NCBI GenBank assembly: GCA_003695915.1 | Contig: RFGF01000022.1 | Span: 1 to 64,000 of the forward strand | Direction: 5' to 3' | Source: Nitrospirota bacterium | Lineage (GTDB): Bacteria; Nitrospirota; Nitrospiria; Nitrospirales; UBA8639 | Length of the DNA: 64,000 bases | Part shown: positions 1-64,000 of the stretch, piece after piece | How the letters are laid out: the number at the start of each line of letters is the position of its first letter | How positions within the stretch are numbered: position 1 is the stretch's first letter | Program-made: the position numbers and the translations under genes | The notes under the pieces: model-generated | Databases searched by the model: none | What the model saw: only the letters and a program-made list of their open reading frames with translations | Told to the model about the DNA's origin: nothing

Positions 1-1379
1 AATGCTTTCTCCCACCATGAGCGACCATCGTAAGGACGGATCCGATAGAGCAGACATTCGAACCGCACACGCGGCTGCCCACGCTCGCGCGTTCCAGGGA
101 TCATGCGAACCACGCCCACATTATGATCCAATGTCATGATGGGCACATGAGCCCGGTCGACCACCCAATAACGCCGCTTGCCATCCACGCTGACGGTGAT
201 GCGATCCGGCGGGGCTTCGACGTCAGTAGAGCCGGGTACAATCATGGATGCCGGCGACGCGATGAATTCTGGAACCCCATGCTTCGCATCGGAAATCGGA
301 CCGTGCGCCTCGGCGTAGCGCCCGGTATGAATATCGCCGGAGAGCACCAGGATATCATGTGGTTGACGGTGATCGTTATCCCCTTTGAGGCTGCGTTCGA
401 TCAATGCCCACAGACGAGCATAATCTCGCGAAAAATTCGACAGCGAGTGATCTTTCCAATCACCGTCCTTTTGGAACAGCGGTTGCCCCAAGACCAAAAC
501 GCCGGGGCCGCGCAGCGATTGCTGCCACTGCTCCAACGCCTGCCATTGCGCATCGGGAATAAATTGGGCGTTGCCGTCCTTTCGATACACTTCGCGTTGC
601 GAACGGGTATCGGTCACGAAGAACGACACCGGATCGATCGTAAATTGATACCACCGACCTTCATGAGGATTGAGGCATCGCTGGTAGGCATAGTACAACT
701 GATCGGCGGCCTCTCCATAGCGATCTCGGCGTGCTTGCGTCCACGTTCGGTACAGATGAATTTGGCGCTCGGGATAATCGTTCCAAAATTCATGATCGTC
801 GCAGGTAAAAAAATTCGGGCAGGTTCGCAACGCTTCGCGGTAGGCCTCATCGCTCCAATACTGGGCATATCGACCGGCGTACAGCCGGGCAGCGCTGCCG
901 CCGATTCCCCATTCGCTCGGCCAGTCGGCATAGACTTGGTCGCCGAGCAAGAACTTGAACGCCGGTTGGTGGAGCTTGCCGATCTCTTTGAGTCCTGCTG
1001 CGTAGGTGCCTTCCCGATCGCTGTCGTGCCAAAAGCAGGACGCCGTCAAAAAGGTCACCCCGTCCGGACCGATACCGCGGGGAAGACTGCGCCATCGCAC
1101 CGGCTTGGGCATCGCATCCTCTGCAATACGAAACTCGTACATGGCACCAGGTTCGACCTCCGTTGGTCGCAGCCGAAGGGTGAGCACTCCCATCCGCCGG
1201 CCCAGACCGGAAACTCGTGGCAGCAACGACCATTCGGAGGAATCCATCGCTTGCAAGACACCTTTGCGCATAACCTGAACGCGAGGAGCGGGAAATTCCT
1301 GCTCCCCTGGAGCACAACACCAAATTCGCCAACCTTCTCCATGCGGTAACGGTGCACCGGGAACGATCCACAGAGCCAT
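1..1379 (-). CDS. PhoD-like alkaline phosphatase family protein (3' end beyond window)
   Basis: This minus-strand frame is open from ATG at 1379 to the window edge, giving about 459 residues without a stop, so the C-terminus is missing. The family consists of metal-dependent phosphatases/phosphodiesterases of the PhoD superfamily. Visible motifs are FLLGDQVYADWP near residue 145, TCDDHEFWNDYP near 195, and VLSGDIHTGRYAE in the second half, which are the typical metal-ligand Asp/His blocks (GDQ-Y, DDHE-W-D, SGDIH). An N-terminal beta-rich region of about 100 residues precedes the catalytic part, as in many PhoD relatives. No clear signal peptide is visible, so it may be cytoplasmic. It lies 33 bases downstream of the BrkB-family gene on the same strand and is probably cotranscribed with it. 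The substrate is unknown. The family is secure; true alkaline phosphatase activity is not. Confidence 0.85.
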   Translation of the reverse strand, partial: MALWIVPGAPLPHGEGWRIWCCAPGEQEFPAPRVQVMRKGVLQAMDSSEWSLLPRVSGLGRRMGVLTLRLRPTEVEPGAMYEFRIAEDAMPKPVRWRSLPRGIGPDGVTFLTASCFWHDSDREGTYAAGLKEIGKLHQPAFKFLLGDQVYADWPSEWGIGGSAARLYAGRYAQYWSDEAYREALRTCPNFFTCDDHEFWNDYPERQIHLYRTWTQARRDRYGEAADQLYYAYQRCLNPHEGRWYQFTIDPVSFFVTDTRSQREVYRKDGNAQFIPDAQWQALEQWQQSLRGPGVLVLGQPLFQKDGDWKDHSLSNFSRDYARLWALIERSLKGDNDHRQPHDILVLSGDIHTGRYAEAHGPISDAKHGVPEFIASPASMIVPGSTDVEAPPDRITVSVDGKRRYWVVDRAHVPIMTLDHNVGVVRMIPGTRERGQPRVRFECLLYRIRPYDGRSWWEKA

Positions 1380-1412
1380 GTCGTCTTCTCCTCGTCTGGA
1401 TGCCGGTCTGAA

Positions 1413-2792
1413 TTACATGGGCGCCAACTCCCGCGCCAAGTCGCCGGGCGATCCGGTCAATTCCATTCCTGCTCCGTTCATCGCCAGCGAACGCAGGGTC
1501 AAATGAGCCAACGCTGTCTGCACAGCCTGATCCCGTCGCTCCAGCACGGCGATCACCGGCTCCTCAAACGCCATCGCATCGGACGAGCGATCCGACACCT
1601 GCCCATAAGCCAGAAATGCCAACACGTCCGAGATCAACACGTGTTCCGGAGGACGAGCGAGTGTCACCCCTTCGGGTTCAGCCGTCCGGACCACGATCCC
1701 GTATCGAATGAACGCCTCCACAAGATCTTCGACGACCGAAGGGGGAACGCCCAGCCTGCGGGCGATATCCTGCTCTGCGAGCGGAGGTTGCCCATTCAGA
1801 TAGCGGCGGGTAATCAACACGAGCAGGGACAACGCTAACCGTTCACGAAACGCCGGAGACTTTTCACGCCAATGCGCATGCTTGAGATAGGCTTCGGGAT
1901 ACTGCACATAATAGGCAACCTGGGCACCCACGAGCACGATGACCCATCCCACGTACAACCAGATCAGGAAGAGAATGAGGACGGCAAAGCTCGAATAAAT
2001 GGCACTGTACCGCCCCGAACTCACGACAAACGCCGCAAACGCCATGCCGGCGAGTTGCCAGAGCACGCCGGCCGTGACCCCACCCACCAGAGCAGCTTTC
2101 AAATCGACTTTCGTATAGGGCACAAAGGCGTAGATAAACGTAAAGAGTGCGATCATAAACAAATACGGCAACAGTTTCGTCGCCAGCACCACGGCAGCAC
2201 CGAGCGGTTGAATCTCCAAGAGCCATTGCACCAACCAATAACTTTGTGCGGACGCTGTCAAGCCAAACGCCGTAAAGACGAGAACCGGCCCGACCAGCAC
2301 CACACTCAAATAATCCGTAAATTTCCGAGCGAACGGACGCCCCTTGGAGACATGCCAGATCGCGTTCAGCGATTCCTCAATCTTGTCGATCAGGGAATAA
2401 GTCGTGTAAAACAGTCCAGCGACACCCAAAGCGCCGAGGACGCCGACTTTCAAATTTTGGACGAACCCGATGACTTTTTGTGTGATTTCAGCGCCTTTTT
2501 CGCCGAGCGGCTCCAGCGCTTGGGCGAGCACCGGCTCGATTTGCTGGTACACGCCGAAGGCCTTGAGCACGGAAAACATGACGGCCAAAAAGGGAACCAG
2601 CGAGAGGAGGGTGGTATAGACCAGGCTCGTGGCCCGCACGCCCAATGCGCTGTTTTGGAACTCCCACACGATCACGAGGAGCAAACGCAGCGTCTTGACA
2701 GACAGCCGATGAAGCCCCCGCGTCCGGTTCAAATCCACATTCCAGACATCTTGACGACAATACCGTCCTATCCGAGTCCACCACGTCTTCAC
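1413..2792 (-). CDS. YihY/BrkB family inner membrane protein
   Basis: A 459-residue integral membrane protein of the BrkB/YihY family, whose molecular role is poorly defined. The first half holds about six hydrophobic segments, and the YTTLLSLVPFLAVMFSVL stretch is the family's hallmark first core segment. The last 130 residues form a soluble region that resembles a winged-helix fold (ARRLGVPPSVVEDLVEAFIR), a common C-terminal extension. I chose GTG at 2792 because AGGAGG sits seven bases upstream; the frame extends 18 bases further to a TTG with no ribosome site. The gene is divergent from the TPR lipoprotein gene at 2844, with only about 50 bases between starts, so the two promoters must overlap or be compact. 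The family assignment is firm and the function is open. Older annotation as ribonuclease BN is not supported. Confidence 0.88.
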   Translation of the reverse strand: MKTWWTRIGRYCRQDVWNVDLNRTRGLHRLSVKTLRLLLVIVWEFQNSALGVRATSLVYTTLLSLVPFLAVMFSVLKAFGVYQQIEPVLAQALEPLGEKGAEITQKVIGFVQNLKVGVLGALGVAGLFYTTYSLIDKIEESLNAIWHVSKGRPFARKFTDYLSVVLVGPVLVFTAFGLTASAQSYWLVQWLLEIQPLGAAVVLATKLLPYLFMIALFTFIYAFVPYTKVDLKAALVGGVTAGVLWQLAGMAFAAFVVSSGRYSAIYSSFAVLILFLIWLYVGWVIVLVGAQVAYYVQYPEAYLKHAHWREKSPAFRERLALSLLVLITRRYLNGQPPLAEQDIARRLGVPPSVVEDLVEAFIRYGIVVRTAEPEGVTLARPPEHVLISDVLAFLAYGQVSDRSSDAMAFEEPVIAVLERRDQAVQTALAHLTLRSLAMNGAGMELTGSPGDLARELAPM

Positions 2793-2843
2793 ACCCAGAC
2801 CTCCTGGCAATGAGTTCTTCTACCCTACAGAGAGGACCGTTGA

Positions 2844-3404
2844 ATGTCTACACGTAAGAGAAAATTCCCGCTAGGTTGGATGTGCATCGCTCTGCTGCTG
2901 TTCGCAGCCTGCAGCCAAGATTCCGAGTGGCAGCGCTTCATGGAGGCGGGCGAAAAAGCCGTGCAAGCCGGGCATGATCGCGAGGCCGAACGATGGTTTC
3001 AAGCGAGTCTCACTGAAGTCAAAGAGTTCGGTCCCGGCGACGTGCGATATGCCACGAGCCTTCAACGGCTCGGCGATCTTTACCTCCGTCAGAAAGACTA
3101 TGACCGTGCCGCCTCCCATTATTGGCAAGCATTGCCGGCATGGGCCCAATCCCTCGGGCCCGAAGATCCCCACATGGCCGAAAGCCTTAAAGGGCTCGCG
3201 AATATCTACGACGTTCGCGGCGATCTACACCTTGCCGCTCCGCTCATCAAGCGCGCGCTGCATATTCAAGAAAAAGCCTATGGATTCACGCATCCCGCTC
3301 TCGCGGGCACGCTCACGCAGTATCGCGACGTGCTCGTCAAGCAACGCAAGCACGAAGAAGCCCGTGCGGTTGAACAGCGACTCGCTGTCCTCGATCGGCC
3401 CTGA
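2844..3404 (+). CDS. TPR-repeat lipoprotein
   Basis: A 186-residue exported protein. The N-terminus (MSTRKRKFPLGW, then a hydrophobic run ending LLLFAAC) is a lipoprotein signal, with Cys at about residue 23 as the probable lipidated residue. The mature part is made of tetratricopeptide-like helices: residues about 28-65 (EAGEKAVQAGHDREAERWFQ), 66-105 (RYATSLQRLGDLYLRQKDYD), 106-145 (MAESLKGLANIYDVRGDLH) and a last incomplete unit. The spacing of roughly 42 residues matches the TPR_10/TPR_12 (kinesin light chain-like) class. Start ATG is preceded by AGAGAGGA. It probably serves as a protein-interaction scaffold at a membrane, but no partner can be deduced. No gene downstream on this strand is close enough to be an obvious operon partner. 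Confidence 0.85.
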   Translation: MSTRKRKFPLGWMCIALLLFAACSQDSEWQRFMEAGEKAVQAGHDREAERWFQASLTEVKEFGPGDVRYATSLQRLGDLYLRQKDYDRAASHYWQALPAWAQSLGPEDPHMAESLKGLANIYDVRGDLHLAAPLIKRALHIQEKAYGFTHPALAGTLTQYRDVLVKQRKHEEARAVEQRLAVLDRP

Positions 3405-3566
3405 TCACCAGACGACTCACGCTTCCTTCTTCCTGCGGAATCGCCGCTGATCGAGGCTCATCGATTCACATGCCCTCTCGCAAGCCTCGGGTCGGCCTTG
3501 GTTCTCGACCAGCGAGCACAGGCCGCTCTTGCACTCTTGAATGTCTCTCAGTAGTATTCTCAACGA

Positions 3567-4895
3567 ATGCGTTCGGATTCGATATGTGCGCCACAGTTCT
3601 TCATCGAATCGAGGATTCGTACACCCACCTCCCATCACCACGATGCTGATGCCCTTGGCCTCGTGAAAAAGCGGATTCCCCTTCACCGACTCAAACCGGG
3701 TATGTACATAGCCAGCCTCGACGTCTCTTGGTTTAAAACACCGTTTTTACGACACAAATGGCGAATAACCCGCGAAGACGAGATACGATTGCTTGGGCAA
3801 TACGGCATCCAAGAAGTCACCATCGATACCGACAAAGGCTTCGACGTCGAAGAAACCGAATCTCCGACAGAGGATGCGCAAGCGGGCTCTGTTCACGATC
3901 GACCGGCCAGCGGCTCATCCGAAGCACCGCCGCCCTCCGCCACCCCAGTGCTGACCCCGGAAACGCTCGAGATGGCCCGCGCCATCCGGTCCCGTGCCAT
4001 CGCTGCGTTGGACATGCTGTTTCACCAAGTCGAAACCGGACATTCCATCCATACGAATCATGTTCGCCGCGTCGTCAGCACGTTGCTCGAAGGGCTCTTC
4101 GAATATCAGCACGCCATGCTGTCCTTGATTCAAATGCGGCGGTTCGATCATCAGTTATCCACCCATGTCGTCGATACATCCGTGCTCGCGCTGGCATTGG
4201 GACAGGTTCACGCGCTCGACCCGACGCAGCTCAAAACACTCGGCGTCGCAGCCCTGCTCCATGACGTCGGACAGCTCCGTTTGCCCCGCAACCTTCTCCG
4301 CAAGCGGAGCCCCTACACGGAGGAAGAACGACGCCTGATGGCATTACATCCCGAGATCGGTGTTGCCATCACCAATCAATTCTCGGATTTTCCCGACGAG
4401 GCCAAACAGGCCATTTTGGAGCACCATGAACGGCTCAACGGAACAGGCTATCCGCGTCGCATCACGCAGCCGCATCGATTGAGTCAGCTGTTGGCCATTG
4501 CCGATACGTATGACGCCCTCATCAGCGGGCGATGCACGCACCTGGCCATTCCCCCGGCCCATGCCCTCGGTGAGTTGTATCGATCCGCCATCCAAGGAGA
4601 ATTCGACGCCACCTTGGTCCAACAACTGATCCGATTCCTCGGCGTGTATCCGATCGGATCGCTCGTGGAACTCAATACCGGCGAGCGCGGAGTGGTCGTA
4701 TGGGTTCATCCTCACCAACGGCTCAAACCCACCGTCAAATTGATCACCGATGCCGAGGGGAAACCCTATGCCACTCCTGTGATCGTTGACCTCTCCACGC
4801 CACGGAGCGACGAGCCGACTCGAACGATTACCCGAGCATTAGATCCCGACAAAGAACACATCGATGTGCTCAAACTCTTGAAGCATGTCTGGTGA
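3567..4895 (+). CDS. HD-GYP domain cyclic-di-GMP phosphodiesterase
   Basis: The protein has an N-terminal DUF3391-like segment (KKRIPLHRLKPGMYI...), common in HD-GYP proteins, then an Ala/Pro-rich linker and an HD-GYP catalytic domain over about residues 185-370. Seen motifs are LLHDVGQLRLP (HD), ALHPEIG, LEHHERLNGTGYP (HHE plus the GYP signature) and AIADTYDALISGR. HD-GYP enzymes hydrolyse c-di-GMP to pGpG/GMP. All canonical ligands appear intact, so an active enzyme is expected. There is no transmembrane segment or REC domain, so the input signal is unclear. The first 32 residues look atypical and GTG at 3663 begins the DUF3391 part directly; neither start has a good ribosome site, so the N-terminus is uncertain. 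The neighbour is a sensor kinase 80 bases downstream. The riboswitch-controlled pilus locus is a plausible target of this c-di-GMP turnover. Confidence 0.9.
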   Translation: MRSDSICAPQFFIESRIRTPTSHHHDADALGLVKKRIPLHRLKPGMYIASLDVSWFKTPFLRHKWRITREDEIRLLGQYGIQEVTIDTDKGFDVEETESPTEDAQAGSVHDRPASGSSEAPPPSATPVLTPETLEMARAIRSRAIAALDMLFHQVETGHSIHTNHVRRVVSTLLEGLFEYQHAMLSLIQMRRFDHQLSTHVVDTSVLALALGQVHALDPTQLKTLGVAALLHDVGQLRLPRNLLRKRSPYTEEERRLMALHPEIGVAITNQFSDFPDEAKQAILEHHERLNGTGYPRRITQPHRLSQLLAIADTYDALISGRCTHLAIPPAHALGELYRSAIQGEFDATLVQQLIRFLGVYPIGSLVELNTGERGVVVWVHPHQRLKPTVKLITDAEGKPYATPVIVDLSTPRSDEPTRTITRALDPDKEHIDVLKLLKHVW

Positions 4896-4976
4896 CGGCG
4901 TCACGAGAGCCGTGAATGACAACCATTCCAGTCTGGATGCCGCAGGCAGATGCCAGCTTGATTGTCACGATCGACA

Positions 4977-7658
4977 ATGAATGAACGAGTCACCCCAGAA
5001 TCGGAACCGATGGAACAGATGCTCGCGAGCGAACGGGCGTTTCGACGCACCCTGCTCGACTCGCTCCGGATTGGCGTCTGCCAAGTCGACACACAGGGAC
5101 AGATCGTATCATTGAATCTCGAAGCAGTCCGCATTTTCGGTCGAACCGAAGATACGTGTCGCGGACAGTCGCTACACGCCTTGATCGGTTGTGCCATCGG
5201 TGACGACTCTGCCCAAGAACGCTGTCCCATTCCTTGGGTCGTGCGTACCGGTCGATCGCTCTGGTCTCCGAACGCATTGATTCGTCGAAGCACCGGTGAA
5301 ACGTGTTGGGTCGAATTTCATTGTTGCTTTCTTCCCGATCCTTCTCGCCCTGGGGCCTTGTTTCTCTTTCGCGACCTTTCCTCCCAACTGCAATTGATCG
5401 GCGATCATCAACACCTCGCTTCGATGCCTGAAGCCAGTCCGACTCCCATCATTGAAGTCGATGCCGAAGGCGATATCGTCTATGCCAACCCTGCCACGAT
5501 CCGTTTGTTGGACGCTGTCGGCTATAGCGAATCGGGGCTTCCCAAGATTTTGCCGCCCACGATTGCAGATATCGCAAAAGATTGTCTCGCCCACCAAACC
5601 GACTCGTCTGGCCTTTCCGTCATCGTCGAAGGGATCCATATCGAATGGACGTTTACGCCGGTCATCGAGAAAGGATTGATTCGCGGGTTCGGGCTGGATC
5701 TCACTAAGCACATGCGTGAACGCGAAACGCTGATCGAAGTTCAATCGCGCTTTCACTCGCTCGTCAACTCTGCCCATGAGGGCATCGTATCCGCGGACCT
5801 TCACGGAAGCATCAGGACGTGGAATCCGGCCGCCGAGTCGATGTTCGGCTATAGCGCCAACGAGGTTCTTGGGCAGCCCATTACGATCTTGCTGGACGAG
5901 CCATTCCGCGAGATCTATCGGGATCGGCTGGAACGGTTCAGCTTCGGAGAAGAGACCTCACTCCCGCTCGTCGTAGAGGTTGTCGGCAAACGCAAAGACG
6001 GCATGACTTTTCCTCTCGAGCTGACCTTGACGAGCTGGAAAGTGGGGCTCGACACCCACTATGGGTGTTTTCTCCGCGATTTGACCGATCGGAAACGAGA
6101 CGAGCATTCGGTGGTTGCCGAGAAGGAACACTTGGCCACGGCGGTGCATTCGTTGGCCGATGCCCTCATTGCCACCGACACCGAAGGACGGATCACGCTG
6201 TTTAATCCGATGGCGGAACGCCTCACAGGCTGGTCTCAAGCCGAGGCGTTGCACCGTCCTTTACAGGAGATTGTTCGGATCTCGCCCATCACGCCTCCCA
6301 GCAATGGCGAACATCCCTTTGCGCATATGTTGACACTGCGGGTCATGACCACGACGGATATTCCCTCCATGCTGCTCGCTAAGGACGGCACCAAGCGAAT
6401 CGTTACGTATCGGGAAGCCCCCATCCGCACTTATCAAGGGCAATTGCTGGGTAGCGTCTTGGTCATCCGCGATTGGACGGATCAACAACGCACGATGGAT
6501 GAACTGAATCGGCTCAATCGGCTCAATTCGCTCAGTGTGTTGGCTGGAGGCATCGCCCACGACTTCAACAATCTCCTCACGACGATTCTAGGGAATTTAT
6601 TCGTCGCCAAGCTCCGGATGGTTCCCCAGGATCCGATCAGTCAATGTCTGGTGCATGCGGAAGAAGCGTGCTTGCGAGCGAAGGAGCTCACCCACCAATT
6701 GCTTACCTTTGCGAAAGGTCGCACTCCCATGAAGACACGAATTTCGACGGGCGAGTTCGTGCGACGCAATACCGTCTTTGCTTTATCCGGCTCATCCACG
6801 AGCTGCGAGTTTCAGTTGGCAGCGGATCTGTGGGACATCGAAGGGGATGAGGATCAACTCAAGCAGGTGATCCACAATCTCGTGATCAACGCAAGACAGG
6901 CGATGCCGCAAGAAGGCTTGATCACCATTCGGGGAGAAAACGTCATCGTCGATGAGGCCAATCATGCGCAATTTCCTACGCTGCTGCCCGGACACTATGT
7001 CAAACTCGAATTCGAGGACCGCGGACCAGGAATTCCCGAGGAAGATCTTCCCAAAGTCTTCGATCCCTATTTCACGACCAAACCGGATGCAAGCGGATTA
7101 GGATTGGCGACTGCCTATTCGATCGTGCAGCGTCACGGAGGATGCTTGACAGTTCGATCACAACTCGGCGTGGGCACCACGTTTTCCCTCTATATCCCGG
7201 CTGCAACGACACCGCCTGAACGCCCGTCGGAGATTCCACCGTCGCTTCCCCAGCGAAGCGGACGGATTTTAGTCATGGACGATGAGTACAGTATCCGGAC
7301 TATGATGCAAGATGCCCTCGCACAACTCGGGTACGATGTCACCTGCGTTCAACACGGTCAGGAAGCCATCACCGTGTATACCCAAGCGAAACGGGAAGGC
7401 CGTCCGTTCACCGCGGTCATCTTGGACCTCACGGTCCCCGGCGCCATGGGAGGGAAAGATGCCATCCAGCATCTTCGTGCCGTGGATCCACAGGTGAAGG
7501 CGATCGTCACCAGCGGGTACGCCGATCACGACGTGGTCGAACAGTATCGTCACTATGGATTCGATGCCGTGCTGGTCAAGCCGTATCAAGTCACCGAGTT
7601 GTATCGAATCCTTGACGTCTTGCTTGCTTCGGAATCACCCCAGCAACGATCACCGTGA
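4977..7658 (+). CDS. hybrid PAS sensor histidine kinase / response regulator
   Basis: 893 residues from ATG 4977; the frame also reaches TTG 4962. Four PAS-like domains lie in series at about residues 18-125, 150-245, 255-370 and 385-500. A HisKA dimerisation domain follows with phospho-acceptor His near residue 528 (GGIAHDFNNLLTTILGN). The HATPase_c domain carries an N box (NLVINARQAMP), G1 (EDRGPGIPEEDL), an F box (FDPYFTTK) and G2 (GLGLATAYSIV). The C-terminal receiver domain starts ILVMDDEYSIRTMM and has the acceptor Asp near 817 (VILDLTVPG) and the conserved Lys (LVKPY). No transmembrane helix is visible, so this is a cytoplasmic hybrid kinase of the NtrB-like HDFNNLL class. Its location after an HD-GYP gene suggests shared control, but the signal and the downstream regulator are unknown. 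Confidence 0.92.
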   Translation: MNERVTPESEPMEQMLASERAFRRTLLDSLRIGVCQVDTQGQIVSLNLEAVRIFGRTEDTCRGQSLHALIGCAIGDDSAQERCPIPWVVRTGRSLWSPNALIRRSTGETCWVEFHCCFLPDPSRPGALFLFRDLSSQLQLIGDHQHLASMPEASPTPIIEVDAEGDIVYANPATIRLLDAVGYSESGLPKILPPTIADIAKDCLAHQTDSSGLSVIVEGIHIEWTFTPVIEKGLIRGFGLDLTKHMRERETLIEVQSRFHSLVNSAHEGIVSADLHGSIRTWNPAAESMFGYSANEVLGQPITILLDEPFREIYRDRLERFSFGEETSLPLVVEVVGKRKDGMTFPLELTLTSWKVGLDTHYGCFLRDLTDRKRDEHSVVAEKEHLATAVHSLADALIATDTEGRITLFNPMAERLTGWSQAEALHRPLQEIVRISPITPPSNGEHPFAHMLTLRVMTTTDIPSMLLAKDGTKRIVTYREAPIRTYQGQLLGSVLVIRDWTDQQRTMDELNRLNRLNSLSVLAGGIAHDFNNLLTTILGNLFVAKLRMVPQDPISQCLVHAEEACLRAKELTHQLLTFAKGRTPMKTRISTGEFVRRNTVFALSGSSTSCEFQLAADLWDIEGDEDQLKQVIHNLVINARQAMPQEGLITIRGENVIVDEANHAQFPTLLPGHYVKLEFEDRGPGIPEEDLPKVFDPYFTTKPDASGLGLATAYSIVQRHGGCLTVRSQLGVGTTFSLYIPAATTPPERPSEIPPSLPQRSGRILVMDDEYSIRTMMQDALAQLGYDVTCVQHGQEAITVYTQAKREGRPFTAVILDLTVPGAMGGKDAIQHLRAVDPQVKAIVTSGYADHDVVEQYRHYGFDAVLVKPYQVTELYRILDVLLASESPQQRSP

Positions 7659-7672
7659 CAGAAGCGAGGAAA

Positions 7673-8662
7673 CTATAAACAGGAAGGAGTCCGCTGCTCG
7701 CGCGCACGCCGCTGCAAGAGAGGAAGACGAGCCAAGCGCTGCTGAACTAATTCTAAATTTTCTTGGGCCCGTTCATAAAAGCTCGCTTGGCTCTGAACGG
7801 CTTGTGTAAAGCATCGCCAGGCCCTCACAGGCTGGTCCGATTCCAGAAAGATTACCCCGACGTTGTTGTAGGCTTTCGCCGTCCCGACACCCTGCTCAAA
7901 CGCTTCGAATGCATCTCGATATCGCGCCAGTTTGGCATAGGTCAAACCCAGATTGTTCCAGATTTTGACATCAGCACGCCCTGTGCGAATGGCTTGCTGA
8001 AAGAGCGGGATCGCTCGTTTGTATTGTCCGCTGAGCACATAGGCCATCCCCAGATTATTCAAAATAGCCGGATCATCGGGATGCAGTGCAAGCGCTTTGA
8101 CATAATGCCGAATCGCTTCTTCGTGCGAATGCTGTCGGTCCGCAATGATTCCGAGATAATTTTCCGCATCCCACCGTGAAGGATCAAAAGCCAAAGCTTG
8201 TTCAAACTCCAATTTCGCTTCGGCATCTTTCTGCAGACGAAGCAGTGCCCGCCCCATCCCGATATATGCAGGCACGTATTCAAACTCATAATCCAGGATA
8301 CGGTGAAAATGCTCGTAGGCTTTGTCGGCTTTTCCATGCTGCAGGTACAATTGGGCGACTTTATATCGCGTCGGAATATGCGCAGGTTCCAACTCCAAGG
8401 CTTTTTCATATTGGACCGCTGCGAGCACGATGTGACCTTGGCGCGCGTGCGCGTCGCCAAATTGCTCGTACTCATCCCGCGTAAACTCTTTGACCGTCAA
8501 AACGCGTTCCTCATCCAACGGCAATCCAGCTTTTTGTCGATCGAAAACCGGCTGGTAATGTTCGTCCGGGGTCATGAATGTCGGCCATGGGGTGGCGGCA
8601 CATCCACCGAGACCGATCAGACCCACGACTGATCCCAACACGACTGACATGAACCTCCTCAT
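7673..8662 (-). CDS. tadD: TPR lipoprotein, TadD-like pilus assembly protein
   Basis: This is the last gene of the Flp/Tad locus. I chose ATG 8662 because AAGGAG lies eight bases upstream; the frame extends to ATG 8680. The N-terminus is a lipoprotein signal ending GLGGC, with Cys near residue 21. The mature protein has about six consecutive TPR units, for example RYKVAQLYLQHGKADKAYEH, NYLGIIADRQHSHEEAIRHY, NNLGMAYVLSGQYKRAIPLF and NNLGLTYAKLARYRDAFEAF. TadD-type TPR lipoproteins are needed for assembly or localisation of the Tad secretin in other bacteria. Assignment as TadD comes from position directly after tadC and the lipoprotein-TPR architecture, since TPR sequence alone does not prove orthology. 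The gene converges on the sensor kinase with 14 bases between stops. Confidence 0.82.
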   Translation of the reverse strand: MRRFMSVVLGSVVGLIGLGGCAATPWPTFMTPDEHYQPVFDRQKAGLPLDEERVLTVKEFTRDEYEQFGDAHARQGHIVLAAVQYEKALELEPAHIPTRYKVAQLYLQHGKADKAYEHFHRILDYEFEYVPAYIGMGRALLRLQKDAEAKLEFEQALAFDPSRWDAENYLGIIADRQHSHEEAIRHYVKALALHPDDPAILNNLGMAYVLSGQYKRAIPLFQQAIRTGRADVKIWNNLGLTYAKLARYRDAFEAFEQGVGTAKAYNNVGVIFLESDQPVRAWRCFTQAVQSQASFYERAQENLELVQQRLARLPLLQRRAREQRTPSCL

Positions 8663-8728
8663 TGTCTTTCTCCTTGGCATGCTCTACTCTCTGGGTCCAC
8701 GCGGTGTCATCGTGAGACTCTGAAGCCG

Positions 8729-9694
8729 TCATCCACCGCCCATGGCCGGGAAGACTTTATTCATCAACAGCAACGCTCCTGGGCCAAGAATCACAATCAA
8801 TAAAGCTGGAAAGATACACAAAATCAGGGGCCCCATGAGTTTGACGGGAAGCTTGGCCGCCAACTCCTCGGCCTTTAAGCGTCGATTCATGCGCATGGAA
8901 TCGGAATGGACGCGCAGCGCTTGGCCGATGCTCGTTCCAAACCGATCGGTTTGAATCAGCAGGGCCACTAAACTTCCGATTTCTTCGACGTCCGTTCGTT
9001 GGCTCAGATTGCGGAGCGCTTGTTCTCGCGTCAATCCTGCTCGCAATTCGAGACTAAGAATCCGAAATTCATCACCCAGATCTTTGTGTCCCAAATAAAT
9101 TTCTTCGCCCACTCTGGCGATAGCTTGATCCAACCCTAACCCCGCCTCGACACACACAACCATCAAATCCAAGGCATCCGGAAAACCATCGACAATGCGC
9201 TCCTTGCGTTTGCGAATGGCCATACTCAGCCATCCTTGCGGCGCATAAAATCCTCCGACGGCAGACAAGACCAGCCCCCACATGAAATACATATTGGATT
9301 TTCCTTTGAGCAACTCCGGACTAAACACCAAAAACACCCCTGCCATGACGAGCATCAAGAACAACTTCGACCCCATAAAGATGATCGGAGCTTGGGGGTT
9401 ACGATATCCGGCCGTCACCAACAAGTTCCGTAATCGCGAGGTCTCCGCTTGATTTTTCGGTTTATTCGCCTGTCCGAGTTTTTCAAGCAGGTGAAGGAAA
9501 CTTGTCTTCACATAGGTCCATCCTTCACCGGCAGATGCCGTGTCCGAAGTCTTCGAGCGCCCTTTGAGACGTTCGCTCCACTCCCGTGCTTTCTGTCGCG
9601 CTTGCCAATACGAAAAGAGCCCGACACACGTACAGACCGTCACCATGAATACGAGCATGCTGATTACTACCGGCGTATCCATCGAGCCGCTCAC
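8729..9694 (-). CDS. tadC: Tad platform protein TadC (type II secretion F family)
   Basis: An inner-membrane platform subunit of the Tad secretion machine, which works with TadB and the ATPase TadA. The protein has an N-terminal hydrophobic helix, a cytoplasmic T2SSF domain (PDALDLMVVCVEAGLGLDQA...LSQRTDVEEIGSLVALLIQ), two mid-protein hydrophobic segments and a C-terminal helix (LILCIFPALLIVILGPGALL). Length (about 320 residues) fits TadC. The frame opens with GTG at 9694, overlapping the tadB stop by four bases. ATG at 9682 is an alternative. The overlap implies translational coupling. It is distinguished from TadB by order and by the sequence LEKLGQANKPKNQAE preceding the first core segment. 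Confidence 0.9.
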   Translation of the reverse strand: MSGSMDTPVVISMLVFMVTVCTCVGLFSYWQARQKAREWSERLKGRSKTSDTASAGEGWTYVKTSFLHLLEKLGQANKPKNQAETSRLRNLLVTAGYRNPQAPIIFMGSKLFLMLVMAGVFLVFSPELLKGKSNMYFMWGLVLSAVGGFYAPQGWLSMAIRKRKERIVDGFPDALDLMVVCVEAGLGLDQAIARVGEEIYLGHKDLGDEFRILSLELRAGLTREQALRNLSQRTDVEEIGSLVALLIQTDRFGTSIGQALRVHSDSMRMNRRLKAEELAAKLPVKLMGPLILCIFPALLIVILGPGALLLMNKVFPAMGGG

Positions 9695-10668
9695 ACTTTA
9701 ATGGCCACCATTCGTTTGATAATCAATCCACCGATGCCCATCCAAATCATCGCTACCAGCAACATCGTTTGGCCGGTGGGATCGGTATATAACGGATCCA
9801 TGTATTCGGGATTGATCCAGGTCAGCCCGAATAACAAGACAATCGGCAAAGCCATGAGGACGATCGCAGATAATCGCCCTTCTGCAGACAGGGCTCGTAC
9901 CCGGCCCAAAAGCTCGAATCGGAGTCGAATCAGGCGACTGATGGATTCAATAATCTCTGCTAAATTGCCGCCTGTTTCTCGCTGAATCAACAAAGCAGTG
10001 ACAAAAAATTTGAGATCCACGCATTCGATTCGACGGGAAAGATTTTTTAACGCCTCGGGGATGTCGATCCCAAACGCGATTTCTTCGACAGCTCGTCCCA
10101 TTTCGGGGCCGATTGGATCGGGGAACTCATCGCCCACCATCTTCATTCCCACGGAAAAGGCATGTCCGGCGCGAAGGGCGCGGGCAATGAGATCCAGCGC
10201 ATCGGGAAGCTGTCGTTGAAATTCCAGAAACCGCTTGCGCCGCTTCCAGCGCATGTAGCCATATGGCGCCATCGATCCCGCTACCAATGCCCCCAACATC
10301 GCCAGGAGCCCTAAATCGTAACTGGCTGCGATAATGGTCGCCACGCAGGCACAGACACCCGAAAGCAGCAAAAACACGCTGAGCGGCATATGACTGTTGG
10401 CCTGGATTAACGTATTCTCGATCACGGAGAGTTTTTTGATACGGCTCAACAGTTCGTTCAACCAGGCCAGCTCGCTGGATTGACGTTTCCTCAGAATATC
10501 CACCTGCTCCGTTGGCATCCGTGTCGTCGGCGGTCCTCCAGCAGCAACTCGAAGCCGACGTCGCAGTTGACGGGTCTTGGGATCGAGATATGTATAATAG
10601 GTATAGAACAGGCCTTCGATCAGAAGGACCACGCTGACAAAAATGCCCAGACTGATAGCGATCGTCAT
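9691..10668 (-). CDS. tadB: Tad platform protein TadB (type II secretion F family)
   Basis: A 325-residue inner-membrane platform protein, the first of the tandem tadB-tadC pair. It has an N-terminal hydrophobic helix (residues about 4-22), a polar region, a hydrophobic pair near 105-145, the T2SSF domain (LPDALDLIARALRAGHAFSVG...FFVTALLIQRETGGNLAEIIE) and C-terminal helices. The GGNLAE block and the LPDAL block are typical of TadB/GspF relatives. The start is at ATG 10668, with GAGAGAACG just upstream as a weak ribosome site. It lies 45 bases after tadA and overlaps tadC. Together the pair is expected to form the membrane rotor/platform that TadA drives to extrude Flp pilin. Confidence 0.9.
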   Translation of the reverse strand: MTIAISLGIFVSVVLLIEGLFYTYYTYLDPKTRQLRRRLRVAAGGPPTTRMPTEQVDILRKRQSSELAWLNELLSRIKKLSVIENTLIQANSHMPLSVFLLLSGVCACVATIIAASYDLGLLAMLGALVAGSMAPYGYMRWKRRKRFLEFQRQLPDALDLIARALRAGHAFSVGMKMVGDEFPDPIGPEMGRAVEEIAFGIDIPEALKNLSRRIECVDLKFFVTALLIQRETGGNLAEIIESISRLIRLRFELLGRVRALSAEGRLSAIVLMALPIVLLFGLTWINPEYMDPLYTDPTGQTMLLVAMIWMGIGGLIIKRMVAIKV

Positions 10669-10713
10669 CGTTCTCTCCTCGCGCAGCGATCAAACGCTGC
10701 CGAACACCGATCG

Positions 10714-12027
10714 TCAGACTTCATAAATTTTTGTGGGGTCGAAAATATCCGGATTGATATCGATGCCCAAGGCCCGAAAACGTTCAACGAACTTCGGTCG
10801 CACACCAGTGGCGCGAAATTGCCCTCGGACTTTGCGATTTTCGTCGAGTCCCGTTTGTTCGAACAGAAAGATTTCTTGCAAGGTAATGATCTCGCCTTCC
10901 ATCCCCGTAATCTCCTGAAGACTCGTTAATTTTCGCGATCCATCCGACAACCGCGTCATTTGAATGATCACATCGATCGCCGAGCTGATGTAGTGCCGAA
11001 GCGCCTTGGTCGCCAGATTCAATCCCGCCATGGCCACGAGCGTTTCCACGCGAGTCAACGCATCGCGCGGCGTATTCGCATGGATCGTCGTCAGCGATCC
11101 GTCATGACCGGTATTCATAGCCTGAAGCATGTCCAAGCACTCTCCACCGCGGACTTCCCCGAGGACAATCCGATCGGGACGCATGCGCAACGTATTCTTG
11201 ACCAAATCCCGTTGGGTGACCTCCCCTCGGCCCTCGACATTGGGAGGTCGTGTTTCCAACCGAACGACATGATCCTGCCGCAATTGCAATTCCGCAGAAT
11301 CTTCGATGGTAATGATCCGTTCGTCGGACGGAATAAAGCCCGACAAGATATTGAGAATAGTTGTTTTTCCGCAGCCCGTTCCCCCGGAAATCAAGACGTT
11401 GAGTCGCGCTTGCACGATGCCGCGAAGCAGTTCGGCAATTTCAGGTGTCAACGAGCGCTTGGCGATCAAATCCTCAATTTGCAGTTTGTCTCTCGTGAAT
11501 TTCCGGATGGAAATCGAGGATCCATCGAGAGCCAAAGGAGGGATGATGGCGTTGACCCGCGATCCATCGGCCAAACGCGCATCCACCATCGGCTGAGATT
11601 CATCGATCCGACGACCGACCGCCGAGACGATCTTTTCGATGATCTTGCGAAGATGTTGTTCATCGCGAAATTTGACATCCGTGAGCTGCAATTTTCCAGC
11701 CCGCTCTACATAGACCTGATCGGCTCGATTGACGAGAATATCGTTGACCGTCGGATCCTGGAGCAGCGGTTCCAGCGGCCCCAGCCCCATCACTTCGTAC
11801 TGGATCTCGGTAATCAACTGTTCCCGCTCCCGCATATTGAGGGGCACGGGTTCTTGCTCCAGGAGCTTCTCGACCAGATTGCTGAGTTCTCGCTTCAACA
11901 AATCCTGATCGAGCTTCGCGACAACCGACAAATCCAGCGATTCGATCACTTGTCGGTGCAGTCGTCCTTTCAAGGATTCGAGATCGGAGACACCGATACC
12001 GATATCGTGCCAGCTATCCGTCACCAT
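10714..12027 (-). CDS. tadA: Tad secretion ATPase TadA/CpaF
   Basis: A 437-residue hexameric type II/IV secretion ATPase that powers Flp pilus assembly. The N-terminal all-alpha region (about 1-100) is followed by the GLGPLEPLL segment typical of CpaF. Walker A ([14 protein letters not shown]) lies at about 213-226, the Asp box follows ([11 protein letters not shown]), Walker B is [12 protein letters not shown] near 285-296, and the His box is [18 protein letters not shown] near 307. Catalytic motifs are complete. The length matches CpaF-type proteins. It sits between tadZ (26-base gap) and tadB in the canonical order. The ribosome site is weak, so translation may depend on coupling. Confidence 0.95.
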
Positions 12028-12053
12028 GAGCGTAATTCACTTGAGACCGTCGG

Positions 12054-13307
12054 TTACAGCGAGGCTTGGGCCGATGGAGATGTGGGACGTTTTCCCTTTC
12101 GAAACGGAAGCCACGTGATCCAGGATGAATCCGAAGATCCTGTGCTCGGCCGATCGACAAACGCACCGGCCAATTCACGATAGCTTTTGGCCAACGCCGA
12201 GCGTGGCGCCATCGTATGAATCGGCTTCCCGTTGTTGATGGCTGCGCTGGCGGTGGCATAGTCATTGGGGATCACCCACCTCGCCTTGTGTTTGAGAATC
12301 TCCTCGGTACTCGTCAAGACCTCTTTGTCCTGGGGGACATATCGCGTGATCGCGAGGCAGACTTTTTCTTGGGGAATCCCCGAACCCCTGAGGAGTTCCA
12401 GAATACGTTTGGTGCGATGCACGACAGGAATCAGCAATTGCGAGACCACAATAATACACGTGGACATTTCCATCGCTTTTTTGGTGGTCAAATCCAAAAC
12501 GTGCCCGCAATCGACCACCACAAATTCGTAGACGGATTGCAGGAGTTTCAACGTGGCTTCCACGCAATCGGGATTGAGACGACCAGCGCTTAAATCGTCA
12601 TAGCCCGATGGCAAGACGTGCAGCCCCGATTCATGCTTGCTCAAGACACTCGTCAAAAACGCCAAATCCACGCGCGAGAGATCGGCAGCAATATCGCGGA
12701 AACTGTGCGTGGCCGGCATATCCAGCATTTGAGGAATGTCTCCCCCTTGTTGATTGATGTCGACCAACGCCACGGCCGGATGTCCATCGTGCTCATGCAG
12801 ACAGGCTGCCAGATTCACCGCGACGCTCGTGGTCCCCACACCTCCCTTCCCACCGAACACGACCAGGAGCTTGCCGGACGCGTGTTTTCCCCCTCCGCCA
12901 GCTTCGTTTGCTCGGCCTTTGAATCGTGCAAACGCTGCCTCCACTTCTTCCCGTTGGATCGGTTGGGGAAGAAACTCTTTCATCCCGGTTCGTAACGCTT
13001 CCAGGAGTAACTTAGAATCGGTGTTCGCCGACGTCAGAAAGACCTCCGTTCGTTTGCCCGATCCCTGCATGGCTCGAACGAGCGAAAAGGTTTTCTGCGG
13101 GTCTTCGTCGATCTCGAGAATCAGGACATGGGGAACGCCATCCTCGTGAGGCTGTTTGAGCGACAACATGGGATTCGCACGAATCAGTTCTTCCAGCGCT
13201 TTTCTGGCCTCGACCGTCGTCACGGCCAGTTCGACGAGAATGCTGCCGGATTTCGATTCCGATTTTGCGGCTCCAATCCGCTTCGGTCGCCAGGCATGAT
13301 CGCTCAT
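12054..13307 (-). CDS. tadZ: Tad localisation protein TadZ/CpaE (MinD-like ATPase)
   Basis: A 417-residue protein. Residues about 20-130 form an atypical receiver-like domain, as in TadZ/CpaE. Residues 145-380 form a MinD/ParA-type P-loop ATPase with a deviant Walker A (GGKGGVGTTS, about 152-161), switch I Asp (VALVDINQQGGD) and a Walker B-like VVVDCGH. TadZ/CpaE marks the assembly site of Tad machines at the cell pole. The Ser/Pro-rich tail (SSWITWLPFRKGKRP) is low-complexity. Start ATG 13307 lies directly after the preceding stop, with GGAGGTGG upstream. The order secretin - lipoprotein - tadZ - tadA is standard. Confidence 0.92.
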   Translation of the reverse strand: MSDHAWRPKRIGAAKSESKSGSILVELAVTTVEARKALEELIRANPMLSLKQPHEDGVPHVLILEIDEDPQKTFSLVRAMQGSGKRTEVFLTSANTDSKLLLEALRTGMKEFLPQPIQREEVEAAFARFKGRANEAGGGGKHASGKLLVVFGGKGGVGTTSVAVNLAACLHEHDGHPAVALVDINQQGGDIPQMLDMPATHSFRDIAADLSRVDLAFLTSVLSKHESGLHVLPSGYDDLSAGRLNPDCVEATLKLLQSVYEFVVVDCGHVLDLTTKKAMEMSTCIIVVSQLLIPVVHRTKRILELLRGSGIPQEKVCLAITRYVPQDKEVLTSTEEILKHKARWVIPNDYATASAAINNGKPIHTMAPRSALAKSYRELAGAFVDRPSTGSSDSSWITWLPFRKGKRPTSPSAQASL

Positions 13308-13691
13308 TTACTTCCCACCTCCGCTTTTCGCCCCTGCACCGGTTATAAACGGCGGCTTCTCGAACATCGACTCGTAGCCGTCAATGACATGTCGTGCCGC
13401 ACCGCCATGAAGCTCTCGGAGCGGTTCGAGGTTGCTCGATGCCTCAGGATGGAGAATTTGATTCTCGCGGGCCGATCGAAATGCTTGACCAAAGTCTTCG
13501 CTCAGCACCGTCGGAGGAGCGGTATAAGGATACAGAATTTGATCGTGTTTCCCCATTGCGATGGGCCGACGACCATCTTCTGCGGACATGAACGGCCACA
13601 ATTGGCACCCGCTGAGGACCATACCTGCCGCGAGTGCGATCCCTCCCTGCACCAACCAAGACCCGTTTCTGATCGTCTCTCGTCGTCGCAT
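13308..13691 (-). CDS. small lipoprotein of the Tad locus
   Basis: 127 residues from ATG 13691, which shares its A with the secretin stop codon (TGATG), so translation is coupled. A positively charged start (MRRRETIRNG) and a hydrophobic run end in MVLSGC, a lipobox. The mature part is polar with no recognisable domain and ends in a Gly/Lys-rich tail (AGAKSGGGK). In other Tad loci the gene in this slot encodes RcpB/CpaD, a periplasmic or outer-membrane helper of the secretin. Position and lipoprotein nature fit that role, but I see no sequence similarity and the product is shorter than CpaD. Treat it as a possible functional analogue. Confidence 0.78.
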   Translation of the reverse strand: MRRRETIRNGSWLVQGGIALAAGMVLSGCQLWPFMSAEDGRRPIAMGKHDQILYPYTAPPTVLSEDFGQAFRSARENQILHPEASSNLEPLRELHGGAARHVIDGYESMFEKPPFITGAGAKSGGGK

Positions 13692-15181
13692 CAGGGGCTC
13701 CTTCCCATCGTTACATCGGTCATCTCGGGGGCTAAGTGACCAAAGGGCCCCTCCAATCCTCCCTGATGCCACGTCAACGGACCTGTTTCCGAACGAGCGC
13801 CAGCGATGCCATCTGTGCGTGGAACATGGGGGACTCCTTCGAGATACCCGAGCAACATGAGTTCGAAATCGTTTGGTTCGAGATAGGAATCTGTGGGTAA
13901 CGTCTGATGCGCCAAATCCAACGGTTTTACAAGCCGCGGCGTGACGATAATAATGAGCTCGGTCTCGTTCTTTTGGAATTGCGTGCTGCGAAACAAGGTT
14001 CCCAAAATCGGGATATCGCCTAAGACCGGATACTTGGCGATCGTTTCCCGAATGTTGTCCTGAAGCAGTCCAGCGATTGCAAAGCTTTGCCCGTCGGCTA
14101 ACTCCAACACTGTCGAAGCTCGGCGGGTTGTAATAGCCGGGATAGTGAACCCTTGAGAATTGACGCCGTTGGCGAAATCCAATTCCGACACTTCCGGAGT
14201 AATTTTGAGCGAGATCTTCCCATCGTGCAGCACCGTCGGCTTGAATCCCAGGCGGACGCCGAATTCCTTGAATTTGATCGTGGTAACTCCAAAGGCTTGC
14301 GGCACCGGAATCGGAAACTCGCCACCGGCTAAAAATTCCGCTTCCTGTCCGCTGATCGCGACCAGCGTCGGTTCCGCCAACACACGAGAGAGATTATGCT
14401 GCTTCAAGAAATCCAAAAAAATCAGGTACAAATCTTTACCCACCGGTATTCCTAACGTGGCATTCACCACGGCGGAAGCCACGAATTCAAACGCGCCATC
14501 TTTTAACGTTAATTCACTGAGATCGTTCAATTCGCCGAAGAAAAAATTATTGCCTGAGCGAAGTCGTGAGAAATTGATCCCTAGCCGTCTGGCTAATTGG
14601 CGATTCATTTCAGCGATGTGGACTTCCAACATCACTTGTTGCACGCCCCCAACCTGGAGTAAATTCACAACTTTTTGCGGCGCGTAGGGCTCGGCCATGG
14701 CGAGGATTTTCCCGAGCACTTCCGTACTCGACACGGTCCCGGACAACGCCACATTATCATGGCCGGCTGTGACCCTGACCTTCTGTTCGTTTGGAAACAC
14801 TTCGTGCAACTGCCGTTTTAACCGGGTCAAATCCGGTATGACTTGCACGGTATACACACGGGACAGCGATTTGCGTTGGTCCCATAGGGTAAGGGTCGTC
14901 GTACCGATGGTTTTGCCTGTCAAATAAATCTGAGTGGGAGACAAGACAATCGTGCTCGCCACATCCGGATTGGCCAATGATGCCCGGCCGATCGGCGTCG
15001 GACTGTCGATGATGATCGATCCTCCCACAGCTAACTGCACGATCTGCGGAGCACGAACGCCAGGCATTCCCGGAGTCAATTCCTCGGCAAACGCGGAAAT
15101 GGCAGACAATTCCAATGCGATGAAAAGCGCCGCAGACATCCGGTGCGATAACCTACGTCCCGCTCGTTTATGACCTAGCAC
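13691..15181 (-). CDS. cpaC: Tad outer-membrane secretin CpaC/RcpA
   Basis: 496 residues from GTG 15181; ATG at 15139 is an alternative. A signal peptide (MSAALFIALELSAISAFAEE) is followed by the pilus-secretin N-terminal domain (VQLAVGGSIIIDSPTPIGRA, LTGKTIGTTTLTLWD), a BON-like segment (VRVTAGHDNVALSGTVSS) and the secretin core from about residue 200 to 430, including VLAEPTLVAISGQEAEFLAGG and IAGLLQDNIRETIAKYPVLG with NETELIIIVTPRLV at the end. This gives the ring-forming outer-membrane channel through which the Flp pilus emerges. The C-terminal 60 residues are polar and family-specific. It follows cpaB by about 80 bases and overlaps the small lipoprotein gene by one base. Confidence 0.94.
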   Translation of the reverse strand: MLGHKRAGRRLSHRMSAALFIALELSAISAFAEELTPGMPGVRAPQIVQLAVGGSIIIDSPTPIGRASLANPDVASTIVLSPTQIYLTGKTIGTTTLTLWDQRKSLSRVYTVQVIPDLTRLKRQLHEVFPNEQKVRVTAGHDNVALSGTVSSTEVLGKILAMAEPYAPQKVVNLLQVGGVQQVMLEVHIAEMNRQLARRLGINFSRLRSGNNFFFGELNDLSELTLKDGAFEFVASAVVNATLGIPVGKDLYLIFLDFLKQHNLSRVLAEPTLVAISGQEAEFLAGGEFPIPVPQAFGVTTIKFKEFGVRLGFKPTVLHDGKISLKITPEVSELDFANGVNSQGFTIPAITTRRASTVLELADGQSFAIAGLLQDNIRETIAKYPVLGDIPILGTLFRSTQFQKNETELIIIVTPRLVKPLDLAHQTLPTDSYLEPNDFELMLLGYLEGVPHVPRTDGIAGARSETGPLTWHQGGLEGPFGHLAPEMTDVTMGRSP

Positions 15182-15259
15182 GGTTTCACCATTGCGGCCC
15201 CGTGGTTGGCCGCTCCTGCGTAGCCCTCTCGCTTTGACAGACTGACATCTCCCGCCGAC

Positions 15260-16084
15260 TTAGAACTGGACCACGCTCCTCGCGCTGCCTTGAATGACCT
15301 CGATGCGGGTACGCTTGCGAGCTTTTGCCCTGCGCTTGGAGGCAGCTTGAAACGACGTCATCAAGTCGGTAAAGGTTGCGCCGCGCGTCTTTTTCAATTC
15401 AGCATTCAGCGGACTGCGCAGCGCCAATCGCAATTGTCCGCCATTCGAGGCCATAGCCAGTTTTTCAGCCTCCTCCAGCGAAACCTCGAACGTGATGATC
15501 CGAACCGGTTTCGGTTTGTCCCCGGCAGCCCCCCGTTCCAACTGGGTGTCGGTTGCTAAGACGCGCATATTTTCCAAAATGGTCTTGGTCACTTGTCCCT
15601 GCTTTCCGTGTGCAAACGTGGCCATAATATCGACCCGGTCCCCTGGTTTGATAAAACCCGGAAGCGCCACTACTTCGTTAACCTTGACCGCCATCGCCCG
15701 TTTCTCGGGGTCGAGCACGGCAACGACTCCTCCGGATTTAATGTCCTTAGGAGCCAACTTGGTTTCCAGGATCGGCTCATTTCGCTGAACCGGGGCCAAC
15801 AAGACGCGATCCTTCAATGCTTCTACGCTTTTAAAATGACCGGCCGGCAAGCTTTCCTGAGGGAATGGCACCAAGCGAATGACCTCTTCCGTCAACGGTG
15901 TGCCCCAAGCAAGATCGGCGCTGGCCACAGCAACCGGGATGCCTTCGACCGTGACAACCTGTTGTTCGACCGGAGCAGGAGCTTGCTGTCGTTGTTGCTG
16001 AAGCCAGTTATAAATGAGCATCGTCGTGAAGAGGGCGATGCCGATAGCCAACCCAAGAAAAAGGAGCGGGCGGTGTTGAAACAT
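15260..16084 (-). CDS. cpaB: Tad periplasmic protein CpaB/RcpC
   Basis: 274 residues. One N-terminal membrane anchor (LLFLGLAIGIALFTTMLIYNW) precedes a SAF/CpaB domain (VPVAVASADLAWGTPLTEEVI-like, about residues 48-110) and an RcpC-like region (AVKVNEVVALPGFIKPGDRVD) that is a hallmark of CpaB. The C-terminus is very basic (SKRRAKARKRTRIEVIQ). CpaB/RcpC associates with the secretin in the periplasm, where the SAF domain may bind peptidoglycan or sugars. ATG 16084 has GGGAGAT upstream. The gap of about 165 bases to the tadV stop holds no gene and may carry an internal promoter, which I could not identify with confidence. Confidence 0.92.
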   Translation of the reverse strand: MFQHRPLLFLGLAIGIALFTTMLIYNWLQQQRQQAPAPVEQQVVTVEGIPVAVASADLAWGTPLTEEVIRLVPFPQESLPAGHFKSVEALKDRVLLAPVQRNEPILETKLAPKDIKSGGVVAVLDPEKRAMAVKVNEVVALPGFIKPGDRVDIMATFAHGKQGQVTKTILENMRVLATDTQLERGAAGDKPKPVRIITFEVSLEEAEKLAMASNGGQLRLALRSPLNAELKKTRGATFTDLMTSFQAASKRRAKARKRTRIEVIQGSARSVVQF

Positions 16085-16249
16085 ATCTGATCTCCCGGGG
16101 ATGCTGACACGTCGGACTCAGCGGACCAATGTCAAGGTACCAATAGGATGAGCGATGTTCAGTGCACCTATCGGTTTTCTTATCATGTTTCTTAAACACT
16201 TATCGCCCCGAACGATCATGCTCTCGTCCCGCGCTCCGGCACAGGCAAC

Positions 16250-16783
16250 CTATCCCCCAGCGGTCAATCGCCAGGCTTGGGAGGCCAGCGTTCCCAATCC
16301 AATCGCTAAGCCGTAGCGTAAGTTCGGTTGATGACTGGAAGACGATCCGACAGAAAACCGTTTCGTCACCAGCCATGTCGTCATCATGACCCGTACGCGT
16401 TCAGCCGTACGCGGCAATCCCCAGGTCATCATCATCAGACTGATCGCATACAGCCCTCCGAAACACGCTGTCGCGAGAAACGCGACAAACACATCAACAG
16501 GACCGATCACCGCCCCGACCGCACCCAAGAGCTTCACATCGCCTGCACCCATGCCACCCAAGGCATAGAACAGCAGCAGCGCCCCCAGACCGACGGCCAA
16601 ACCCTCGAGGCTAAAGAGCACCCCGTCCCAGCCGCGCGTGATTCCGTGCACAGCTACACCGATCGAGGCCAACGGAAATGTTATGGCATTAGGAATCCGA
16701 CCGGATCGAACATCCGTAGCAGCAGCGATGACAAGACCGACTCCGAGACAACCAAGCAGAAGGGCAGACGTCAAAGCCATCAA
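16250..16783 (-). CDS. tadV: prepilin peptidase TadV/CpaA (A24 family)
   Basis: 177 residues with about five transmembrane segments. It carries the two catalytic aspartates of A24 aspartic prepilin peptidases: AATDVRSGRIPNAIT near residue 24 and GGMGAGDVKLLGAVGA near residue 80. The minimal size without an N-terminal methylase domain is typical for the Tad enzyme. It should cleave the Flp leader after the Gly of EEEG and process the TadE-like pseudopilins. Start ATG 16783 is followed by a second ATG. It is the first gene after the terminator at 16953-16991 and therefore probably has its own promoter within 16784-16950. Confidence 0.92.
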   Translation of the reverse strand: MMALTSALLLGCLGVGLVIAAATDVRSGRIPNAITFPLASIGVAVHGITRGWDGVLFSLEGLAVGLGALLLFYALGGMGAGDVKLLGAVGAVIGPVDVFVAFLATACFGGLYAISLMMMTWGLPRTAERVRVMMTTWLVTKRFSVGSSSSHQPNLRYGLAIGLGTLASQAWRLTAGG

Positions 16784-16952
16784 CGTAACTTCTTTCCCAG
16801 CTTCAATCCTCTGACGAGCTCACTTTCCCATGTTTCGCGGCACGTCCGAATCCGCGAGTGCATGAGGGCATGCCTGGCCTTAAGTCGTTGACCGGATAAC
16901 TCATGTGATCCTTCGGCACAAGACCTCGTCTTCTAAAATTGGCACATGCTTC

Positions 16953-16991
16953 TAAAAAAGAATGAGCCATGCGAGTGTCTCGCATGGCTCA
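16953..16991 (-). terminator. intrinsic terminator after tadG
   Basis: On the minus strand a perfect 13-bp stem (TGAGCCATGCGAG / CTCGCATGGCTCA) with a three-base loop is followed directly by TTCTTTTTT. It begins 25 bases after the tadG stop at 17017. It should end the flp-tadE-tadG transcript and separate it from tadV and the rest of the machine genes. Confidence 0.88.
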
Positions 16992-17016
16992 CCGTCAAGC
17001 CTCGTGAAAGACAGGA

Positions 17017-18399
17017 TTAGGCTTGGACCAAACGCAATTTGATGTTGGTCGCAATCTGCTGAAAGAGCTCCAGCAGTTGTGTCGAATCGGGTGTGTAATA
17101 TTGGAAGGCAGGTCCACTGGAGATTTGCGCGAGGAATGTCGGATCCACGGCCCCCAATCCAATGGTATAGATTTTGATGCCCTTGTCCTTCAAGACTTGC
17201 GCATGATCGATGGCCATTTGTTTCGTGATCGCATCGACGTAATTTTTCATATTGTTTTTATTGATATCGCAGGCTTGGGGATTCGATGTGCCAATGAGGT
17301 TGCTGTAATTGGCCACGCCATAGACCGGATCCTGCAAGATAAGCCATTTGGTATTGGCATAAGGAGTTCCCTCGTGTATGCAAGATGTCGAACTCGTCGG
17401 TAAGCCATCACCGGTTTTGTACTGCTTCACCCCACTGAGCCAGGAAAACTGCTTGTCCGGTCGCATCAAGGTGATATCCCAGCTCGCCGCATAACCCACG
17501 GCATCATACGTCACCCCATTGCGAACAAACTGTCCACGGAAAGCTGTCGGATTGCCATCGGAAAAAAAGACCAGAAATTGTTGAATTCTTTGATCGCCAG
17601 GGACACCCGTTTGATCGGTGAACCCGCCGACACCGTCAGCTCGATCCAGGGCATCTTCTGCGTTGGTGCCGCCACTGGCGGTCATCGTGTTGATGATGCT
17701 CGACATTCCGGACACGAAATAGTTCTGCAAATGATACGTCACCTCATAGCCCGGTTCTTCGGGAATCCCTGAGGCAAAGGTGATTAACCCGAACCTGTCG
17801 TTATCCTCGGTATCTTCGAAAAACTGCAAGAAACTGATCGCTGCCGTTTTGAGATCCTCTATCGGCGGTCCGGACATGGAGCCTGATTGATCGAGGATCA
17901 GCATGACCTCTGCCTCGCGCTGCTGAGCAGCGCCCAAAGCCCCGATCTGCGTTTTTTCATATTGTCCGGCTGTTTGCGGTGTTTCCAACGTTCGAGCCAA
18001 GTTATTGAAAACATCCGTGCTCCCCTGAACCGTCACCTTTCCATTCGTCACGCTCCCGACCATGGCAATAGTCGGCACGTTGGCTCCGAAGAAGCCAGGA
18101 GTGAAATTGGCCTCACCAGCGACCCTGACGAGTTCACTGAGCCCTTGCCCGTCCCCAACGCCGAAATACGTATCCAAGTAAGGATTGGAGATATTTTTGG
18201 CGCCCAGTAAAGCTGCGGCGTCAACCGATTTCGACAATTCGGCACGAACGATATACCATTTGCCCACCTCGATGCCCAAGGCAATAAATCCGAAAATGGA
18301 CAAAATAGCCAGAGTCGTTACCAGTGCAAAAAACCCTCGCTCATCAGCGGCGATTGACCTTCTTGCCGATGTCAAAGGATGATCGATTCCGTATCGCAT
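17017..18399 (-). CDS. tadG: TadG-like pilus protein with von Willebrand A domain
   Basis: 460 residues from ATG 18399, chosen for AAGGAG upstream; the frame extends to 18447. A TadE/TadG-type N-terminal hydrophobic helix lies at about residues 25-48 (RGFFALVTTLAILSIFGFIA) with the following conserved GKWYIVRAELSKSVDAAALLGA. Residues about 165-455 form a VWA domain with the MIDAS start LILDQSGSMSG (DxSxS), a Thr (FGLITFASG) and a later Asp region (FVVFFSDGNPTA-like). The protein is anchored with the domain outside the membrane. TadG is a minor pilus-locus component, and VWA-bearing versions are common and may act as adhesins or assembly factors. It is the last gene before the intrinsic terminator. 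Confidence 0.88.
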   Translation of the reverse strand: MRYGIDHPLTSARRSIAADERGFFALVTTLAILSIFGFIALGIEVGKWYIVRAELSKSVDAAALLGAKNISNPYLDTYFGVGDGQGLSELVRVAGEANFTPGFFGANVPTIAMVGSVTNGKVTVQGSTDVFNNLARTLETPQTAGQYEKTQIGALGAAQQREAEVMLILDQSGSMSGPPIEDLKTAAISFLQFFEDTEDNDRFGLITFASGIPEEPGYEVTYHLQNYFVSGMSSIINTMTASGGTNAEDALDRADGVGGFTDQTGVPGDQRIQQFLVFFSDGNPTAFRGQFVRNGVTYDAVGYAASWDITLMRPDKQFSWLSGVKQYKTGDGLPTSSTSCIHEGTPYANTKWLILQDPVYGVANYSNLIGTSNPQACDINKNNMKNYVDAITKQMAIDHAQVLKDKGIKIYTIGLGAVDPTFLAQISSGPAFQYYTPDSTQLLELFQQIATNIKLRLVQA

Positions 18400-18474
18400 G
18401 GATGTAGCTCCTTCGTTAACCCGATGACGTCGTTCATTATTCAGCATCCCAACGATGGTCGTGACGCTGCCGCC

Positions 18475-19152
18475 TTAAAAGACCGCCTTGCTCCCGATCA
18501 AAAATGAGTCATAGTGGACGAGGTTCTCATCCCCCGGGCCAGTGGGAACGAAACCTGAACTATCGAAATTCAGCAATCGCACGCTTCCATCCCCAAAATA
18601 GGGAGGCAATTTCAGCAATTCAGCCAGCGGGGTCAATGGATCATGCCGGTAGTAGACCTTGACTACAGTCAATTGGGATAACGGCGAAGTTCCAAAAGCC
18701 GCGTCATAGCGAAGGAGATCCCACAAGGTATCGGTCAAGCCGCAATTCGGATCTTGCAGCGGCGAAGTGACCCCGATCCCGGACAAGGCGCCGCTCGACT
18801 GAACCGTGCATGTCGGCTCCGGGTTGGCACTGGTTCCCGCATCCACTTTCGCGACATAAATTTTAAATTTGGCTTGTTGCTCGCTGGGGACACAACTGGC
18901 ATCCTCCGGCGGACAGGCAAAGTTCAAGGGCCATGTCGAGGCTTCCAACAACGCCAAAAGATCGGATCCTGTCTTCAAGTCTCGCGAGGCCAAGCTTCCA
19001 CCCTCGCGAGTGACATTGGTGACGACGGCCTGGGCTTGGATCAATGAGCCGAACTCTACAATTCCAAACGCCAGCGCCATGATGATAAGCGCCACGCCCG
19101 CAAATTCAACCGTGGCCATCCCTTGTTGTGAGCGTAGATGGTGTCGAACCAT
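18475..19152 (-). CDS. TadE/TadF-like pseudopilin
   Basis: 225 residues. A short leader ends RSQQG, followed by MATVEFAGVALIIMALAFGI, a TadE-like helix with Glu at position 5 relative to the predicted cleavage after Gly, as TadV would require. The rest is a periplasmic domain with several cysteines (FACPPEDASCVPSE, PTCTVQ, DPNCGL) that could form disulfides. Minor pseudopilins TadE/TadF are required for Flp pilus biogenesis. It lies between another tadE-like gene (6 bases) and tadG (75 bases). TadE and TadF cannot be told apart from sequence alone. Confidence 0.85.
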   Translation of the reverse strand: MVRHHLRSQQGMATVEFAGVALIIMALAFGIVEFGSLIQAQAVVTNVTREGGSLASRDLKTGSDLLALLEASTWPLNFACPPEDASCVPSEQQAKFKIYVAKVDAGTSANPEPTCTVQSSGALSGIGVTSPLQDPNCGLTDTLWDLLRYDAAFGTSPLSQLTVVKVYYRHDPLTPLAELLKLPPYFGDGSVRLLNFDSSGFVPTGPGDENLVHYDSFLIGSKAVF

Positions 19153-19158
19153 GGCCCT

Positions 19159-19686
19159 TTATACCCCCGTCTGAAAAAGTTCATTTCGATAGGTTCCCTG
19201 TGCTCGCATCAAAAAGGTTCCATCATCTGAAAACAAATGACTGATGAGTGGTGTCAAAAACGTATGCTCGTAGTCCACAACCACTCGCATATAATCAGCG
19301 GGATTCCCGGCATTGGGCGCAGCCGTTTCCCATCCTTCTGGGTTGTCGTAATTGTTGCCGACGGTGAAAATGTGGATATTGCTCTGTGGAATATCCATAA
19401 TCCATGCGGCGCTTTGCTGGATCGTCTGAATAATGGAATCTTCTCGACTCAATGGTTGACCCTGCCCATCGGTCAGAATGCCACCGACCAGCGCGAGTCG
19501 CATCCCTTCGCGCGTAGCATATTGAAGCGTGTGCTCGTGAAGATAGAACCACCCAAATTCAACCACTGCCATAATCAACAGCAAAAACGGCAGCAAGAGA
19601 AAACCCATCTCGGTCATCGTATGGCCTCGAGAATCCCGAATCATGATTCCGAGGAACCCGCACGGCTGTGTTGAACGTTTCGTCAT
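19159..19686 (-). CDS. tadE: TadE-like pseudopilin
   Basis: 175 residues. A leader ending RDSRG precedes HTMTEMGFLLLPFLLLIMAV, again placing Glu at position 5 after the Gly, the signature of TadE-type pseudopilins cleaved by the Tad prepilin peptidase. The next block (FGWFYLHEHTLQYATREGMR) matches the TadE consensus with an aromatic patch followed by AxREG. It lies about 250 bases downstream of the last flp gene with no gene in between, a gap where a processing or attenuation site could reduce expression relative to the pilins. It probably forms part of the initiation complex. Confidence 0.86.
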   Translation of the reverse strand: MTKRSTQPCGFLGIMIRDSRGHTMTEMGFLLLPFLLLIMAVVEFGWFYLHEHTLQYATREGMRLALVGGILTDGQGQPLSREDSIIQTIQQSAAWIMDIPQSNIHIFTVGNNYDNPEGWETAAPNAGNPADYMRVVVDYEHTFLTPLISHLFSDDGTFLMRAQGTYRNELFQTGV

Positions 19687-19937
19687 GGCATTCCCTCGAT
19701 TTTCTCTCTATTCCCTCACCGAGTTCGATATTCCGGACCTATCAGAGAATCGGACAGCGAACATGCTGCCTGGCGATCGACAGGTGTCGCCACAGGGCAG
19801 ACAGCGTATCCGCCATCATTGCCTGATCATCAATCGTGTTATGATTCTAAGAACGCACCGGAACACACTCCCTTTTGAATCAGCGGGTACCGATAAAAGG
19901 CAAGCATCATGGAGCGCAATGCTTTACCATTTCCCGG

Positions 19938-20120
19938 CTAACTCGCTGCGGCACTCATCGAGTTGGCGATCGTGTTGAATGTGTTGCTGGCCACCTGGCC
20001 TAAATTGGTCACCGCAACGATGATCACTCCGGCAATCAAGGCCGCAAGCAATCCGTACTCCAACGCCGTGGCGCCTTCCTCCTCACTCCATAATCTTTGA
20101 ATCTGAATGGCCATCTCCAT
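19938..20120 (-). CDS. flp: Flp type IVb pilin, copy 1 (most downstream)
   Basis: A 60-residue prepilin. A 15-residue leader ending SEEEG is followed by ATALEYGLLAALIAGVIIVA, the Flp motif with Glu5-Tyr6 after the cleavage Gly. The C-terminus is NTFNTIANSMSAAAS. AAGGAA lies upstream of the ATG. It differs from the other copies in its leader (IQIQRLW) and in VAVTNLGQVAS, so it is the most diverged of the four. It should be processed by TadV and be able to polymerise into the pilus. Confidence 0.93.
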   Translation of the reverse strand: MEMAIQIQRLWSEEEGATALEYGLLAALIAGVIIVAVTNLGQVASNTFNTIANSMSAAAS

Positions 20121-20215
20121 AATTTTCCTTCCTTACATAAATGAAAGCACTCGATATCTCGAACTACCTGCTATTGCTTTTTCGAGACCGGACCGGCACC
20201 TCCAAGCTCGGTTCG

Positions 20216-20392
20216 TCAGCTGGCTGCCGCGCTCATGGAATTGGCGATCGTGTTGAACGTGTTGCTGACTACCTGTCCTAAAGACGTCACGGCAGCAATG
20301 ATGACGCCGGCAATCAAGGCCGCCAGCAACCCGTATTCCAATGCCGTGGCACCTTCCTCTTCTCGAATAAATCGGTAAAATGCTGTAGTCAT
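20216..20392 (-). CDS. flp: Flp type IVb pilin, copy 2
   Basis: A 58-residue prepilin from ATG 20392, with AGGAG eight bases upstream; the frame runs on to 20416 without support. The leader is MTTAFYRFIREEEG, then ATALEYGLLAALIAGVIIAA and an identical tail. Its leader is nearly the same as in copy 3 (MTAAVYRFIREEEG), which indicates duplication. It belongs to the tandem pilin array at the head of the tad locus. Confidence 0.93.
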   Translation of the reverse strand: MTTAFYRFIREEEGATALEYGLLAALIAGVIIAAVTSLGQVVSNTFNTIANSMSAAAS

Positions 20393-20460
20393 GGTCTTGC
20401 TCCTTTCTTCATTCATAACATGTCGATGTCAGTGGATCACTCGTTCCTCATCAGCTTCCG

Positions 20461-20637
20461 TTAACTCGCTGCGGCACTCATCGAGTTGGCGATCGTGTTG
20501 AACGTGTTGCTGACCACCGGGCCCAAGGTCGTCACGGCGGCAATGATGACGCCGGCGATCAAGGCCGCCAACAACCCGTATTCCAGAGCCGTGGCACCTT
20601 CCTCTTCTCGAATAAATCGGTAAACTGCTGCGGTCAT
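20461..20637 (-). CDS. flp: Flp type IVb pilin, copy 3
   Basis: A 58-residue prepilin from ATG 20637 (GGAGTAACG upstream). The predicted cleavage lies after residue 14 (EEEG) and before ATALEYGLLAALIAGVI. One notable change is Gly-Pro in TTLGPVVSN where the other copies have Gly-Gln. A longer open frame to 20904 exists, but it reads out of frame through copy 4 and is not a gene. Copies 3 and 4 sit in a 245-bp tandem repeat. Confidence 0.93.
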   Translation of the reverse strand: MTAAVYRFIREEEGATALEYGLLAALIAGVIIAAVTTLGPVVSNTFNTIANSMSAAAS

Positions 20638-20705
20638 GGCGTTACTCCTTTCCTTGATATTCATCATGCTTACTGTACGTTTCACTCGTTCCTCATCAGC
20701 TTCCG

Positions 20706-20882
20706 TTAACTCGCTGCGGCACTCATCGAGTTGGCGATCGTGTTGAACGTGTTGCTGACCACCTGGCCCAAGGTCGTCACGGCGGTGATAATCACGCCAG
20801 CGATCAAGGCCGCCAACAACCCGTATTCCAATGCCGTCGCCCCTTCCTCCTCCTGCCAAAACGACTTCATGCAGATCGTCAT
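20706..20882 (-). CDS. flp: Flp type IVb pilin, copy 4 (promoter-proximal)
   Basis: A 58-residue prepilin, the first gene behind the riboswitch leader. The leader MTICMKSFWQEEEG differs from the other copies; the mature part ATALEYGLLAALIAGVIITA and tail SNTFNTIANSMSAAAS are shared. ATG 20882 is preceded by GGAAAGGAG at ideal distance, the strongest ribosome site of the four, so this may be the major pilin. Translation or transcription here is the likely output of the c-di-GMP aptamer about 490 bases upstream. Confidence 0.94.
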   Translation of the reverse strand: MTICMKSFWQEEEGATALEYGLLAALIAGVIITAVTTLGQVVSNTFNTIANSMSAAAS

Positions 20883-21368
20883 ATGCAAACTCCTTTCCAG
20901 GCACAAATAGGTGTAAAGATCAGCCGCGATGGTGTGCCCATTGATTGACCAATCGCAACTGAGCGATGGGCTCCCTCCTGCTGAACGAGTTGAATGTTTC
21001 ACGCACATCATGTAGAACAAGCGCCCTTGCCGCACACTCGAGAGGCTCGGAATAAGAGCGCAATGGTTGTTCCAAAAAGACGCTTTCGAACGAGGCGCTG
21101 ATGCGCTCGTGTCCAATGACGACGCTGTCTGGTTCGACACCCTCGAGGGGGAGGAAAGGGCGCAGAAACGCGGCACGGCTTATCGGGAGGAATCCTAGGC
21201 GGTTTGAGTCGTGCCCGACACACAGGCCGAAGACTGGAACATGGTTGGGGTGATCCCAATCCCGGTGAACGGGATGCGGAAGGCAAGATCGTCAGTGACC
21301 CAGAGCTTGACAACATGGAGTTCGTCCCTTTCTTTCCCCTCCGGAACTCCACTCCGCCAAGATCTCTG
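20883..21368 (-). other. long untranslated leader of the flp transcript
   Basis: About 490 bases between the riboswitch aptamer and the first pilin, with no believable gene; the open frames here have unnatural composition. A small hairpin (ATCCCG / CGGGAT, 21259-21275) is present. GTCAGTGA at 21291-21298 is complementary to an 8-base segment of the aptamer at 21402-21409, a candidate for switching. A second inverted repeat (GGAGTTC / GAACTCC) lies within about 21316-21350. No U-tract terminator follows these, so a translational or processing mechanism is more likely than simple attenuation. Confidence 0.5.
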
Positions 21369-21450
21369 TTCCCGTCCTTCGGTAGCCCGGCTATCAGCAG
21401 CTCACTGACCCGTGGCTTTGCGTCCCCGCTTCACAACGGGTTTGCCTTTT
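21369..21450 (-). ncRNA. cyclic-di-GMP-I (GEMM) riboswitch aptamer
   Basis: The minus-strand RNA reads GGCAAACC, then a hairpin CCCGTT-GTGA-AGCGGG whose loop is a GNRA tetraloop, then GGGACGCAAAGCC, then a second stem-loop closing with ATAGCCGGGCTACCG. These are the conserved elements of the c-di-GMP-I class in order and at the right spacing: the GGCAAACC and GACGCAAAGCC blocks that form the ligand pocket, the GNRA tetraloop, and a receptor helix ending in a CGGG-UACCG segment as in the Vibrio Vc2 RNA. It lies upstream of the four flp genes in the same orientation. It should bind c-di-GMP and control the pilin transcript. Confidence rests on motif recall, not a covariance search. Confidence 0.88.
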
Positions 21451-21703
21451 TCGGGAGGGAGTTCGATGGGTATTGTTTTTCTGCCCGTGTGTATCGGAAT
21501 TTCCGCCGAATACTTGATGGCCTTCTTCGCACCTGCCAATCAAAGCCCGGGCTTCACCGCATGCCTGAGGCCACATCTGTTTTCGAAAACGCTCGTCTAT
21601 CGAGGTTTCTTGTATTCTCAAGGTTTGAAGCAATCGTCCGACCTGTTGTTCAGACCGTAACCGGTTGCAGCTACATTTGTCTCTGCTGTCGGGGCAACAG
21701 CCG

Positions 21704-22921
21704 ATGCTCCTTGAACACCCACAGACTAGCCTTTCCTTCGGAACCCATCGTTCTCATGATCACGCAGATCCAGAACTCTCGATTGTTATCCCTTGCTTGA
21801 ACGAAGCCCAAACGCTCGCACAGTGCCTGCGAAAGGCCAATCTGGCTATCGCGACGCACCGTCTCCATGCCGAGATCATTGTCGTCGATAACGGCAGCCA
21901 GGATGGCTCACCGGCCATTGCCCAGGCCTGCGGCGCTCGCGTCATCCATGTCAGTGAACGAGGATATGGAGCCGCCTTACAGGCAGGAATCCAGGAAGCA
22001 ACCGGACGATTCGTGATTATGGGAGACGCCGACGATAGCTATGACTTCTCTGCTATCTTCCCATTTCTCGAAAAACTCCGTGCAGGCTACGATTTGGTCA
22101 TGGGGTGCCGGTTTCCCCATGCTGGGGGAACCATTATGCCAGGGGCTATGCCGTGGCTTCACCGATGGATTGGAAATCCGATTCTCAGCGCAATCGGACG
22201 CTTGTTTTTTCGTTCTCCTGTCCAGGATTTTCATTGCGGTCTTCGTGCCTTTCGACGAGATGCGATTCTAGCCCTTGACCTTCGCGCACCCGGGATGGAA
22301 TTTGCTTCTGAGATGGTGATCAAAGCCACCTTGCAGGGGCTCAACATCACCGAGATTCCCATCACCTTGCACAAGGACGGACGTCATCGTCGTTCTCACC
22401 TCCGAACATGGCGCGATGGTTGGCGTCATCTCCGATTCATGCTTCTGTATTCACCTCGCTGGCTGTTCTTGGTTCCGGGCATGATATTATTTATCATGGG
22501 TATGGGTGTGGGGATATGGCTGCTTTTTGGACCGAGAACGATTCGGGGCGTGACATTCGACACCAATACGTTATTGGTGGCGGCCATGACGATGCTCATT
22601 GGGTTCAATCTGATCACCTTTGCCATCTTTTCGAAAGCATACGGCATCGCTACGCGGTTGTTGCCGGAGGATCCCCTTTTCAGGGACATTCTCAATCGGT
22701 GTTCATTGGAAAAGGGTATTATTTGCGGCCTCACGACGCTCGCCTTAGGAGCGGGGTTGCTCTTGTTGGGCATATGGCAATGGAGCCTGCAAGGATTCGG
22801 TCCCCTGTCGTATCCCGACAGTCTCCGGTTAGTGATCCCCGGAACGACCATCCTGACACTCGGGGTTGAAATTGTCTTTTCGAGTTTTTTGTTGAGCCTC
22901 CTTCAGGTATCACCCCGCTGA
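21704..22921 (+). CDS. membrane-associated family 2 glycosyltransferase (DPM synthase-like)
   Basis: 405 residues from ATG 21704; the frame extends to a TTG at 21665. The GT-A catalytic domain occupies about residues 25-250: LSIVIPCLNEAQTLAQCL, IIVVDNGSQDGSP, and the metal-binding GDADDSYD near 108, with DFHCGLRAFRRD and GMEFASEMVIKA matching dolichol/polyprenyl-phosphate hexose synthases. The C-terminal 150 residues hold four hydrophobic segments (VPGMILFIMGMGVGIWLLF and others), a common membrane anchor in this family. It probably charges a polyprenyl phosphate with a hexose that a GT-C enzyme then uses. It is divergent from the flp leader and followed within about 50 bases by the methyltransferase. 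Confidence 0.88.
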   Translation: MLLEHPQTSLSFGTHRSHDHADPELSIVIPCLNEAQTLAQCLRKANLAIATHRLHAEIIVVDNGSQDGSPAIAQACGARVIHVSERGYGAALQAGIQEATGRFVIMGDADDSYDFSAIFPFLEKLRAGYDLVMGCRFPHAGGTIMPGAMPWLHRWIGNPILSAIGRLFFRSPVQDFHCGLRAFRRDAILALDLRAPGMEFASEMVIKATLQGLNITEIPITLHKDGRHRRSHLRTWRDGWRHLRFMLLYSPRWLFLVPGMILFIMGMGVGIWLLFGPRTIRGVTFDTNTLLVAAMTMLIGFNLITFAIFSKAYGIATRLLPEDPLFRDILNRCSLEKGIICGLTTLALGAGLLLLGIWQWSLQGFGPLSYPDSLRLVIPGTTILTLGVEIVFSSFLLSLLQVSPR

Positions 22922-22933
22922 TCCAAGCTCTAG

Positions 22934-23722
22934 ATGAAAGTGCACCACCACAACGGAGTACGCGAGTGCTCAATGGCCAACACTTCACCGGTCGTGAAAC
23001 CCATACCCCACAGTCTCGAACGACTCGTCCCGGATCAACTTGAACACGACGAGACGACTGGACACGCCGCGCTTGCGCTGCACATCGAGCGATACCAGTT
23101 TGCTGCTCGACATAGTCTTCCTAGCCGAATCCTCGACATCGCTTGTGGCGTTGGATATGGCACCCAAATCTTGCGCGACGAGATGACGCAAGCGTGCGAG
23201 GTCATCGGAGTTGACTGTTCCGCAGAGAGTATCGCTTATGCTCAACAGCGTTATGTCCGGGAGGGAATACGCTTCATCGTCGCCGATGCCATGACCTACG
23301 ACGATCCACAACGCTTCGACACCATCGTGTCCTTGGAAACCATCGAGCACGTCCCCGACCCGCATCGCTTTCTTTTCCGCCTCCGGCAACTCCTGAGGCC
23401 TGGCGGCGTCCTGATCGGATCGGTGCCAACGAGTTTTACAACCGATGCCAACCCTCATCACCGCTCCGATTTCACGGAGCGGCAATTTCGTGCCCTTGTG
23501 GAACCCTGTGGATTCTCGGTCATCGCAATTCTCCGCCAAGTACAACCCTTCAACCCGTTGTCGGTGCTTCAACGAAAAGAGCGGCGGCTTCAGGATCTTC
23601 GTCCCCGCCTCGGACAGTATTACATCACCCATCCGCGTGCGCTTCTGGGTCGGCTGTGGTCTACCCTGCGATTTGGATTCACCAATCGCTACGTGACCAT
23701 CGCCTGGCGTCATAACGGATGA
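22934..23722 (+). CDS. class I SAM-dependent methyltransferase
   Basis: Up to 262 residues; ATG 22973 gives a more natural N-terminus (MANTSPVVKPIPHSLERLVP) and may be the true start. Rossmann motifs are present: ILDIACGVGYGTQIL (motif I, about residues 66-80), VIGVDCSAESIAYA (motif II), RFDTIVSLETIEHVPDP (post-I/motif IV) and LLRPGGVLIGSVP (motif V). This is the Methyltransf_11/23 class found in sugar and lipid biosynthesis loci. The substrate is unknown. It follows the GT2 gene by 12 bases, so the two are likely cotranscribed. It converges on the STT3-like gene. Confidence 0.85.
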   Translation: MKVHHHNGVRECSMANTSPVVKPIPHSLERLVPDQLEHDETTGHAALALHIERYQFAARHSLPSRILDIACGVGYGTQILRDEMTQACEVIGVDCSAESIAYAQQRYVREGIRFIVADAMTYDDPQRFDTIVSLETIEHVPDPHRFLFRLRQLLRPGGVLIGSVPTSFTTDANPHHRSDFTERQFRALVEPCGFSVIAILRQVQPFNPLSVLQRKERRLQDLRPRLGQYYITHPRALLGRLWSTLRFGFTNRYVTIAWRHNG

Positions 23723-23803
23723 CCATCCATTATCGGTCTGTGCCAAGGTCGTATTTCATCGACATGCCCCCGCGACGCCCTTGTCGTGCATCAACTGCTC
23801 CGT

Positions 23804-25654
23804 TTACTCACGCTCGGAATGATCGACAACCTGAAACAACTTGAAATGGGCCGCGAGAGGTGACGGCAATGCAATTGCCTTCAACCATGACGGGACCTGC
23901 CCGTATTCCAATCGGCTATACAATGCCTGATCGCCATGCGATTCCCGATAAAACGATGGTTCAGTCGGCGATGTCGGGCACAACACAATGAGATCGATAT
24001 GACGCGTGTCCATCAGTTTCTTGGCTATCGTCTCATCATCGCTAGCCAAAATGGTATAGGCATCGAGAATCCCTCGGGCATTGCGGTGATAAGGCGTGGC
24101 GACCACGCGGTGCGGTGTCCGATATAACAACTCCGGTCCAAAATCGATAAACGCCAAAATCGTCTGCTCTTTCGTTCCCATTCCTCGAGGATCGCTCAAA
24201 TAAGCCGAAAGCGGAATCAAAGGGCAATCGTGAGGGGTGGTACCACCAACCATACTGTTCTCTGCAGCCATCAATGCCGCTCCGAACAACAACGGCCAGG
24301 TACACCCCGCCATCACAATCCCTGCTTTGACGATGGGTTGCCAAGCCGCGTTGAGCGGGACAGCCAATCGCTGAAAGGCATAGCCGATCATCCGAGCATA
24401 AGGAATGATCAATAGGATTCCGGCATAGGGCACCCAGCGCAGTTCCATGCACGCGAGAACCCCGTACACGATGCTGCCTGCACACAGGAGGATCCACAGC
24501 CACTGCCGTGCCGAATCGCGGTCTGACCACAGACACCACAGCAGATAGGGAAAAGCCGGCAGCGCAATGCCTAAATGAAAAATCAAGCGACCGAATTGCC
24601 AAGGATTCGTCGAGACGAGCGGTTGTGTTTCCGAGACGCGGTCCCACACTAATCGCAGAATTCGTGGATCGACATCGATCAAAGGGCCGAAAAAAAATTT
24701 GGGGAACAAGCTCCACTGGACACATGCGATCATCAAACCTCCAATCAGCCCTGCAACCAGTCGACGATCAACGGCAGGCAGCGCCAGTCCATAACGCTGG
24801 GAGACCGCTATCGCTCCCCAAAATCCCGCAAGGGCCGTCAGCACTGTCCAGTGAACGATAGATACTCGATCATATTCCTCTACGAACAGATTGCCTGGCC
24901 CGTGCTCCACCAACAGGGCAAGAGAAATCACACCCCACAAACAGCTGGTCATCCATGCCATCCGCGATGTCCAGTTCTGTCCAGAGCGCAACCAACCGAC
25001 AGCCAACACACCCAGCGCCAGAGCGACCGCAACAAGCGCTTCCACACTGATCCAGATCGCCAATCCGCCGACGATTCCCGCTTGGATCGCGGTCGATCGA
25101 CACACGGAGTCACCAGTCATCCTGAGCGTCAATCCCAATAAGAGCACGAAACACATCAAGAGCAAACTGTGATGATCGGGACGCCCGGCGAAAAAATACG
25201 TCATGATTCCGGGCTGAAGGAGAAACAATCCTCCGCACAGCAATTGATGATCGCGGTCAAAGAACGGACGGACCATCCACAAGACACTGACCAATGTGAA
25301 AAACTGGATCACCGGGCTCACTACCACGGCCCAATAATGCAAGCCTGTCTTGAACGGAACCACCAAGGAAGCAAGGCCCGCACCGATCAGCAACACGACA
25401 TCCAATGGACGAGTCCAATGCCATGCTTGTCCATATGGGGCGTTGCTTCGAGGATAGCGTGTGGCAAACCATTCTCCAGAGTCTGCGAGTTGAAGCACAC
25501 GGTTCAACCGCATGAAACTATCCGGGTCAACCAATCCTCCGTCAGCGAACGGGACAGGTCCCCTCACAATCCACACCGTCTGGACAGCGCACAAGACAAA
25601 GACCAGCAACCACAGCCCGGAAGCCTGGCTATACATTCTCCTTTTCGCCGTCAT
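23804..25654 (-). CDS. STT3/PglB-like GT-C membrane glycosyltransferase
   Basis: 616 residues with roughly 11-13 hydrophobic segments and a short soluble C-terminal region (about the last 130 residues). The first extracytoplasmic loop carries DPDSFMRLNRVLQLADSGEW and later HWTRPLDVVL, close to the loop-1 DPDSYYHLR pattern of archaeal/bacterial STT3-type oligosaccharyltransferases. GRPDHHSLLL near residue 160 resembles the second conserved (D)HH motif of that group. The WWDYG motif of classical STT3 is not seen in the short C-terminal domain, so the acceptor may not be an N-glycosylation sequon. It is divergent from the glycan operon at 25908. Likely role: transfer of a lipid-linked sugar to an exported acceptor. 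Confidence 0.72.
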   Translation of the reverse strand: MTAKRRMYSQASGLWLLVFVLCAVQTVWIVRGPVPFADGGLVDPDSFMRLNRVLQLADSGEWFATRYPRSNAPYGQAWHWTRPLDVVLLIGAGLASLVVPFKTGLHYWAVVVSPVIQFFTLVSVLWMVRPFFDRDHQLLCGGLFLLQPGIMTYFFAGRPDHHSLLLMCFVLLLGLTLRMTGDSVCRSTAIQAGIVGGLAIWISVEALVAVALALGVLAVGWLRSGQNWTSRMAWMTSCLWGVISLALLVEHGPGNLFVEEYDRVSIVHWTVLTALAGFWGAIAVSQRYGLALPAVDRRLVAGLIGGLMIACVQWSLFPKFFFGPLIDVDPRILRLVWDRVSETQPLVSTNPWQFGRLIFHLGIALPAFPYLLWCLWSDRDSARQWLWILLCAGSIVYGVLACMELRWVPYAGILLIIPYARMIGYAFQRLAVPLNAAWQPIVKAGIVMAGCTWPLLFGAALMAAENSMVGGTTPHDCPLIPLSAYLSDPRGMGTKEQTILAFIDFGPELLYRTPHRVVATPYHRNARGILDAYTILASDDETIAKKLMDTRHIDLIVLCPTSPTEPSFYRESHGDQALYSRLEYGQVPSWLKAIALPSPLAAHFKLFQVVDHSERE

Positions 25655-25907
25655 ATCGACCGATCAATCCGAAATGAACGCAAGAGGCCGTTCCGACAAA
25701 GGCGGGATTCCATAATCAATGTGACTCGTTGTTCGGCCATACCAAACGAATTCTTGATTTTGTTTTTTTCAGCGATTCTCTATTGGGTCGTGGTGCGTTC
25801 GTTCATCGCGCTTCAAGCGTCGACCCATATTGGCCGATATCTCGGCAGAGGTCATATGCGGCTTCCTCCGGCGAGAACTTCCGTGGCTCACTCCATCAGG
25901 AACGATC

Positions 25908-26816
25908 ATGACCGACTCCATCATTCTCTCTCACCTGCAACGCGTCCGAGCCAGCCAGACCGCTCGCGGAGGCTTTGCTGATCGACCGGACGGACAGTAT
26001 CGCCCAGATTGTACAGCCTGGGCCATTTTGATCCTGCAGACCCAGACACAGGATACAGAGCAAATCGATCATGCACGCGCTCGTCTGGCCGCAGAGTTGC
26101 ACACAGACGGCCGGCTGTGCATTTCCCCTGAGCATCCCGATGCAATTTGGCCGACCCCGCTAGCTATTTTGGCATGGACCGGTGCGTCGGCCTATCAAGA
26201 TGCACGGACGCGAGCCATTCAATTTCTGTTGCAAGTCCAAGGTACGCATTGGGAAAAAGATCCGACCAATACGATCATCGGTCACGATCCTTCCATTCCA
26301 GGATGGCCATGGGTGATGCAAACGCATTCATGGGTCTACCCGACAGCCCTGAGCATCGTGGCGCTCACCTCGGCGGGAATCAGAGAGCATCCGCGCATTC
26401 ATCAGGGCATCCAACTCTTACTCGACCGACAACTCGCACAAGGAGGATGGAATTATGGAAACACGACGGTTTGGGGGCGCGAGCTTCATCCTTTTCCAGA
26501 AACCACGGGCATAGCATTGAACGCGCTTGCGGGACACGTCCCGTCCGACATCGTCGCTCGCAGCCTTGCCTATTTGCTGGAGGTCCTTCCTTCGATTCGG
26601 ACTCCATTGTCCTTGGGATGGGGATTACTAGGACTCAGCGCGTGGCGCCGAACACCTGCTCAGGCCGCTCATTGGATCAGCGAATGTTTAGCAAGGCAAC
26701 GTCGCTACGGCGAATACGAAACCGTGTCATTGTGCGTGCTCCTTGCTGCTGCATTGGCTCCACGAGGGCTCTCGAGCCTTTTGCCGTCGCCGGGCGAATC
26801 CGAATCTCGTCCATAA
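25908..26816 (+). CDS. prenyltransferase / squalene-cyclase repeat protein
   Basis: 302 residues from ATG 25908 (CAGGAACG upstream); the frame extends to 25830. It has the alpha/alpha-barrel repeats of the terpene cyclase/prenyltransferase fold: RGGFADRPDGQYRPDCTAWA, WPTPLAILAWTGASAYQDAR, WVYPTALSIVALTSAG, LAQGGWNYGNTTVW and ETTGIALNALAG. The repeats contain QW-like Gly-Gly-Phe/Trp elements, but the DXDD catalytic motif of squalene-hopene cyclase is not visible and the size is half that of a cyclase. Members of this family often act as binding or scaffold proteins. It begins the operon with the DUF362 gene 26 bases downstream, and this pairing may be functionally meaningful. Confidence 0.78.
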   Translation: MTDSIILSHLQRVRASQTARGGFADRPDGQYRPDCTAWAILILQTQTQDTEQIDHARARLAAELHTDGRLCISPEHPDAIWPTPLAILAWTGASAYQDARTRAIQFLLQVQGTHWEKDPTNTIIGHDPSIPGWPWVMQTHSWVYPTALSIVALTSAGIREHPRIHQGIQLLLDRQLAQGGWNYGNTTVWGRELHPFPETTGIALNALAGHVPSDIVARSLAYLLEVLPSIRTPLSLGWGLLGLSAWRRTPAQAAHWISECLARQRRYGEYETVSLCVLLAAALAPRGLSSLLPSPGESESRP

Positions 26817-26842
26817 TATTGGATCGAACCAGAGACCGTGCC

Positions 26843-27874
26843 ATGCATGAGCAACGCGCATTCGGAACCGGGCCACCATTGACCCGCCGGCAATTGTTGA
26901 AAATCACACTGGCCGGTGGCCTCTTGGCAGCCTCAGGGACCTCCCTTTGGCAATGGACGAACACGCCGCGTCTTCATGCCGCCACGTTCATCGGCGCAGC
27001 CGCAACGTACGATCTGAATTTGACTCAGCTCATCGGACAGGGTTTTCACGAACTTGGCATCACGGCGGCAACCATCCGTGGGAAGCGCATCCTGCTCAAA
27101 CCTAACTTAGTTGAAACGCACCCAGGCCATGAGCACATCAATACCCATCCCTTCGTCGTCCGAGCGGCCGCAGAAGCATTCCTTCGCCTCGGCGCATCCC
27201 GTGTCTTGGTCGGAGAAGGGCCTGGACACCGGCAGGATACGTTGCAGATCTTGGAAGAATCCGGACTTGCCGAGGTCTTGAACGAAGACCATATTCCTTT
27301 CATGAATCTCAACGACCTCGTGGGAACCAGCGTGCCCAATGCCGGAAAGCAAACAGCCCTCTCCACGCTCACGTTTCCTACTGTCCTCCACGAGGTCGAC
27401 TGGATCGTGTCCATGCCCAAGATGAAAACGCATCATTGGACCGGTGTCACCCTGTCGATGAAGAATCTCTTCGGCCTCATGCCCGGCTTGTACTATGGAT
27501 GGCCCAAAAACGTGTTCCATCATGCAGGTCTGCACGAATCCATTCTGGACATCACCGCGACACTCAAACCGCATTTCGCCATCGTTGACGGGATCGTCGG
27601 CATGGAAGGAGACGGTCCCCTGATGGGAACGCCAAAACCCCTCGGCGTGCTCGTCATGGGGAGGAATCTTCCCGCTGTTGACGCCACGTGCGCCAGGCTC
27701 ATGGGTATCGATCCCTACAAGATCGGATACTTATCGACCGCAGAAAACTGGTTGGGACCGATTCACGAGCGGGATATTGAACAACGCGGAGAACGAATCG
27801 ATTCCCACCAACAGCCGTTTCGATTATTGGAACACATTCCTGCCACTCGAGACATCCAATTGGTTAAATCCTAA
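26843..27874 (+). CDS. Tat-exported DUF362 protein
   Basis: 343 residues from ATG 26843; the frame is open far upstream (26147) but that part overlaps the cyclase-like gene and is not coding. The N-terminus has a twin-arginine-like signal (LTRRQLLKITLAGGLLAASG). The body matches the DUF362 family: ILLKPNLVETHPGHEHINTH, VLVGEGPGHRQDT, DWIVSMPKMKTHHWTGVTLS, MKNLFGLMPGLYYGWPKNVF and IVDGIVGMEGDGPLMGTPK. DUF362 proteins are of unknown or varied function, some being linked to iron-sulfur redox chemistry; no extra Cys-rich ferredoxin domain is seen here. Its stop overlaps the next start (TAATG), indicating coupling with the GT87-like gene. Confidence 0.85.
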   Translation: MHEQRAFGTGPPLTRRQLLKITLAGGLLAASGTSLWQWTNTPRLHAATFIGAAATYDLNLTQLIGQGFHELGITAATIRGKRILLKPNLVETHPGHEHINTHPFVVRAAAEAFLRLGASRVLVGEGPGHRQDTLQILEESGLAEVLNEDHIPFMNLNDLVGTSVPNAGKQTALSTLTFPTVLHEVDWIVSMPKMKTHHWTGVTLSMKNLFGLMPGLYYGWPKNVFHHAGLHESILDITATLKPHFAIVDGIVGMEGDGPLMGTPKPLGVLVMGRNLPAVDATCARLMGIDPYKIGYLSTAENWLGPIHERDIEQRGERIDSHQQPFRLLEHIPATRDIQLVKS

Positions 27875-29211
27875 TGCCATTCCTTGCAACTCAGGATCTC
27901 TGCCCAATGAGATTCAGTTTTCAAATCCTGAAATCGGTTGGTCGCATCGGAGGCATGTTCATCTACAGCATTGCTCTCCTGTTCCTTATGATGTGGAACG
28001 GTATATTGGCATATCTGATGGTTGCAAAAGGGAATATGATTGATTTCGGCATATTTTATTACACTGCTCAAGCTTTCTTGAACGGCCAAGACATGTATAC
28101 GGCTTCACCAGTCACATTAGCTCCGGTCAATCCGCTGTTCTGGATGCATTTTGGAAATTTGAATCCACCGCACTTCCATTTTCTTCTTTTACCTCTTGCC
28201 TGGCTTTCACCAGCTTGGGCATTGAGTCTCTGGACTGTGATGAATCTTGTTGCGTTCGCGGGAAGCCTCCTTCTGGTTGCGAAGGAATTGAAGATTCGCC
28301 TACCACCATGGGCTGGCGCGCTCCTTATCCTTGCCTTCCTGGGATTCTCCGGCACAGGCTTCCTCATCCTAACGGGCCAAATGACATTTTTACTCCTCCC
28401 ATGGCTCACCTTGGCCTGGATCAAAGCGCGCCAGGGGCACTGGACCCAAGCCGGAATCTATTTAGGTATAGCGATGAGTCTCAAATTGTTTCTGCTGTTG
28501 TTCCTAGCCTATTTCCTCATCCGTGGCCAAGTTCGGTCTGCCGCTGTTGCCTGCGGGGTCATGAGTTTTTGTTATTTCACGGGGATGATGGTCTTTGGCC
28601 TCGAGTCGTACCAATCTTGGCTATCCACCTTGCAGACTGTGGATTGGCCAGCTCTGGCCACCAATGCATCGTTCCTCGGATTCCTCAGCCGGACATTTTC
28701 TGAAAGTCCCCAATTCGCTCCTGTGCTAGTGCTTTCAGCGGTCAGGCCGATCTGGCTCCTCGGCATAGGTCTCATTGCACTGATCACCCTGTGGGTCATC
28801 AAACACGATCGAAGTCCATTCGCAGTAGATCGGGCCTTCGCGCTGATCCTAATCAGTGCGCTGTTGATCTCGCCCTTAGGCTGGATCTATTATCTTTTTC
28901 TTCCCTTGGGCCCTTGCACGGCTTTGATTGTCTCGTGGCGCCGATCGATGCCTGAAATCCAAAGCGGGCACAGGTCTCCTTGGAAATGGGCTCAATTTAT
29001 TGCCATCGGGGTCAGCCTTCCTGGCCTTTTCCTCCCATATCAATTATCGGATCTCTGGCAACCCAATCCCATGGCTACCCTATGGTTGGCGAATTGCTAT
29101 TTTTGGACGCTCTTGTCTCTCTGGATCGTCTTGCTCGTCGACTGGAAAAACGCGCAGCCTCGACCAGCGTTTTCGATGTCCCAGTCTGTTCCACTCGGTA
29201 GCACTCGTTAA
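27874..29211 (+). CDS. GT87-like polyprenol-phosphate glycosyltransferase (DUF2029)
   Basis: 445 residues with about ten transmembrane segments. The first loop after helix 1 carries IDFGIFYYTAQAFLNGQDMY, the DUF2029/GT87 signature (D-F--YY-AA-----G---Y), and NPPHFHFLLLPLAWLS is the usual second block. This family includes mycobacterial alpha-mannosyltransferases (PimE) and, in actinobacteria, arabinofuranosyltransferase relatives that use polyprenyl-phospho-sugars. ATG 27874 shares its A with the DUF362 stop. Placement directly ahead of the arabinose-donor genes makes it a good candidate user of polyprenyl-phospho-arabinose. The acceptor is unknown. Confidence 0.82.
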   Translation: MPFLATQDLCPMRFSFQILKSVGRIGGMFIYSIALLFLMMWNGILAYLMVAKGNMIDFGIFYYTAQAFLNGQDMYTASPVTLAPVNPLFWMHFGNLNPPHFHFLLLPLAWLSPAWALSLWTVMNLVAFAGSLLLVAKELKIRLPPWAGALLILAFLGFSGTGFLILTGQMTFLLLPWLTLAWIKARQGHWTQAGIYLGIAMSLKLFLLLFLAYFLIRGQVRSAAVACGVMSFCYFTGMMVFGLESYQSWLSTLQTVDWPALATNASFLGFLSRTFSESPQFAPVLVLSAVRPIWLLGIGLIALITLWVIKHDRSPFAVDRAFALILISALLISPLGWIYYLFLPLGPCTALIVSWRRSMPEIQSGHRSPWKWAQFIAIGVSLPGLFLPYQLSDLWQPNPMATLWLANCYFWTLLSLWIVLLVDWKNAQPRPAFSMSQSVPLGSTR

Positions 29212-29215
29212 CCTC

Positions 29216-30721
29216 ATGTCACAAAATTCCACCACCTTAGAGTCCACATCAGCCAGCCTTCGCAAAGAGGCGGATCAGGCATGTCCCACAACAAGCCAGG
29301 AATCACCTGTCCTCTGCGTCGATCTCGATGGAACGCTGATAGCCACCGACTTGTTTTGGGAATCTCTTGTGTTGATGTTGAAGCAGGCGCCCTTGACGGT
29401 GGTTTGTCTGCCCTTCTGGGCATGCCGAGGTCCTGCCTATCTCAAGCAAGCAGTTGCCCGCCGCGTGACCATCGACGTTCGTCACCTGCCTTACCGAATG
29501 GAAGTGTTGTCATGGCTGACGCACGAACACGCAAAGAGACGCCGGCTGCTCTTGGTCACAGGTTCGGATCTGCGTTTGGCTCAAGCCGTTGCAGCTCATC
29601 TGGGATTGTTTACCGATGTGATGGGAAGTCAGGGAGATACGAATCTCATAGGCCCGGCCAAACGCGATGCCCTGATCACACGATTCGGCTCGCACGGATT
29701 CGATTATGTGGGAAATAGTTCGGCGGACTTGCCTGTTTGGTCCTCTGCCAACGCAGCCATTTTGGTTGCCCCTTCTTCCATGTTAATTCGGCAAGCTCAA
29801 CGAACCGCCCGTGTGGCGCGAGTTTTTCATTCCGGAAATCCATCAGGTCTTCTTGCATGGGCGAAAGCGTTCCGCCTTCATCAATGGATTAAAAACACTT
29901 TAGTGTTTCTTCCGATCATCGCCGCTCACCCGCCATTGGAGATTTCGCTCGTTGCCAAAGCTCTCTATGCCTTTTTCGCTTTCAGTCTTTGCGCGTCGGG
30001 TCTTTATCTCGTAAACGATTTGCTCGATCTTCCTGCAGATCGACGACACCCGCGGAAACAGCATCGTCCATTAGCCAGTGGAGCTCTGCGGATTCCCCAT
30101 GCCTTGATCGCGATTCCTATCCTGGTTAGCGCGGGGTTCGGACTGGCTTTGACCAACTTACCTGCGTATTTTACCTGTCTTCTTGCGCTGTATGCCCTTG
30201 CCACGCTCGGCTATTCCCTGTCTCTCAAAAAACTGGCCATCATCGATGTGCTCACATTGGCTGGATTCTACACATTGCGGGTTCTCGCTGGCGGAGTGGC
30301 TTTGGGCATCCACATTTCTGCCTGGTTGCTTGCGTTTTCACTGTTTTTCTTTCTCAGTCTGGCACTCGGGAAACGTCATTCAGAACTCCGATTCCGCAAA
30401 GTCACCAAGTTCGAAGGGATCGAACGACGAGCGTACCTCGGCATCGACAAGGAAGCACTAGGGATCATGGGGATTATCAGCGGGTATTTATCGGTTCTGG
30501 TGCTCGCGCTGTATTTGACCAGCGAAGAAGTCTTGATGCGTCACGAGCGACCGCAACTCCTGTGGTTGCTGTGTCCGCTTTTGTTGTATTGGATCAGCCG
30601 GACTTGGCTGCTCGCCCACCGCGGTACGCTCGAAGACGATCCCCTCATCGTGGCCTTGAGAGATCCCCATAGCTATGCGGTCGCCGCAACGATGGGGCTC
30701 TTAGGAATCTTGGCCTTGTAA
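29216..30721 (+). CDS. HAD phosphatase - UbiA prenyltransferase fusion (DPPR synthase-like)
   Basis: 501 residues from ATG 29216, four bases after the previous stop. Residues about 30-225 form a HAD-family domain: VLCVDLDGTLIATDL (motif I), LLVTGSD (motif II), GPAKRDALI (Lys) and YVGNSSADLPVW (motif IV). Residues about 225-500 form a UbiA membrane domain with roughly eight helices and the first Asp-rich motif NDLLDLPADRRHPRKQHRP. In mycobacteria the UbiA enzyme (Rv3806c) moves phosphoribose from PRPP to decaprenyl phosphate and a separate phosphatase removes the 5-phosphate. A fusion would do both steps. Together with the next two genes it gives a complete path to polyprenyl-phospho-arabinose. 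Confidence 0.85.
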   Translation: MSQNSTTLESTSASLRKEADQACPTTSQESPVLCVDLDGTLIATDLFWESLVLMLKQAPLTVVCLPFWACRGPAYLKQAVARRVTIDVRHLPYRMEVLSWLTHEHAKRRRLLLVTGSDLRLAQAVAAHLGLFTDVMGSQGDTNLIGPAKRDALITRFGSHGFDYVGNSSADLPVWSSANAAILVAPSSMLIRQAQRTARVARVFHSGNPSGLLAWAKAFRLHQWIKNTLVFLPIIAAHPPLEISLVAKALYAFFAFSLCASGLYLVNDLLDLPADRRHPRKQHRPLASGALRIPHALIAIPILVSAGFGLALTNLPAYFTCLLALYALATLGYSLSLKKLAIIDVLTLAGFYTLRVLAGGVALGIHISAWLLAFSLFFFLSLALGKRHSELRFRKVTKFEGIERRAYLGIDKEALGIMGIISGYLSVLVLALYLTSEEVLMRHERPQLLWLLCPLLLYWISRTWLLAHRGTLEDDPLIVALRDPHSYAVAATMGLLGILAL

Positions 30722-30726
30722 CCGAC

Positions 30727-32172
30727 ATGGAGGACACTTCGGGCATGAATCGCTATCAATCCTGGGGTCGTTATCCAACAGCCGTTCCGAGCGCTGTGGT
30801 CACCATGACTTGGCAACATGATGCCATTCCCTTTGATGCTGCGCCCGAATCCTTTCTTCCCTATGGATACGGGCGAAGCTACGGAGACAGTTGCCTAAAC
30901 GATGGAGGCGTTTTGTTGGACACTCGCCGACTTCGCCGTTTTTTGGCCTTTGATCCGATTCTCGGCACGTTACGGTGCGAAGCCGGCACCAGCTTAGCGG
31001 ACATTCTTGCCTTGATCGTGCCACGCGGCTGGTTCCTTCCCGTCACACCCGGGACCAAATTCGTCTCGATCGGTGGCGCGATCGCCAACGATGTGCATGG
31101 CAAGAATCATCATCGGGCAGGAACGTTTGGAAGGTTCGTCCGATGTTTCGAGCTTCTACGTTCGACCGGTGAACGAGTGTATTGTTCCCCGACAGCAAAC
31201 GCTGACTTGTTCAAAGCCACGATCGGAGGCCTCGGACTGACGGGACTCATTCTGTGGGCCGAGATTCAACTCAAGCCCATTGTCAATCCGTGGATCATGG
31301 TCGAGCGCATTCCCTTCAACCACATTGCTCAATTCTTTGATCTCTCTGCCGAAACTGACCGGCGGTACGAATACACGGTGGCATGGATCGATTGCTTTGC
31401 ACGGGGAACTGCACGCGGACGAGGCATTTTTATCGGAGGGAACCATCATCATGGCGACCACCCAACCCGTGCTTCGCAATCCGCGTCATGGTCGTGGACC
31501 GTACCGTTTACGGCCCCGTCATGCCTACTCTCGCCGTTGGTTCTCAAGCTCTTCAACAGGGCCTATTATGCGCTCCGTTCCGCATCCGCTCGGTCCATCC
31601 CGGAACACTACGATCAGTTTTTTTATCCCTTGGACAAAATTCGCGAGTGGAACCGTCTGTATGGCAGGCACGGCTTGCTTCAATATCAATGCGTCATTCC
31701 TCCCCCGCATCAACAAGCTGGCATCACCGCCATACTCGACCACATCCATCGGGCCAAGGAAGGCTCGTTTCTCGCCGTGCTGAAACAATTTGGTTCGCTC
31801 CCATCTCCCGGACTCCTTTCGTTTCCGCGGGAAGGAACGACACTCGCATTGGATTTCCCCTTTCGAGGTGCGAGTACTCTTGCCCTCTTGAATACATTGG
31901 ACGCCATTGTTCGGGAGTGCGGAGGAGCGGTGTACCCAGCCAAAGACGCCAGAATGTCGCCTCGACAGTTCGAAGCGTGTTTCCCGCAGTGGCGCGAATT
32001 TCTCGCATACCGCGATCCAAAGTTTTCGTCGAGTTTTTGGCGCCGAGTGACGGACAATGTCCCTATCGATCCCTTAGGCCACACACTTTCCGGCTTTCCT
32101 TCCCGTAACTCGCACGAATCCACCTTGGCCCTCGCAGGCGATTCGAGCCTATACGAACAGGTGTCATCATGA
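30727..32172 (+). CDS. dprE1: FAD-dependent decaprenylphosphoryl-ribose 2-oxidase (DprE1-like)
   Basis: 481 residues. The FAD_binding_4 domain shows YGYGRSYGDSCLNDGG (residues about 48-63), CEAGTSLADILALIVPRGWF, VTPGTKFVSIGGAIANDVHG and GKNHHRAGTFGRFV, which closely follow the DprE1 pattern [27 protein letters not shown]. The C-terminal ALO-like part has VYPAKDARMSPRQFEACFPQ. DprE1 oxidises the ribose 2'-OH of the lipid-linked sugar to a ketone in the first epimerisation step. ATG 30727 or 30751 could be the start. It follows the UbiA fusion by five bases and overlaps the reductase gene by four bases (ATGA). The enzyme family is well supported; the in vivo sugar is inferred from the three-gene set. 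Confidence 0.87.
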   Translation: MEDTSGMNRYQSWGRYPTAVPSAVVTMTWQHDAIPFDAAPESFLPYGYGRSYGDSCLNDGGVLLDTRRLRRFLAFDPILGTLRCEAGTSLADILALIVPRGWFLPVTPGTKFVSIGGAIANDVHGKNHHRAGTFGRFVRCFELLRSTGERVYCSPTANADLFKATIGGLGLTGLILWAEIQLKPIVNPWIMVERIPFNHIAQFFDLSAETDRRYEYTVAWIDCFARGTARGRGIFIGGNHHHGDHPTRASQSASWSWTVPFTAPSCLLSPLVLKLFNRAYYALRSASARSIPEHYDQFFYPLDKIREWNRLYGRHGLLQYQCVIPPPHQQAGITAILDHIHRAKEGSFLAVLKQFGSLPSPGLLSFPREGTTLALDFPFRGASTLALLNTLDAIVRECGGAVYPAKDARMSPRQFEACFPQWREFLAYRDPKFSSSFWRRVTDNVPIDPLGHTLSGFPSRNSHESTLALAGDSSLYEQVSS

Positions 32173-32903
32173 AAATTTTGATCGTTGGCGCCACCTCGGC
32201 GATCGCCCAGGAAACCGCCAAACACTTTGCCCGGGAACAGGCAGAATTGTTCCTCATCGCTCGCGACAAAACCAAAGTCGAAGCTGTGGCTGCCGATCTC
32301 ATCGTCAGGGGCGCGGGACACGTCGCCTCCTACCCGCTGGATGTCACACACATCGATGCGCTTCACGCTGCAGTGCAAGCGGCTGTGACCGATTTGCAAG
32401 GCCTGGATGCGGTTCTCATTGCTCACGGCAGCCTGAGCGATCAGCGAGCATGCGAAGACAGCGTCGCGGAAACACTGCAGGAGTTCCGGATAAACTGTCT
32501 GAGCGTCATCGCGCTCTTGACGATTGTAGCCAACTATTTTGAACGACAAGGAACCGGCTGTATTGCCGTGATTTCATCCGTGGCTGGAGATCGAGGTAGG
32601 CGGAGCAATTATGTTTACGGAGCGGCAAAAGGGGCGGTCTCGATTTTTCTCGAAGGCCTGCGTAGTCGGCTTGTCCGCGCGGGTGTCTCGGTGGTGACCA
32701 TCAAACCGGGATTCGTCGATACACCCATGACTGCGCATATGAAGAAAAACGCGCTGTTCGCCACACCCGAGGCCGTAGGGAAACGCATATACGAGGTGAT
32801 CAAGCACCCGCGAGATGTCCTCTACGTACCCTGGTTTTGGAGGCCGGTGATGAGTTTTTTACGCCATGTGCCCCATCGCGTGTACAAACAGCTTCCTTTC
32901 TGA
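32169..32903 (+). CDS. dprE2: short-chain dehydrogenase, decaprenylphosphoryl-ribose keto-reductase (DprE2-like)
   Basis: 244 residues, classical SDR fold. The cofactor motif is ILIVGATSAIAQETAKHFA (an SDR variant shared with DprE2), the catalytic Ser is in VISSVAGDRGRRSNY, and YVYGAAKGAV holds Tyr-x-x-x-Lys. The RRSNYVYGAAK block matches mycobacterial DprE2 (RRSN-VYG--K). It should reduce the 2-keto intermediate to polyprenyl-phospho-beta-D-arabinofuranose. Its start overlaps the oxidase stop, so the two are coupled, as in mycobacteria. It is the last gene of the operon; no clear intrinsic terminator follows in the short convergent gap. Confidence 0.86.
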   Translation: MKILIVGATSAIAQETAKHFAREQAELFLIARDKTKVEAVAADLIVRGAGHVASYPLDVTHIDALHAAVQAAVTDLQGLDAVLIAHGSLSDQRACEDSVAETLQEFRINCLSVIALLTIVANYFERQGTGCIAVISSVAGDRGRRSNYVYGAAKGAVSIFLEGLRSRLVRAGVSVVTIKPGFVDTPMTAHMKKNALFATPEAVGKRIYEVIKHPRDVLYVPWFWRPVMSFLRHVPHRVYKQLPF

Positions 32904-32974
32904 GGAGCCGGACAGGACGGCATCGACCACAGACGCATGCATTCCTCGAGGTCGGACGCTACGAGCCTAATTCC

Positions 32975-33508
32975 CTATTGGGTCGCATGCGCCTGCCGAA
33001 AGTCATGGATGAACAGCTCGACGAGGGATAATATTTTCTCTCGAATGCGCTCCAGCCCCCCTTCGCCGACCGTGGATCCCTTCCACGTAACGGCATAAGC
33101 CGACTGCGACGCTTGTCTTTTGAGCAGCACCGGCTGATGCAGCCGTGCCGTGAGGAAATGAACAGCGGAACCGAGACGTGGCTTCACCGTCATTACCTCA
33201 ATAATCAGCGCTGGCTGCTCATAGGAGGCTCCTTCCTGTTCAGGCAACAGCTGAATGGGAAGCACGCGCAAGGCCCGTTCGACATCGGTCTGGAGCCGTT
33301 GTCGGGTCGGGCCTTCAAGCACGGTCCCCATCCTCACTTTGACCCAGAGAGTCTGAATGCCATGTAAGGTCTCCTGTTGATGACGCCATTCCTCGAAGAG
33401 CGCTGCCCAGCCACAGGGAGGGTCGACGGTTAGCGCGCTAAGGAGACCCACGAGTATCACCCACCCAACCAGCGCGCGGGGAAATCCGGTTTGGCTGCAA
33501 GGCCCCAT
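32975..33508 (-). CDS. hypothetical exported protein
   Basis: 177 residues from ATG 33508, placed 22 bases after the CpoB-like stop; the frame extends to 33577 but would overlap that gene. The N-terminus has a signal-like hydrophobic stretch (ALVGWVILVGLLSALTV). The mature part alternates charged and hydrophobic strands (LHGIQTLWVKVRMGTVLE, PALIIEVMTVKPRLGSAVHF, QSAYAVTWKGSTVGEGG) and ends with a helix containing IREKILSLVELFIHDFRQAH. The pattern suggests a small periplasmic alpha/beta domain, but I do not recognise the family. Coexpression with cpoB-like and pal-like genes suggests an envelope role. Confidence 0.7.
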   Translation of the reverse strand: MGPCSQTGFPRALVGWVILVGLLSALTVDPPCGWAALFEEWRHQQETLHGIQTLWVKVRMGTVLEGPTRQRLQTDVERALRVLPIQLLPEQEGASYEQPALIIEVMTVKPRLGSAVHFLTARLHQPVLLKRQASQSAYAVTWKGSTVGEGGLERIREKILSLVELFIHDFRQAHATQ

Positions 33509-33530
33509 GATGGACAGCGCCCAGGACTCT

Positions 33531-35048
33531 TCACGAGGCGCTCTTGGGCTGACTGGACTGCTCAGCCATTCGAGCATACGCTTTGGCCGCTTCTGGACTG
33601 TTGGGAAAAAGACGAACGAGTTGGCGAAACACAGCCTTGGCAGTTGCCGGATCTTTCAATTCCAGATGCGAATACCCGATTTTGAGCAACGCGGCGGCAA
33701 CTTTGTCGCTCTTGGGATACAAGGTAAACACGCGCTCAAACTCCACAATGGCTTGTTGAAACTGCCGCTGTCCATAATAACATTCTCCAAGCCAATATTG
33801 TGCATTCGCTGCTAACGGAGAATCGGCATAGCGCACTAAAAAATCACTGAATCCACGCAACGCCTCCACAAATCGCCCTTCCTTGAGTGCCCTTCGATGC
33901 CGCTGGTATTCCTCCCATGCACCTTCAGGGGCAGGGCCCGAGGAAGACAACACAGAAGATGGGGCGGAAGCCGCTTCCATAGGCTCAGTGACGACCGTCT
34001 GTGACAACGCCGCGAGAGCTGATATTTCATTCGATCCCCCGACTGCAGTTGATTGGCGGCGTTGCAATCGGGCCAGTTCCTCCTCATGCGCATCGACCCG
34101 TTCCCCGATGCGATTCATCGCTGCATGAACCGCATCGCGCAATTGCGTCATGGAGCGGGTCATACGCTCGAGCTGGCGTTGTTGATGGTCGATCCGCGCT
34201 TGGGGAGTATGTAGACCGTTAACTCGATCTGATAACGAGGCCAATGCGTGATCTTGCTCGGTCACGCGCTTTGTGAGCGTCTGACCAATTTCTTCCACAG
34301 CCGCAACGATAGTCGGCAAACTCGTCTTGACCTCCTCAAGAGCTTTTGTGAGCTGGCGTGACTCTTCAGCTTGTGCGGTGATTTGTGTTTCCAGCCGTTG
34401 ATGAATCGTCACCACTTCCGCTAGGTGCTGACGTTGGGCATCGCGAAGGGTTGTCAGAGCGGCCTGAAAATCGAGAAGCGCTTGCCGAAACTCTTGGGCT
34501 TTTGCTCCCTGATCTGTGAGGACCTCTTCATGGTTGGCCAACTGCACCCGCATGTCTTTCAGAAGCGGCTCGACAGATTGCACGTGTTGTTGAAGGAGAT
34601 GCCGGGAGGCTTGGAGCTCTTCTGCCACCCGTTTCACCTGGCTGGCTACCACTCGAACCTGATGTGCCTGCGTTTCTAATTCGCCCCGAACCCGAGACAA
34701 ATCCCCATCTTTCAATGTCGTGACTTGATCCATCAATTCCGCACGGGCATGAAGCAATTCCTGAATTTCTCCTCGTTGCTGGGCAATGATCGCATTGGCG
34801 TCGTGCAGCGCGGTCTGGGCATCAACCACGGCCCGCTGAAGTTGCGTACGGCTGGCATTCAGCTGCTGAATTTTGCCATCCAATTCACGTTTGATCCGCA
34901 CGACATCCGCTTGTTGGGCTACACACCCGCTCATCAGAACTCCCATCACAAACCCTGCTCCTGCGAGGCACATCCATGCTTTGCATCGATATCGCCCGAA
35001 GACGAAGCTCGAACAACGTTGCCACTCCCCGAGATAGCCCCCCATCAT
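33531..35048 (-). CDS. CpoB/YbgF-like coiled-coil TPR lipoprotein
   Basis: 505 residues from ATG 35048 (GGAGGGG upstream; the frame opens at 35063). The lipoprotein signal ends GVLMSGC. Residues about 45-345 are a very long helical coiled coil (for example RELDGKIQQLNASRTQLQRA and RVNGLHTPQARIDHQQRQLE), followed by an Ala/Ser/Pro linker. Residues about 380-500 are the YbgF TPR domain (AQYWLGECYYGQRQFQQAIV, LKIGYSHLELKDPATAKAVF). Typical CpoB is about 260 residues with a short coiled coil, so this one is about twice the size. CpoB coordinates peptidoglycan synthesis with the Tol-Pal complex. The Pal-like gene lies immediately upstream, which supports the call, although tolQRAB are not in the window. 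Confidence 0.84.
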   Translation of the reverse strand: MMGGYLGEWQRCSSFVFGRYRCKAWMCLAGAGFVMGVLMSGCVAQQADVVRIKRELDGKIQQLNASRTQLQRAVVDAQTALHDANAIIAQQRGEIQELLHARAELMDQVTTLKDGDLSRVRGELETQAHQVRVVASQVKRVAEELQASRHLLQQHVQSVEPLLKDMRVQLANHEEVLTDQGAKAQEFRQALLDFQAALTTLRDAQRQHLAEVVTIHQRLETQITAQAEESRQLTKALEEVKTSLPTIVAAVEEIGQTLTKRVTEQDHALASLSDRVNGLHTPQARIDHQQRQLERMTRSMTQLRDAVHAAMNRIGERVDAHEEELARLQRRQSTAVGGSNEISALAALSQTVVTEPMEAASAPSSVLSSSGPAPEGAWEEYQRHRRALKEGRFVEALRGFSDFLVRYADSPLAANAQYWLGECYYGQRQFQQAIVEFERVFTLYPKSDKVAAALLKIGYSHLELKDPATAKAVFRQLVRLFPNSPEAAKAYARMAEQSSQPKSAS

Positions 35049-35121
35049 CGACGTCCCCTCCATCGAACCTGCACGTTGCCTACCGTCATGCTCGATCCTT
35101 TGTCATGGCTTATTGTCCTCG

Positions 35122-35874
35122 CTACTTCTCGCGCGTCTTCGCGGCAACAGAAACCCCCAACAAAAAATGAGCCCGGCGATTTTCGGCATAACATTGTTCG
35201 GTCGCTTGACGACAAATCGGCTGATCCTTGCCGTACGACTGAATTATCATCCGCTGAGGCGGAACGCCTAACGCCGCCAAATAATTCCGCGCGATCGTCG
35301 CCCGTTGTTTGCCTAAAATATAATTGTAGGCCCGCGTTCCCCGCTCATCGCAATGTCCCTCAATCGTCACGTACGCATTCGGATGGTGTTTCAACCATTC
35401 GGCATTGGCGGCCAAGATCCGTTTCGCCTCCGGCGTCAATCGCCAACTTGCGAATGGAAAATGGATATCCTTGATGCCCTGCTGAGCAGCCATGAGCTCC
35501 GCTCGTCGCCGGTCATCCCAATACGCATGTCCAGATGTTGGGGGCACCGTGTCGGCAATATGGGATTGGCCGTCATCAATCGGTTCCACTTCTGCAAATT
35601 CCGCAAAGTCCTTGCCGATCGCTCCTCCATTGGAGTGGGCCGAAGCGTTGGCATCAGACATCAGCAAGCGCGATGGTCGAGTTGTCTCTTTCGCCGCCGC
35701 AATCCATGAAGGCTCTGGAAGATCTGCCGCATCGCTTCCCAATCGATCAAGACGCACATGGCCATGGCTAGTGAATGATCGGCCAGCACATCCTGTACCT
35801 TGCACCATCCCACCGACCACGAGCGCCACCATGGTCATCAGCCACCACGTTCGAGAGATCTTCATAACAGCCAT
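35122..35874 (-). CDS. pal: OmpA-family peptidoglycan-associated lipoprotein (Pal-like)
   Basis: 250 residues from ATG 35874 with GGAGGGAAG upstream; the frame extends to 35901. The signal ends MVQGTGC (lipobox-like). After a 130-residue low-complexity spacer comes an OmpA_C domain: IHFPFASWRLTPEAKRILAA, HPNAYVTIEGHCDERGTRAY, NYILGKQRATIARNYLAALG and MIIQSYGKDQPICR. The peptidoglycan-binding Asp and Arg positions (CDERGTRAYN, GKQRA) are present. Pal anchors the outer membrane to peptidoglycan. The spacer is longer than in Escherichia coli Pal. Expression with the CpoB-like gene suggests a minimal Tol-Pal accessory unit. Confidence 0.88.
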   Translation of the reverse strand: MAVMKISRTWWLMTMVALVVGGMVQGTGCAGRSFTSHGHVRLDRLGSDAADLPEPSWIAAAKETTRPSRLLMSDANASAHSNGGAIGKDFAEFAEVEPIDDGQSHIADTVPPTSGHAYWDDRRRAELMAAQQGIKDIHFPFASWRLTPEAKRILAANAEWLKHHPNAYVTIEGHCDERGTRAYNYILGKQRATIARNYLAALGVPPQRMIIQSYGKDQPICRQATEQCYAENRRAHFLLGVSVAAKTREK

Positions 35875-35901
35875 AGATCTGCTTCCCTCCGCTTCGGACA
35901 A

Positions 35902-37439
35902 TCAACTATCTTCTCGTGTTTTATTCGCGCATTCCTCGGAAGATGCAAGAATAAGACCAGATACGCTCTAAGCAAAACATCCTCATCTTTCACAAACGCG
36001 CCTCATCCTCTCTCGCGGTCTCGAATTTTCAATCTCCAGCTTCCCGTTGAATGCGAGACATCACCGCAACAGCTCGTTCATATTAGGCTTCTGAGCTTCG
36101 TGCCTCGCCAAAAAACATGTCTCGTTGCCTTGTCTCTTTGCCTCTCGTCAAAGGAATTTTTCTCCAGAATGCCAATCATGCTCTCGCTCGAACGCAGCAT
36201 TTTTTCAACACGCGTCGCATTTCTTCAACGATTGACGGTGAACAGGAGACGGTGTTTATCTCTGGCAGTCCGATTCTCGAACAGGCCACACCGCGGCGAG
36301 AAACGACAGGCAGCGAAGAAATCCAGAATGACCGTTCCGAGCGGAGTGAAACGTACGCTGCAAGGACGAATGGGACAGTTGTGCTCTTTCCGCTTCGTCG
36401 CGGAGAACCGAGGCTAAGCACAAGCAATGTTCTCGATGGCTGCGCGATACCTGGCACGATCGGCCAACACAACCAATTCATCCTGGTCCGTCGTAGCGAA
36501 AGGAGACATCGCCATGTCCAAACTGGTCCGATAGCGAAGATCCGATCATCCGAGCAAAGCGGCTCGGCCAGGTGGGCTAGCATCTTTTGAAGCTGCATCG
36601 ATCCATTGAATGTCGGCATGGATAGTTGTGATACAAACGGCATGATCGGTGAAAGCCATGGCCGCGCCGGGTACGACCCATTGCTGCCTTCAGCGGAACC
36701 ACACCATGGTCATGCTCACTCGGGCAGCGATCATGTCGAGCTAGGCCCGAATGTACGATGGCTGCCGATCAGCCCTTCCTCCAGACAATGCGAGGACACC
36801 GAGCATCTGATCGTGGCAGCGTCAAGAAACGACGATCCCGCATCGAACCGCCTGATTGCCGGCGAGTACGCCGTCTTGTCTTTCATCCTTTTCGGGAAAC
36901 GGGTTGAAGCGTCAGGTCCTGCATCGCGCATTCGATCGGCTTCGCCTCGGCCGACTGACGATCTACCGTGTATCGCCAGAGGGCATGCGATAGGCATCAG
37001 CTGGCAGTCCAGTGATCGCTAGAAGACGTCTAGGCGCTGTCCCATTGACCAAGCCGATCCAGATCAGCGAAACCGCAAGGGTCTCGACCAAACGCCGACA
37101 CATGTCCGACATGGAACCGACACAGAGCGCTTGGACAACACGCATCGGTCGAGGAGAAGGGAGTCAACTCGGGACCATGGAGACGTCCGGTTCTTCTTCG
37201 AAGCGGCACTCGCTCGAAGGGCGGTGAGCTGCACATGAGGAATTCTTCCCATCTTCAAAGAGACGTACCAATCCTTGGAAGGCTGGCATGAGTCGATAAT
37301 GAGTCGCCGTCGTGAACGCCCTCGATGACGTTTCCAGTCATCGAGCGACCGAAGAAACGTGCGACGCTAATCATCGGATGGCGAACGGCGGTGCGATCAT
37401 GATCGCAGGTCACACAAGCGATCGACCTCATCGCGGCAT
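35902..37439. other. 1.5-kb region without a convincing gene
   Basis: Several overlapping frames of 80-200 codons occur on both strands, but none has a ribosome site, a recognisable domain or natural amino-acid composition, and they overlap one another. One perfect 9-bp inverted repeat (CTCGATGAC / GTCATCGAG, 37321-37345, 7-base loop) is present about 100 bases beyond the murU stop, without a U-tract. The Pal promoter should lie at the left end. I cannot assign anything else. Confidence 0.5.
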
Positions 37440-38195
37440 CTAGGTTGATTCGCGCAACATGTGGCAGCCGGTCAGCAGACCGCGCTGGACATCACGTTGG
37501 GCTTGCGCATACCGCTCAGGAGTTCCGATATCCTGCCAGTACCCTGTCATGAGATAGCCTGCAATCAAACTGCCTCGCTTCAATTCCGCCACATAGGCGT
37601 CCAGGATGGACGAATACTGACCTCGAGGGCAATGCCGCAAAAGTCGTGCATCCATCACATGGATACCGGCGAACATATAGGGCTTGCATTGTTGTTCTGG
37701 GCGAGGCGGGTCTGTGACACCGCGCCCGGCAATCGTCACAATGCGCCCGTCGTCGTGCGCCTCGACTGCACCCCATGCCCACACGTTCGGATCTTCTCGC
37801 AGAACCATGGTGGCCAATGCTCCTCGCATCCGATGCCAGGAGAGCAACGGCGTCAACGCGAGATTACACAGGATATCTCCATTCAGCACAACAAACGGTT
37901 CCGAACCAAAAAACGCTTCGGCCTGCTTAATTCCTCCGCCCGTTCCCAGAATTTCCGGTTCGTAGGAATAATGCACACGCAGGCCCCATGGAGAGCCGTC
38001 GCCAATTGCTTGTTCAATGAGATGACCCAGATGATGCAGATTGATCATCACGTCTGTGACGCCATGCTCCCGCAATAAGCGAAGCTGCCATACCAACAAG
38101 GGCTGACCGGCAATCGGCAAGAGAGGTTTGGGCACGGTATCGGTGAGGGGGCGGAGACGCGTGCCATAGCCGGCAGCAAGAATCATGGCCTTCAT
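37440..38195 (-). CDS. murU: sugar nucleotidyltransferase, MurU-like (MurNAc-1-P uridylyltransferase)
   Basis: 251 residues with the NTP_transferase fold. The N-terminal signature is MILAAGYGTRLRPLTDTVPK; further motifs are VMINLHHLGHLIEQ, YSYEPEILGTGGGIKQAE, FVVLNGDILCN and GYWQDIGTPERY. This set and the short length match MurU, which makes UDP-MurNAc from MurNAc-1-phosphate in the MurA-bypassing recycling pathway; mannose-1-phosphate guanylyltransferases are close relatives. The gene directly follows the AmgK-like kinase gene with a 3-base gap, the same arrangement as amgK-murU in pseudomonads, which favours the MurU call. Confidence 0.85.
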   Translation of the reverse strand: MKAMILAAGYGTRLRPLTDTVPKPLLPIAGQPLLVWQLRLLREHGVTDVMINLHHLGHLIEQAIGDGSPWGLRVHYSYEPEILGTGGGIKQAEAFFGSEPFVVLNGDILCNLALTPLLSWHRMRGALATMVLREDPNVWAWGAVEAHDDGRIVTIAGRGVTDPPRPEQQCKPYMFAGIHVMDARLLRHCPRGQYSSILDAYVAELKRGSLIAGYLMTGYWQDIGTPERYAQAQRDVQRGLLTGCHMLREST

Positions 38196-38198
38196 AGG

Positions 38199-39326
38199 CT
38201 ACTGCCATTCCGGAACATAAGGAGTCAACGCCGCCCGCAAAACGGACAATTCGGGATATCGTTTCAGATTGTGGAGCACATAGGTCAACGTCCGAGGAAT
38301 ATCCACCAAAAACTTGGCATTGCCTTTCACCCGATCGATGTACACAAAACGACCGGCAGCCTTGAGATTTCGTTGAATGCTCGTGAAATCCAATAATCGG
38401 CGAAACATGGAAGCATCGTCCAATCCCAGCTCTGTATACACTGATCGAGGTAAGGCTGCACGCATGCCAGTAAGATAGTAATCGATCATCTGATCCAGAA
38501 AGCCATCATCGAGGGTAACGTAGGAATCACGAAGCAGCGAAGCGAGATCATAGGTGATCGGACCGAGCAAGGCGTCTTGAAAATCGATAATAGCCAGACG
38601 ATCCGCCTGGACCATGAGGTTACGTGAATGATAGTCACGATGGGTCAAGACACGCGGTTGCTCGGCTAAATACGTAGCAATGTCATGAAAGGCCTCTCGC
38701 GCTCGCTGACGGTCGCCAGGCGGCATAGGCGTTCCCCGACGTGCCTCGATGCCGAATTCGAGAAAATGCTCGAATTCCCACATCAACAACGCTACATCGA
38801 ATCCCCGCTGAAATGCCATGCAGAGATTCGTGGCTCGTGTTCGAGCATGCTCCAGGCTTCGACATTGGAGATGCACCAACGAGGCGACGGCTTGACCGTA
38901 CCATGCTTTCACCTGTTCCCCGGTGCCCGTGGTCGAGGCTTTCTCCAATGTCTGATCGCCAAGATCTTCGAGATACAACAGACCAGCGGAGTGGTCGTAG
39001 TAATAGAGTTCTGGCACAGGAAGCGCTAAGCGCTGCAAATACCGATGCACATTCACAAACGGCAATTCGTCAATGTCGACAGGCTGACTGACGGTTTCCT
39101 CCGAGGCTTTGAACCCCTCTGGGTCTGCCAATTGCATAAGAATCACCGAAGGGACAGAACTTCGGGCCAGCACGAGGCGGAAATACCGCCGATTACTGGC
39201 ATCGCCTGGCAAAGGCAGACAGTGCTCGAGTCGTGACGAGAAGGGTAGGCGAGTCCGGAGGGTGCGATCGATGTGCGCAAGATCGAGAAGTCTGGCTTGA
39301 GAAGCTGGGGGATACGGCAGGGTCAT
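38199..39326 (-). CDS. amgK: sugar kinase of the aminoglycoside phosphotransferase fold, AmgK-like
   Basis: 375 residues from ATG 39326, chosen because AAGGA lies just upstream and because a strong promoter (-10 at 39351-39356) excludes the longer frame starting at 39383; ATG 39338 is also possible. The kinase motifs are LPGDASNRRYFRL (glycine-rich loop), VLTHRDYHSRNLMVQ (catalytic HxDxxxxN) and LAIIDFQDALLGPITYDLAS (metal-binding Asp). AmgK phosphorylates MurNAc and GlcNAc at C1 in cell-wall recycling. The C-terminal IQRNLKAAGRFVYIDRVKGN block is typical of AmgK. The adjoining murU-like gene strongly supports the function. Confidence 0.87.
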   Translation of the reverse strand: MTLPYPPASQARLLDLAHIDRTLRTRLPFSSRLEHCLPLPGDASNRRYFRLVLARSSVPSVILMQLADPEGFKASEETVSQPVDIDELPFVNVHRYLQRLALPVPELYYYDHSAGLLYLEDLGDQTLEKASTTGTGEQVKAWYGQAVASLVHLQCRSLEHARTRATNLCMAFQRGFDVALLMWEFEHFLEFGIEARRGTPMPPGDRQRAREAFHDIATYLAEQPRVLTHRDYHSRNLMVQADRLAIIDFQDALLGPITYDLASLLRDSYVTLDDGFLDQMIDYYLTGMRAALPRSVYTELGLDDASMFRRLLDFTSIQRNLKAAGRFVYIDRVKGNAKFLVDIPRTLTYVLHNLKRYPELSVLRAALTPYVPEWQ

Positions 39327-39350
39327 CGAGTCCTTCATTCGTATGAAGCG

Positions 39351-39379
39351 ATTATACGAACTCCTCGCTGTTGTGTCAT
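39351..39379 (-). promoter_or_regulatory. sigma-70-type promoter of amgK-murU
   Basis: On the minus strand ATGACA (39374-39379; 5/6 match to TTGACA) is separated by 17 bases from a perfect TATAAT (39351-39356). Transcription would start about 39344, leaving a short leader with an AAGGA ribosome site before ATG 39326. Confidence 0.75.
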
Positions 39380-40023
39380 TCACCCATCGAGCATCACGCC
39401 ATGCTCAGCTAGGCCATTGTTAGGTTTATCCTCTTTTTTTCCGACATTGTATAAGAGATGACCAAAATGTCATAAGGACTCACATTCCGACAACCCATTT
39501 GCAACAGGTGCCGCATGGAGATCCTTCCGATTCCGGCAATTCTTCCTGTTCCGGCATTGTCCCCTGAGCATTCAACGACGGTCCCCATCGCCGATCGTGA
39601 AGGAAACGCTAACCGACGTTCGCGCCGCCCTTCAACGCTTGATCAGATCCAGGAGGAACAAGAAACTGCCGATGACACGGAACCTGACCTCTCGCATACC
39701 ATCGATATTCGGATCTAATTCGCTCACTGCGATGAACATCGAATCCTGCTCGATCCGCGGCGAAATTCTTCGAGTCAGCTCGCAGCATCATCGTTCAAGC
39801 CTAGCGCAGCATCTCTGCAGTAAACGAATTCCACACCATTTCAACCGAACCGGCAGACATCATCGCGCCAAAGCACCCCGCCGGATCCTCGTTCGGCATC
39901 GGTGGTCTTCTTCGGTCAAACATGGTAGAGTGCGCTCCGCTTCGCTATGATCCATTCGAACCCGTCGGTTGACATCCCTTCCCCAGCACAGTCTATGTCT
40001 TCGAGGCCAGAGGTGGTGCTCTC
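39380..40023. other. intergenic region between amgK and GH15 genes
   Basis: About 640 bases. It holds a T-rich stretch after a small inverted repeat (GAGCAT / ATGCTC near 39390-39410) and one possible short gene at 39515. The rest shows overlapping frames without ribosome sites. The promoter for the GH15-gnd-zwf operon must lie here, but I could not place it. Confidence 0.45.
39515..39718 (+). CDS. possible small hypothetical protein
   Basis: A 67-residue frame from ATG with AGGTG eight bases upstream. The product is hydrophilic after a Pro-rich start (ILPIPAILPVPALS-like) and ends with an acidic stretch (QEEQETADDTEPDLSHTIDI). Composition looks more natural than in neighbouring frames, and Pro-rich/acidic mini-proteins of this kind do occur in bacteria. 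No domain is recognisable. The call is weak and rests on composition and the ribosome site. Confidence 0.35.
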   Translation: MEILPIPAILPVPALSPEHSTTVPIADREGNANRRSRRPSTLDQIQEEQETADDTEPDLSHTIDIRI

Positions 40024-41892
40024 ATGAGCTACAAAGCCATTGGCGATTACGGCGTCATCGGCGATCTGCATACCGTTGCCCTTGTGGGCTTGGACGGTTC
40101 GATCGATTGGTGTTGCCTGCCGCATTTCGATTCCCCCAGTCTGTTTGCTGCCATTCTCGACCATAAAATCGGCGGGCATTTCAAAATCGCTCCCGTCGAA
40201 CGAGGCAATGCCCGACAGATGTATCTCCCGGAAACGAACATCTTGCTTACCCGGTTTCTGCAGCATGGCGGAGTCGGTGAATTGACGGATTTCATGCCCG
40301 TAGAATCGGATGAGCCTGGATATCGCCCGCGCCGCCATCAAATTATCCGCACTGTATCGGTTGTCCGTGGAGAGGTTCGATTCCGGCTGGAATGCGCTCC
40401 GGCGTTCAATTATGGTCGAGATCCGCACACGGTGGAAATCAAACGGAAGCGCGTGATCTTTCGAAGCCCGAAAAGCCTGGTGGGACTGGCGACGCCCATT
40501 CTGCTCAAGGTGAGGGAAGGCATGGCGGTTCAGGAATTTACGGTCAAACAAGGCCAGAGCCTGACGTTCGTGCTGGAATATCTCGAATCCGCCAATGAAG
40601 GGAATCTGTTTGCATCACCGCAGTCCGGTATCGACGCGTTTCAAAACACCTCGGCCTTTTGGCAGCGATGGCTCGGCCAATGCCAATATTCGGGTCGATG
40701 GCGGGAAATGGTGCATCGGTCTGCGCTGACGTTGAAACTCTTGACCTATGCCCCGACCGGCGCCATCGTCGCCGCACCCACGACGAGTTTGCCGGAACAT
40801 ATCGGGGGACAGCGAAACTGGGATTATCGCTACACCTGGATTCGAGACGCCGCTTTTACGCTGTATAGCTTGCTCCGGCTGGGCTTTACGGTCGAAGCGG
40901 CTCGATTCATGGATTGGTTGAATGCCCGCTGCCATGACTTGAACCCGGACGGGTCCCTCCAACTCATGTACGGGATCGATGGACGTCGCGATTTGTTGGA
41001 AGAAGAACTCCCTCATTTGGACGGCCATCGCAGTTCACGCCCAGTGCGGATCGGCAATGCGGCTTCGACACAGCTGCAACTCGATATGTACGGAGCACTC
41101 ATGGATGCGGTGTACCTGTACAACAAACACGGTTCGCCGATTTCATACGATCTCTGGGTCAACCTGTGTCGCCTCTTAGATTACGTCTGCGACAACTGGG
41201 AGCAACCCGATGAAGGGATCTGGGAGGTTCGAGGGGGACGCCACCATTTCGTCTATTCCAAAGTAATGTGCTGGGTGGCCCTCGATCGCGGGATTCGGTT
41301 GGCCGACAAGCGAGGATTCCCGGGTAACCGGGCTCGATGGATGGCCGAGCGCGATCGCATTTATACTCAGGTCATGCAACGGGGATGGAAGCCACATATT
41401 GGAGCGTTCGTGCAACACTACGAGAGCGAGGCCTTGGACGCCGCGAATCTCATCATGCCGCTGGTCTTTTTTCTCTCGCCCACCGATCCGCGTATGCTTT
41501 CCACCATCGATCGAACGCTCGAACAGCTTGCGCTGGGGAGCTTGGTCTATCGCTATGAAATCGGCAAGGCCGCTTCGGATGGCATAGAGGGAGAGGAAGG
41601 TACCTTCAGCATGTGCACGTTTTGGTTGGTCGAAGCCCTCACCCGAGCCGGCCGACTGACCGAAGCGCGGTTGATCTTCGAAAAAATGTTGAGCTATGCG
41701 AATCATCTCCGCCTGTATGCGGAAGAAGTCTCGCATACCGGTGATCAATTAGGAAACTTTCCTCAAGCCTTTACGCACTTCGGACTCATTACCGCAGCCT
41801 GCAATCTCGATTTGGCCCTCAACGTCAAACAAGGATCGCACACGGTGGCCAGAAGGAATCGGTCGCACGCTTTGGCCTTCCGTCATGATTGA
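40024..41892 (+). CDS. glycoside hydrolase family 15 protein (glucoamylase/trehalase-like)
   Basis: 622 residues. The N-terminal beta-sandwich begins with the family hallmark [20 protein letters not shown] and [20 protein letters not shown]. The (alpha/alpha)6 barrel from about residue 230 includes [34 protein letters not shown] and [20 protein letters not shown] with the probable catalytic Glu, and [15 protein letters not shown] near the C-terminus. There is no signal peptide, so it acts inside the cell on maltodextrin, trehalose or glycogen-derived glucan. The start is firm because the hallmark begins at residue 5. It precedes gnd and zwf on the same strand, so released glucose could feed the oxidative pentose phosphate pathway after phosphorylation. 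Confidence 0.92.
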
Positions 41893-41960
41893 TCACTTGG
41901 CCGAACCATTCTAGGATTGATCACAACATTTTTCTTACCTTTCCCAAGGAGGGGCGGAGC

Positions 41961-42860
41961 ATGGAGATCGGATTCGTGGGCTTGGGCAAAATGGGCATGA
42001 ACATGGTCAGGCGTCTGCGACAGGATGATCACCGTGTCGTGGTCTACGATCGAGTGCCTGACCTCGTGTCACAAGCTGAAGGATACGGATGCATCGGCAG
42101 TTCTTCGCTTCAGCAGTTGGCGGCGCAACTGACTCCGCCCCGAGCCGTGTGGATCATGGTGCCGTCCGGTCCTCCCACCGAGGAAACCATCCACGCCATG
42201 GCATCGGAACTCAGTGCGGACGATGTCATTATTGACGGCGGAAATACTCGATTCCATGACGACGTGCGCCGAGTTACTGAGCTCAAGCGCCTGGGTATTC
42301 ATTACGTCGATGTCGGCACGAGCGGAGGCATTTGGGGCTTACAAGTGGGCTATTGCCTCATGGTGGGCGGCGATCCTGCCATTGTTCAACGTCTGGTACC
42401 GATTTTTCGAACCTTGGCACCTGAACATGGCTGGGCTCATGTCGGTAGCCATGGAGCCGGCCATTACGTGAAAATGATCCACAACGGTATCGAATACAGT
42501 ATCATGCAGGGCTATGCGGAAGGGTTCGAACTGCTTTCCAAAAGCGACTATCGCTTGAACTTGCCGCAAATCGCCGAGTTATGGATGCACGGCAGCGTCA
42601 TCCGTTCATGGCTCCTCGAATTGGCCGCAGCCGCCTTGCGCGAGGATCCTCAACTCACAACCATCTCGGGCTATGTCCATGATTCCGGAGAAGGACGCTG
42701 GATGCTGATGGACGCCATGGACAAGGATGTACCCGTACCTGCCCTCGCCATGGCCTTATTCACGCGATTTCGCTCACGCCAAGACGAATCGTTCGCCGAA
42801 AAGATGCTCGCCGCCCTTCGGAAGGCTTTTGGCGGTCATAGCGTGCGTCGGCGCGAGTGA
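41961..42860 (+). CDS. gnd: 6-phosphogluconate dehydrogenase, short NAD-type
   Basis: 299 residues from ATG 41961, with AAGGAGG upstream; the frame extends to 41889 where it would overlap the GH15 stop. The Rossmann motif is IGFVGLGKMGMNMVRRL, the substrate loop is GTSGGIWGLQVGYCLMVGG, and the catalytic Lys/Asn block is YVKMIHNGIEYSIMQGYAEG. Decarboxylates 6-phosphogluconate to ribulose 5-phosphate. The length of about 300 residues marks the GndA/YqeC-like short class, which usually prefers NAD over NADP. It is followed within 40 bases by zwf; no 6-phosphogluconolactonase gene is present between them. Confidence 0.93.
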   Translation: MEIGFVGLGKMGMNMVRRLRQDDHRVVVYDRVPDLVSQAEGYGCIGSSSLQQLAAQLTPPRAVWIMVPSGPPTEETIHAMASELSADDVIIDGGNTRFHDDVRRVTELKRLGIHYVDVGTSGGIWGLQVGYCLMVGGDPAIVQRLVPIFRTLAPEHGWAHVGSHGAGHYVKMIHNGIEYSIMQGYAEGFELLSKSDYRLNLPQIAELWMHGSVIRSWLLELAAAALREDPQLTTISGYVHDSGEGRWMLMDAMDKDVPVPALAMALFTRFRSRQDESFAEKMLAALRKAFGGHSVRRRE

Positions 42861-42897
42861 TGGTGGCTACTAAAGCACCCATTCTTGGAGCAGCCCC

Positions 42898-44442
42898 ATG
42901 CCAACTCCACCCACACAGCCGGTATCCACATGCGACGACAGCTTGTGGAGCGCACTGACACAACCCTGCTCTTTGGTCATCTTCGGGGCGTCAGGCGACC
43001 TGACGAAACGCAAGCTCTTGCCGGCCCTCTACAATCTTCTTCTCGACGGCCTTCTCCCTCCCTGCCTCGTGTTAGGGTTGGGAAGAAAGCCTTGGTCCGA
43101 TGAAGATTTCCGGCAGGTGGCACGGGAAGGGATCGAACAATTTTCACGCCAACCCCTTCAGCCAGAGAGGTGGGAGGACTTTCAGCGTCGCTTGTTTTAC
43201 ATGAGCGGAAAATTGGACGATCGTCAAACCTTCGTCCAGTTGAAGAAACGGCTCGAAGATTTGGAAACCCGCCATCACCTCCCTGGAAATCGCATTTATT
43301 ATCTGGCCATTCCTCCCACGGCGTTTGCCGCAGCATGTCAAGGGCTCGACTATGCGGGGCTCGTCTATCCCGTCGATGATCGCTCGCCGTACTCACGCGT
43401 GATCGTCGAAAAACCCATCGGACGCGATTTGCAATCGGCTCGGGAACTCAACGCTATTTTTGCTCGCGTATTCGATGAATCCCAAATCTATCGGATCGAC
43501 CATTACCTCGGTAAAGAAACCGTTCAAAATATCATGGTTCTCCGATTCGCGAACGCCATTTTCGAGCCACTGTGGAATTATAAATATATCGACCATGTCC
43601 AAATCACAGTAAGCGAGGCGGAAACGGTCGGCAAGCGTGCCGCCTACTACGAAGAAACCGGTGCCCTCCGGGATATGGTACAAAACCATCTCCTGCAACT
43701 CCTCTGCCTGATCGCGACCGAGCCGCCCTATTCCCTCGATCCCGATGTCGTGAGAAACGCGCGGATGGACGTGCTCCGAGGATTGCGTCCCATTCGCGGA
43801 AAAGAAACGGAAACAATGACGGTCCGTGCGAATATTGCGCACGGCGTCGTCAACGGCGTTCCAGTTCCCGGCTATCGACGAGAGGAAGGGGTCCGACCGG
43901 ATTCGACGACTGAAACCTACGTCGCGCTCAAAGTGTTCGTGGATAATTGGCGCTGGGCCGGTGTGCCGTTTTATATCCGCACGGGAAAAGCGCTTCCCAA
44001 GCGTGCCTCAGAAATCGCCATTCAATTCAAAGAAGTGCCTCAGATTCTTTTTAACGCCAATCCTCACTGCCCGCTCGATCCCAATCTTTTGCTCTTGCGC
44101 ATTCAACCCGAAGAAGGGATGGCCATGCGTATTATATCCAAGGTTCCTGGGACCAAAGCTCAAACCCACCCCGTGGAAATGAATTTCAAATATGGCGACG
44201 CTTTTACCGCCCCCTCACCGGAGGCCTACGAACGGCTGTTGCTGGATGTGATGGCAGGCGACGCCTCGCTGTTCATGCGCCGAGACGCAGTCGAAGCATC
44301 GTGGGCCTGGATAACCGAGATCCTGGAAGGATGGGCCCGATATGGGACGAGATGGTTGCCGGAATACCCCGCCGGTACCTGGGGACCCGTGGAAGCCGAT
44401 CGCCTGATCGAAATGGATGGGCGAAAATGGCGAGTGTTGTGA
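42898..44442 (+). CDS. zwf: glucose-6-phosphate dehydrogenase
   Basis: 514 residues. The cofactor motif is VIFGASGDLTKRKLLPALYN, the substrate/catalytic motif is YRIDHYLGKETVQNIMVLRF, and further blocks include VIVEKPIGRDLQSARELN and FYIRTGKALPKRASEIAIQF. First enzyme of the oxidative pentose phosphate pathway. All key residues (RIDHYLGK Lys/His) are present. It forms an operon with GH15 and gnd and ends 84 bases from the convergent tal-pgi stop. Confidence 0.95.
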   Translation: MPTPPTQPVSTCDDSLWSALTQPCSLVIFGASGDLTKRKLLPALYNLLLDGLLPPCLVLGLGRKPWSDEDFRQVAREGIEQFSRQPLQPERWEDFQRRLFYMSGKLDDRQTFVQLKKRLEDLETRHHLPGNRIYYLAIPPTAFAAACQGLDYAGLVYPVDDRSPYSRVIVEKPIGRDLQSARELNAIFARVFDESQIYRIDHYLGKETVQNIMVLRFANAIFEPLWNYKYIDHVQITVSEAETVGKRAAYYEETGALRDMVQNHLLQLLCLIATEPPYSLDPDVVRNARMDVLRGLRPIRGKETETMTVRANIAHGVVNGVPVPGYRREEGVRPDSTTETYVALKVFVDNWRWAGVPFYIRTGKALPKRASEIAIQFKEVPQILFNANPHCPLDPNLLLLRIQPEEGMAMRIISKVPGTKAQTHPVEMNFKYGDAFTAPSPEAYERLLLDVMAGDASLFMRRDAVEASWAWITEILEGWARYGTRWLPEYPAGTWGPVEADRLIEMDGRKWRVL

Positions 44443-44525
44443 CACTCGTGTTCATGTGCTAAATTCGATTTGCTGAAAAGCCCGCTTCATGATTTGACGT
44501 CCCTTTAGAACAAGAATCGGCACCG

Positions 44526-47387
44526 CTAGACCCGGCCGGCCATAAGGCCCCCACTTAGCGCTTCTTCCAACCGTGCAAGCCCTTTCCCCACATCCGACCC
44601 GAGGTGTACGCGGATGACACGCCGGCCTCGACTGACCAAGCTTTGCAGATCACCAAGCGCCTGGGCCGCCTTGAGCACGCCAAAAGTGTACGGTTCGCCG
44701 GGAATGGGAAGATCCTCAGGATCATCGCAAGTGAGCTGAAGAAACACTCCAGAATTCGGCCCGCCTTTATGTAGCTGTCCGGTCGAATGCAAAAAGCGCG
44801 GGCCATAGCCTACCGTAGTGGCGACTCGTTTCGCATCCCGGATGCGCGATCGCAGTCGTTGAAGCTGGTCATGGATAGCCGGGGTTCGTTCAAGGTAGGC
44901 ATTGATCGCGACGTAGTCTCCCGGTTGCGCTCTGGCCAAATGAGTCGCCAACATTTCCTCCATTGTTCGAGCCCCTTGTAACGCCGCGCGATTGGCCGCA
45001 TCGGCATAGAGACGAAGGGGCTCCTCGACGAACGCTGGATCGTCCTCCGGCAATCGGCCTGTACGGACATACTCCTGAAGCAGCGCCTTTGTGCGATCTT
45101 TGCTCTCCTGCACATTAGGTTGATCAAAGGCATTGATCCCTAATATCGCTCCGGCTAAGGCCGTGGCTATTTCCCAAAGAAAGAACTCCTGCCCAAGATT
45201 GACGAGAGCCTCGACCGCGATCGTCACCACGGGATGCCCTGCCGCTTCCAATGCCTTCATGGTAGCCTCTTGTCGAGGGTCGACGTGTTGGACGTCGCGG
45301 AGATAGACGAACGTGCGATCCGAACCATACACGTCCGGGATCCCCAACGGTTCATCGTCCACGGGAACAATGCCTGTTCCTTCTTTCCCTGTGCTTTCGG
45401 CGATCAATTGCTCCAGCCAGGCCCCGACATCCCACAGACGCGGTGAACTGACGACTGTCAGTTTGTCGCGCCCCGCCCGTGCCAAGCTGCCCAGCGTCGC
45501 TCCCAACTTCGCTCCGGGATTGTCGCTGGGCGGCACGCAGGCATCGCAACTCCAGCGCATGTGCAGCGCACGGCGGAGCAACAATTCGATATCCACCCCC
45601 ATGACCGCCGCTGGCACCATCCCGAAATTGGACAAGGCCGAATACCGTCCACCGATCTCGGGCACGCCCGGGAAAATCGCGCGAAATCGCTGTTCGCGAG
45701 CGAGGGTTTCCATGAACGATCCCGGATCGGTAATCGCCACGAAGTGATCGCCCACTCGATCTCCTACCACGCGCTGTACACGATCGAAAAAGTATTTGTG
45801 AAACATGAGCGGCTCAATGGTCGATCCCGATTTACTCGCCACGATGCAGAGCGTCTTGGACAAATCGACGCGCGACTCAACGGCCCGGATTTGTGCCGGT
45901 ACGGTGCTGTCCAACACGTGCAATTCCGGAAATCCTGGGATCACCCCGAACGTCATGCGGCAGACTTCGGGACACAGACTGCTGCCTCCCATCCCTAACA
46001 ATACGACATGGCGATATCCGGCCTGCCGAATAGTATCCGCGAATGCCTTGATGTGATCGACCGCCTCGAGTTGCGATTCGATGATCGTCAGCCACCCCAA
46101 CGACTGTCGAATGATCGCCTGGTGTGCAGGATCCTGGTGCCAGAGCGAGGCATCCCTTGCCCAGAGACGCCGAACCGTGTTCTGTTCTCGGAGTTCGCGC
46201 ACGGTGGTTTCGACCGCCTCAGCATAAGAACCAAGCGCATAGAATTGTCGATCGAGCCGATCTCCGAGCGCCGCTTCCCGCTTCCGATTGATCGCGCCCA
46301 TCAATCGATCGAACGAATCGGCAAAGAGCTTAGCCCCGTCGACGAGCAATTGCTCAGCCACCTCGGTCATGTGAATCCCGACTTCGGCAAGCTGATGCAG
46401 GACCCTTTCGCTTTCTTCCAATCCTTGCAGCAAGGTCGGGGCAAGCGTGCCATGATCGCGAAAGGCCACCCATGTCGCCTCAGGCATGGTGTTCACCGTA
46501 TCAGGGCCGATCAGGTGATCGACATAATAGGTCTCGGGATACCGAGGATTCTTGGTCCCGGTACTGGCCCACAATACGCGTTGGACCTGAACGCCTTGGG
46601 CTTTGAGTTCGGCAAATTCCGGACTCCCGAAAATCGTTTGAAACCGTCGATACGCCTGTTTGGCGTTGGCGATGGCCGCACGACCTCGAAGTTGGTCAAG
46701 ATGGGCGCGGCGAACGGGATCGGCTGTGGTCTCGAGTAGTGCCTCCAATCGGCGATCGACCAGCGTATCGATCCGACTGACAAAAAAACTGGCCACCGAG
46801 GCCACCGCTTGAGCGTTGCCTCCTTGCTCCAGCCACCGTCGAATGCCTCGAATGTAGGCCCGCGCAACTTGCTCGTAGACCTCGACGCTGAACAGCAAAG
46901 TCACATTGATGTTGAGTCCCATCCCCACGAGGTGTTCGATGGCGGGCAATCCTTGCGGAGTGCCTGGCACTTTGATCATCACATTGGGCCGATCCACGAG
47001 CTCCCGCAACCGCACAGCCTCTTCGATGGTCCCCTCGGTATCGAAGGCTAAATGGGGGGACACTTCCAGACTCACGTATCCATCGCGGGCCTGGGTGGAT
47101 TCGTACACCGGACGGAGCAAATCGGCCGCATCCTGGATATCACGCACGACCAGCGCTTCATAGATCTTTGCGACACTAGCTCCCTCCGAGGCCAACGACG
47201 CCAAGTGTCGATCGTAATCCGTGCTTCCTGCGATAGCTTTTTCGAAAATGGACGGATTCGAGGTGATGCCCATCAAGCCGTCCTGCTCGATCATCCGTTG
47301 AAGTTCTCTAGACTCGATCAATCGTCGGCTGATGAAATCAAACCACGGGCTTTGGCCAAATTCTCGAAGCTGCACAAGCCGGTTCAT
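44526..47387 (-). CDS. bifunctional transaldolase / glucose-6-phosphate isomerase
   Basis: 953 residues from ATG 47387; the frame runs to 47510 without a better start. Residues about 1-370 are transaldolase: FGQSPWFDFISRRLIESREL, GITSNPSIFEKAIAG, PNVMIKVPGTPQGLPAIEHL (Schiff-base Lys), and VLWASTGTKNPRYPETYYVD. Residues about 400-950 are phosphoglucose isomerase: VVLLGMGGSSLCPEVCRMTF, LCIVASKSGSTIEPLMFHKY, and GRYSALSNFGMVPAAVMGVD. The fusion couples fructose 6-phosphate made by transaldolase with isomerisation to glucose 6-phosphate, the Zwf substrate. Such fusions are known in Nitrospira, cyanobacteria and others. The gene is on the strand opposite to zwf and follows the transketolase gene. 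Confidence 0.94.
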   Translation of the reverse strand: MNRLVQLREFGQSPWFDFISRRLIESRELQRMIEQDGLMGITSNPSIFEKAIAGSTDYDRHLASLASEGASVAKIYEALVVRDIQDAADLLRPVYESTQARDGYVSLEVSPHLAFDTEGTIEEAVRLRELVDRPNVMIKVPGTPQGLPAIEHLVGMGLNINVTLLFSVEVYEQVARAYIRGIRRWLEQGGNAQAVASVASFFVSRIDTLVDRRLEALLETTADPVRRAHLDQLRGRAAIANAKQAYRRFQTIFGSPEFAELKAQGVQVQRVLWASTGTKNPRYPETYYVDHLIGPDTVNTMPEATWVAFRDHGTLAPTLLQGLEESERVLHQLAEVGIHMTEVAEQLLVDGAKLFADSFDRLMGAINRKREAALGDRLDRQFYALGSYAEAVETTVRELREQNTVRRLWARDASLWHQDPAHQAIIRQSLGWLTIIESQLEAVDHIKAFADTIRQAGYRHVVLLGMGGSSLCPEVCRMTFGVIPGFPELHVLDSTVPAQIRAVESRVDLSKTLCIVASKSGSTIEPLMFHKYFFDRVQRVVGDRVGDHFVAITDPGSFMETLAREQRFRAIFPGVPEIGGRYSALSNFGMVPAAVMGVDIELLLRRALHMRWSCDACVPPSDNPGAKLGATLGSLARAGRDKLTVVSSPRLWDVGAWLEQLIAESTGKEGTGIVPVDDEPLGIPDVYGSDRTFVYLRDVQHVDPRQEATMKALEAAGHPVVTIAVEALVNLGQEFFLWEIATALAGAILGINAFDQPNVQESKDRTKALLQEYVRTGRLPEDDPAFVEEPLRLYADAANRAALQGARTMEEMLATHLARAQPGDYVAINAYLERTPAIHDQLQRLRSRIRDAKRVATTVGYGPRFLHSTGQLHKGGPNSGVFLQLTCDDPEDLPIPGEPYTFGVLKAAQALGDLQSLVSRGRRVIRVHLGSDVGKGLARLEEALSGGLMAGRV

Positions 47388-47531
47388 ATTGTACGCTCCT
47401 CGGATGGTGAAAGGTGGTATGCAACAGCGGCAAGGGCTCTTTCGCTGGAACAATCGGTAAGAGAGGCGATGGATAGCCCATACATTACGCTCGAATACCC
47501 GCCAAGGCAAGCTGATGTTGAGCCGCGGCGA

Positions 47532-49572
47532 TCACCCGATCGCCGTAAACCCGAATTTCGTAGTCAGTTCTTTGAGCGGTGCCGATGCCCCAAACGTGGT
47601 CATGACGATCGTCATGCCGGTTAATCCTACATAGCGTTCCCATCCAAACGTCGAGGCTTGCTCCACCGCTACACGCGCGGTAACGGCAGGAGGAAGGACG
47701 GCATCTCGATACGCCTGTGACTGCCGCTCGAACAATTCCCACGACGGCATACTGACGACCCGAGTAGGGATCCCATCTCGGGTCAATCGTTCATACGCCT
47801 GAACACACAATCCCACTTCGCTCCCCGTTCCCAATAACAATACTTCCGGCATCCCGTCAGGAGGATCGGCCAACACGTACGCGCCTCTGGCCACCCCTGC
47901 GGCAGAGGCATAGAGAGCACGATCGATGGTAGGCGTCGCCTGGCGCGAAAGGATCAAGGCCGCGGGCTCATGGCGCAAAGTCATGATGACCTTCCAGGCT
48001 TCCACGATCTCGTTGGCATCCGCAGGGCGCAGCGTGATCAACCCAGGGATCGCGCGTAGCGAAGCCAATTGTTCGATTGGCTGATGCGTCGGTCCGTCTT
48101 CACCGACTTCGATAGAATCGTGCGTGAAAATCGAAATCACGGGAATTTCCATCAATGCGCTGAGCCGAATCGCCGGGCGGGCATAGTCGCTGAAGATCAG
48201 AAATCCTGATCCGAACGGTCGAACTTTCGACAGGGCCATCCCGTTGAGAATCGCTCCCATGGCATGTTCGCGCACTCCAAAATGGATGTTGCGACCCGAG
48301 TGAGTAACGACTGTAAAATTGTCGGCTCCTTCGAACGTTAAGCGCGTTTTGGTCGATGGTGCCAAATCGGCGGATCCGCCGATCAACCAGGGGATTCGTT
48401 GGGCCAATTCGTTCAAGACTATGCCCGATGCGTCCCGACCCTCCATACCTTTGGCGTCAGGGGGAAAGTGGGCAAGTGTCGATCCCAGCCTTCAGGCAGT
48501 TCTCGATGCTGCATCCGCACCAGATGATCGGCAAGCTCCGGGTAGCGAAGGCGATAGGCTTCATATCGCATCATCCAATCATCGCGCAGGGCTTTGCCGC
48601 GCCGACCGATCCCTTCTTGAAAACAGTGGGGCACATCGGGGGGATTAAAAAGGCCGCATCTTCCGGCCACCCATACTTCCGCTTCGTGAGGCGAATCTCC
48701 TCCTCTCCGAGCGGCTCGCCATGAGCCGCACTCGTGTCCTGTTTATGCGGGGCTCCGAATGCAATATGACTGTTCACGATGATCAACGTCGGCCGATCCG
48801 TTTCGCGTTGAAACGCGGCCAACGCCTGGTCCACCATCCGGAGATCGTTCGCATCGCCGACCCGTGTCACGTTCCATCCATAGGCAAGAAATCTGGTAGC
48901 GACATCTTCGCTGAATGCTTAATCCGTATGTCCTTCGATGGTGATGTGGTTGTTATCGTAGATCCAGCACAAATTGGACAATTTCAAATGGCCAGCCAAC
49001 GACGCCGCCTCCCCGGAGACGCCTTCCATCATACATCCGTCTCCATACAGCGCATAGACATGATAGGCAAACAACTCGAATCCCGGACGATTAAAATAGG
49101 CAGCTATCCAGCGCTGCGCGATCGCCATGCCTACGCTGGTCGCCACACCCTGCCCTAGCGGGCCGGTCGTCGTTTCGACCCCCGAGGTCCAGCGATATTC
49201 AGGATGCCCAGGGCATTGGCTGTCGATCTGGCGAAACCGTTTGATGTCGTCCAACGTGACGGCCGGGTGACCGAGACGTTCGTCCTGTCGGTTGACGGCT
49301 TGGACTCCGGAAAGATGCAGCAAGGCATAGAGCAACATAGAAGCATGTCCTACCGAAAGCACGAACCGATCACGGTTGGGCCAAATCGGATCGTTCGGAT
49401 CGAAGCGCAGATATCGGTTCCACAACCAGTACGCCACCGGTGCGAGAGCCATCGGTGTCCCAGGATGGCCGGAATTGGCGGCCTGCACGGCATCCATCGC
49501 CAGGGTCCGAATCGTATCGATACATAACTGATCGCGGGCATCTGTTATCCGATTCATGCTCGACATGCTCAT
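47532..49572 (-). pseudogene. tkt: transketolase gene disrupted by one stop and two frameshifts
   Basis: Read on the minus strand from ATG 49572. Part 1 (to 48922) has ANSGHPGTPMALAPVAYWLW, GPLGQGVATSVGMAIAQRW and the ThDP motif LYGDGCMMEGVSGEAASLAG. A TAA at 48919-48921 interrupts GHTD-AFSEDVATRF, where homologues have a Leu; the same frame continues. At the C-run 48638-48643 one base is missing and the reading shifts to FQEGIGRRGKALRDDWMMRY. At the C-run 48460-48464 another base is missing and it shifts to EGRDASGIVLNELAQRIPWL, continuing through EDGPTHQPIEQLASL to the natural end. The total matches a normal transketolase of about 680 residues. Both indels are single-base losses in homopolymers, so assembly error is possible, but the stop is a separate change. 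Confidence 0.85.
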
Positions 49573-49862
49573 CTTCTGATGAACGTCCTCGTAGCCAGAG
49601 ACGGTGCAACAACTTGCTGGGAATTTCTTGCAGAAAACCACTATTGTCTTTCGTTTTCGGCGATTCGCGCTCAGGGCTTGATCAACAGCATGCGAGAACC
49701 GATGGACTAGAATCCAAGCAAAACGCAATAAGGAATCTTCGTCTCCTTTTGAAAAAACCTGCGTCAAGTATTGTGCCGTCGAAAAACACCAACGTGATGA
49801 AGGAAAAAATCGTGCTTTTTCGACCACAATGAACCGTTTGCACAGAACCTGTCAATGCCCGT

Positions 49863-50072
49863 ATGATGCACGTATCCATGCATGTTCGCGTGAATCATCC
49901 TCCAAAAGAATTGGAAATCCCTGGGCCGAAGCGCGTGCGCGAGGTGCTGCGGGAACTCGGTCTCATCCCGGAAGCATACTTGGTCATTCGCAATGACGAA
50001 CTGGTCACCGAGGACGAGATTCTTCGAGACACGGATATCATCGACATTCGACCTGTAATTTCGGGGGGCTGA
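49863..50072 (+). CDS. MoaD/ThiS-family sulfur carrier (TtuB-like)
   Basis: About 69 residues; ATG 49863, 49866 or 49878 could start. It has a ubiquitin-like beta-grasp pattern (VRVNHPPKELEIPGPKRVRE, VIRNDELVTEDEILRDTDII) and ends VISGG. The C-terminal Gly-Gly is the site of adenylation and thiocarboxylate formation. It lies 3 bases upstream of a TtuA-type tRNA thiolase gene, the configuration expected for TtuB, the sulfur donor for 2-thiolation of tRNA. ThiS of thiamine synthesis is an alternative but no thi genes are nearby. Confidence 0.85.
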   Translation: MMHVSMHVRVNHPPKELEIPGPKRVREVLRELGLIPEAYLVIRNDELVTEDEILRDTDIIDIRPVISGG

Positions 50073-50075
50073 CCG

Positions 50076-51011
50076 ATGCGATGCCGGAAATGTCCCACAC
50101 GGGCCGTCATCAAAATTCCCCGCCATCACACGGCCTTTTGCGGGCCCTGTTTGACGGAGTTCGTTCGCACCCAAGTGCAGCGGGCTATTAAAACAGAACG
50201 GATGTTCACCCCCGACGACCGCATCCTTGTCGCTGTTTCCGGAGGGAAAGACAGCTTGACCCTCTGGGAGATCCTGCTTGCCTTGGGATATCGGGCCGAT
50301 GCCCTATATGTGGATTTGGGGATCGGTGGGTATTCCGCCCGATCGCGAGAAAAAGTCGAGCAGTTTGCCCAACAATTTGCCGAACCCCGCCAGGCCCGGT
50401 TGCTCGTGCATCAGATCAAAGAGGAAGAAGGAGCAGGGATCCGGGAACTCGCCGATCTGGTTCGTCGACCGACGTGCTCTGCCTGTGGGACGATCAAGCG
50501 CTATCACTTCAATCGCGTGGCCCTTGCCAACCAGTACGATGTGATGGCGACCGGGCATAACTTGGACGACGAGGCGGCTCGCTTGCTGGGCAACGTGTTG
50601 CGATGGCAAGAAGACTATCTTCACAAGCAAGGGCCGAATCTTCCGGCTTCCGTGGAAGGCTTCGCCAAGAAAGTCAAACCGCTGTATCGGCTGACCGAAC
50701 GGGAAATCGCGGCCTATGCCCTCGTCAATCGAATCGACTATATTGTAGAAGAATGCCCCATGGCGAAAGGCTCGAAGATGCTGCTCTACAAAGACGTGCT
50801 CAATCGCTTGGAAACAGAATCGCCAGGAACGAAACAAACGTTTTATTGGCGATTTCTCGAACGTCAAGCCAATCAGACTTCGACGGCACCATCGATGCAG
50901 GATACCGATCGCACTGTCCTGCAACCTTGCCGCTTATGCGGACAACCGACCACTGCCGATACATGCATGTACTGCAAAATGATGGCGCGGGCCAAGTCCG
51001 CGCTCGTCTGA
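50076..51011 (+). CDS. ttuA: TtuA/TtcA-family tRNA thiolation protein
   Basis: 311 residues. An N-terminal zinc finger MRCRKCPTRAVI ... FCGPCLTEF is followed by the PP-loop ILVAVSGGKDSLTLWEILLA (about residues 50-70), a cysteine pair PTCSACGTIKRYHFN near 135, ATGHNLDDEAARLLGNVL, and a C-terminal zinc finger CRLCGQPTT...CMYC. This domain order, with zinc fingers at both ends, is that of TtuA/NcsA, which binds an iron-sulfur cluster and thiolates a tRNA uridine using TtuB. TtcA lacks these terminal fingers. The overlapping neighbour coding for a Gly-Gly carrier fits well. Which tRNA position is modified (54 in thermophiles) cannot be told from sequence. Confidence 0.9.
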   Translation: MRCRKCPTRAVIKIPRHHTAFCGPCLTEFVRTQVQRAIKTERMFTPDDRILVAVSGGKDSLTLWEILLALGYRADALYVDLGIGGYSARSREKVEQFAQQFAEPRQARLLVHQIKEEEGAGIRELADLVRRPTCSACGTIKRYHFNRVALANQYDVMATGHNLDDEAARLLGNVLRWQEDYLHKQGPNLPASVEGFAKKVKPLYRLTEREIAAYALVNRIDYIVEECPMAKGSKMLLYKDVLNRLETESPGTKQTFYWRFLERQANQTSTAPSMQDTDRTVLQPCRLCGQPTTADTCMYCKMMARAKSALV

Positions 51012-51054
51012 GCGCCATGCTCACCCCTCACGATACTGCGAAACTTTCTGATAA

Positions 51055-51084
51055 TTGACCGAGACTCCCTGCTCTCCCTATAGT
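51055..51084 (+). promoter_or_regulatory. sigma-70-type promoter of tlpA-ccdA
   Basis: TTGACC (51055-51060; 5/6 match) is separated by 18 bases from TATAGT (51079-51084; 5/6 match). It lies about 140 bases ahead of the preferred TlpA start and after the ttuA stop, so the thiol-redox pair probably has its own transcript. Confidence 0.6.
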
Positions 51085-51221
51085 CTAAAGAAAAGGCGGA
51101 AAGAGCATTCGCAGCACCTTGACCAACAGAATGCCAACCGAATATGCGCAAGACGAGAAGACAACCTTTTTCATGCTTTGCTTCTTTATTCTCTCTGCCT
51201 GAGCTATCTTTTACGCCGCGC

Positions 51222-51788
51222 ATGGTTCACGCGCATACACGGCAAACTTCCTTGATGATCGGACTTGCCTTGTTGCTGTTAGGAGGCTGTGACGCTGGAT
51301 ACTCTTCGGATCGCCCCGCACCACCCCGCGCGGACCTCACGCGAGAAACAAGACCGACACTGCACAAGCCCGTACCGGACTTTTCCCTTGTGGATTTAAA
51401 GGGCAACCGTGTCTCGCTCGGAGATTTTCGTGGGAAGGTTGTTGTCCTGAATTTTTGGGCTACATGGTGTGGACCATGCAAGGTAGAAATGCCAGCAATG
51501 GAAGCACTCTATCGAGACTTGCATCCCGAAGGGTTAGTCATCCTTGCCGTATCGATTGATCCTCAAGGTGCTGTGGTCACTCGCCCCTTTCAACAAGCAT
51601 GGGGACTCACTTTTCCGATATTACATGACCCGGACTACCGCGTCGGGTCGCTCTATGGCGCTCGAACCCTGCCCATGACGTTCGTGATCGACCGCCGCGG
51701 CGTACTTCGTCATCGCATCTTTGGAGCCAGAGATTGGAACAGTGCGGAAGCGCGCTCCTTGATCCACTCATTGTTAGCTGAAAGATAA
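51222..51788 (+). CDS. TlpA/ResA-family thiol-disulfide oxidoreductase lipoprotein
   Basis: 188 residues from ATG 51222; the frame extends to 51144. The signal ends LLLLGGC (lipobox), making a membrane-anchored extracytoplasmic thioredoxin. The fold shows PVPDFSLVDLKGNRVSLGDF, VVVLNFWATWCGPCKVEMPA with the CxxC active site, the cis-Pro block ARTLPMTFVIDRRG, and VILAVSIDPQG. It probably reduces apocytochrome c haem-site cysteines or other exported proteins. The next gene, five bases downstream, encodes CcdA, which would supply electrons across the membrane. The pair makes a system II cytochrome c maturation redox arm. Confidence 0.9.
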   Translation: MVHAHTRQTSLMIGLALLLLGGCDAGYSSDRPAPPRADLTRETRPTLHKPVPDFSLVDLKGNRVSLGDFRGKVVVLNFWATWCGPCKVEMPAMEALYRDLHPEGLVILAVSIDPQGAVVTRPFQQAWGLTFPILHDPDYRVGSLYGARTLPMTFVIDRRGVLRHRIFGARDWNSAEARSLIHSLLAER

Positions 51789-51792
51789 CGTC

Positions 51793-52542
51793 ATGCTGGA
51801 GTCAATGTCACACGTGTCGCTTTTTGCCGCGTTTACCGCCGGCTTATTATCGTTTGTCTCTCCCTGTGTGCTTCCACTGGTGCCTTCCTACTTGTCATAC
51901 ATTACCGGCCTCTCTATCGAGGAACTGGCCAATGTCCAAGAGCGGAAACGGTTTCGCAAAGCGATTGCCCTTAACGCGCTCATGTTTATCGCAGGTTTTT
52001 CGAGTGTCTTTATCGCCTTTGGCGCCTCGGCGAGCTTCATTGGCCAATTGCTCTATGAATATCAACACATTATTCGCACAGTCGGCGCCGTCGTGATTAT
52101 TCTCTTTGGTTTATATCTTTTAGGCATTCTTCATCCGCGGTTTCTCATGACGGAACATCGCCTCTGGCAGTTCAAGGCCAAACCTGTCGGTTACATTGGT
52201 TCGTTTTTCGTAGGCACCGCTTTTGCCGCAGGCTGGACACCGTGTGTCGGCCCTGTGCTCGGAGCCATTCTGGCTTACGCCAGCACGAAAGATTCCATGC
52301 TCGACGGGATCATGCTCTTGGCCTCCTATTCGGCAGGGCTGGGAATTCCTTTTTTGCTTACCGCATTCGGAGTGGATAGCTTTTTGGCATCCTTCAAGCG
52401 TGTGCGCACCTACCTCGGCGCGGTCTCGAAAGTCAGTGGAGGATTCTTGATCGTCGTGGGCCTGATGATCTATACGGATTCGCTCACCATGATTACCAGC
52501 TTTCTCGAACGATATGGGATTGGCTGGTACATTGGGCAATGA
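51793..52542 (+). CDS. ccdA: cytochrome c biogenesis protein CcdA
   Basis: 249 residues with six transmembrane helices of the DsbD core domain. The two redox cysteines are in the expected contexts: SFVSPCVLPLVPSYLSYI near residue 25 and FAAGWTPCVGPVLGAILAYA near residue 150. It passes electrons from cytoplasmic thioredoxin to periplasmic thiol proteins such as the TlpA lipoprotein encoded just upstream. ATG 51793 lies five bases after that stop; 51805 (MSHVSLFAAF) is an alternative start. Both cysteines are intact. Confidence 0.93.
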   Translation: MLESMSHVSLFAAFTAGLLSFVSPCVLPLVPSYLSYITGLSIEELANVQERKRFRKAIALNALMFIAGFSSVFIAFGASASFIGQLLYEYQHIIRTVGAVVIILFGLYLLGILHPRFLMTEHRLWQFKAKPVGYIGSFFVGTAFAAGWTPCVGPVLGAILAYASTKDSMLDGIMLLASYSAGLGIPFLLTAFGVDSFLASFKRVRTYLGAVSKVSGGFLIVVGLMIYTDSLTMITSFLERYGIGWYIGQ

Positions 52543-52695
52543 CGGTCGTCGCGCGCGCTTCTCTCGACCGGTTTCTACCCGAGAAGGATTGAAGGCAAGA
52601 GGGCGCATGTCTCTTTCGCAGACTTTGGGACAAGCGCTTCCTTCACCGGTGTTGGACGGAAAGGGACAACCGTCGGCCAAGCAACCGAAGAATGC

Positions 52696-53772
52696 TCAAC
52701 ACCATTGTCCCAGCTTACACACGGTAACCGAAGGAGGGGCGGCTCCATTTTCCGACGGTGACGGGTGACTGCTGGAGGCTTCCGACGAGTCGCACCAAGT
52801 CCCGAGCGGACAGGTGGCGGAATCGTCGTCCTGTGGGGCGACGGTTTTCCTGTGAGGAGCGCCGACCCCGTCGCCATTCTGATAAGCAGGAGAAGAGTGA
52901 CGAGGACGCGAAGAGACGGGAATGGCCTGTGATGCACTGCCCCCATTGGCTTGAGCAACACGCACCGAAGGCTCCTTGCTCGAGGGGCCTTGCCCGTTGG
53001 CGGCACGCATGGATCGACGAACGACAATCAAGACATCGGGATTATCGACCTGCATGTCTGCCAAGAGAGTCAGGGCGTCTTCCCGATGTGGCGAATCCGG
53101 AAACCGATCGAGGAGTTGTGCAAGCCAGCTCGCCGCCCATTGATCGGCACCCAACGTCCGATAGGTTCGCGCCAAATACAGCATAGCCTCGCTCGACGTC
53201 TTGGATTCCGGGTAAATGTGCACGACCTTTTCTAATCGATGGGCTGCCGCCAAGTACGACTCGCGGCGGTAATAGAATTTCCCGACGAACAAGTGATGCT
53301 GCGCGAGCAATTCCCGGCACAACCGGATTTGGATCCGCGCCTCGGTGTCATACCGACTGCCAGGAAATTCCGCGCGCAAAGTTTGAAACGCCTTCATGGC
53401 CTGTTCGATGGGTGCGGGATCCCGGTCAATGGATTTGAACATCTTGATATGGCTCATTCCGATCTTGTATTGAGCATAAGGGGCCAAGATGTGCTGGCGG
53501 TGCAAATCCAAGAAATGTTGGTATTCCACCAACGCCTCCGCATATGATTCTTTCTCAAAATAGGATTCGGCCCGCTTCATGATCACATTGGGATCATAGT
53601 TCATTTCGATCGAATCACCGATAAACACTTGCTCATCGGTCCCGCTTAGGGCCTGAGCATCAGAAGACGGCGTTTCAGAGGTGCTCGCACACCCTGCCGC
53701 CAATATTAGACTCCCGAGAAACATGAACACCAGCTTCAAGAGAGACTGTCGTTCTCTGGTATCGACCTCCAT
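52696..53772 (-). CDS. bamD: BamD-like outer membrane assembly lipoprotein with Cys-rich tail
   Basis: 358 residues from ATG 53772 (AGAGGA upstream; the frame extends to 53985). The lipoprotein signal ends LILAAGC. Residues about 65-250 hold the TPR set of the BamD/YfiO family: MKRAESYFEKESYAEALVEY, YAQYKIGMSHIKMF, FPGSRYDTEARIQIRLCREL, LFVGKFYYRRESYLAAAHRL and SSEAMLYLARTYRTLGADQW. BamD is the essential TPR partner of BamA in outer-membrane protein insertion. After the TPRs there is a 110-residue Ser/Pro-rich extension not found in standard BamD, with CPLGTWC and at the very end CKLGQWC. The BamD call is good for the core; the tail is unexplained. Confidence 0.83.
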   Translation of the reverse strand: MEVDTRERQSLLKLVFMFLGSLILAAGCASTSETPSSDAQALSGTDEQVFIGDSIEMNYDPNVIMKRAESYFEKESYAEALVEYQHFLDLHRQHILAPYAQYKIGMSHIKMFKSIDRDPAPIEQAMKAFQTLRAEFPGSRYDTEARIQIRLCRELLAQHHLFVGKFYYRRESYLAAAHRLEKVVHIYPESKTSSEAMLYLARTYRTLGADQWAASWLAQLLDRFPDSPHREDALTLLADMQVDNPDVLIVVRRSMRAANGQGPSSKEPSVRVAQANGGSASQAIPVSSRPRHSSPAYQNGDGVGAPHRKTVAPQDDDSATCPLGTWCDSSEASSSHPSPSENGAAPPSVTVCKLGQWC

Positions 53773-54005
53773 AATCCTCTTTGCGTACACTGTTTCAATG
53801 ACTGGAACGAAAGGCATACAAAAATCAGGCCAAAGTAACAAAGCCGTTCTTGAAAAGGCAAGGCGACCCCAAAGCTTGTAAAACGGTCTCAACTGATGAC
53901 ACAAGAGTATGTGGACGCTCACGAATTTCGGCTTCACTGTACTCTTTTTGCCACGCCTGCTCTGACACCATGGCGATCCATACAATCCAATCAGCCTTCG
54001 GTGAG

Positions 54006-55124
54006 ATGGTAAACACCCCAGCTACAAGGATTATCGGAACCGGGTCGGCACTCCCCAAGCAGGCCATCTCCAATGCGCAACTGGCTCAGCGGCTTAAGAT
54101 CGATGAATCGTACATTGTCCGGGTTTCGGGCATCCGCACTCGCTATTGGGCATCGAATGACGAACAGTGTTCGACCTTGGCGGAAGTGGCGGCGCATCGG
54201 GCCCTCGACGCGGCTGGCATCACAGCGCACGACGTCGATGTGATCATCGTCTCGACGACCTCGCCGGAGATGCCCTTTCCCTCCACAGCCTGTATCCTCC
54301 AAAGTCGGCTCGGCGCTTCGCGGGCTGCCGCATTCGACGTGGCCGCCTCGTGTTCCGGGTTTCTGTATGCGCTGTCGATGGCGGATCGGCTCATTCGAGC
54401 CGGCCAATTTCGTCGGGGTCTCGTCGTGGCCACCGAAATCAAATCTCGGTACGTAAATCTCGACGATGCACAGACTGCGATGCTCTTCGGCGACGGAGCC
54501 GGAGCCGCTGTCCTGGTCCGGAACCACGACGGAACCAGCGGACTTTTGGACATCCGCATAGGGGCTGACGGGCAGCGACACGATCTCATTACGATTCCGG
54601 CCGGTGGTTCGCGGCAGCCCATGAGTGTGGAAACTGTCAAACACCGATTGCACACGATTCATTTGCGCGGGGCCGCATTGTATCGCGCAGCCATCAAGCA
54701 CTTGGGCACGCAAATCTCGGCGCTGCTAGACGATCACCGGCTCTCCGTGACCGATATCGACCATTGGATCTTTCATCAAGCCAATGGCCGGCTCTTGGCT
54801 GCTTTGCGGGATCGCTTGGGGATCGCCGATTCGCATGTGTTATCAGTCATCGAACAAGTCGGGAACATCTCCTCCGCCTCGCTTCCGTTCGCGTTGGACA
54901 TGGCTTGCCGCCAACAGCGTTTGCAGCCTGGCCACTTGGTCCTTCTGGGCTCGTTCGGCGGAGGATTGACCTGGGGCACTGCCTTACTGCGGTGGGGATC
55001 GCCCACTGAACGCCCAATGCTTCCGACAGAAAATCGAGGACGGAAACAAGAGATGGAACCTATTCGTTCGACTTCGCGTCGCACTCGAAGAGTTGACGAA
55101 AGACGCACTGGTGCCCTATCGTGA
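54006..55124 (+). CDS. beta-ketoacyl-ACP synthase III (FabH-like)
   Basis: 372 residues from ATG 54006, chosen because [20 protein letters not shown] begins as FabH proteins do; the frame extends to 53850 and ATG 53970 is possible. Catalytic triad: Cys near 116 ([15 protein letters not shown]), His ([19 protein letters not shown]) and Asn ([20 protein letters not shown]). [11 protein letters not shown] is also diagnostic. It condenses acyl-CoA with malonyl-ACP at the start of fatty acid synthesis. It is not in a fab cluster here, and a basic tail of about 40 residues ([19 protein letters not shown]) extends beyond the usual end, so a specialised role in lipid or secondary metabolism is possible. 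Confidence 0.88.
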
Positions 55125-55192
55125 CGCACTGGTCAGGCATCTCAAGAAGGACCGCTACCAAAGCCCTCGATTGTGAGACTAAGGAGGATATC

Positions 55193-56146
55193 GTGAAGAT
55201 TTATCTCGCCAACCCTCGAGGATTTTGTGCCGGCGTAGACCGTGCCATTGAAATTGTCGATCTCTCCCTCAAGACCTATGGCTCGCCGATCTACGTCCGT
55301 CATGAGATCGTCCACAGTCGGCATGTCGTGCAATCGCTGCGGGAAAAAGGGGCCGTGTTCGTTGAAGAACTCGACGAAGTGCCCGATGGATCAATTGTCA
55401 TTTTCAGTGCCCACGGCGTGGCCAAAAGCGTGTGGGAAGAGGCCCGGCGTCGTCGGCTCAAAGTCATCGATGCCACATGTCCTTTGGTCATCAAGGTTCA
55501 CAACGAGGTCAATCGAGACTATGCGAACAACTACGAGCTCATTCTGATCGGCCATGCCGGCCATCCGGAAGTCGTCGGAACCTTAGGACAGGTTCCCGAT
55601 AAATTCCATTTGGTTTCGTCGGTCGAGGACGTCGAAAACCTCCAGGTCACCAATCCTTCTCATTTGTCGTATGTCACACAGACGACGCTCAGCGTGGATG
55701 AATGCCGCGACATCGTCGAGGCGTTGAACCGACGATTTCCCGGCATCAAGGGTCCGCATCAGGAAGATATTTGCTACGCCACTCAGAACCGTCAGAACGC
55801 CGTCAAAGCGTTGGCTGAGCATGTCGACGTCATTTTGGTCATCGGATCGCCGAACAGCTCGAATTCCACCCGCCTCAAAGAACTCGGCGAGCGGTGCGGG
55901 AAGGCATCGTATCTGATCGATTCGTACAAAGATATCGATCCTTCATGGCTCAAAGGGGTCAATGCCGTCGGGATTGCCGCTGGTGCCTCCGCTCCGGAGG
56001 TGCTGGTCAGCGAGGTCGTCGAGTATCTCCAAGCCCATGGAGCCCATGAGGTCGAGGAACTCACCGTTGTGGAAGAAGACGTGGAGTTCCTCCTGCCACG
56101 CGAACTTCTTGCGGCACAACGCCAGACTTCGGCTCGCCCCGGATAG
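55193..56146 (+). CDS. ispH: 4-hydroxy-3-methylbut-2-enyl diphosphate reductase
   Basis: 317 residues from GTG 55193, preceded by a perfect AAGGAGG; the frame extends to 55121 but the family starts at [20 protein letters not shown]. The three iron-sulfur cluster cysteines are in [26 protein letters not shown] and [18 protein letters not shown]. Conserved His in [12 protein letters not shown] and [15 protein letters not shown], and the [10 protein letters not shown] substrate block, are present. Last step of the methylerythritol phosphate pathway, making IPP and DMAPP, the precursors of the polyprenyl carriers used by the glycan cluster in this window. Confidence 0.96.
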
Positions 56147-56355
56147 CGTTTTTTGCTTTGAAAAAACCTGCGGCAAGATAGAGACCGATTCCCGACCGCG
56201 TCCTTTCGATCCATGTCCTCTGACCCACTAGATTTGGGTTGCGCTTTCGATATTCACGCTATTCCTAGTAGCTCATTTTGCATTTTCTTGCTGAAGTGTG
56301 ATAAAGGTGAGCCCACATTTCGCTATCCGCTCGCCATCGTTCCCATGGAGGCCCC

Positions 56356-59300
56356 ATGTACCTTCATACCTTATTGATCAATGGATTCAAATCCTTCCCC
56401 GAGGCCAAGATCCAATTCCCGCGCGGCATCACGGCAGTGGTCGGGCCAAACGGCGCAGGGAAAAGCAATATCGTCGACGCCATCCTCTGGGTGCTCGGAG
56501 AACAGAGTGCCAAAACCTTGAGAAGCGAACGCATGGAAGATGTGATTTTCAATGGAACCGAACACCGAAAACCCATTGGCATGGCGGAAGTGTCGCTCAT
56601 CTTGGGCGATGTCGCCAAACACGAGTTGGAAGCTGTGGCTGGTATCGGGGAAAGCCTCGGATCGTCCAACGAGATCATGATCACTCGGCGATTGTATCGC
56701 GATGGAGAAAGCGAATATCTGATCAACAAAATTCCCGTGCGTCTTAAAGACATCAGGAGTCTGCTCTGGGCCGCACGGGCTGGAGCAAAAGGCCATACGG
56801 TGATCGAACAAGGCAATCTCGAGCAACTGCTCAATGCGTCGCCTCAAGAGCGACGAGAGTTCGTTGAGGCAACCGCGGGCATCATGAAATACAAAAAACA
56901 AAAGGCCGAAGCCCTCCGCAAGCTCGCCTCTACCGAACAAAACTTGCTGCGCGTCCGGGATATTTTAGCTGAAGTGCGCCGACAACTCCGCACGCTGGAG
57001 CGGCAAGCCAAACAAGCGCAGGAATATCAGACACTCAAAGCAGAAGCTCGGACTCTGGAGCTCAACCTCTTGCTCCACGAGCATCGCACGCTCCGTCGGC
57101 ACCAACAAGTGATTCAAGGAGAACTGGGAGCAGCCGAAGCTGAAGAATCGGCCCTGTTGGCCCAGGAAACCCGCATGCTCACCGAACAGGAAGAGACCAA
57201 ACTGACCCTGACCACCCTCAGCAATCAGCTCCAGACCAAGCAGGAACAACGACGGGAAATCGAGCACACAGTCGGTCAGTTGCTCACCACTTTGGAGATT
57301 ACGCGGACGCGCGCCGCGCAATATGAACAGGAACACGACCAGGCCATGGCCGAACGCACTCGGCTTAGTCAGGAAATCCAGGAGACGGAACAGACCATTC
57401 AGACGATTTCCGAAGGACTGGAAAGCATTCAGCGCGAGCTGGACACCTTGACACATTCACTGGAAGAAGCCGAGGCCCACGCGCAGATGCTGGCCACCCA
57501 ACGAACCACCGCCAGCCAGGAACTCGAACGGGCCCGCTCTGCCGTGCTGGACATCGCAGTCGAAAAAACCAATGCCGAAAATCGCCGCCGAAGCCTAGAA
57601 GAACAGCGCCAGAGTCTCAGCCGGCGATTGGACCGACTTGCTGCGGAATTTCAGGAATGTGAGACGCGCCATCGACATTTGGAATTCGAGCGCGAGTCGT
57701 ATCGAGACCAGGAGAGAGAATGCGCACAGACCCTGACGGATCTCAAGACCCAACGCCAAGACCTCGATCGCCGACTGACCGATCTTCATGTACGAATCCA
57801 GCACGTGGAAACCGATCTTGCTCAGTCGCGCACGACATTGGCCAGCGCCGAGTCGACTCTTCGAACCCTCGAAGCCACAATCTATGAAGAATTCGGATAT
57901 GATCGCATGGGATCCGTCGATCCCCAATCCTTGCGAGGTCTGTCTCAATCGATCAAAGGGGCCTTGGGGGAACGATTAGCCGTGCCGGCTCATCTCGAAA
58001 CCGCCATCGAGGCGGTGCTCGGCGATCGACTCAAGGCATGGATTGTGGAACACCCTGAAGACGCTGTTCGCGGAATCGACCTGCTCAAATCCCATCATCT
58101 CAGCCACGGCAGTTTTTTGATTGTTAACGTTGCACGGCCTCGTTATCAAGACCCTCCTTCCTGGTGGGCCACACTTCAATGTGATCCCGATGTGATCGGC
58201 CGAGCTGTCGATGTGGTTCAGGCACCGGAAGAATGGGCTTCCATCTGTGGAGCGCTGCTCGACCATGTCGTTCTGGTCAGGTCTTTGGCGTCGGCGATCC
58301 GCATCATGACGGATCATCAGTGGTTTCACGGAATCGGCCCTGTACTCGTCACCCAGGATGGCGAGCTGCTTGACCCCAGGGGCCTTATAATAGGAGGGGC
58401 TCACGATTCCTACACCGGCATTCTCGCGCGTCGGCGAGAGATCAGCGCAATGCAAAAACAGGTCGCCGAGCTTTCTCCCCATCTTGCGGAGACTCAGCGA
58501 ACCCGGGATACCCTGTCTGAACAAGTGACCGCTCTGAACGCATCTCGAGACGAGCTGGATGCCGCCATCGAACCGCTCGAACAGCGACTCATTGATTTGC
58601 AACACGAAGCCACGGCTCGGGAGCAGGCCCTGCCAGAATCCACACGACGTCTCCAGCTCCTCCAGCGGGAACAAATGAGTGAACAGGCCGAACTCGACCG
58701 CTTGGCACAAGAGCTCGCTGATGTCGAACGGCATCTTGAGACGCTTCGCGCCGAGGAAGCACGCTGCGAAGAAGCGGTACATGCTGCAGATCGCCATCTT
58801 CGATCTGTGGATGAACAGGCCCAGGCACTCACGAACCACATCACGGACATTCGACTCGCGCTCGGTGCACAACAAGCCCGTTGGAATCATGACCATGAGA
58901 CCCGTGCACGTCTGGAACACGACAATGCAGCGCGACGGGATCGTATCGCTAATCTGGATCAACGTCTTGAAGCCTTATTTCTCCAAAGCCGCAACAATCA
59001 AGCTGAACGCAGCCGAGCGGAAGCTCGCCTCGAGGAGCTTGACCAGCACAGACACGGTATCGAACAGGAATTGAAGGCCCTCGACGCGGAATACCAGGCC
59101 GTCTCGCTCCGATCGCAGGAGCAGGATCGCCAATTGCGGGAGCTTCGCGAACGGGTCGCTCAAATGCTCAAAGCCCGTGGGGCCATCGATATTCGACTGG
59201 CTGAAGTGAGGACGAAACTCCAAACCGTTGAAGAAACTTTGACGGGAACTTACGACTATACGCTATCGCCTCCAGATCTCCAAGAGATGGGAGAGGACGA

Positions 59301-60024
59301 TGAATTGCATAGTGAGGACGGAAAGACAACAGATTCACCAGATCGCTGGCATGAGGAATTACGCACGATTCGCCGCAAACTGGAACGCATTGGAGCGGTA
59401 AATCTGACCGCCATTGATGAGCACCAGGAATTAGAGCAGCGCTATCAATTTCTCGCCGCGCAAGAGGAGGATCTGACCAAATCTATTCACTCGCTCCAGG
59501 AAATCATCCAACGCCTCAACCAGACGACGAATCGGCTGTTCACCGAGACGTTTCACGCCCTACAAGAGAGATTCAACGAGGTCTTCACGGCTTTGTTCGC
59601 TGGTGGCCGGGCCGAATTGCTTCTGGTAGACACGCCCGAAGAGGATGCGTCATCGAGTACGATCGGACTGGAACCCGGAATCGATATTATCGCTCAACCA
59701 CCGGGGAAGCGCTTGAAGAATTTGAGCATGCTGTCCGGAGGGGAAAAGACCCTCACCGTGCTCGCCTTGTTGTTTGCGAGTTTTTTGATCAAACCCTCAC
59801 CGTTCTGCATTCTCGATGAAGTCGATGCACCGCTGGACGAGACGAACGTTGCCCGGTTCAGTCAATTTATGCGGCAAATAGCGGATCGCTGTCAGTTTAT
59901 CGTCATCACGCACAACAAACACACGATGGAAGTCGCGGATTCGTTATTCGGCGTGACGATGGAAGAGCCAGGAATTTCCAAGCTGGTTTCTGTGAGACTG
60001 GCTGAACTCGAGCAGGTCGCCTGA
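56356..60024 (+). CDS. smc: chromosome segregation protein SMC
   Basis: 1222 residues. Walker A is [20 protein letters not shown] (residues about 28-47), with [20 protein letters not shown] and [11 protein letters not shown] following as in SMC. Two long coiled coils (about 170-500 and 680-1010) flank a hinge near 510-660 ([34 protein letters not shown]). The ABC signature is [20 protein letters not shown] and Walker B is [21 protein letters not shown] complete bacterial SMC for chromosome organisation, normally acting with ScpA/ScpB, whose genes are not in the window. ATG 56356 follows GGAGGCCCC. Confidence 0.95.
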
Positions 60025-60150
60025 CAGGCTCTCGCCATATGCGGTGTTCTTTGCCGGATCCAACCGATCAGCCGTCACGGACACCAGGATGGCCAATGGT
60101 GACCGTCAGCGAGCAAACGCGCTTGTCGTGCTCATACGCCATTCGTCAAC

Positions 60151-60186
60151 AAAAAAGCCGCGCAGTCAACATAATGACCACGCGGC
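60151..60186 (-). terminator. intrinsic terminator after ferredoxin gene
   Basis: On the minus strand GCCGCG and CGCGGC pair as the base of a hairpin (with inner GTCA / TGAC pairing) and are followed at once by TTTTTTG. It lies about 40 bases beyond the ferredoxin stop. Confidence 0.85.
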
Positions 60187-60224
60187 CTTTGCACAACAGC
60201 TTAGAGCAAGACAAGCTGAAGCAA

Positions 60225-60572
60225 TTATCCTCGAACGCCGCTCCACACCTTGTTGGGATCGATTTCTTTATCCGGGTTCAAGCGACGCGCTTTTTCCAGC
60301 AATTCCTCGACCGATTCGGGATGCTGTGGGTCAGGCACACAACAATCGTCCACCGGACACACGGCTGCACATTGGGGCTCGTCAAAATGACCGACGCATT
60401 CCGTACAGCGTTCATAGGAAATGACGTACACCGTATCCCCTTCGCCCTGCCCTTCCGAGACTTTGCATCCGGCAGCTTCTGCAGCGCTTCGGGTCTCGAA
60501 AATGGCTTCGTTCGGACACTCGGGCAAACAGGCGCCGCAATTAATGCATTCTTCCGTAATCAATAAAGCCAT
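60225..60572 (-). CDS. YfhL-type 2x[4Fe-4S] ferredoxin
   Basis: 115 residues. The first cluster site is CINCGACLPECPNEAI (CxxCxxCxxxCP) near residues 9-20. The second is split by the insertion typical of Alvin/YfhL ferredoxins: CTECVGHFDEPQCAAVCPVD. Between them and at the C-terminus (SVEELLEKARRLNPDKEIDP) are extra segments that distinguish this class from clostridial ferredoxins. It is a soluble electron carrier of low potential. ATG 60572 has a perfect AAGGAGG. It stands alone with its own terminator, so its redox partner is not revealed here. Confidence 0.93.
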   Translation of the reverse strand: MALLITEECINCGACLPECPNEAIFETRSAAEAAGCKVSEGQGEGDTVYVISYERCTECVGHFDEPQCAAVCPVDDCCVPDPQHPESVEELLEKARRLNPDKEIDPNKVWSGVRG

Positions 60573-60762
60573 AATTCCTCCTTCTCGATAGATCAGCGAT
60601 TCTCGAACAAATACGCCACCTTATATCTGCTATCTTTGTGAATATCTTCTGCTGAAATTGTTTCTCATTGTAGCTTTGGGCTTTTTCGATCGTCAACAGC
60701 GCAGAAGACCTAGGTCCTTTAGGACCAAAATGTGGCCCAGTTGAAAGCGGCTACGCAACAGT

Positions 60763-61521
60763 TCATCTCTGGCTCTGCTCAGAAAAATACGTATCCCAGT
60801 TCCACTCGAAACATCGAACCTGCCAATCCTGTCTTTCGCCGACCAGAGCGGCAAAATAATTCCGAGCCGGTGACCATGCATGCACTCGCCATCGATGCGC
60901 TTCCGCCGCTGGGTCGTCAACGAGTGTCAGGATCGGCGAACCGCGGCTCGATCGACATGAGACGCTGACCCCGGACAACGGGAACCGCAATCCTTTCCCG
61001 ATAGCTTTCCCATAAGCTTCTTTGCAGGTCCAACACGTAAAAAATGCCGCGCGCTGAGCGCGCTCGGGAAGCGCGTCGATCCATTGGCGTTCTTGCAACG
61101 AACACACGCGCTTCGTCATTGCCGCATGATCGAAACGGGAACGAGCCAGCTCGATATCGACCCCGATTCGCCGCGAACGCCCAACAGCGACCAGTGCCAA
61201 GGATCCAGAATGCGCGATGTTAAACGTGATGAGTGAATCGGCAGTCGGTCCGCATAGATATGGCTTGCCCTGCGGCTCGAGGGCAAAGGCCACGGCATCA
61301 GCGGAAACGCCCAGGTATCGGCTCAAAATCAAACGTAAGGCGGCTCGCGCCACCAACCGCAACGTCCGCACCGGCGCGATTTTGATGCCATGCACTCGTT
61401 GCCGCTCAGCGCCGCTCAAAACGGATTGCAGTTCGGCCACTTGTTGCGGCGCAAGATCGGACGTGACCGCCCAAACATGAACCTCTTGAAACGGCAATCT
61501 TATATGCGGAGCCGATTCCAT
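60763..61521 (-). CDS. 4'-phosphopantetheinyl transferase (Sfp-type)
   Basis: 252 residues from ATG 61521; the frame extends to 61575. Two pseudo-symmetric ACPS domains. Motifs: LEPQGKPYLCG, FNIAHSGSLALVAVGRSRRI (the (F)N-SH-G type block), GVDIELARSRF with the metal-binding Asp/Glu, and FFTCWTCKEAYGKAIGKGL (W-KEA--K). It attaches the phosphopantetheine arm of CoA to carrier proteins. Sfp-type enzymes usually serve polyketide or peptide synthases but can also serve the fatty acid ACP. No carrier-protein gene is nearby. It is divergent from the EamA transporter gene. Confidence 0.9.
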   Translation of the reverse strand: MESAPHIRLPFQEVHVWAVTSDLAPQQVAELQSVLSGAERQRVHGIKIAPVRTLRLVARAALRLILSRYLGVSADAVAFALEPQGKPYLCGPTADSLITFNIAHSGSLALVAVGRSRRIGVDIELARSRFDHAAMTKRVCSLQERQWIDALPERAQRAAFFTCWTCKEAYGKAIGKGLRFPLSGVSVSCRSSRGSPILTLVDDPAAEAHRWRVHAWSPARNYFAALVGERQDWQVRCFEWNWDTYFSEQSQR

Positions 61522-61709
61522 ACGAGCGCACCTTCGGAATCGTATCGATTCGCTTCCATTGGAACCGTTCCCCAACCTCCCTCCCAGTCACGCAAATCCG
61601 TGCTTTTCGACAAATTTCATCGTTACCGTGTTTCCAAGCTGGATCGATCAAAAAGCGCTTCATCCACAAGCATGCGCGAGCACAGCGAGGCACGGCAAAA
61701 GCCGGATCC

Positions 61710-61739
61710 TTGACCGTATGAGAAAGCACTTGCTATAGC
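61710..61739 (+). promoter_or_regulatory. possible promoter of the EamA transporter gene
   Basis: TTGACC (61710-61715) is 18 bases from TATAGC (61734-61739), about 70 bases before the start at 61812. The layout is the same as the better-matching promoter at 51055-51084. The -10 match is only 4/6. Confidence 0.4.
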
Positions 61740-61811
61740 AGCGAGGAGGCAATCGGGAATTCCGGTCGCGTTTCCGCTCGCACACCGTTCGGGATTGTAG
61801 ACAGACGCACC

Positions 61812-62720
61812 ATGACAACGACGACTCATTCATCCACTTTCATCGCATATGGAGCCCTCACCACGGCAGCGATAGTCTGGGGCGGATCGGTCGTAGCTCA
61901 AAAAATAAGCCTCAACGGTTTCTCGCCCGTCGAGGTATCGGTCCTTCGAGGGATCGGCGCACTCACGATTCTGATCACGATTTGGAAGTGGCAGGAAGGC
62001 CGTATCGCCGTCTCACTTCCCGACCTCGGCATCTTGACGCTCCTTGGACTGGGAGTCTTGGGCAATCACTTGTTCATCCTGTACGGGCTGCAATATATCG
62101 GATCCGGCGCTGCCGGCATCATCATCGGATCGAGTCCTGCGATCACCGCCTTGTTATCCTCGCTCCTCATTCATGATCTTCCTTTCCGAGCTGTCTGGTT
62201 CGGCTGCGCTGTCTCCTTCATCGGTGTCGCCCTAGTGTCCGAATTCGGCGGAGATCCAACCGTCGGGACACATCCTTGGCTGGGTGGCACTCTCATTATC
62301 TTGGGTCTCATCAGTTGGGCACTGTATACCATCGGAAGCCGTCGTGTCATGGAGCGCTTTTCTGCTCTGACCGTCAATTGGACGACCTTAGGGATTTCCA
62401 TCCTGCTCCAAATTCCTTTACTGTGGATCAACCAGAAAATGCTGGCCCAAGGGCTCGCGACGGTCTCGGCGACGGATTGGATCGCTTTGGCCTATTTGAT
62501 CGTCTTTGCCACAGCGATCGGTCAACAAGCCTGGCTCTTCGGGGTCGAACGCGTAGGCCCTTCTCGGGCTGGCATTTTCGGCAACCTGATACCCGTTTCC
62601 GCGTTGCTTTTTTCTTATTTGATTCTCGGCGAACCGATTGGCATCTGGAAAATTCTCGGTATCGCCCTCATTCTTCTCGGGGTCTGGCTGGTCACACGTC
62701 CGTCTGTCTCGGTATCATAG
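61812..62720 (+). CDS. EamA-family (DMT) transporter
   Basis: 302 residues with ten hydrophobic helices in two EamA repeats. Repeat 1 opens AALTTAAIVWGGSVVAQKI-like and contains FSPVEVSVLRGIGALTILIT, GNHLFILYGLQYIGSGAAGI and IIGSSPAITALLSSLL. Repeat 2 contains WLGGTLIILGLISWALYTIG and ends ILGEPIGIWKILGIALILLG. These match drug/metabolite transporters of the inner membrane; the substrate cannot be predicted. It is followed within 45 bases by the SnoaL-like gene, so the pair may share a transcript. Confidence 0.9.
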   Translation: MTTTTHSSTFIAYGALTTAAIVWGGSVVAQKISLNGFSPVEVSVLRGIGALTILITIWKWQEGRIAVSLPDLGILTLLGLGVLGNHLFILYGLQYIGSGAAGIIIGSSPAITALLSSLLIHDLPFRAVWFGCAVSFIGVALVSEFGGDPTVGTHPWLGGTLIILGLISWALYTIGSRRVMERFSALTVNWTTLGISILLQIPLLWINQKMLAQGLATVSATDWIALAYLIVFATAIGQQAWLFGVERVGPSRAGIFGNLIPVSALLFSYLILGEPIGIWKILGIALILLGVWLVTRPSVSVS

Positions 62721-62763
62721 GCGGTCATCGATATGTCGTAACGGAGCCCACACGGAGACACTG

Positions 62764-63156
62764 ATGCTCACACAACGGATTGAAGAAGTGACGCGAATGA
62801 ACGAAGCGTTTTATCGGGCGTTTGAAAACCTCGATATCGCCGCCATGGATAAAATCTGGGCTCACCAGGAATATGTGACGTGCGTGCATCCTGGATGGAG
62901 CATTCGAGTGGGATGGCCAGCGGTTCGCGATTCGTGGGTCGTCATCTTTAATAACACCTTCTCCATGCAGTTCGAGTTAACGGAGCTTCAGGTCCAGGTC
63001 GCTGCGGACATCGCCTGGGTTATCTGTACGGAAAACATCGCTAGCCGGGTGGATGAAGCCGTCCAACACAGCCGTGTGGTCGCCACCAATCTGTATGAAC
63101 GAATCAACGGAACATGGAAAATGATTCATCACCATGGTTCCCCGTTAATGGAATAA
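62764..63156 (+). CDS. SnoaL/NTF2-like fold protein
   Basis: 130 residues from ATG 62764; the frame extends to 62638 inside the transporter gene. The alpha+beta cone pattern is clear: an N-terminal helix NEAFYRAFENLDIAAMDKIW, then VTCVHPGWSIRVGWPAVRDS, MQFELTELQVQVAADIAWVI, RVVATNLYERINGTWKMIHH and HGSPLME. Conserved His in CVHPGW and HHHGSP are typical of the SnoaL_3/DUF4440 group. Members are small hydrolases, isomerases or ligand-binding proteins. No specific function can be given. Confidence 0.87.
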   Translation: MLTQRIEEVTRMNEAFYRAFENLDIAAMDKIWAHQEYVTCVHPGWSIRVGWPAVRDSWVVIFNNTFSMQFELTELQVQVAADIAWVICTENIASRVDEAVQHSRVVATNLYERINGTWKMIHHHGSPLME

Positions 63157-63196
63157 TCCACGTCTAGTTGCGATTGTTGGCTGGCCATGTCGTTTT

Positions 63197-63556
63197 TTAC
63201 GGCCCAATAAACCGAATGGGCTCGTTTCCGACAAGATGATTCGGTGTCAAGACGTACGTACCCAAAACAGCGCGCGACCAAACGACCTCCGCTGCGTTGA
63301 GATCGCCCCCGGCGAGAACATACGTCAACCCACCGACCACGGCTCCGAGTCCCGCATAAGCCAATTTGAGGGCTCCATAGGGAATGGTCGCGAGAAAACT
63401 CGCCACACCGAGTCCGGCGTCAGCCACGGCATTCCCTGTCTGCGCCCACGCCGGCTGAGACAATCCTCCTGCGACCAGCAAGAAACATAGAAGGATCACC
63501 AGAATTGGTTGCCCAACCATCGAGCTGCCGCCTGTGCCCGTCGTGCTGTTTTTCAT
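63197..63556 (-). CDS. hypothetical exported protein with Gly/Ala-rich hydrophobic segments
   Basis: 119 residues from ATG 63556 (AAAGGAG upstream; the frame extends to 63622). A signal-like segment PILVILLCFLLVAGGLSQPA ends AWAQT, a probable signal peptidase I site. The mature part holds two amphipathic glycine-rich stretches (NAVADAGLGVASFLATIPYG, YAGLGAVVGGLTYVLAGGDL) and ends with TYVLTPNHLVGNEPIRFIGP. It could be a small envelope or membrane-associated protein. I do not recognise the family. Confidence 0.8.
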   Translation of the reverse strand: MKNSTTGTGGSSMVGQPILVILLCFLLVAGGLSQPAWAQTGNAVADAGLGVASFLATIPYGALKLAYAGLGAVVGGLTYVLAGGDLNAAEVVWSRAVLGTYVLTPNHLVGNEPIRFIGP

Positions 63557-63735
63557 GCAATGCTCCTTTCGTCGAGCAGGATCATATCGTGCCGCATCGA
63601 TAACAAGCGGCACCGCCCACATGACCGGTCGCGTTTCACCGCGTGCAGATCTTCACCAAATTTCCATCGAGCTCACGGAAGATATCTCGTGAAAGGCGGC
63701 ACACAGCGAACGTCCGGAGAACCATCGAAAAAAGA

Positions 63736-63966
63736 TTAGCGCGGGTGCACGAGCACGGTTTTGGCCCACTCATCCACTAGGGGATCGCGTTCTTGCATTG
63801 TCATCGCGCTATATTTTCGAAACAACGCTAATCCACCCTTCTTTTTCCGCCATTTCACGAAATCCAGAAAATGCTCCTTGCACAAGGCACGGGTTCCGGC
63901 AGGCGCATATACCGGCTGAGTGCATCCGCCGACCAAACACATCGTATCGTGCATCGTCTCGCTCAT
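63736..63966 (-). CDS. small Cys/His protein, hypothetical
   Basis: 76 residues. CLVGGC followed by LCKEHFLDF gives a C-x4-C ... C-x2-H pattern that may bind zinc. The rest is basic then acidic (VKWRKKKGGLALFRKYSAMT, MQERDPLVDEWAK). ATG 63966 is preceded by GAGGGAGGGG. A TATAAT lies about 30 bases upstream. The composition and ribosome site make it a real gene; the function is unknown. Confidence 0.83.
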   Translation of the reverse strand: MSETMHDTMCLVGGCTQPVYAPAGTRALCKEHFLDFVKWRKKKGGLALFRKYSAMTMQERDPLVDEWAKTVLVHPR

Positions 63967-63991
63967 ATCCCCTCCCTCGCTTCAACGAATT

Positions 63992-63997
63992 ATTATA
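63992..63997 (-). promoter_or_regulatory. -10 element of the small Cys/His protein gene
   Basis: A perfect TATAAT on the minus strand, 26 bases upstream of the start at 63966. The -35 element would lie beyond the window edge, so the promoter is only half visible. Confidence 0.55.
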
Positions 63998-64000
63998 CCC

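What the first reader, a model, noticed from the sequence alone, without database searches (positions are those of the whole stretch)
21369..21450. c-di-GMP-I riboswitch ahead of the Flp pilin array
The minus-strand RNA has GGCAAACC, a GNRA-capped hairpin, GGGACGCAAAGCC and a second hairpin ending in CCGGGCTACCG, in the order and spacing of GEMM-I aptamers. It faces four tandem flp genes and the whole Tad locus. RNA-level c-di-GMP control of an Flp/Tad pilus in this type of organism would tie surface attachment directly to the second messenger.
Basis: partly seen in the sequence, partly recalled or inferred. Interest (0 to 1): 0.88.

Follow-up and report, generated by a model that had tools for sequence, protein, structure and literature searches.

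The report
c-di-GMP riboswitch heading Tad-pilus operon
A genuine RNA sensor for the bacterial signal molecule c-di-GMP sits at the start of the operon that builds an adhesive (Flp/Tad) pilus in a Nitrospirales bacterium; its nearest downstream target appears to be the start of a small, previously unlisted gene in front of the pilins, and the promoter looks like the type used for flagella genes.

Summary
Window 21377-21455 (minus strand) matches Rfam c-di-GMP-I-GGC at 75.8 bits (cut-off 59) and the parent c-di-GMP-I model at 73.4 (cut-off 35). It carries the canonical ligand-contact set (G20, A47, C92). Four flp genes and a Tad locus lie downstream. The link is conserved: 26 of 29 family genomes with a cut-off-level flp have the aptamer 110-680 nt upstream; two of the other three are cut by contig ends.
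(1) A sigma28/FliA-type promoter lies about 35 nt upstream; its pattern occurs once in the 3.7-Mb genome. (2) The aptamer is not directly ahead of flp: its expression platform covers the start site of a 102-codon leader ORF whose WxxEHxxxTxK motif is conserved family-wide. (3) A conserved pseudoknot abuts the flp Shine-Dalgarno. (4) The same promoter-plus-aptamer pair heads an fn3/Ig-like secreted protein.
Best mechanism (inferred): c-di-GMP closes the leader-ORF start site (OFF switch) and so lowers pilus expression in cells leaving the motile state. The aptamer class is known; the promoter/riboswitch/leader-ORF arrangement is a new variant. Ligand binding, transcript and direction are untested.

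The parts
21491..21517 (-). sigma28/FliA-type promoter TCAAGTAT-N11-TCCGATAC; expected transcription start about 7 nt downstream (~21484)
   Evidence: 12/16 match to TAAAGTTT-N11-GCCGATAA, 1/200 shuffles as good; CAAGTNT-N11/12-CCGATA occurs once in the whole genome, here; same box upstream of the aptamer in essentially all 26 relatives
21452..21464 (-). alpha strand GAACUCCCUCCCG: pairs either with beta or, through its 3' half, with the 3' flank of the aptamer (extended P1)
   Evidence: GAACUC invariant in 9/9 distal leaders; folding
21377..21455 (-). c-di-GMP-I aptamer (best model RF03167; contact residues G20, A47, C92)
21370..21381 (-). 3' partner of extended P1 (CGAAGGACGGGA)
   Evidence: folding; coordinates
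21356..21367 (-). 5' strand of outer stem H1 of the start-site-sequestering hairpin
21344..21350 (-). beta strand GGAGUUC: pairs with alpha or with gamma
21325..21331 (-). Shine-Dalgarno-like AAAGGGA of the leader ORF
   Evidence: sequence
21317..21323 (-). gamma strand GAACUCC, immediately before the leader-ORF AUG
21302..21313 (-). 3' strand of stem H1, covering the first codons of the leader ORF
21008..21316 (-). leader ORF, 102 aa, lineage-specific, no Pfam match
   Evidence: homologous ORFs in relatives; Pfam none
21083..21115 (-). conserved motif of the leader protein (WTRAHQRLVRK; family pattern WxxEHxxxTxK)
   Evidence: found only in flp leaders among 228 loci
21143..21220 (-). C-over-G segment, rut-like (candidate Rho loading region), inside the leader ORF
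   Evidence: C-G 0.19 per 78 nt; 0.1% of sense-strand windows of the Tad genes reach it
20897..20962 (-). pseudoknot abutting the flp Shine-Dalgarno (S1 UCAGUUGCGAU/AUCGCGGCUGA; S2 UGGGCACA/UGUGCCUG)
   Evidence: score z 3.8, 0/100 shuffles; alternative pairings kept across relatives; no Rfam family
20706..20882 (-). flp1 pilin
   Evidence: PF04964 56 bits
20461..20637 (-). flp2 pilin
   Evidence: PF04964 52.7 bits
20216..20392 (-). flp3 pilin
   Evidence: PF04964 52.8 bits
19938..20120 (-). flp4 pilin
   Evidence: PF04964 50.1 bits
9691..19686 (-). Tad assembly genes: TadE x2, TadG-like VWA protein, prepilin peptidase, RcpC/CpaB, secretin, TadZ-like ATPase, TadA, TadB/C-like protein
   Evidence: Pfam

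Best explanation
This is the 5' leader of the flp/Tad operon of a Nitrospirales bacterium that encodes flagella. A FliA (sigma28)-type promoter starts the transcript just upstream of a c-di-GMP-I riboswitch. When c-di-GMP binds, the extended P1 helix traps the alpha strand. The released beta strand then pairs with gamma and closes the translation start site of the leader ORF (OFF switch). Without ligand, alpha can hold beta and leave the start site open. Translation of the leader ORF is coupled to expression of flp and the Tad genes, most likely by shielding a C-rich (rut-like) stretch from Rho. Motile, FliA-active, low-c-di-GMP cells would therefore make Tad pili, and rising c-di-GMP would shut the operon down. 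Shown here by sequence: aptamer, promoter motif, leader ORF and its conservation, mutually exclusive pairings, operon. Inferred: ligand, OFF direction, and coupling of the leader ORF to flp.
For: Aptamer well above the cut-offs of two models with the contact residues kept. Aptamer-flp linkage in 26 genomes. Promoter motif with fixed spacing to the aptamer; a FliA gene at 267.7 bits in a FliR-FlhB-FlhA-FlhF-FlhG-FliA cluster. The start-site hairpin is predicted in 9/9 distal leaders, z -1.5 to -3.6. With the aptamer formed, the beta-gamma fold beats the alpha-beta fold by 6-14 kcal/mol in 9/9; the start site is more open in the alpha-beta state in 9/9. Leader-protein motif kept at amino-acid level; third-position excess of substitutions (977 against 684/673; control flat). 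A C>G bubble in all nine long leaders. Precedents: riboswitch-controlled translated leader needed for the downstream gene in M. tuberculosis ppe2 (PMC11260477); FliA-driven TAD operon in Bdellovibrio (PMC5430801).
Against: In G000 and four relatives the fold without aptamer constraints already favours the closed start site, so switching relies on co-transcriptional folding. The window's leader protein is the most diverged one (WTRAHQRLVRK), and its Shine-Dalgarno (AAAGGGA) is weak. The C>G bubble is only a compositional hint. In relatives with a proximal aptamer, the element next to flp does not show the same clear switch. No transcript or binding data exist.
Confidence: 0.45

Rival explanations
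1. Same riboswitch and operon, but c-di-GMP acts as an ON switch for Tad, as for the pilin riboswitch of C. difficile: either the start site opens on binding, or translation of the leader ORF is inhibitory and c-di-GMP relieves it.
For: The class II riboswitch ahead of the C. difficile pilin gene, and Vc1, act positively (PMC4744006). The metE uORF described in PMC11260477 suppresses its downstream gene. The second target in this genome is a secreted fn3/Ig-like protein, plausibly wanted at high c-di-GMP.
Against: The alpha strand is shared by extended P1 and the alpha-beta helix, so ligand binding should favour the closed start site (9/9).
Confidence: 0.25
2. The leader ORF encodes a small regulatory protein that binds the flp-leader pseudoknot (or another target) and sets flp translation; c-di-GMP controls synthesis of that regulator.
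For: Protein-level conservation of WxxEHxxxTxK, one copy per locus and only at flp leaders. A conserved SD-abutting pseudoknot is kept even where the proximal aptamer is absent.
Against: The rest of the protein is hardly conserved. In the relatives with only the proximal aptamer the ORF can run through the aptamer, which fits a leader peptide better than a protein. No family match.
Confidence: 0.2
3. The aptamer is a decaying remnant: the proximal aptamer that directly adjoined flp was lost in this genus, and the distal one no longer controls flp.
For: Relatives G016, G019 and G027 have two aptamers, whereas G000 and the g8 genomes have only the distal one.
Against: The G000 copy has the third-highest score of more than 130 matches in the family (75.8 bits), with contact residues, platform strands and promoter all kept. 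That is not decay.
Confidence: 0.07

Closest known systems
c-di-GMP-I (GEMM-I) riboswitches, Rfam RF01051 / RF03167
   Same: Aptamer sequence, fold and contact residues; cis position ahead of surface-appendage genes
   Different: Scores best with the GGC model but has A, not the GGC consensus G, at position 47. The platform acts on a leader ORF, with the pilin about 495 nt further on
GEMM-I ahead of flp in Bacillota MAGs (loci L104, L116, L149, L160, L166)
   Same: c-di-GMP-I aptamer 260-320 nt upstream of an Flp pilin
   Different: Different leader with terminator-like hairpins (read by eye) and no leader ORF with the motif; no sigma28 box was looked for there
FliA-controlled TAD operon and merRNA of Bdellovibrio bacteriovorus (PMC5430801, PMC3627812)
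   Same: Tad operon under a FliA promoter (TTAAG-N16-CCGATA); an abundant c-di-GMP-riboswitch RNA in the same motile phase
   Different: In Bdellovibrio the riboswitch RNA is a separate non-coding RNA; here promoter, riboswitch and Tad operon form one unit
M. tuberculosis ppe2 B12 riboswitch with translated leader (PMC11260477)
   Same: A riboswitch controls a translated leader ORF, and leader translation conditions the downstream gene
   Different: Other ligand and coupling mainly by termination-reinitiation; here the leader ORF ends about 125 nt before flp1
C. difficile pilin-gene c-di-GMP-II riboswitch (Bordeleau et al. 2015, cited in PMC4744006)
   Same: c-di-GMP riboswitch controlling a type IV pilin
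   Different: Class II aptamer, type IV rather than Flp/Tad pilus, ON switch

Membership tests
c-di-GMP-I riboswitch (RF01051 clan) | Covariance-model score above the curated cut-off | tested here: met
   73.4 bits vs 35 (RF01051); 75.8 vs 59 (RF03167)
c-di-GMP-I riboswitch (RF01051 clan) | P1, P2 with GNRA loop, P3, all pairs kept | tested here: met
   cmscan alignment without a broken pair; P2 loop GUGA
c-di-GMP-I riboswitch (RF01051 clan) | Ligand-contact residues G20, A47, C92 (Vc2 numbering) | tested here: met
   Read from the alignment; the Vc1 study mutated what it calls predicted contact residues G12, A39, C104 (PMC4744006); the Vc2 numbering is from general knowledge
c-di-GMP-I riboswitch (RF01051 clan) | Binds c-di-GMP | not testable with these tools
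   needs in-line probing or calorimetry
c-di-GMP-I-GGC subfamily (RF03167) | Best-scoring model | tested here: met
   RF03167 kept over clan members by cmscan
c-di-GMP-I-GGC subfamily (RF03167) | G at position 47 as in the model consensus (GACGCGAAG); that the letters GGC name positions 20/47/92 is my inference | tested here: not met
   the window has A (GACGCAAAG); so I file it in the parent c-di-GMP-I class, not as GGC
FliA/sigma28 promoter | -35/-10 consensus and spacing | tested here: met
   12/16 with N11; conserved position in relatives; unique in genome
FliA/sigma28 promoter | Transcription by FliA | not testable with these tools
   fliA present; no expression data
Rho-controlled leader ORF | C-rich, G-poor rut region exposed when the ORF is not translated | tested here: inconclusive
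   C>G bubble in 9/9 leaders; composition only
Flp/Tad pilus locus | Flp pilins with TadA, TadB/C, RcpC, secretin, prepilin peptidase and TadE genes | tested here: met

The most novel reading that the evidence does not exclude
A lineage-wide regulon in which one sigma28-type promoter plus a c-di-GMP-I riboswitch forms an AND-NOT (or AND) gate over the Tad pilus and an fn3/Ig-like secreted protein. At the pilus locus the riboswitch controls a dedicated small protein that in turn acts on a new SD-abutting pseudoknot of the flp mRNA.
Probability: 0.2. Interest if true: 0.75.

Novelty: new variant of a known kind. Interest (0 to 1): 0.55.

Why it matters
In the open-access papers searched I found no report of a riboswitch ahead of an Flp/Tad locus, nor of c-di-GMP riboswitch control of attachment in Nitrospirales, the order that holds the Nitrospira nitrite oxidisers. 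If the reading holds, flagellar sigma factor and c-di-GMP meet on one transcript. That would make the motile-to-attached decision in this group testable with a single reporter construct, and it adds a case of a riboswitch working through a leader ORF.

Tried and rejected
Intrinsic terminator or sigma70 promoter in 20400-21800: none found, so a terminator platform is not supported. A second, degenerate proximal aptamer in the window: none down to E = 1. Direct aptamer-to-flp Shine-Dalgarno switching in relatives with a proximal aptamer: folding did not separate the two states. Nitrospiraceae relatives: their aptamers showed no linkage to flp in the matches listed, which were truncated for the aptamer search. 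Known family for the leader protein: no Pfam hit. A second genome-wide sigma28 pattern (TAAAGNNT-N11/12-CCGATA) had no match, so the genome-wide FliA regulon of this species is undefined. Literature on the GGC subfamily's ligand: source paper not held.

Full report
WHAT WAS CLAIMED AND WHAT IS THERE. A scan of the whole window against Rfam 15 finds exactly one RNA family match: c-di-GMP-I-GGC (RF03167) at 21377-21455 on the minus strand, 75.8 bits against a cut-off of 59, E 3.5e-16, full length, no broken pair (again). The parent family RF01051 gives 73.4 bits against 35. The other criterion (no transcript) cannot be tested here.

SUBTYPE. In the alignment the three ligand-contacting positions read G (Vc2 G20), A (A47) and C (C92). 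The GGC model's consensus has G at position 47. The letters GGC most likely name these three positions (my inference; the source paper is not held). The window therefore scores best with the GGC model but has the canonical c-di-GMP set, and I file it in the parent class. G at position 20 argues against cGAMP specificity (general knowledge of GEMM-Ib variants).

ORGANISM. So the window is from the order Nitrospirales. Lineage IV/UBA8639 (PMC12342949) is a guess, and nitrite oxidation by this genome was not checked. The genome encodes FliR, FlhB, FlhA, FlhF, FlhG and FliA in one cluster.

CONSERVATION OF THE LINK. In 49 family genomes, 33 have the aptamer and 32 have Flp at the loose thresholds used; the three genera without Flp (g2, g3, g5) lack the aptamer too. 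Of 29 genomes with Flp over the Pfam cut-off, 26 have an aptamer on the same strand 110-680 nt upstream. In G025 and G040 the flp lies within 85 nt of a contig end; G031 has one weak Flp and no linked aptamer. There are two positions: proximal (about 115 nt before the Flp domain; g6, g10) and distal (about 515-675 nt; G000 and g8). G016, G019 and G027 have both. In the rest of the order the listed aptamers are not beside flp (the aptamer list was truncated). Five Bacillota loci also have a c-di-GMP-I aptamer 260-320 nt before an Flp gene, so the pairing is not unique to this lineage.

PROMOTER. Upstream of the aptamer lies TCAAGTAT-N11-TCCGATAC (21517-21491), a FliA/sigma28-type box. CAAGTNT-N11/12-CCGATA occurs once in 3.7 Mb, here. 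Relatives show [TG]CAAGTTT-N11/12-xCCGATAA or -GTCGATAA at a fixed distance (end at -105 in g10, -26 to -50 in distal types), usually beating 199-200 of 200 shuffles; G027 and G045 are weaker (12 and 6 of 200 shuffles as good), and G030, G038 and G048 have a spacer-10 form further upstream. The Bdellovibrio TAD operon is driven by FliA from a very similar box (PMC5430801, PMC3627812).

LEADER ORF. Between the aptamer and flp1 the window has a 102-codon ORF (21316-21008) starting 60 nt after the aptamer. Eight other distal-type genomes have an ORF starting 56-62 nt after the aptamer. Most share a motif WxxEHxxxTxK that also occurs upstream of the proximal aptamer in g6 and g10. In 228 loci it is found only in flp leaders. 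Codon usage at the motif varies while the amino acids stay, and in the 14 proximal-type ORFs compared substitutions favour third positions (977 vs 684 and 673; an upstream control is flat: 1930, 1839, 1816). G022 lacks the motif; G000's version is diverged. No Pfam match. In g10 the frame continues through the aptamer. I do not read that as selected, since in G019 it stops at the aptamer's first bases.

EXPRESSION PLATFORM. In all nine distal leaders GAACUC (alpha) abuts the aptamer, GAGUUC (beta) follows about 26-40 nt after it, and a third segment before the AUG (gamma or the Shine-Dalgarno) can pair with beta. In the window alpha is 21464-21456, beta 21350-21344, gamma 21323-21317. The hairpin containing beta-gamma plus an outer stem covering the first codons is predicted in 9/9 (z -1.5 to -3.6; G000 -2.2), and the outer stem has quite different sequences in different genera. 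The 3' half of alpha also extends P1. With the aptamer formed, closing the start site is 6-14 kcal/mol better than alpha-beta in 9/9; the start site is more open in the alpha-beta state in 9/9. In four genomes alpha-beta is the minimum without constraints; in the others, including G000, the two states lie within a few kcal/mol. These numbers depend on the stretch folded. I therefore favour a translational OFF switch acting on the leader ORF. This is a prediction.

FROM LEADER ORF TO FLP. No intrinsic terminator is present. All nine long leaders have a C-over-G stretch (a level reached by 0-2% of windows of the Tad genes), mostly in the first 200 nt after the aptamer. Untranslated, such a stretch could load Rho. 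Alternatively the leader protein acts on a pseudoknot that abuts the flp Shine-Dalgarno: S1 and S2 are formed by different sequences in different genera (S2: GGGCACA/UGUGCCC, GGGCAUA/UAUGCCC, CGAGCA/UGCUCG, CGGGC/GCCCG), G000 z 3.8, most individual relatives weaker (z 0.9-3.0), not recovered in G024. It matches no Rfam family.

REGULON. The second G000 copy (C86) precedes an fn3/Ig-like secreted protein. In most of the relatives examined the non-flp aptamers also precede an fn3-like protein with a TAAAGxxT-N11-xCCGATAA-type box about 100 nt upstream (the fn3-like call for relatives is by sequence similarity seen by eye).

KNOWN OR NEW. The aptamer class is known. FliA control of Tad is known in Bdellovibrio. 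A riboswitch acting through a translated leader is known in M. tuberculosis (PMC11260477). The open-access searches gave no report of a riboswitch ahead of Tad/Flp, or of one in Nitrospirales. That is absence in this library only. The combination on one transcript is a new variant.

CONFIDENCE. Aptamer of the c-di-GMP-I class: about 0.97. Part of the flp/Tad transcript: about 0.9. sigma28-type promoter: about 0.85. Leader ORF translated: about 0.75. OFF direction: about 0.6. Rho coupling: about 0.35.

Noticed in passing
G000:C86:70203-70284 (locus L036 about 8204-8285): Second c-di-GMP-I aptamer of the genome, ahead of an fn3/Big-domain secreted protein, with a FliA-like box (TCAAGTTT-N11-GCCGAAGG) 78 nt upstream; the same pairing recurs in relatives.
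   Followed up: partly
window 20897-20962 (-): Pseudoknot abutting the flp1 Shine-Dalgarno, conserved in most relatives with exchanged base pairs and without an Rfam family.
   Followed up: partly
window 3567-4895 (+) and 4962-7658 (+): HD-GYP-type protein (DUF3391 + HD_5), a likely c-di-GMP phosphodiesterase, and a PAS/sensor-kinase-like protein lie next to the Tad locus.
   Followed up: partly
L104, L116, L149, L160, L166: Bacillota MAGs with a c-di-GMP-I aptamer 260-320 nt ahead of Flp pilin genes, with terminator-like hairpins between.
   Followed up: partly
L009 (G041:C35:39929-40006): A further aptamer about 1 kb beyond the flp-linked one, 18 nt ahead of a TadE/TadG-like pilus protein ORF.
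   Followed up: no
G000:C100:37329-37985: A second FliA/WhiG-type sigma factor (198 bits, just over the cut-off) outside the flagellar cluster; which of the two reads the flp promoter is open.
   Followed up: no
g10 relatives, e.g. L077: The leader ORF starts within about 6-8 nt after the -10 box, so it may be translated from a leaderless mRNA, and its frame runs through the proximal aptamer.
   Followed up: no
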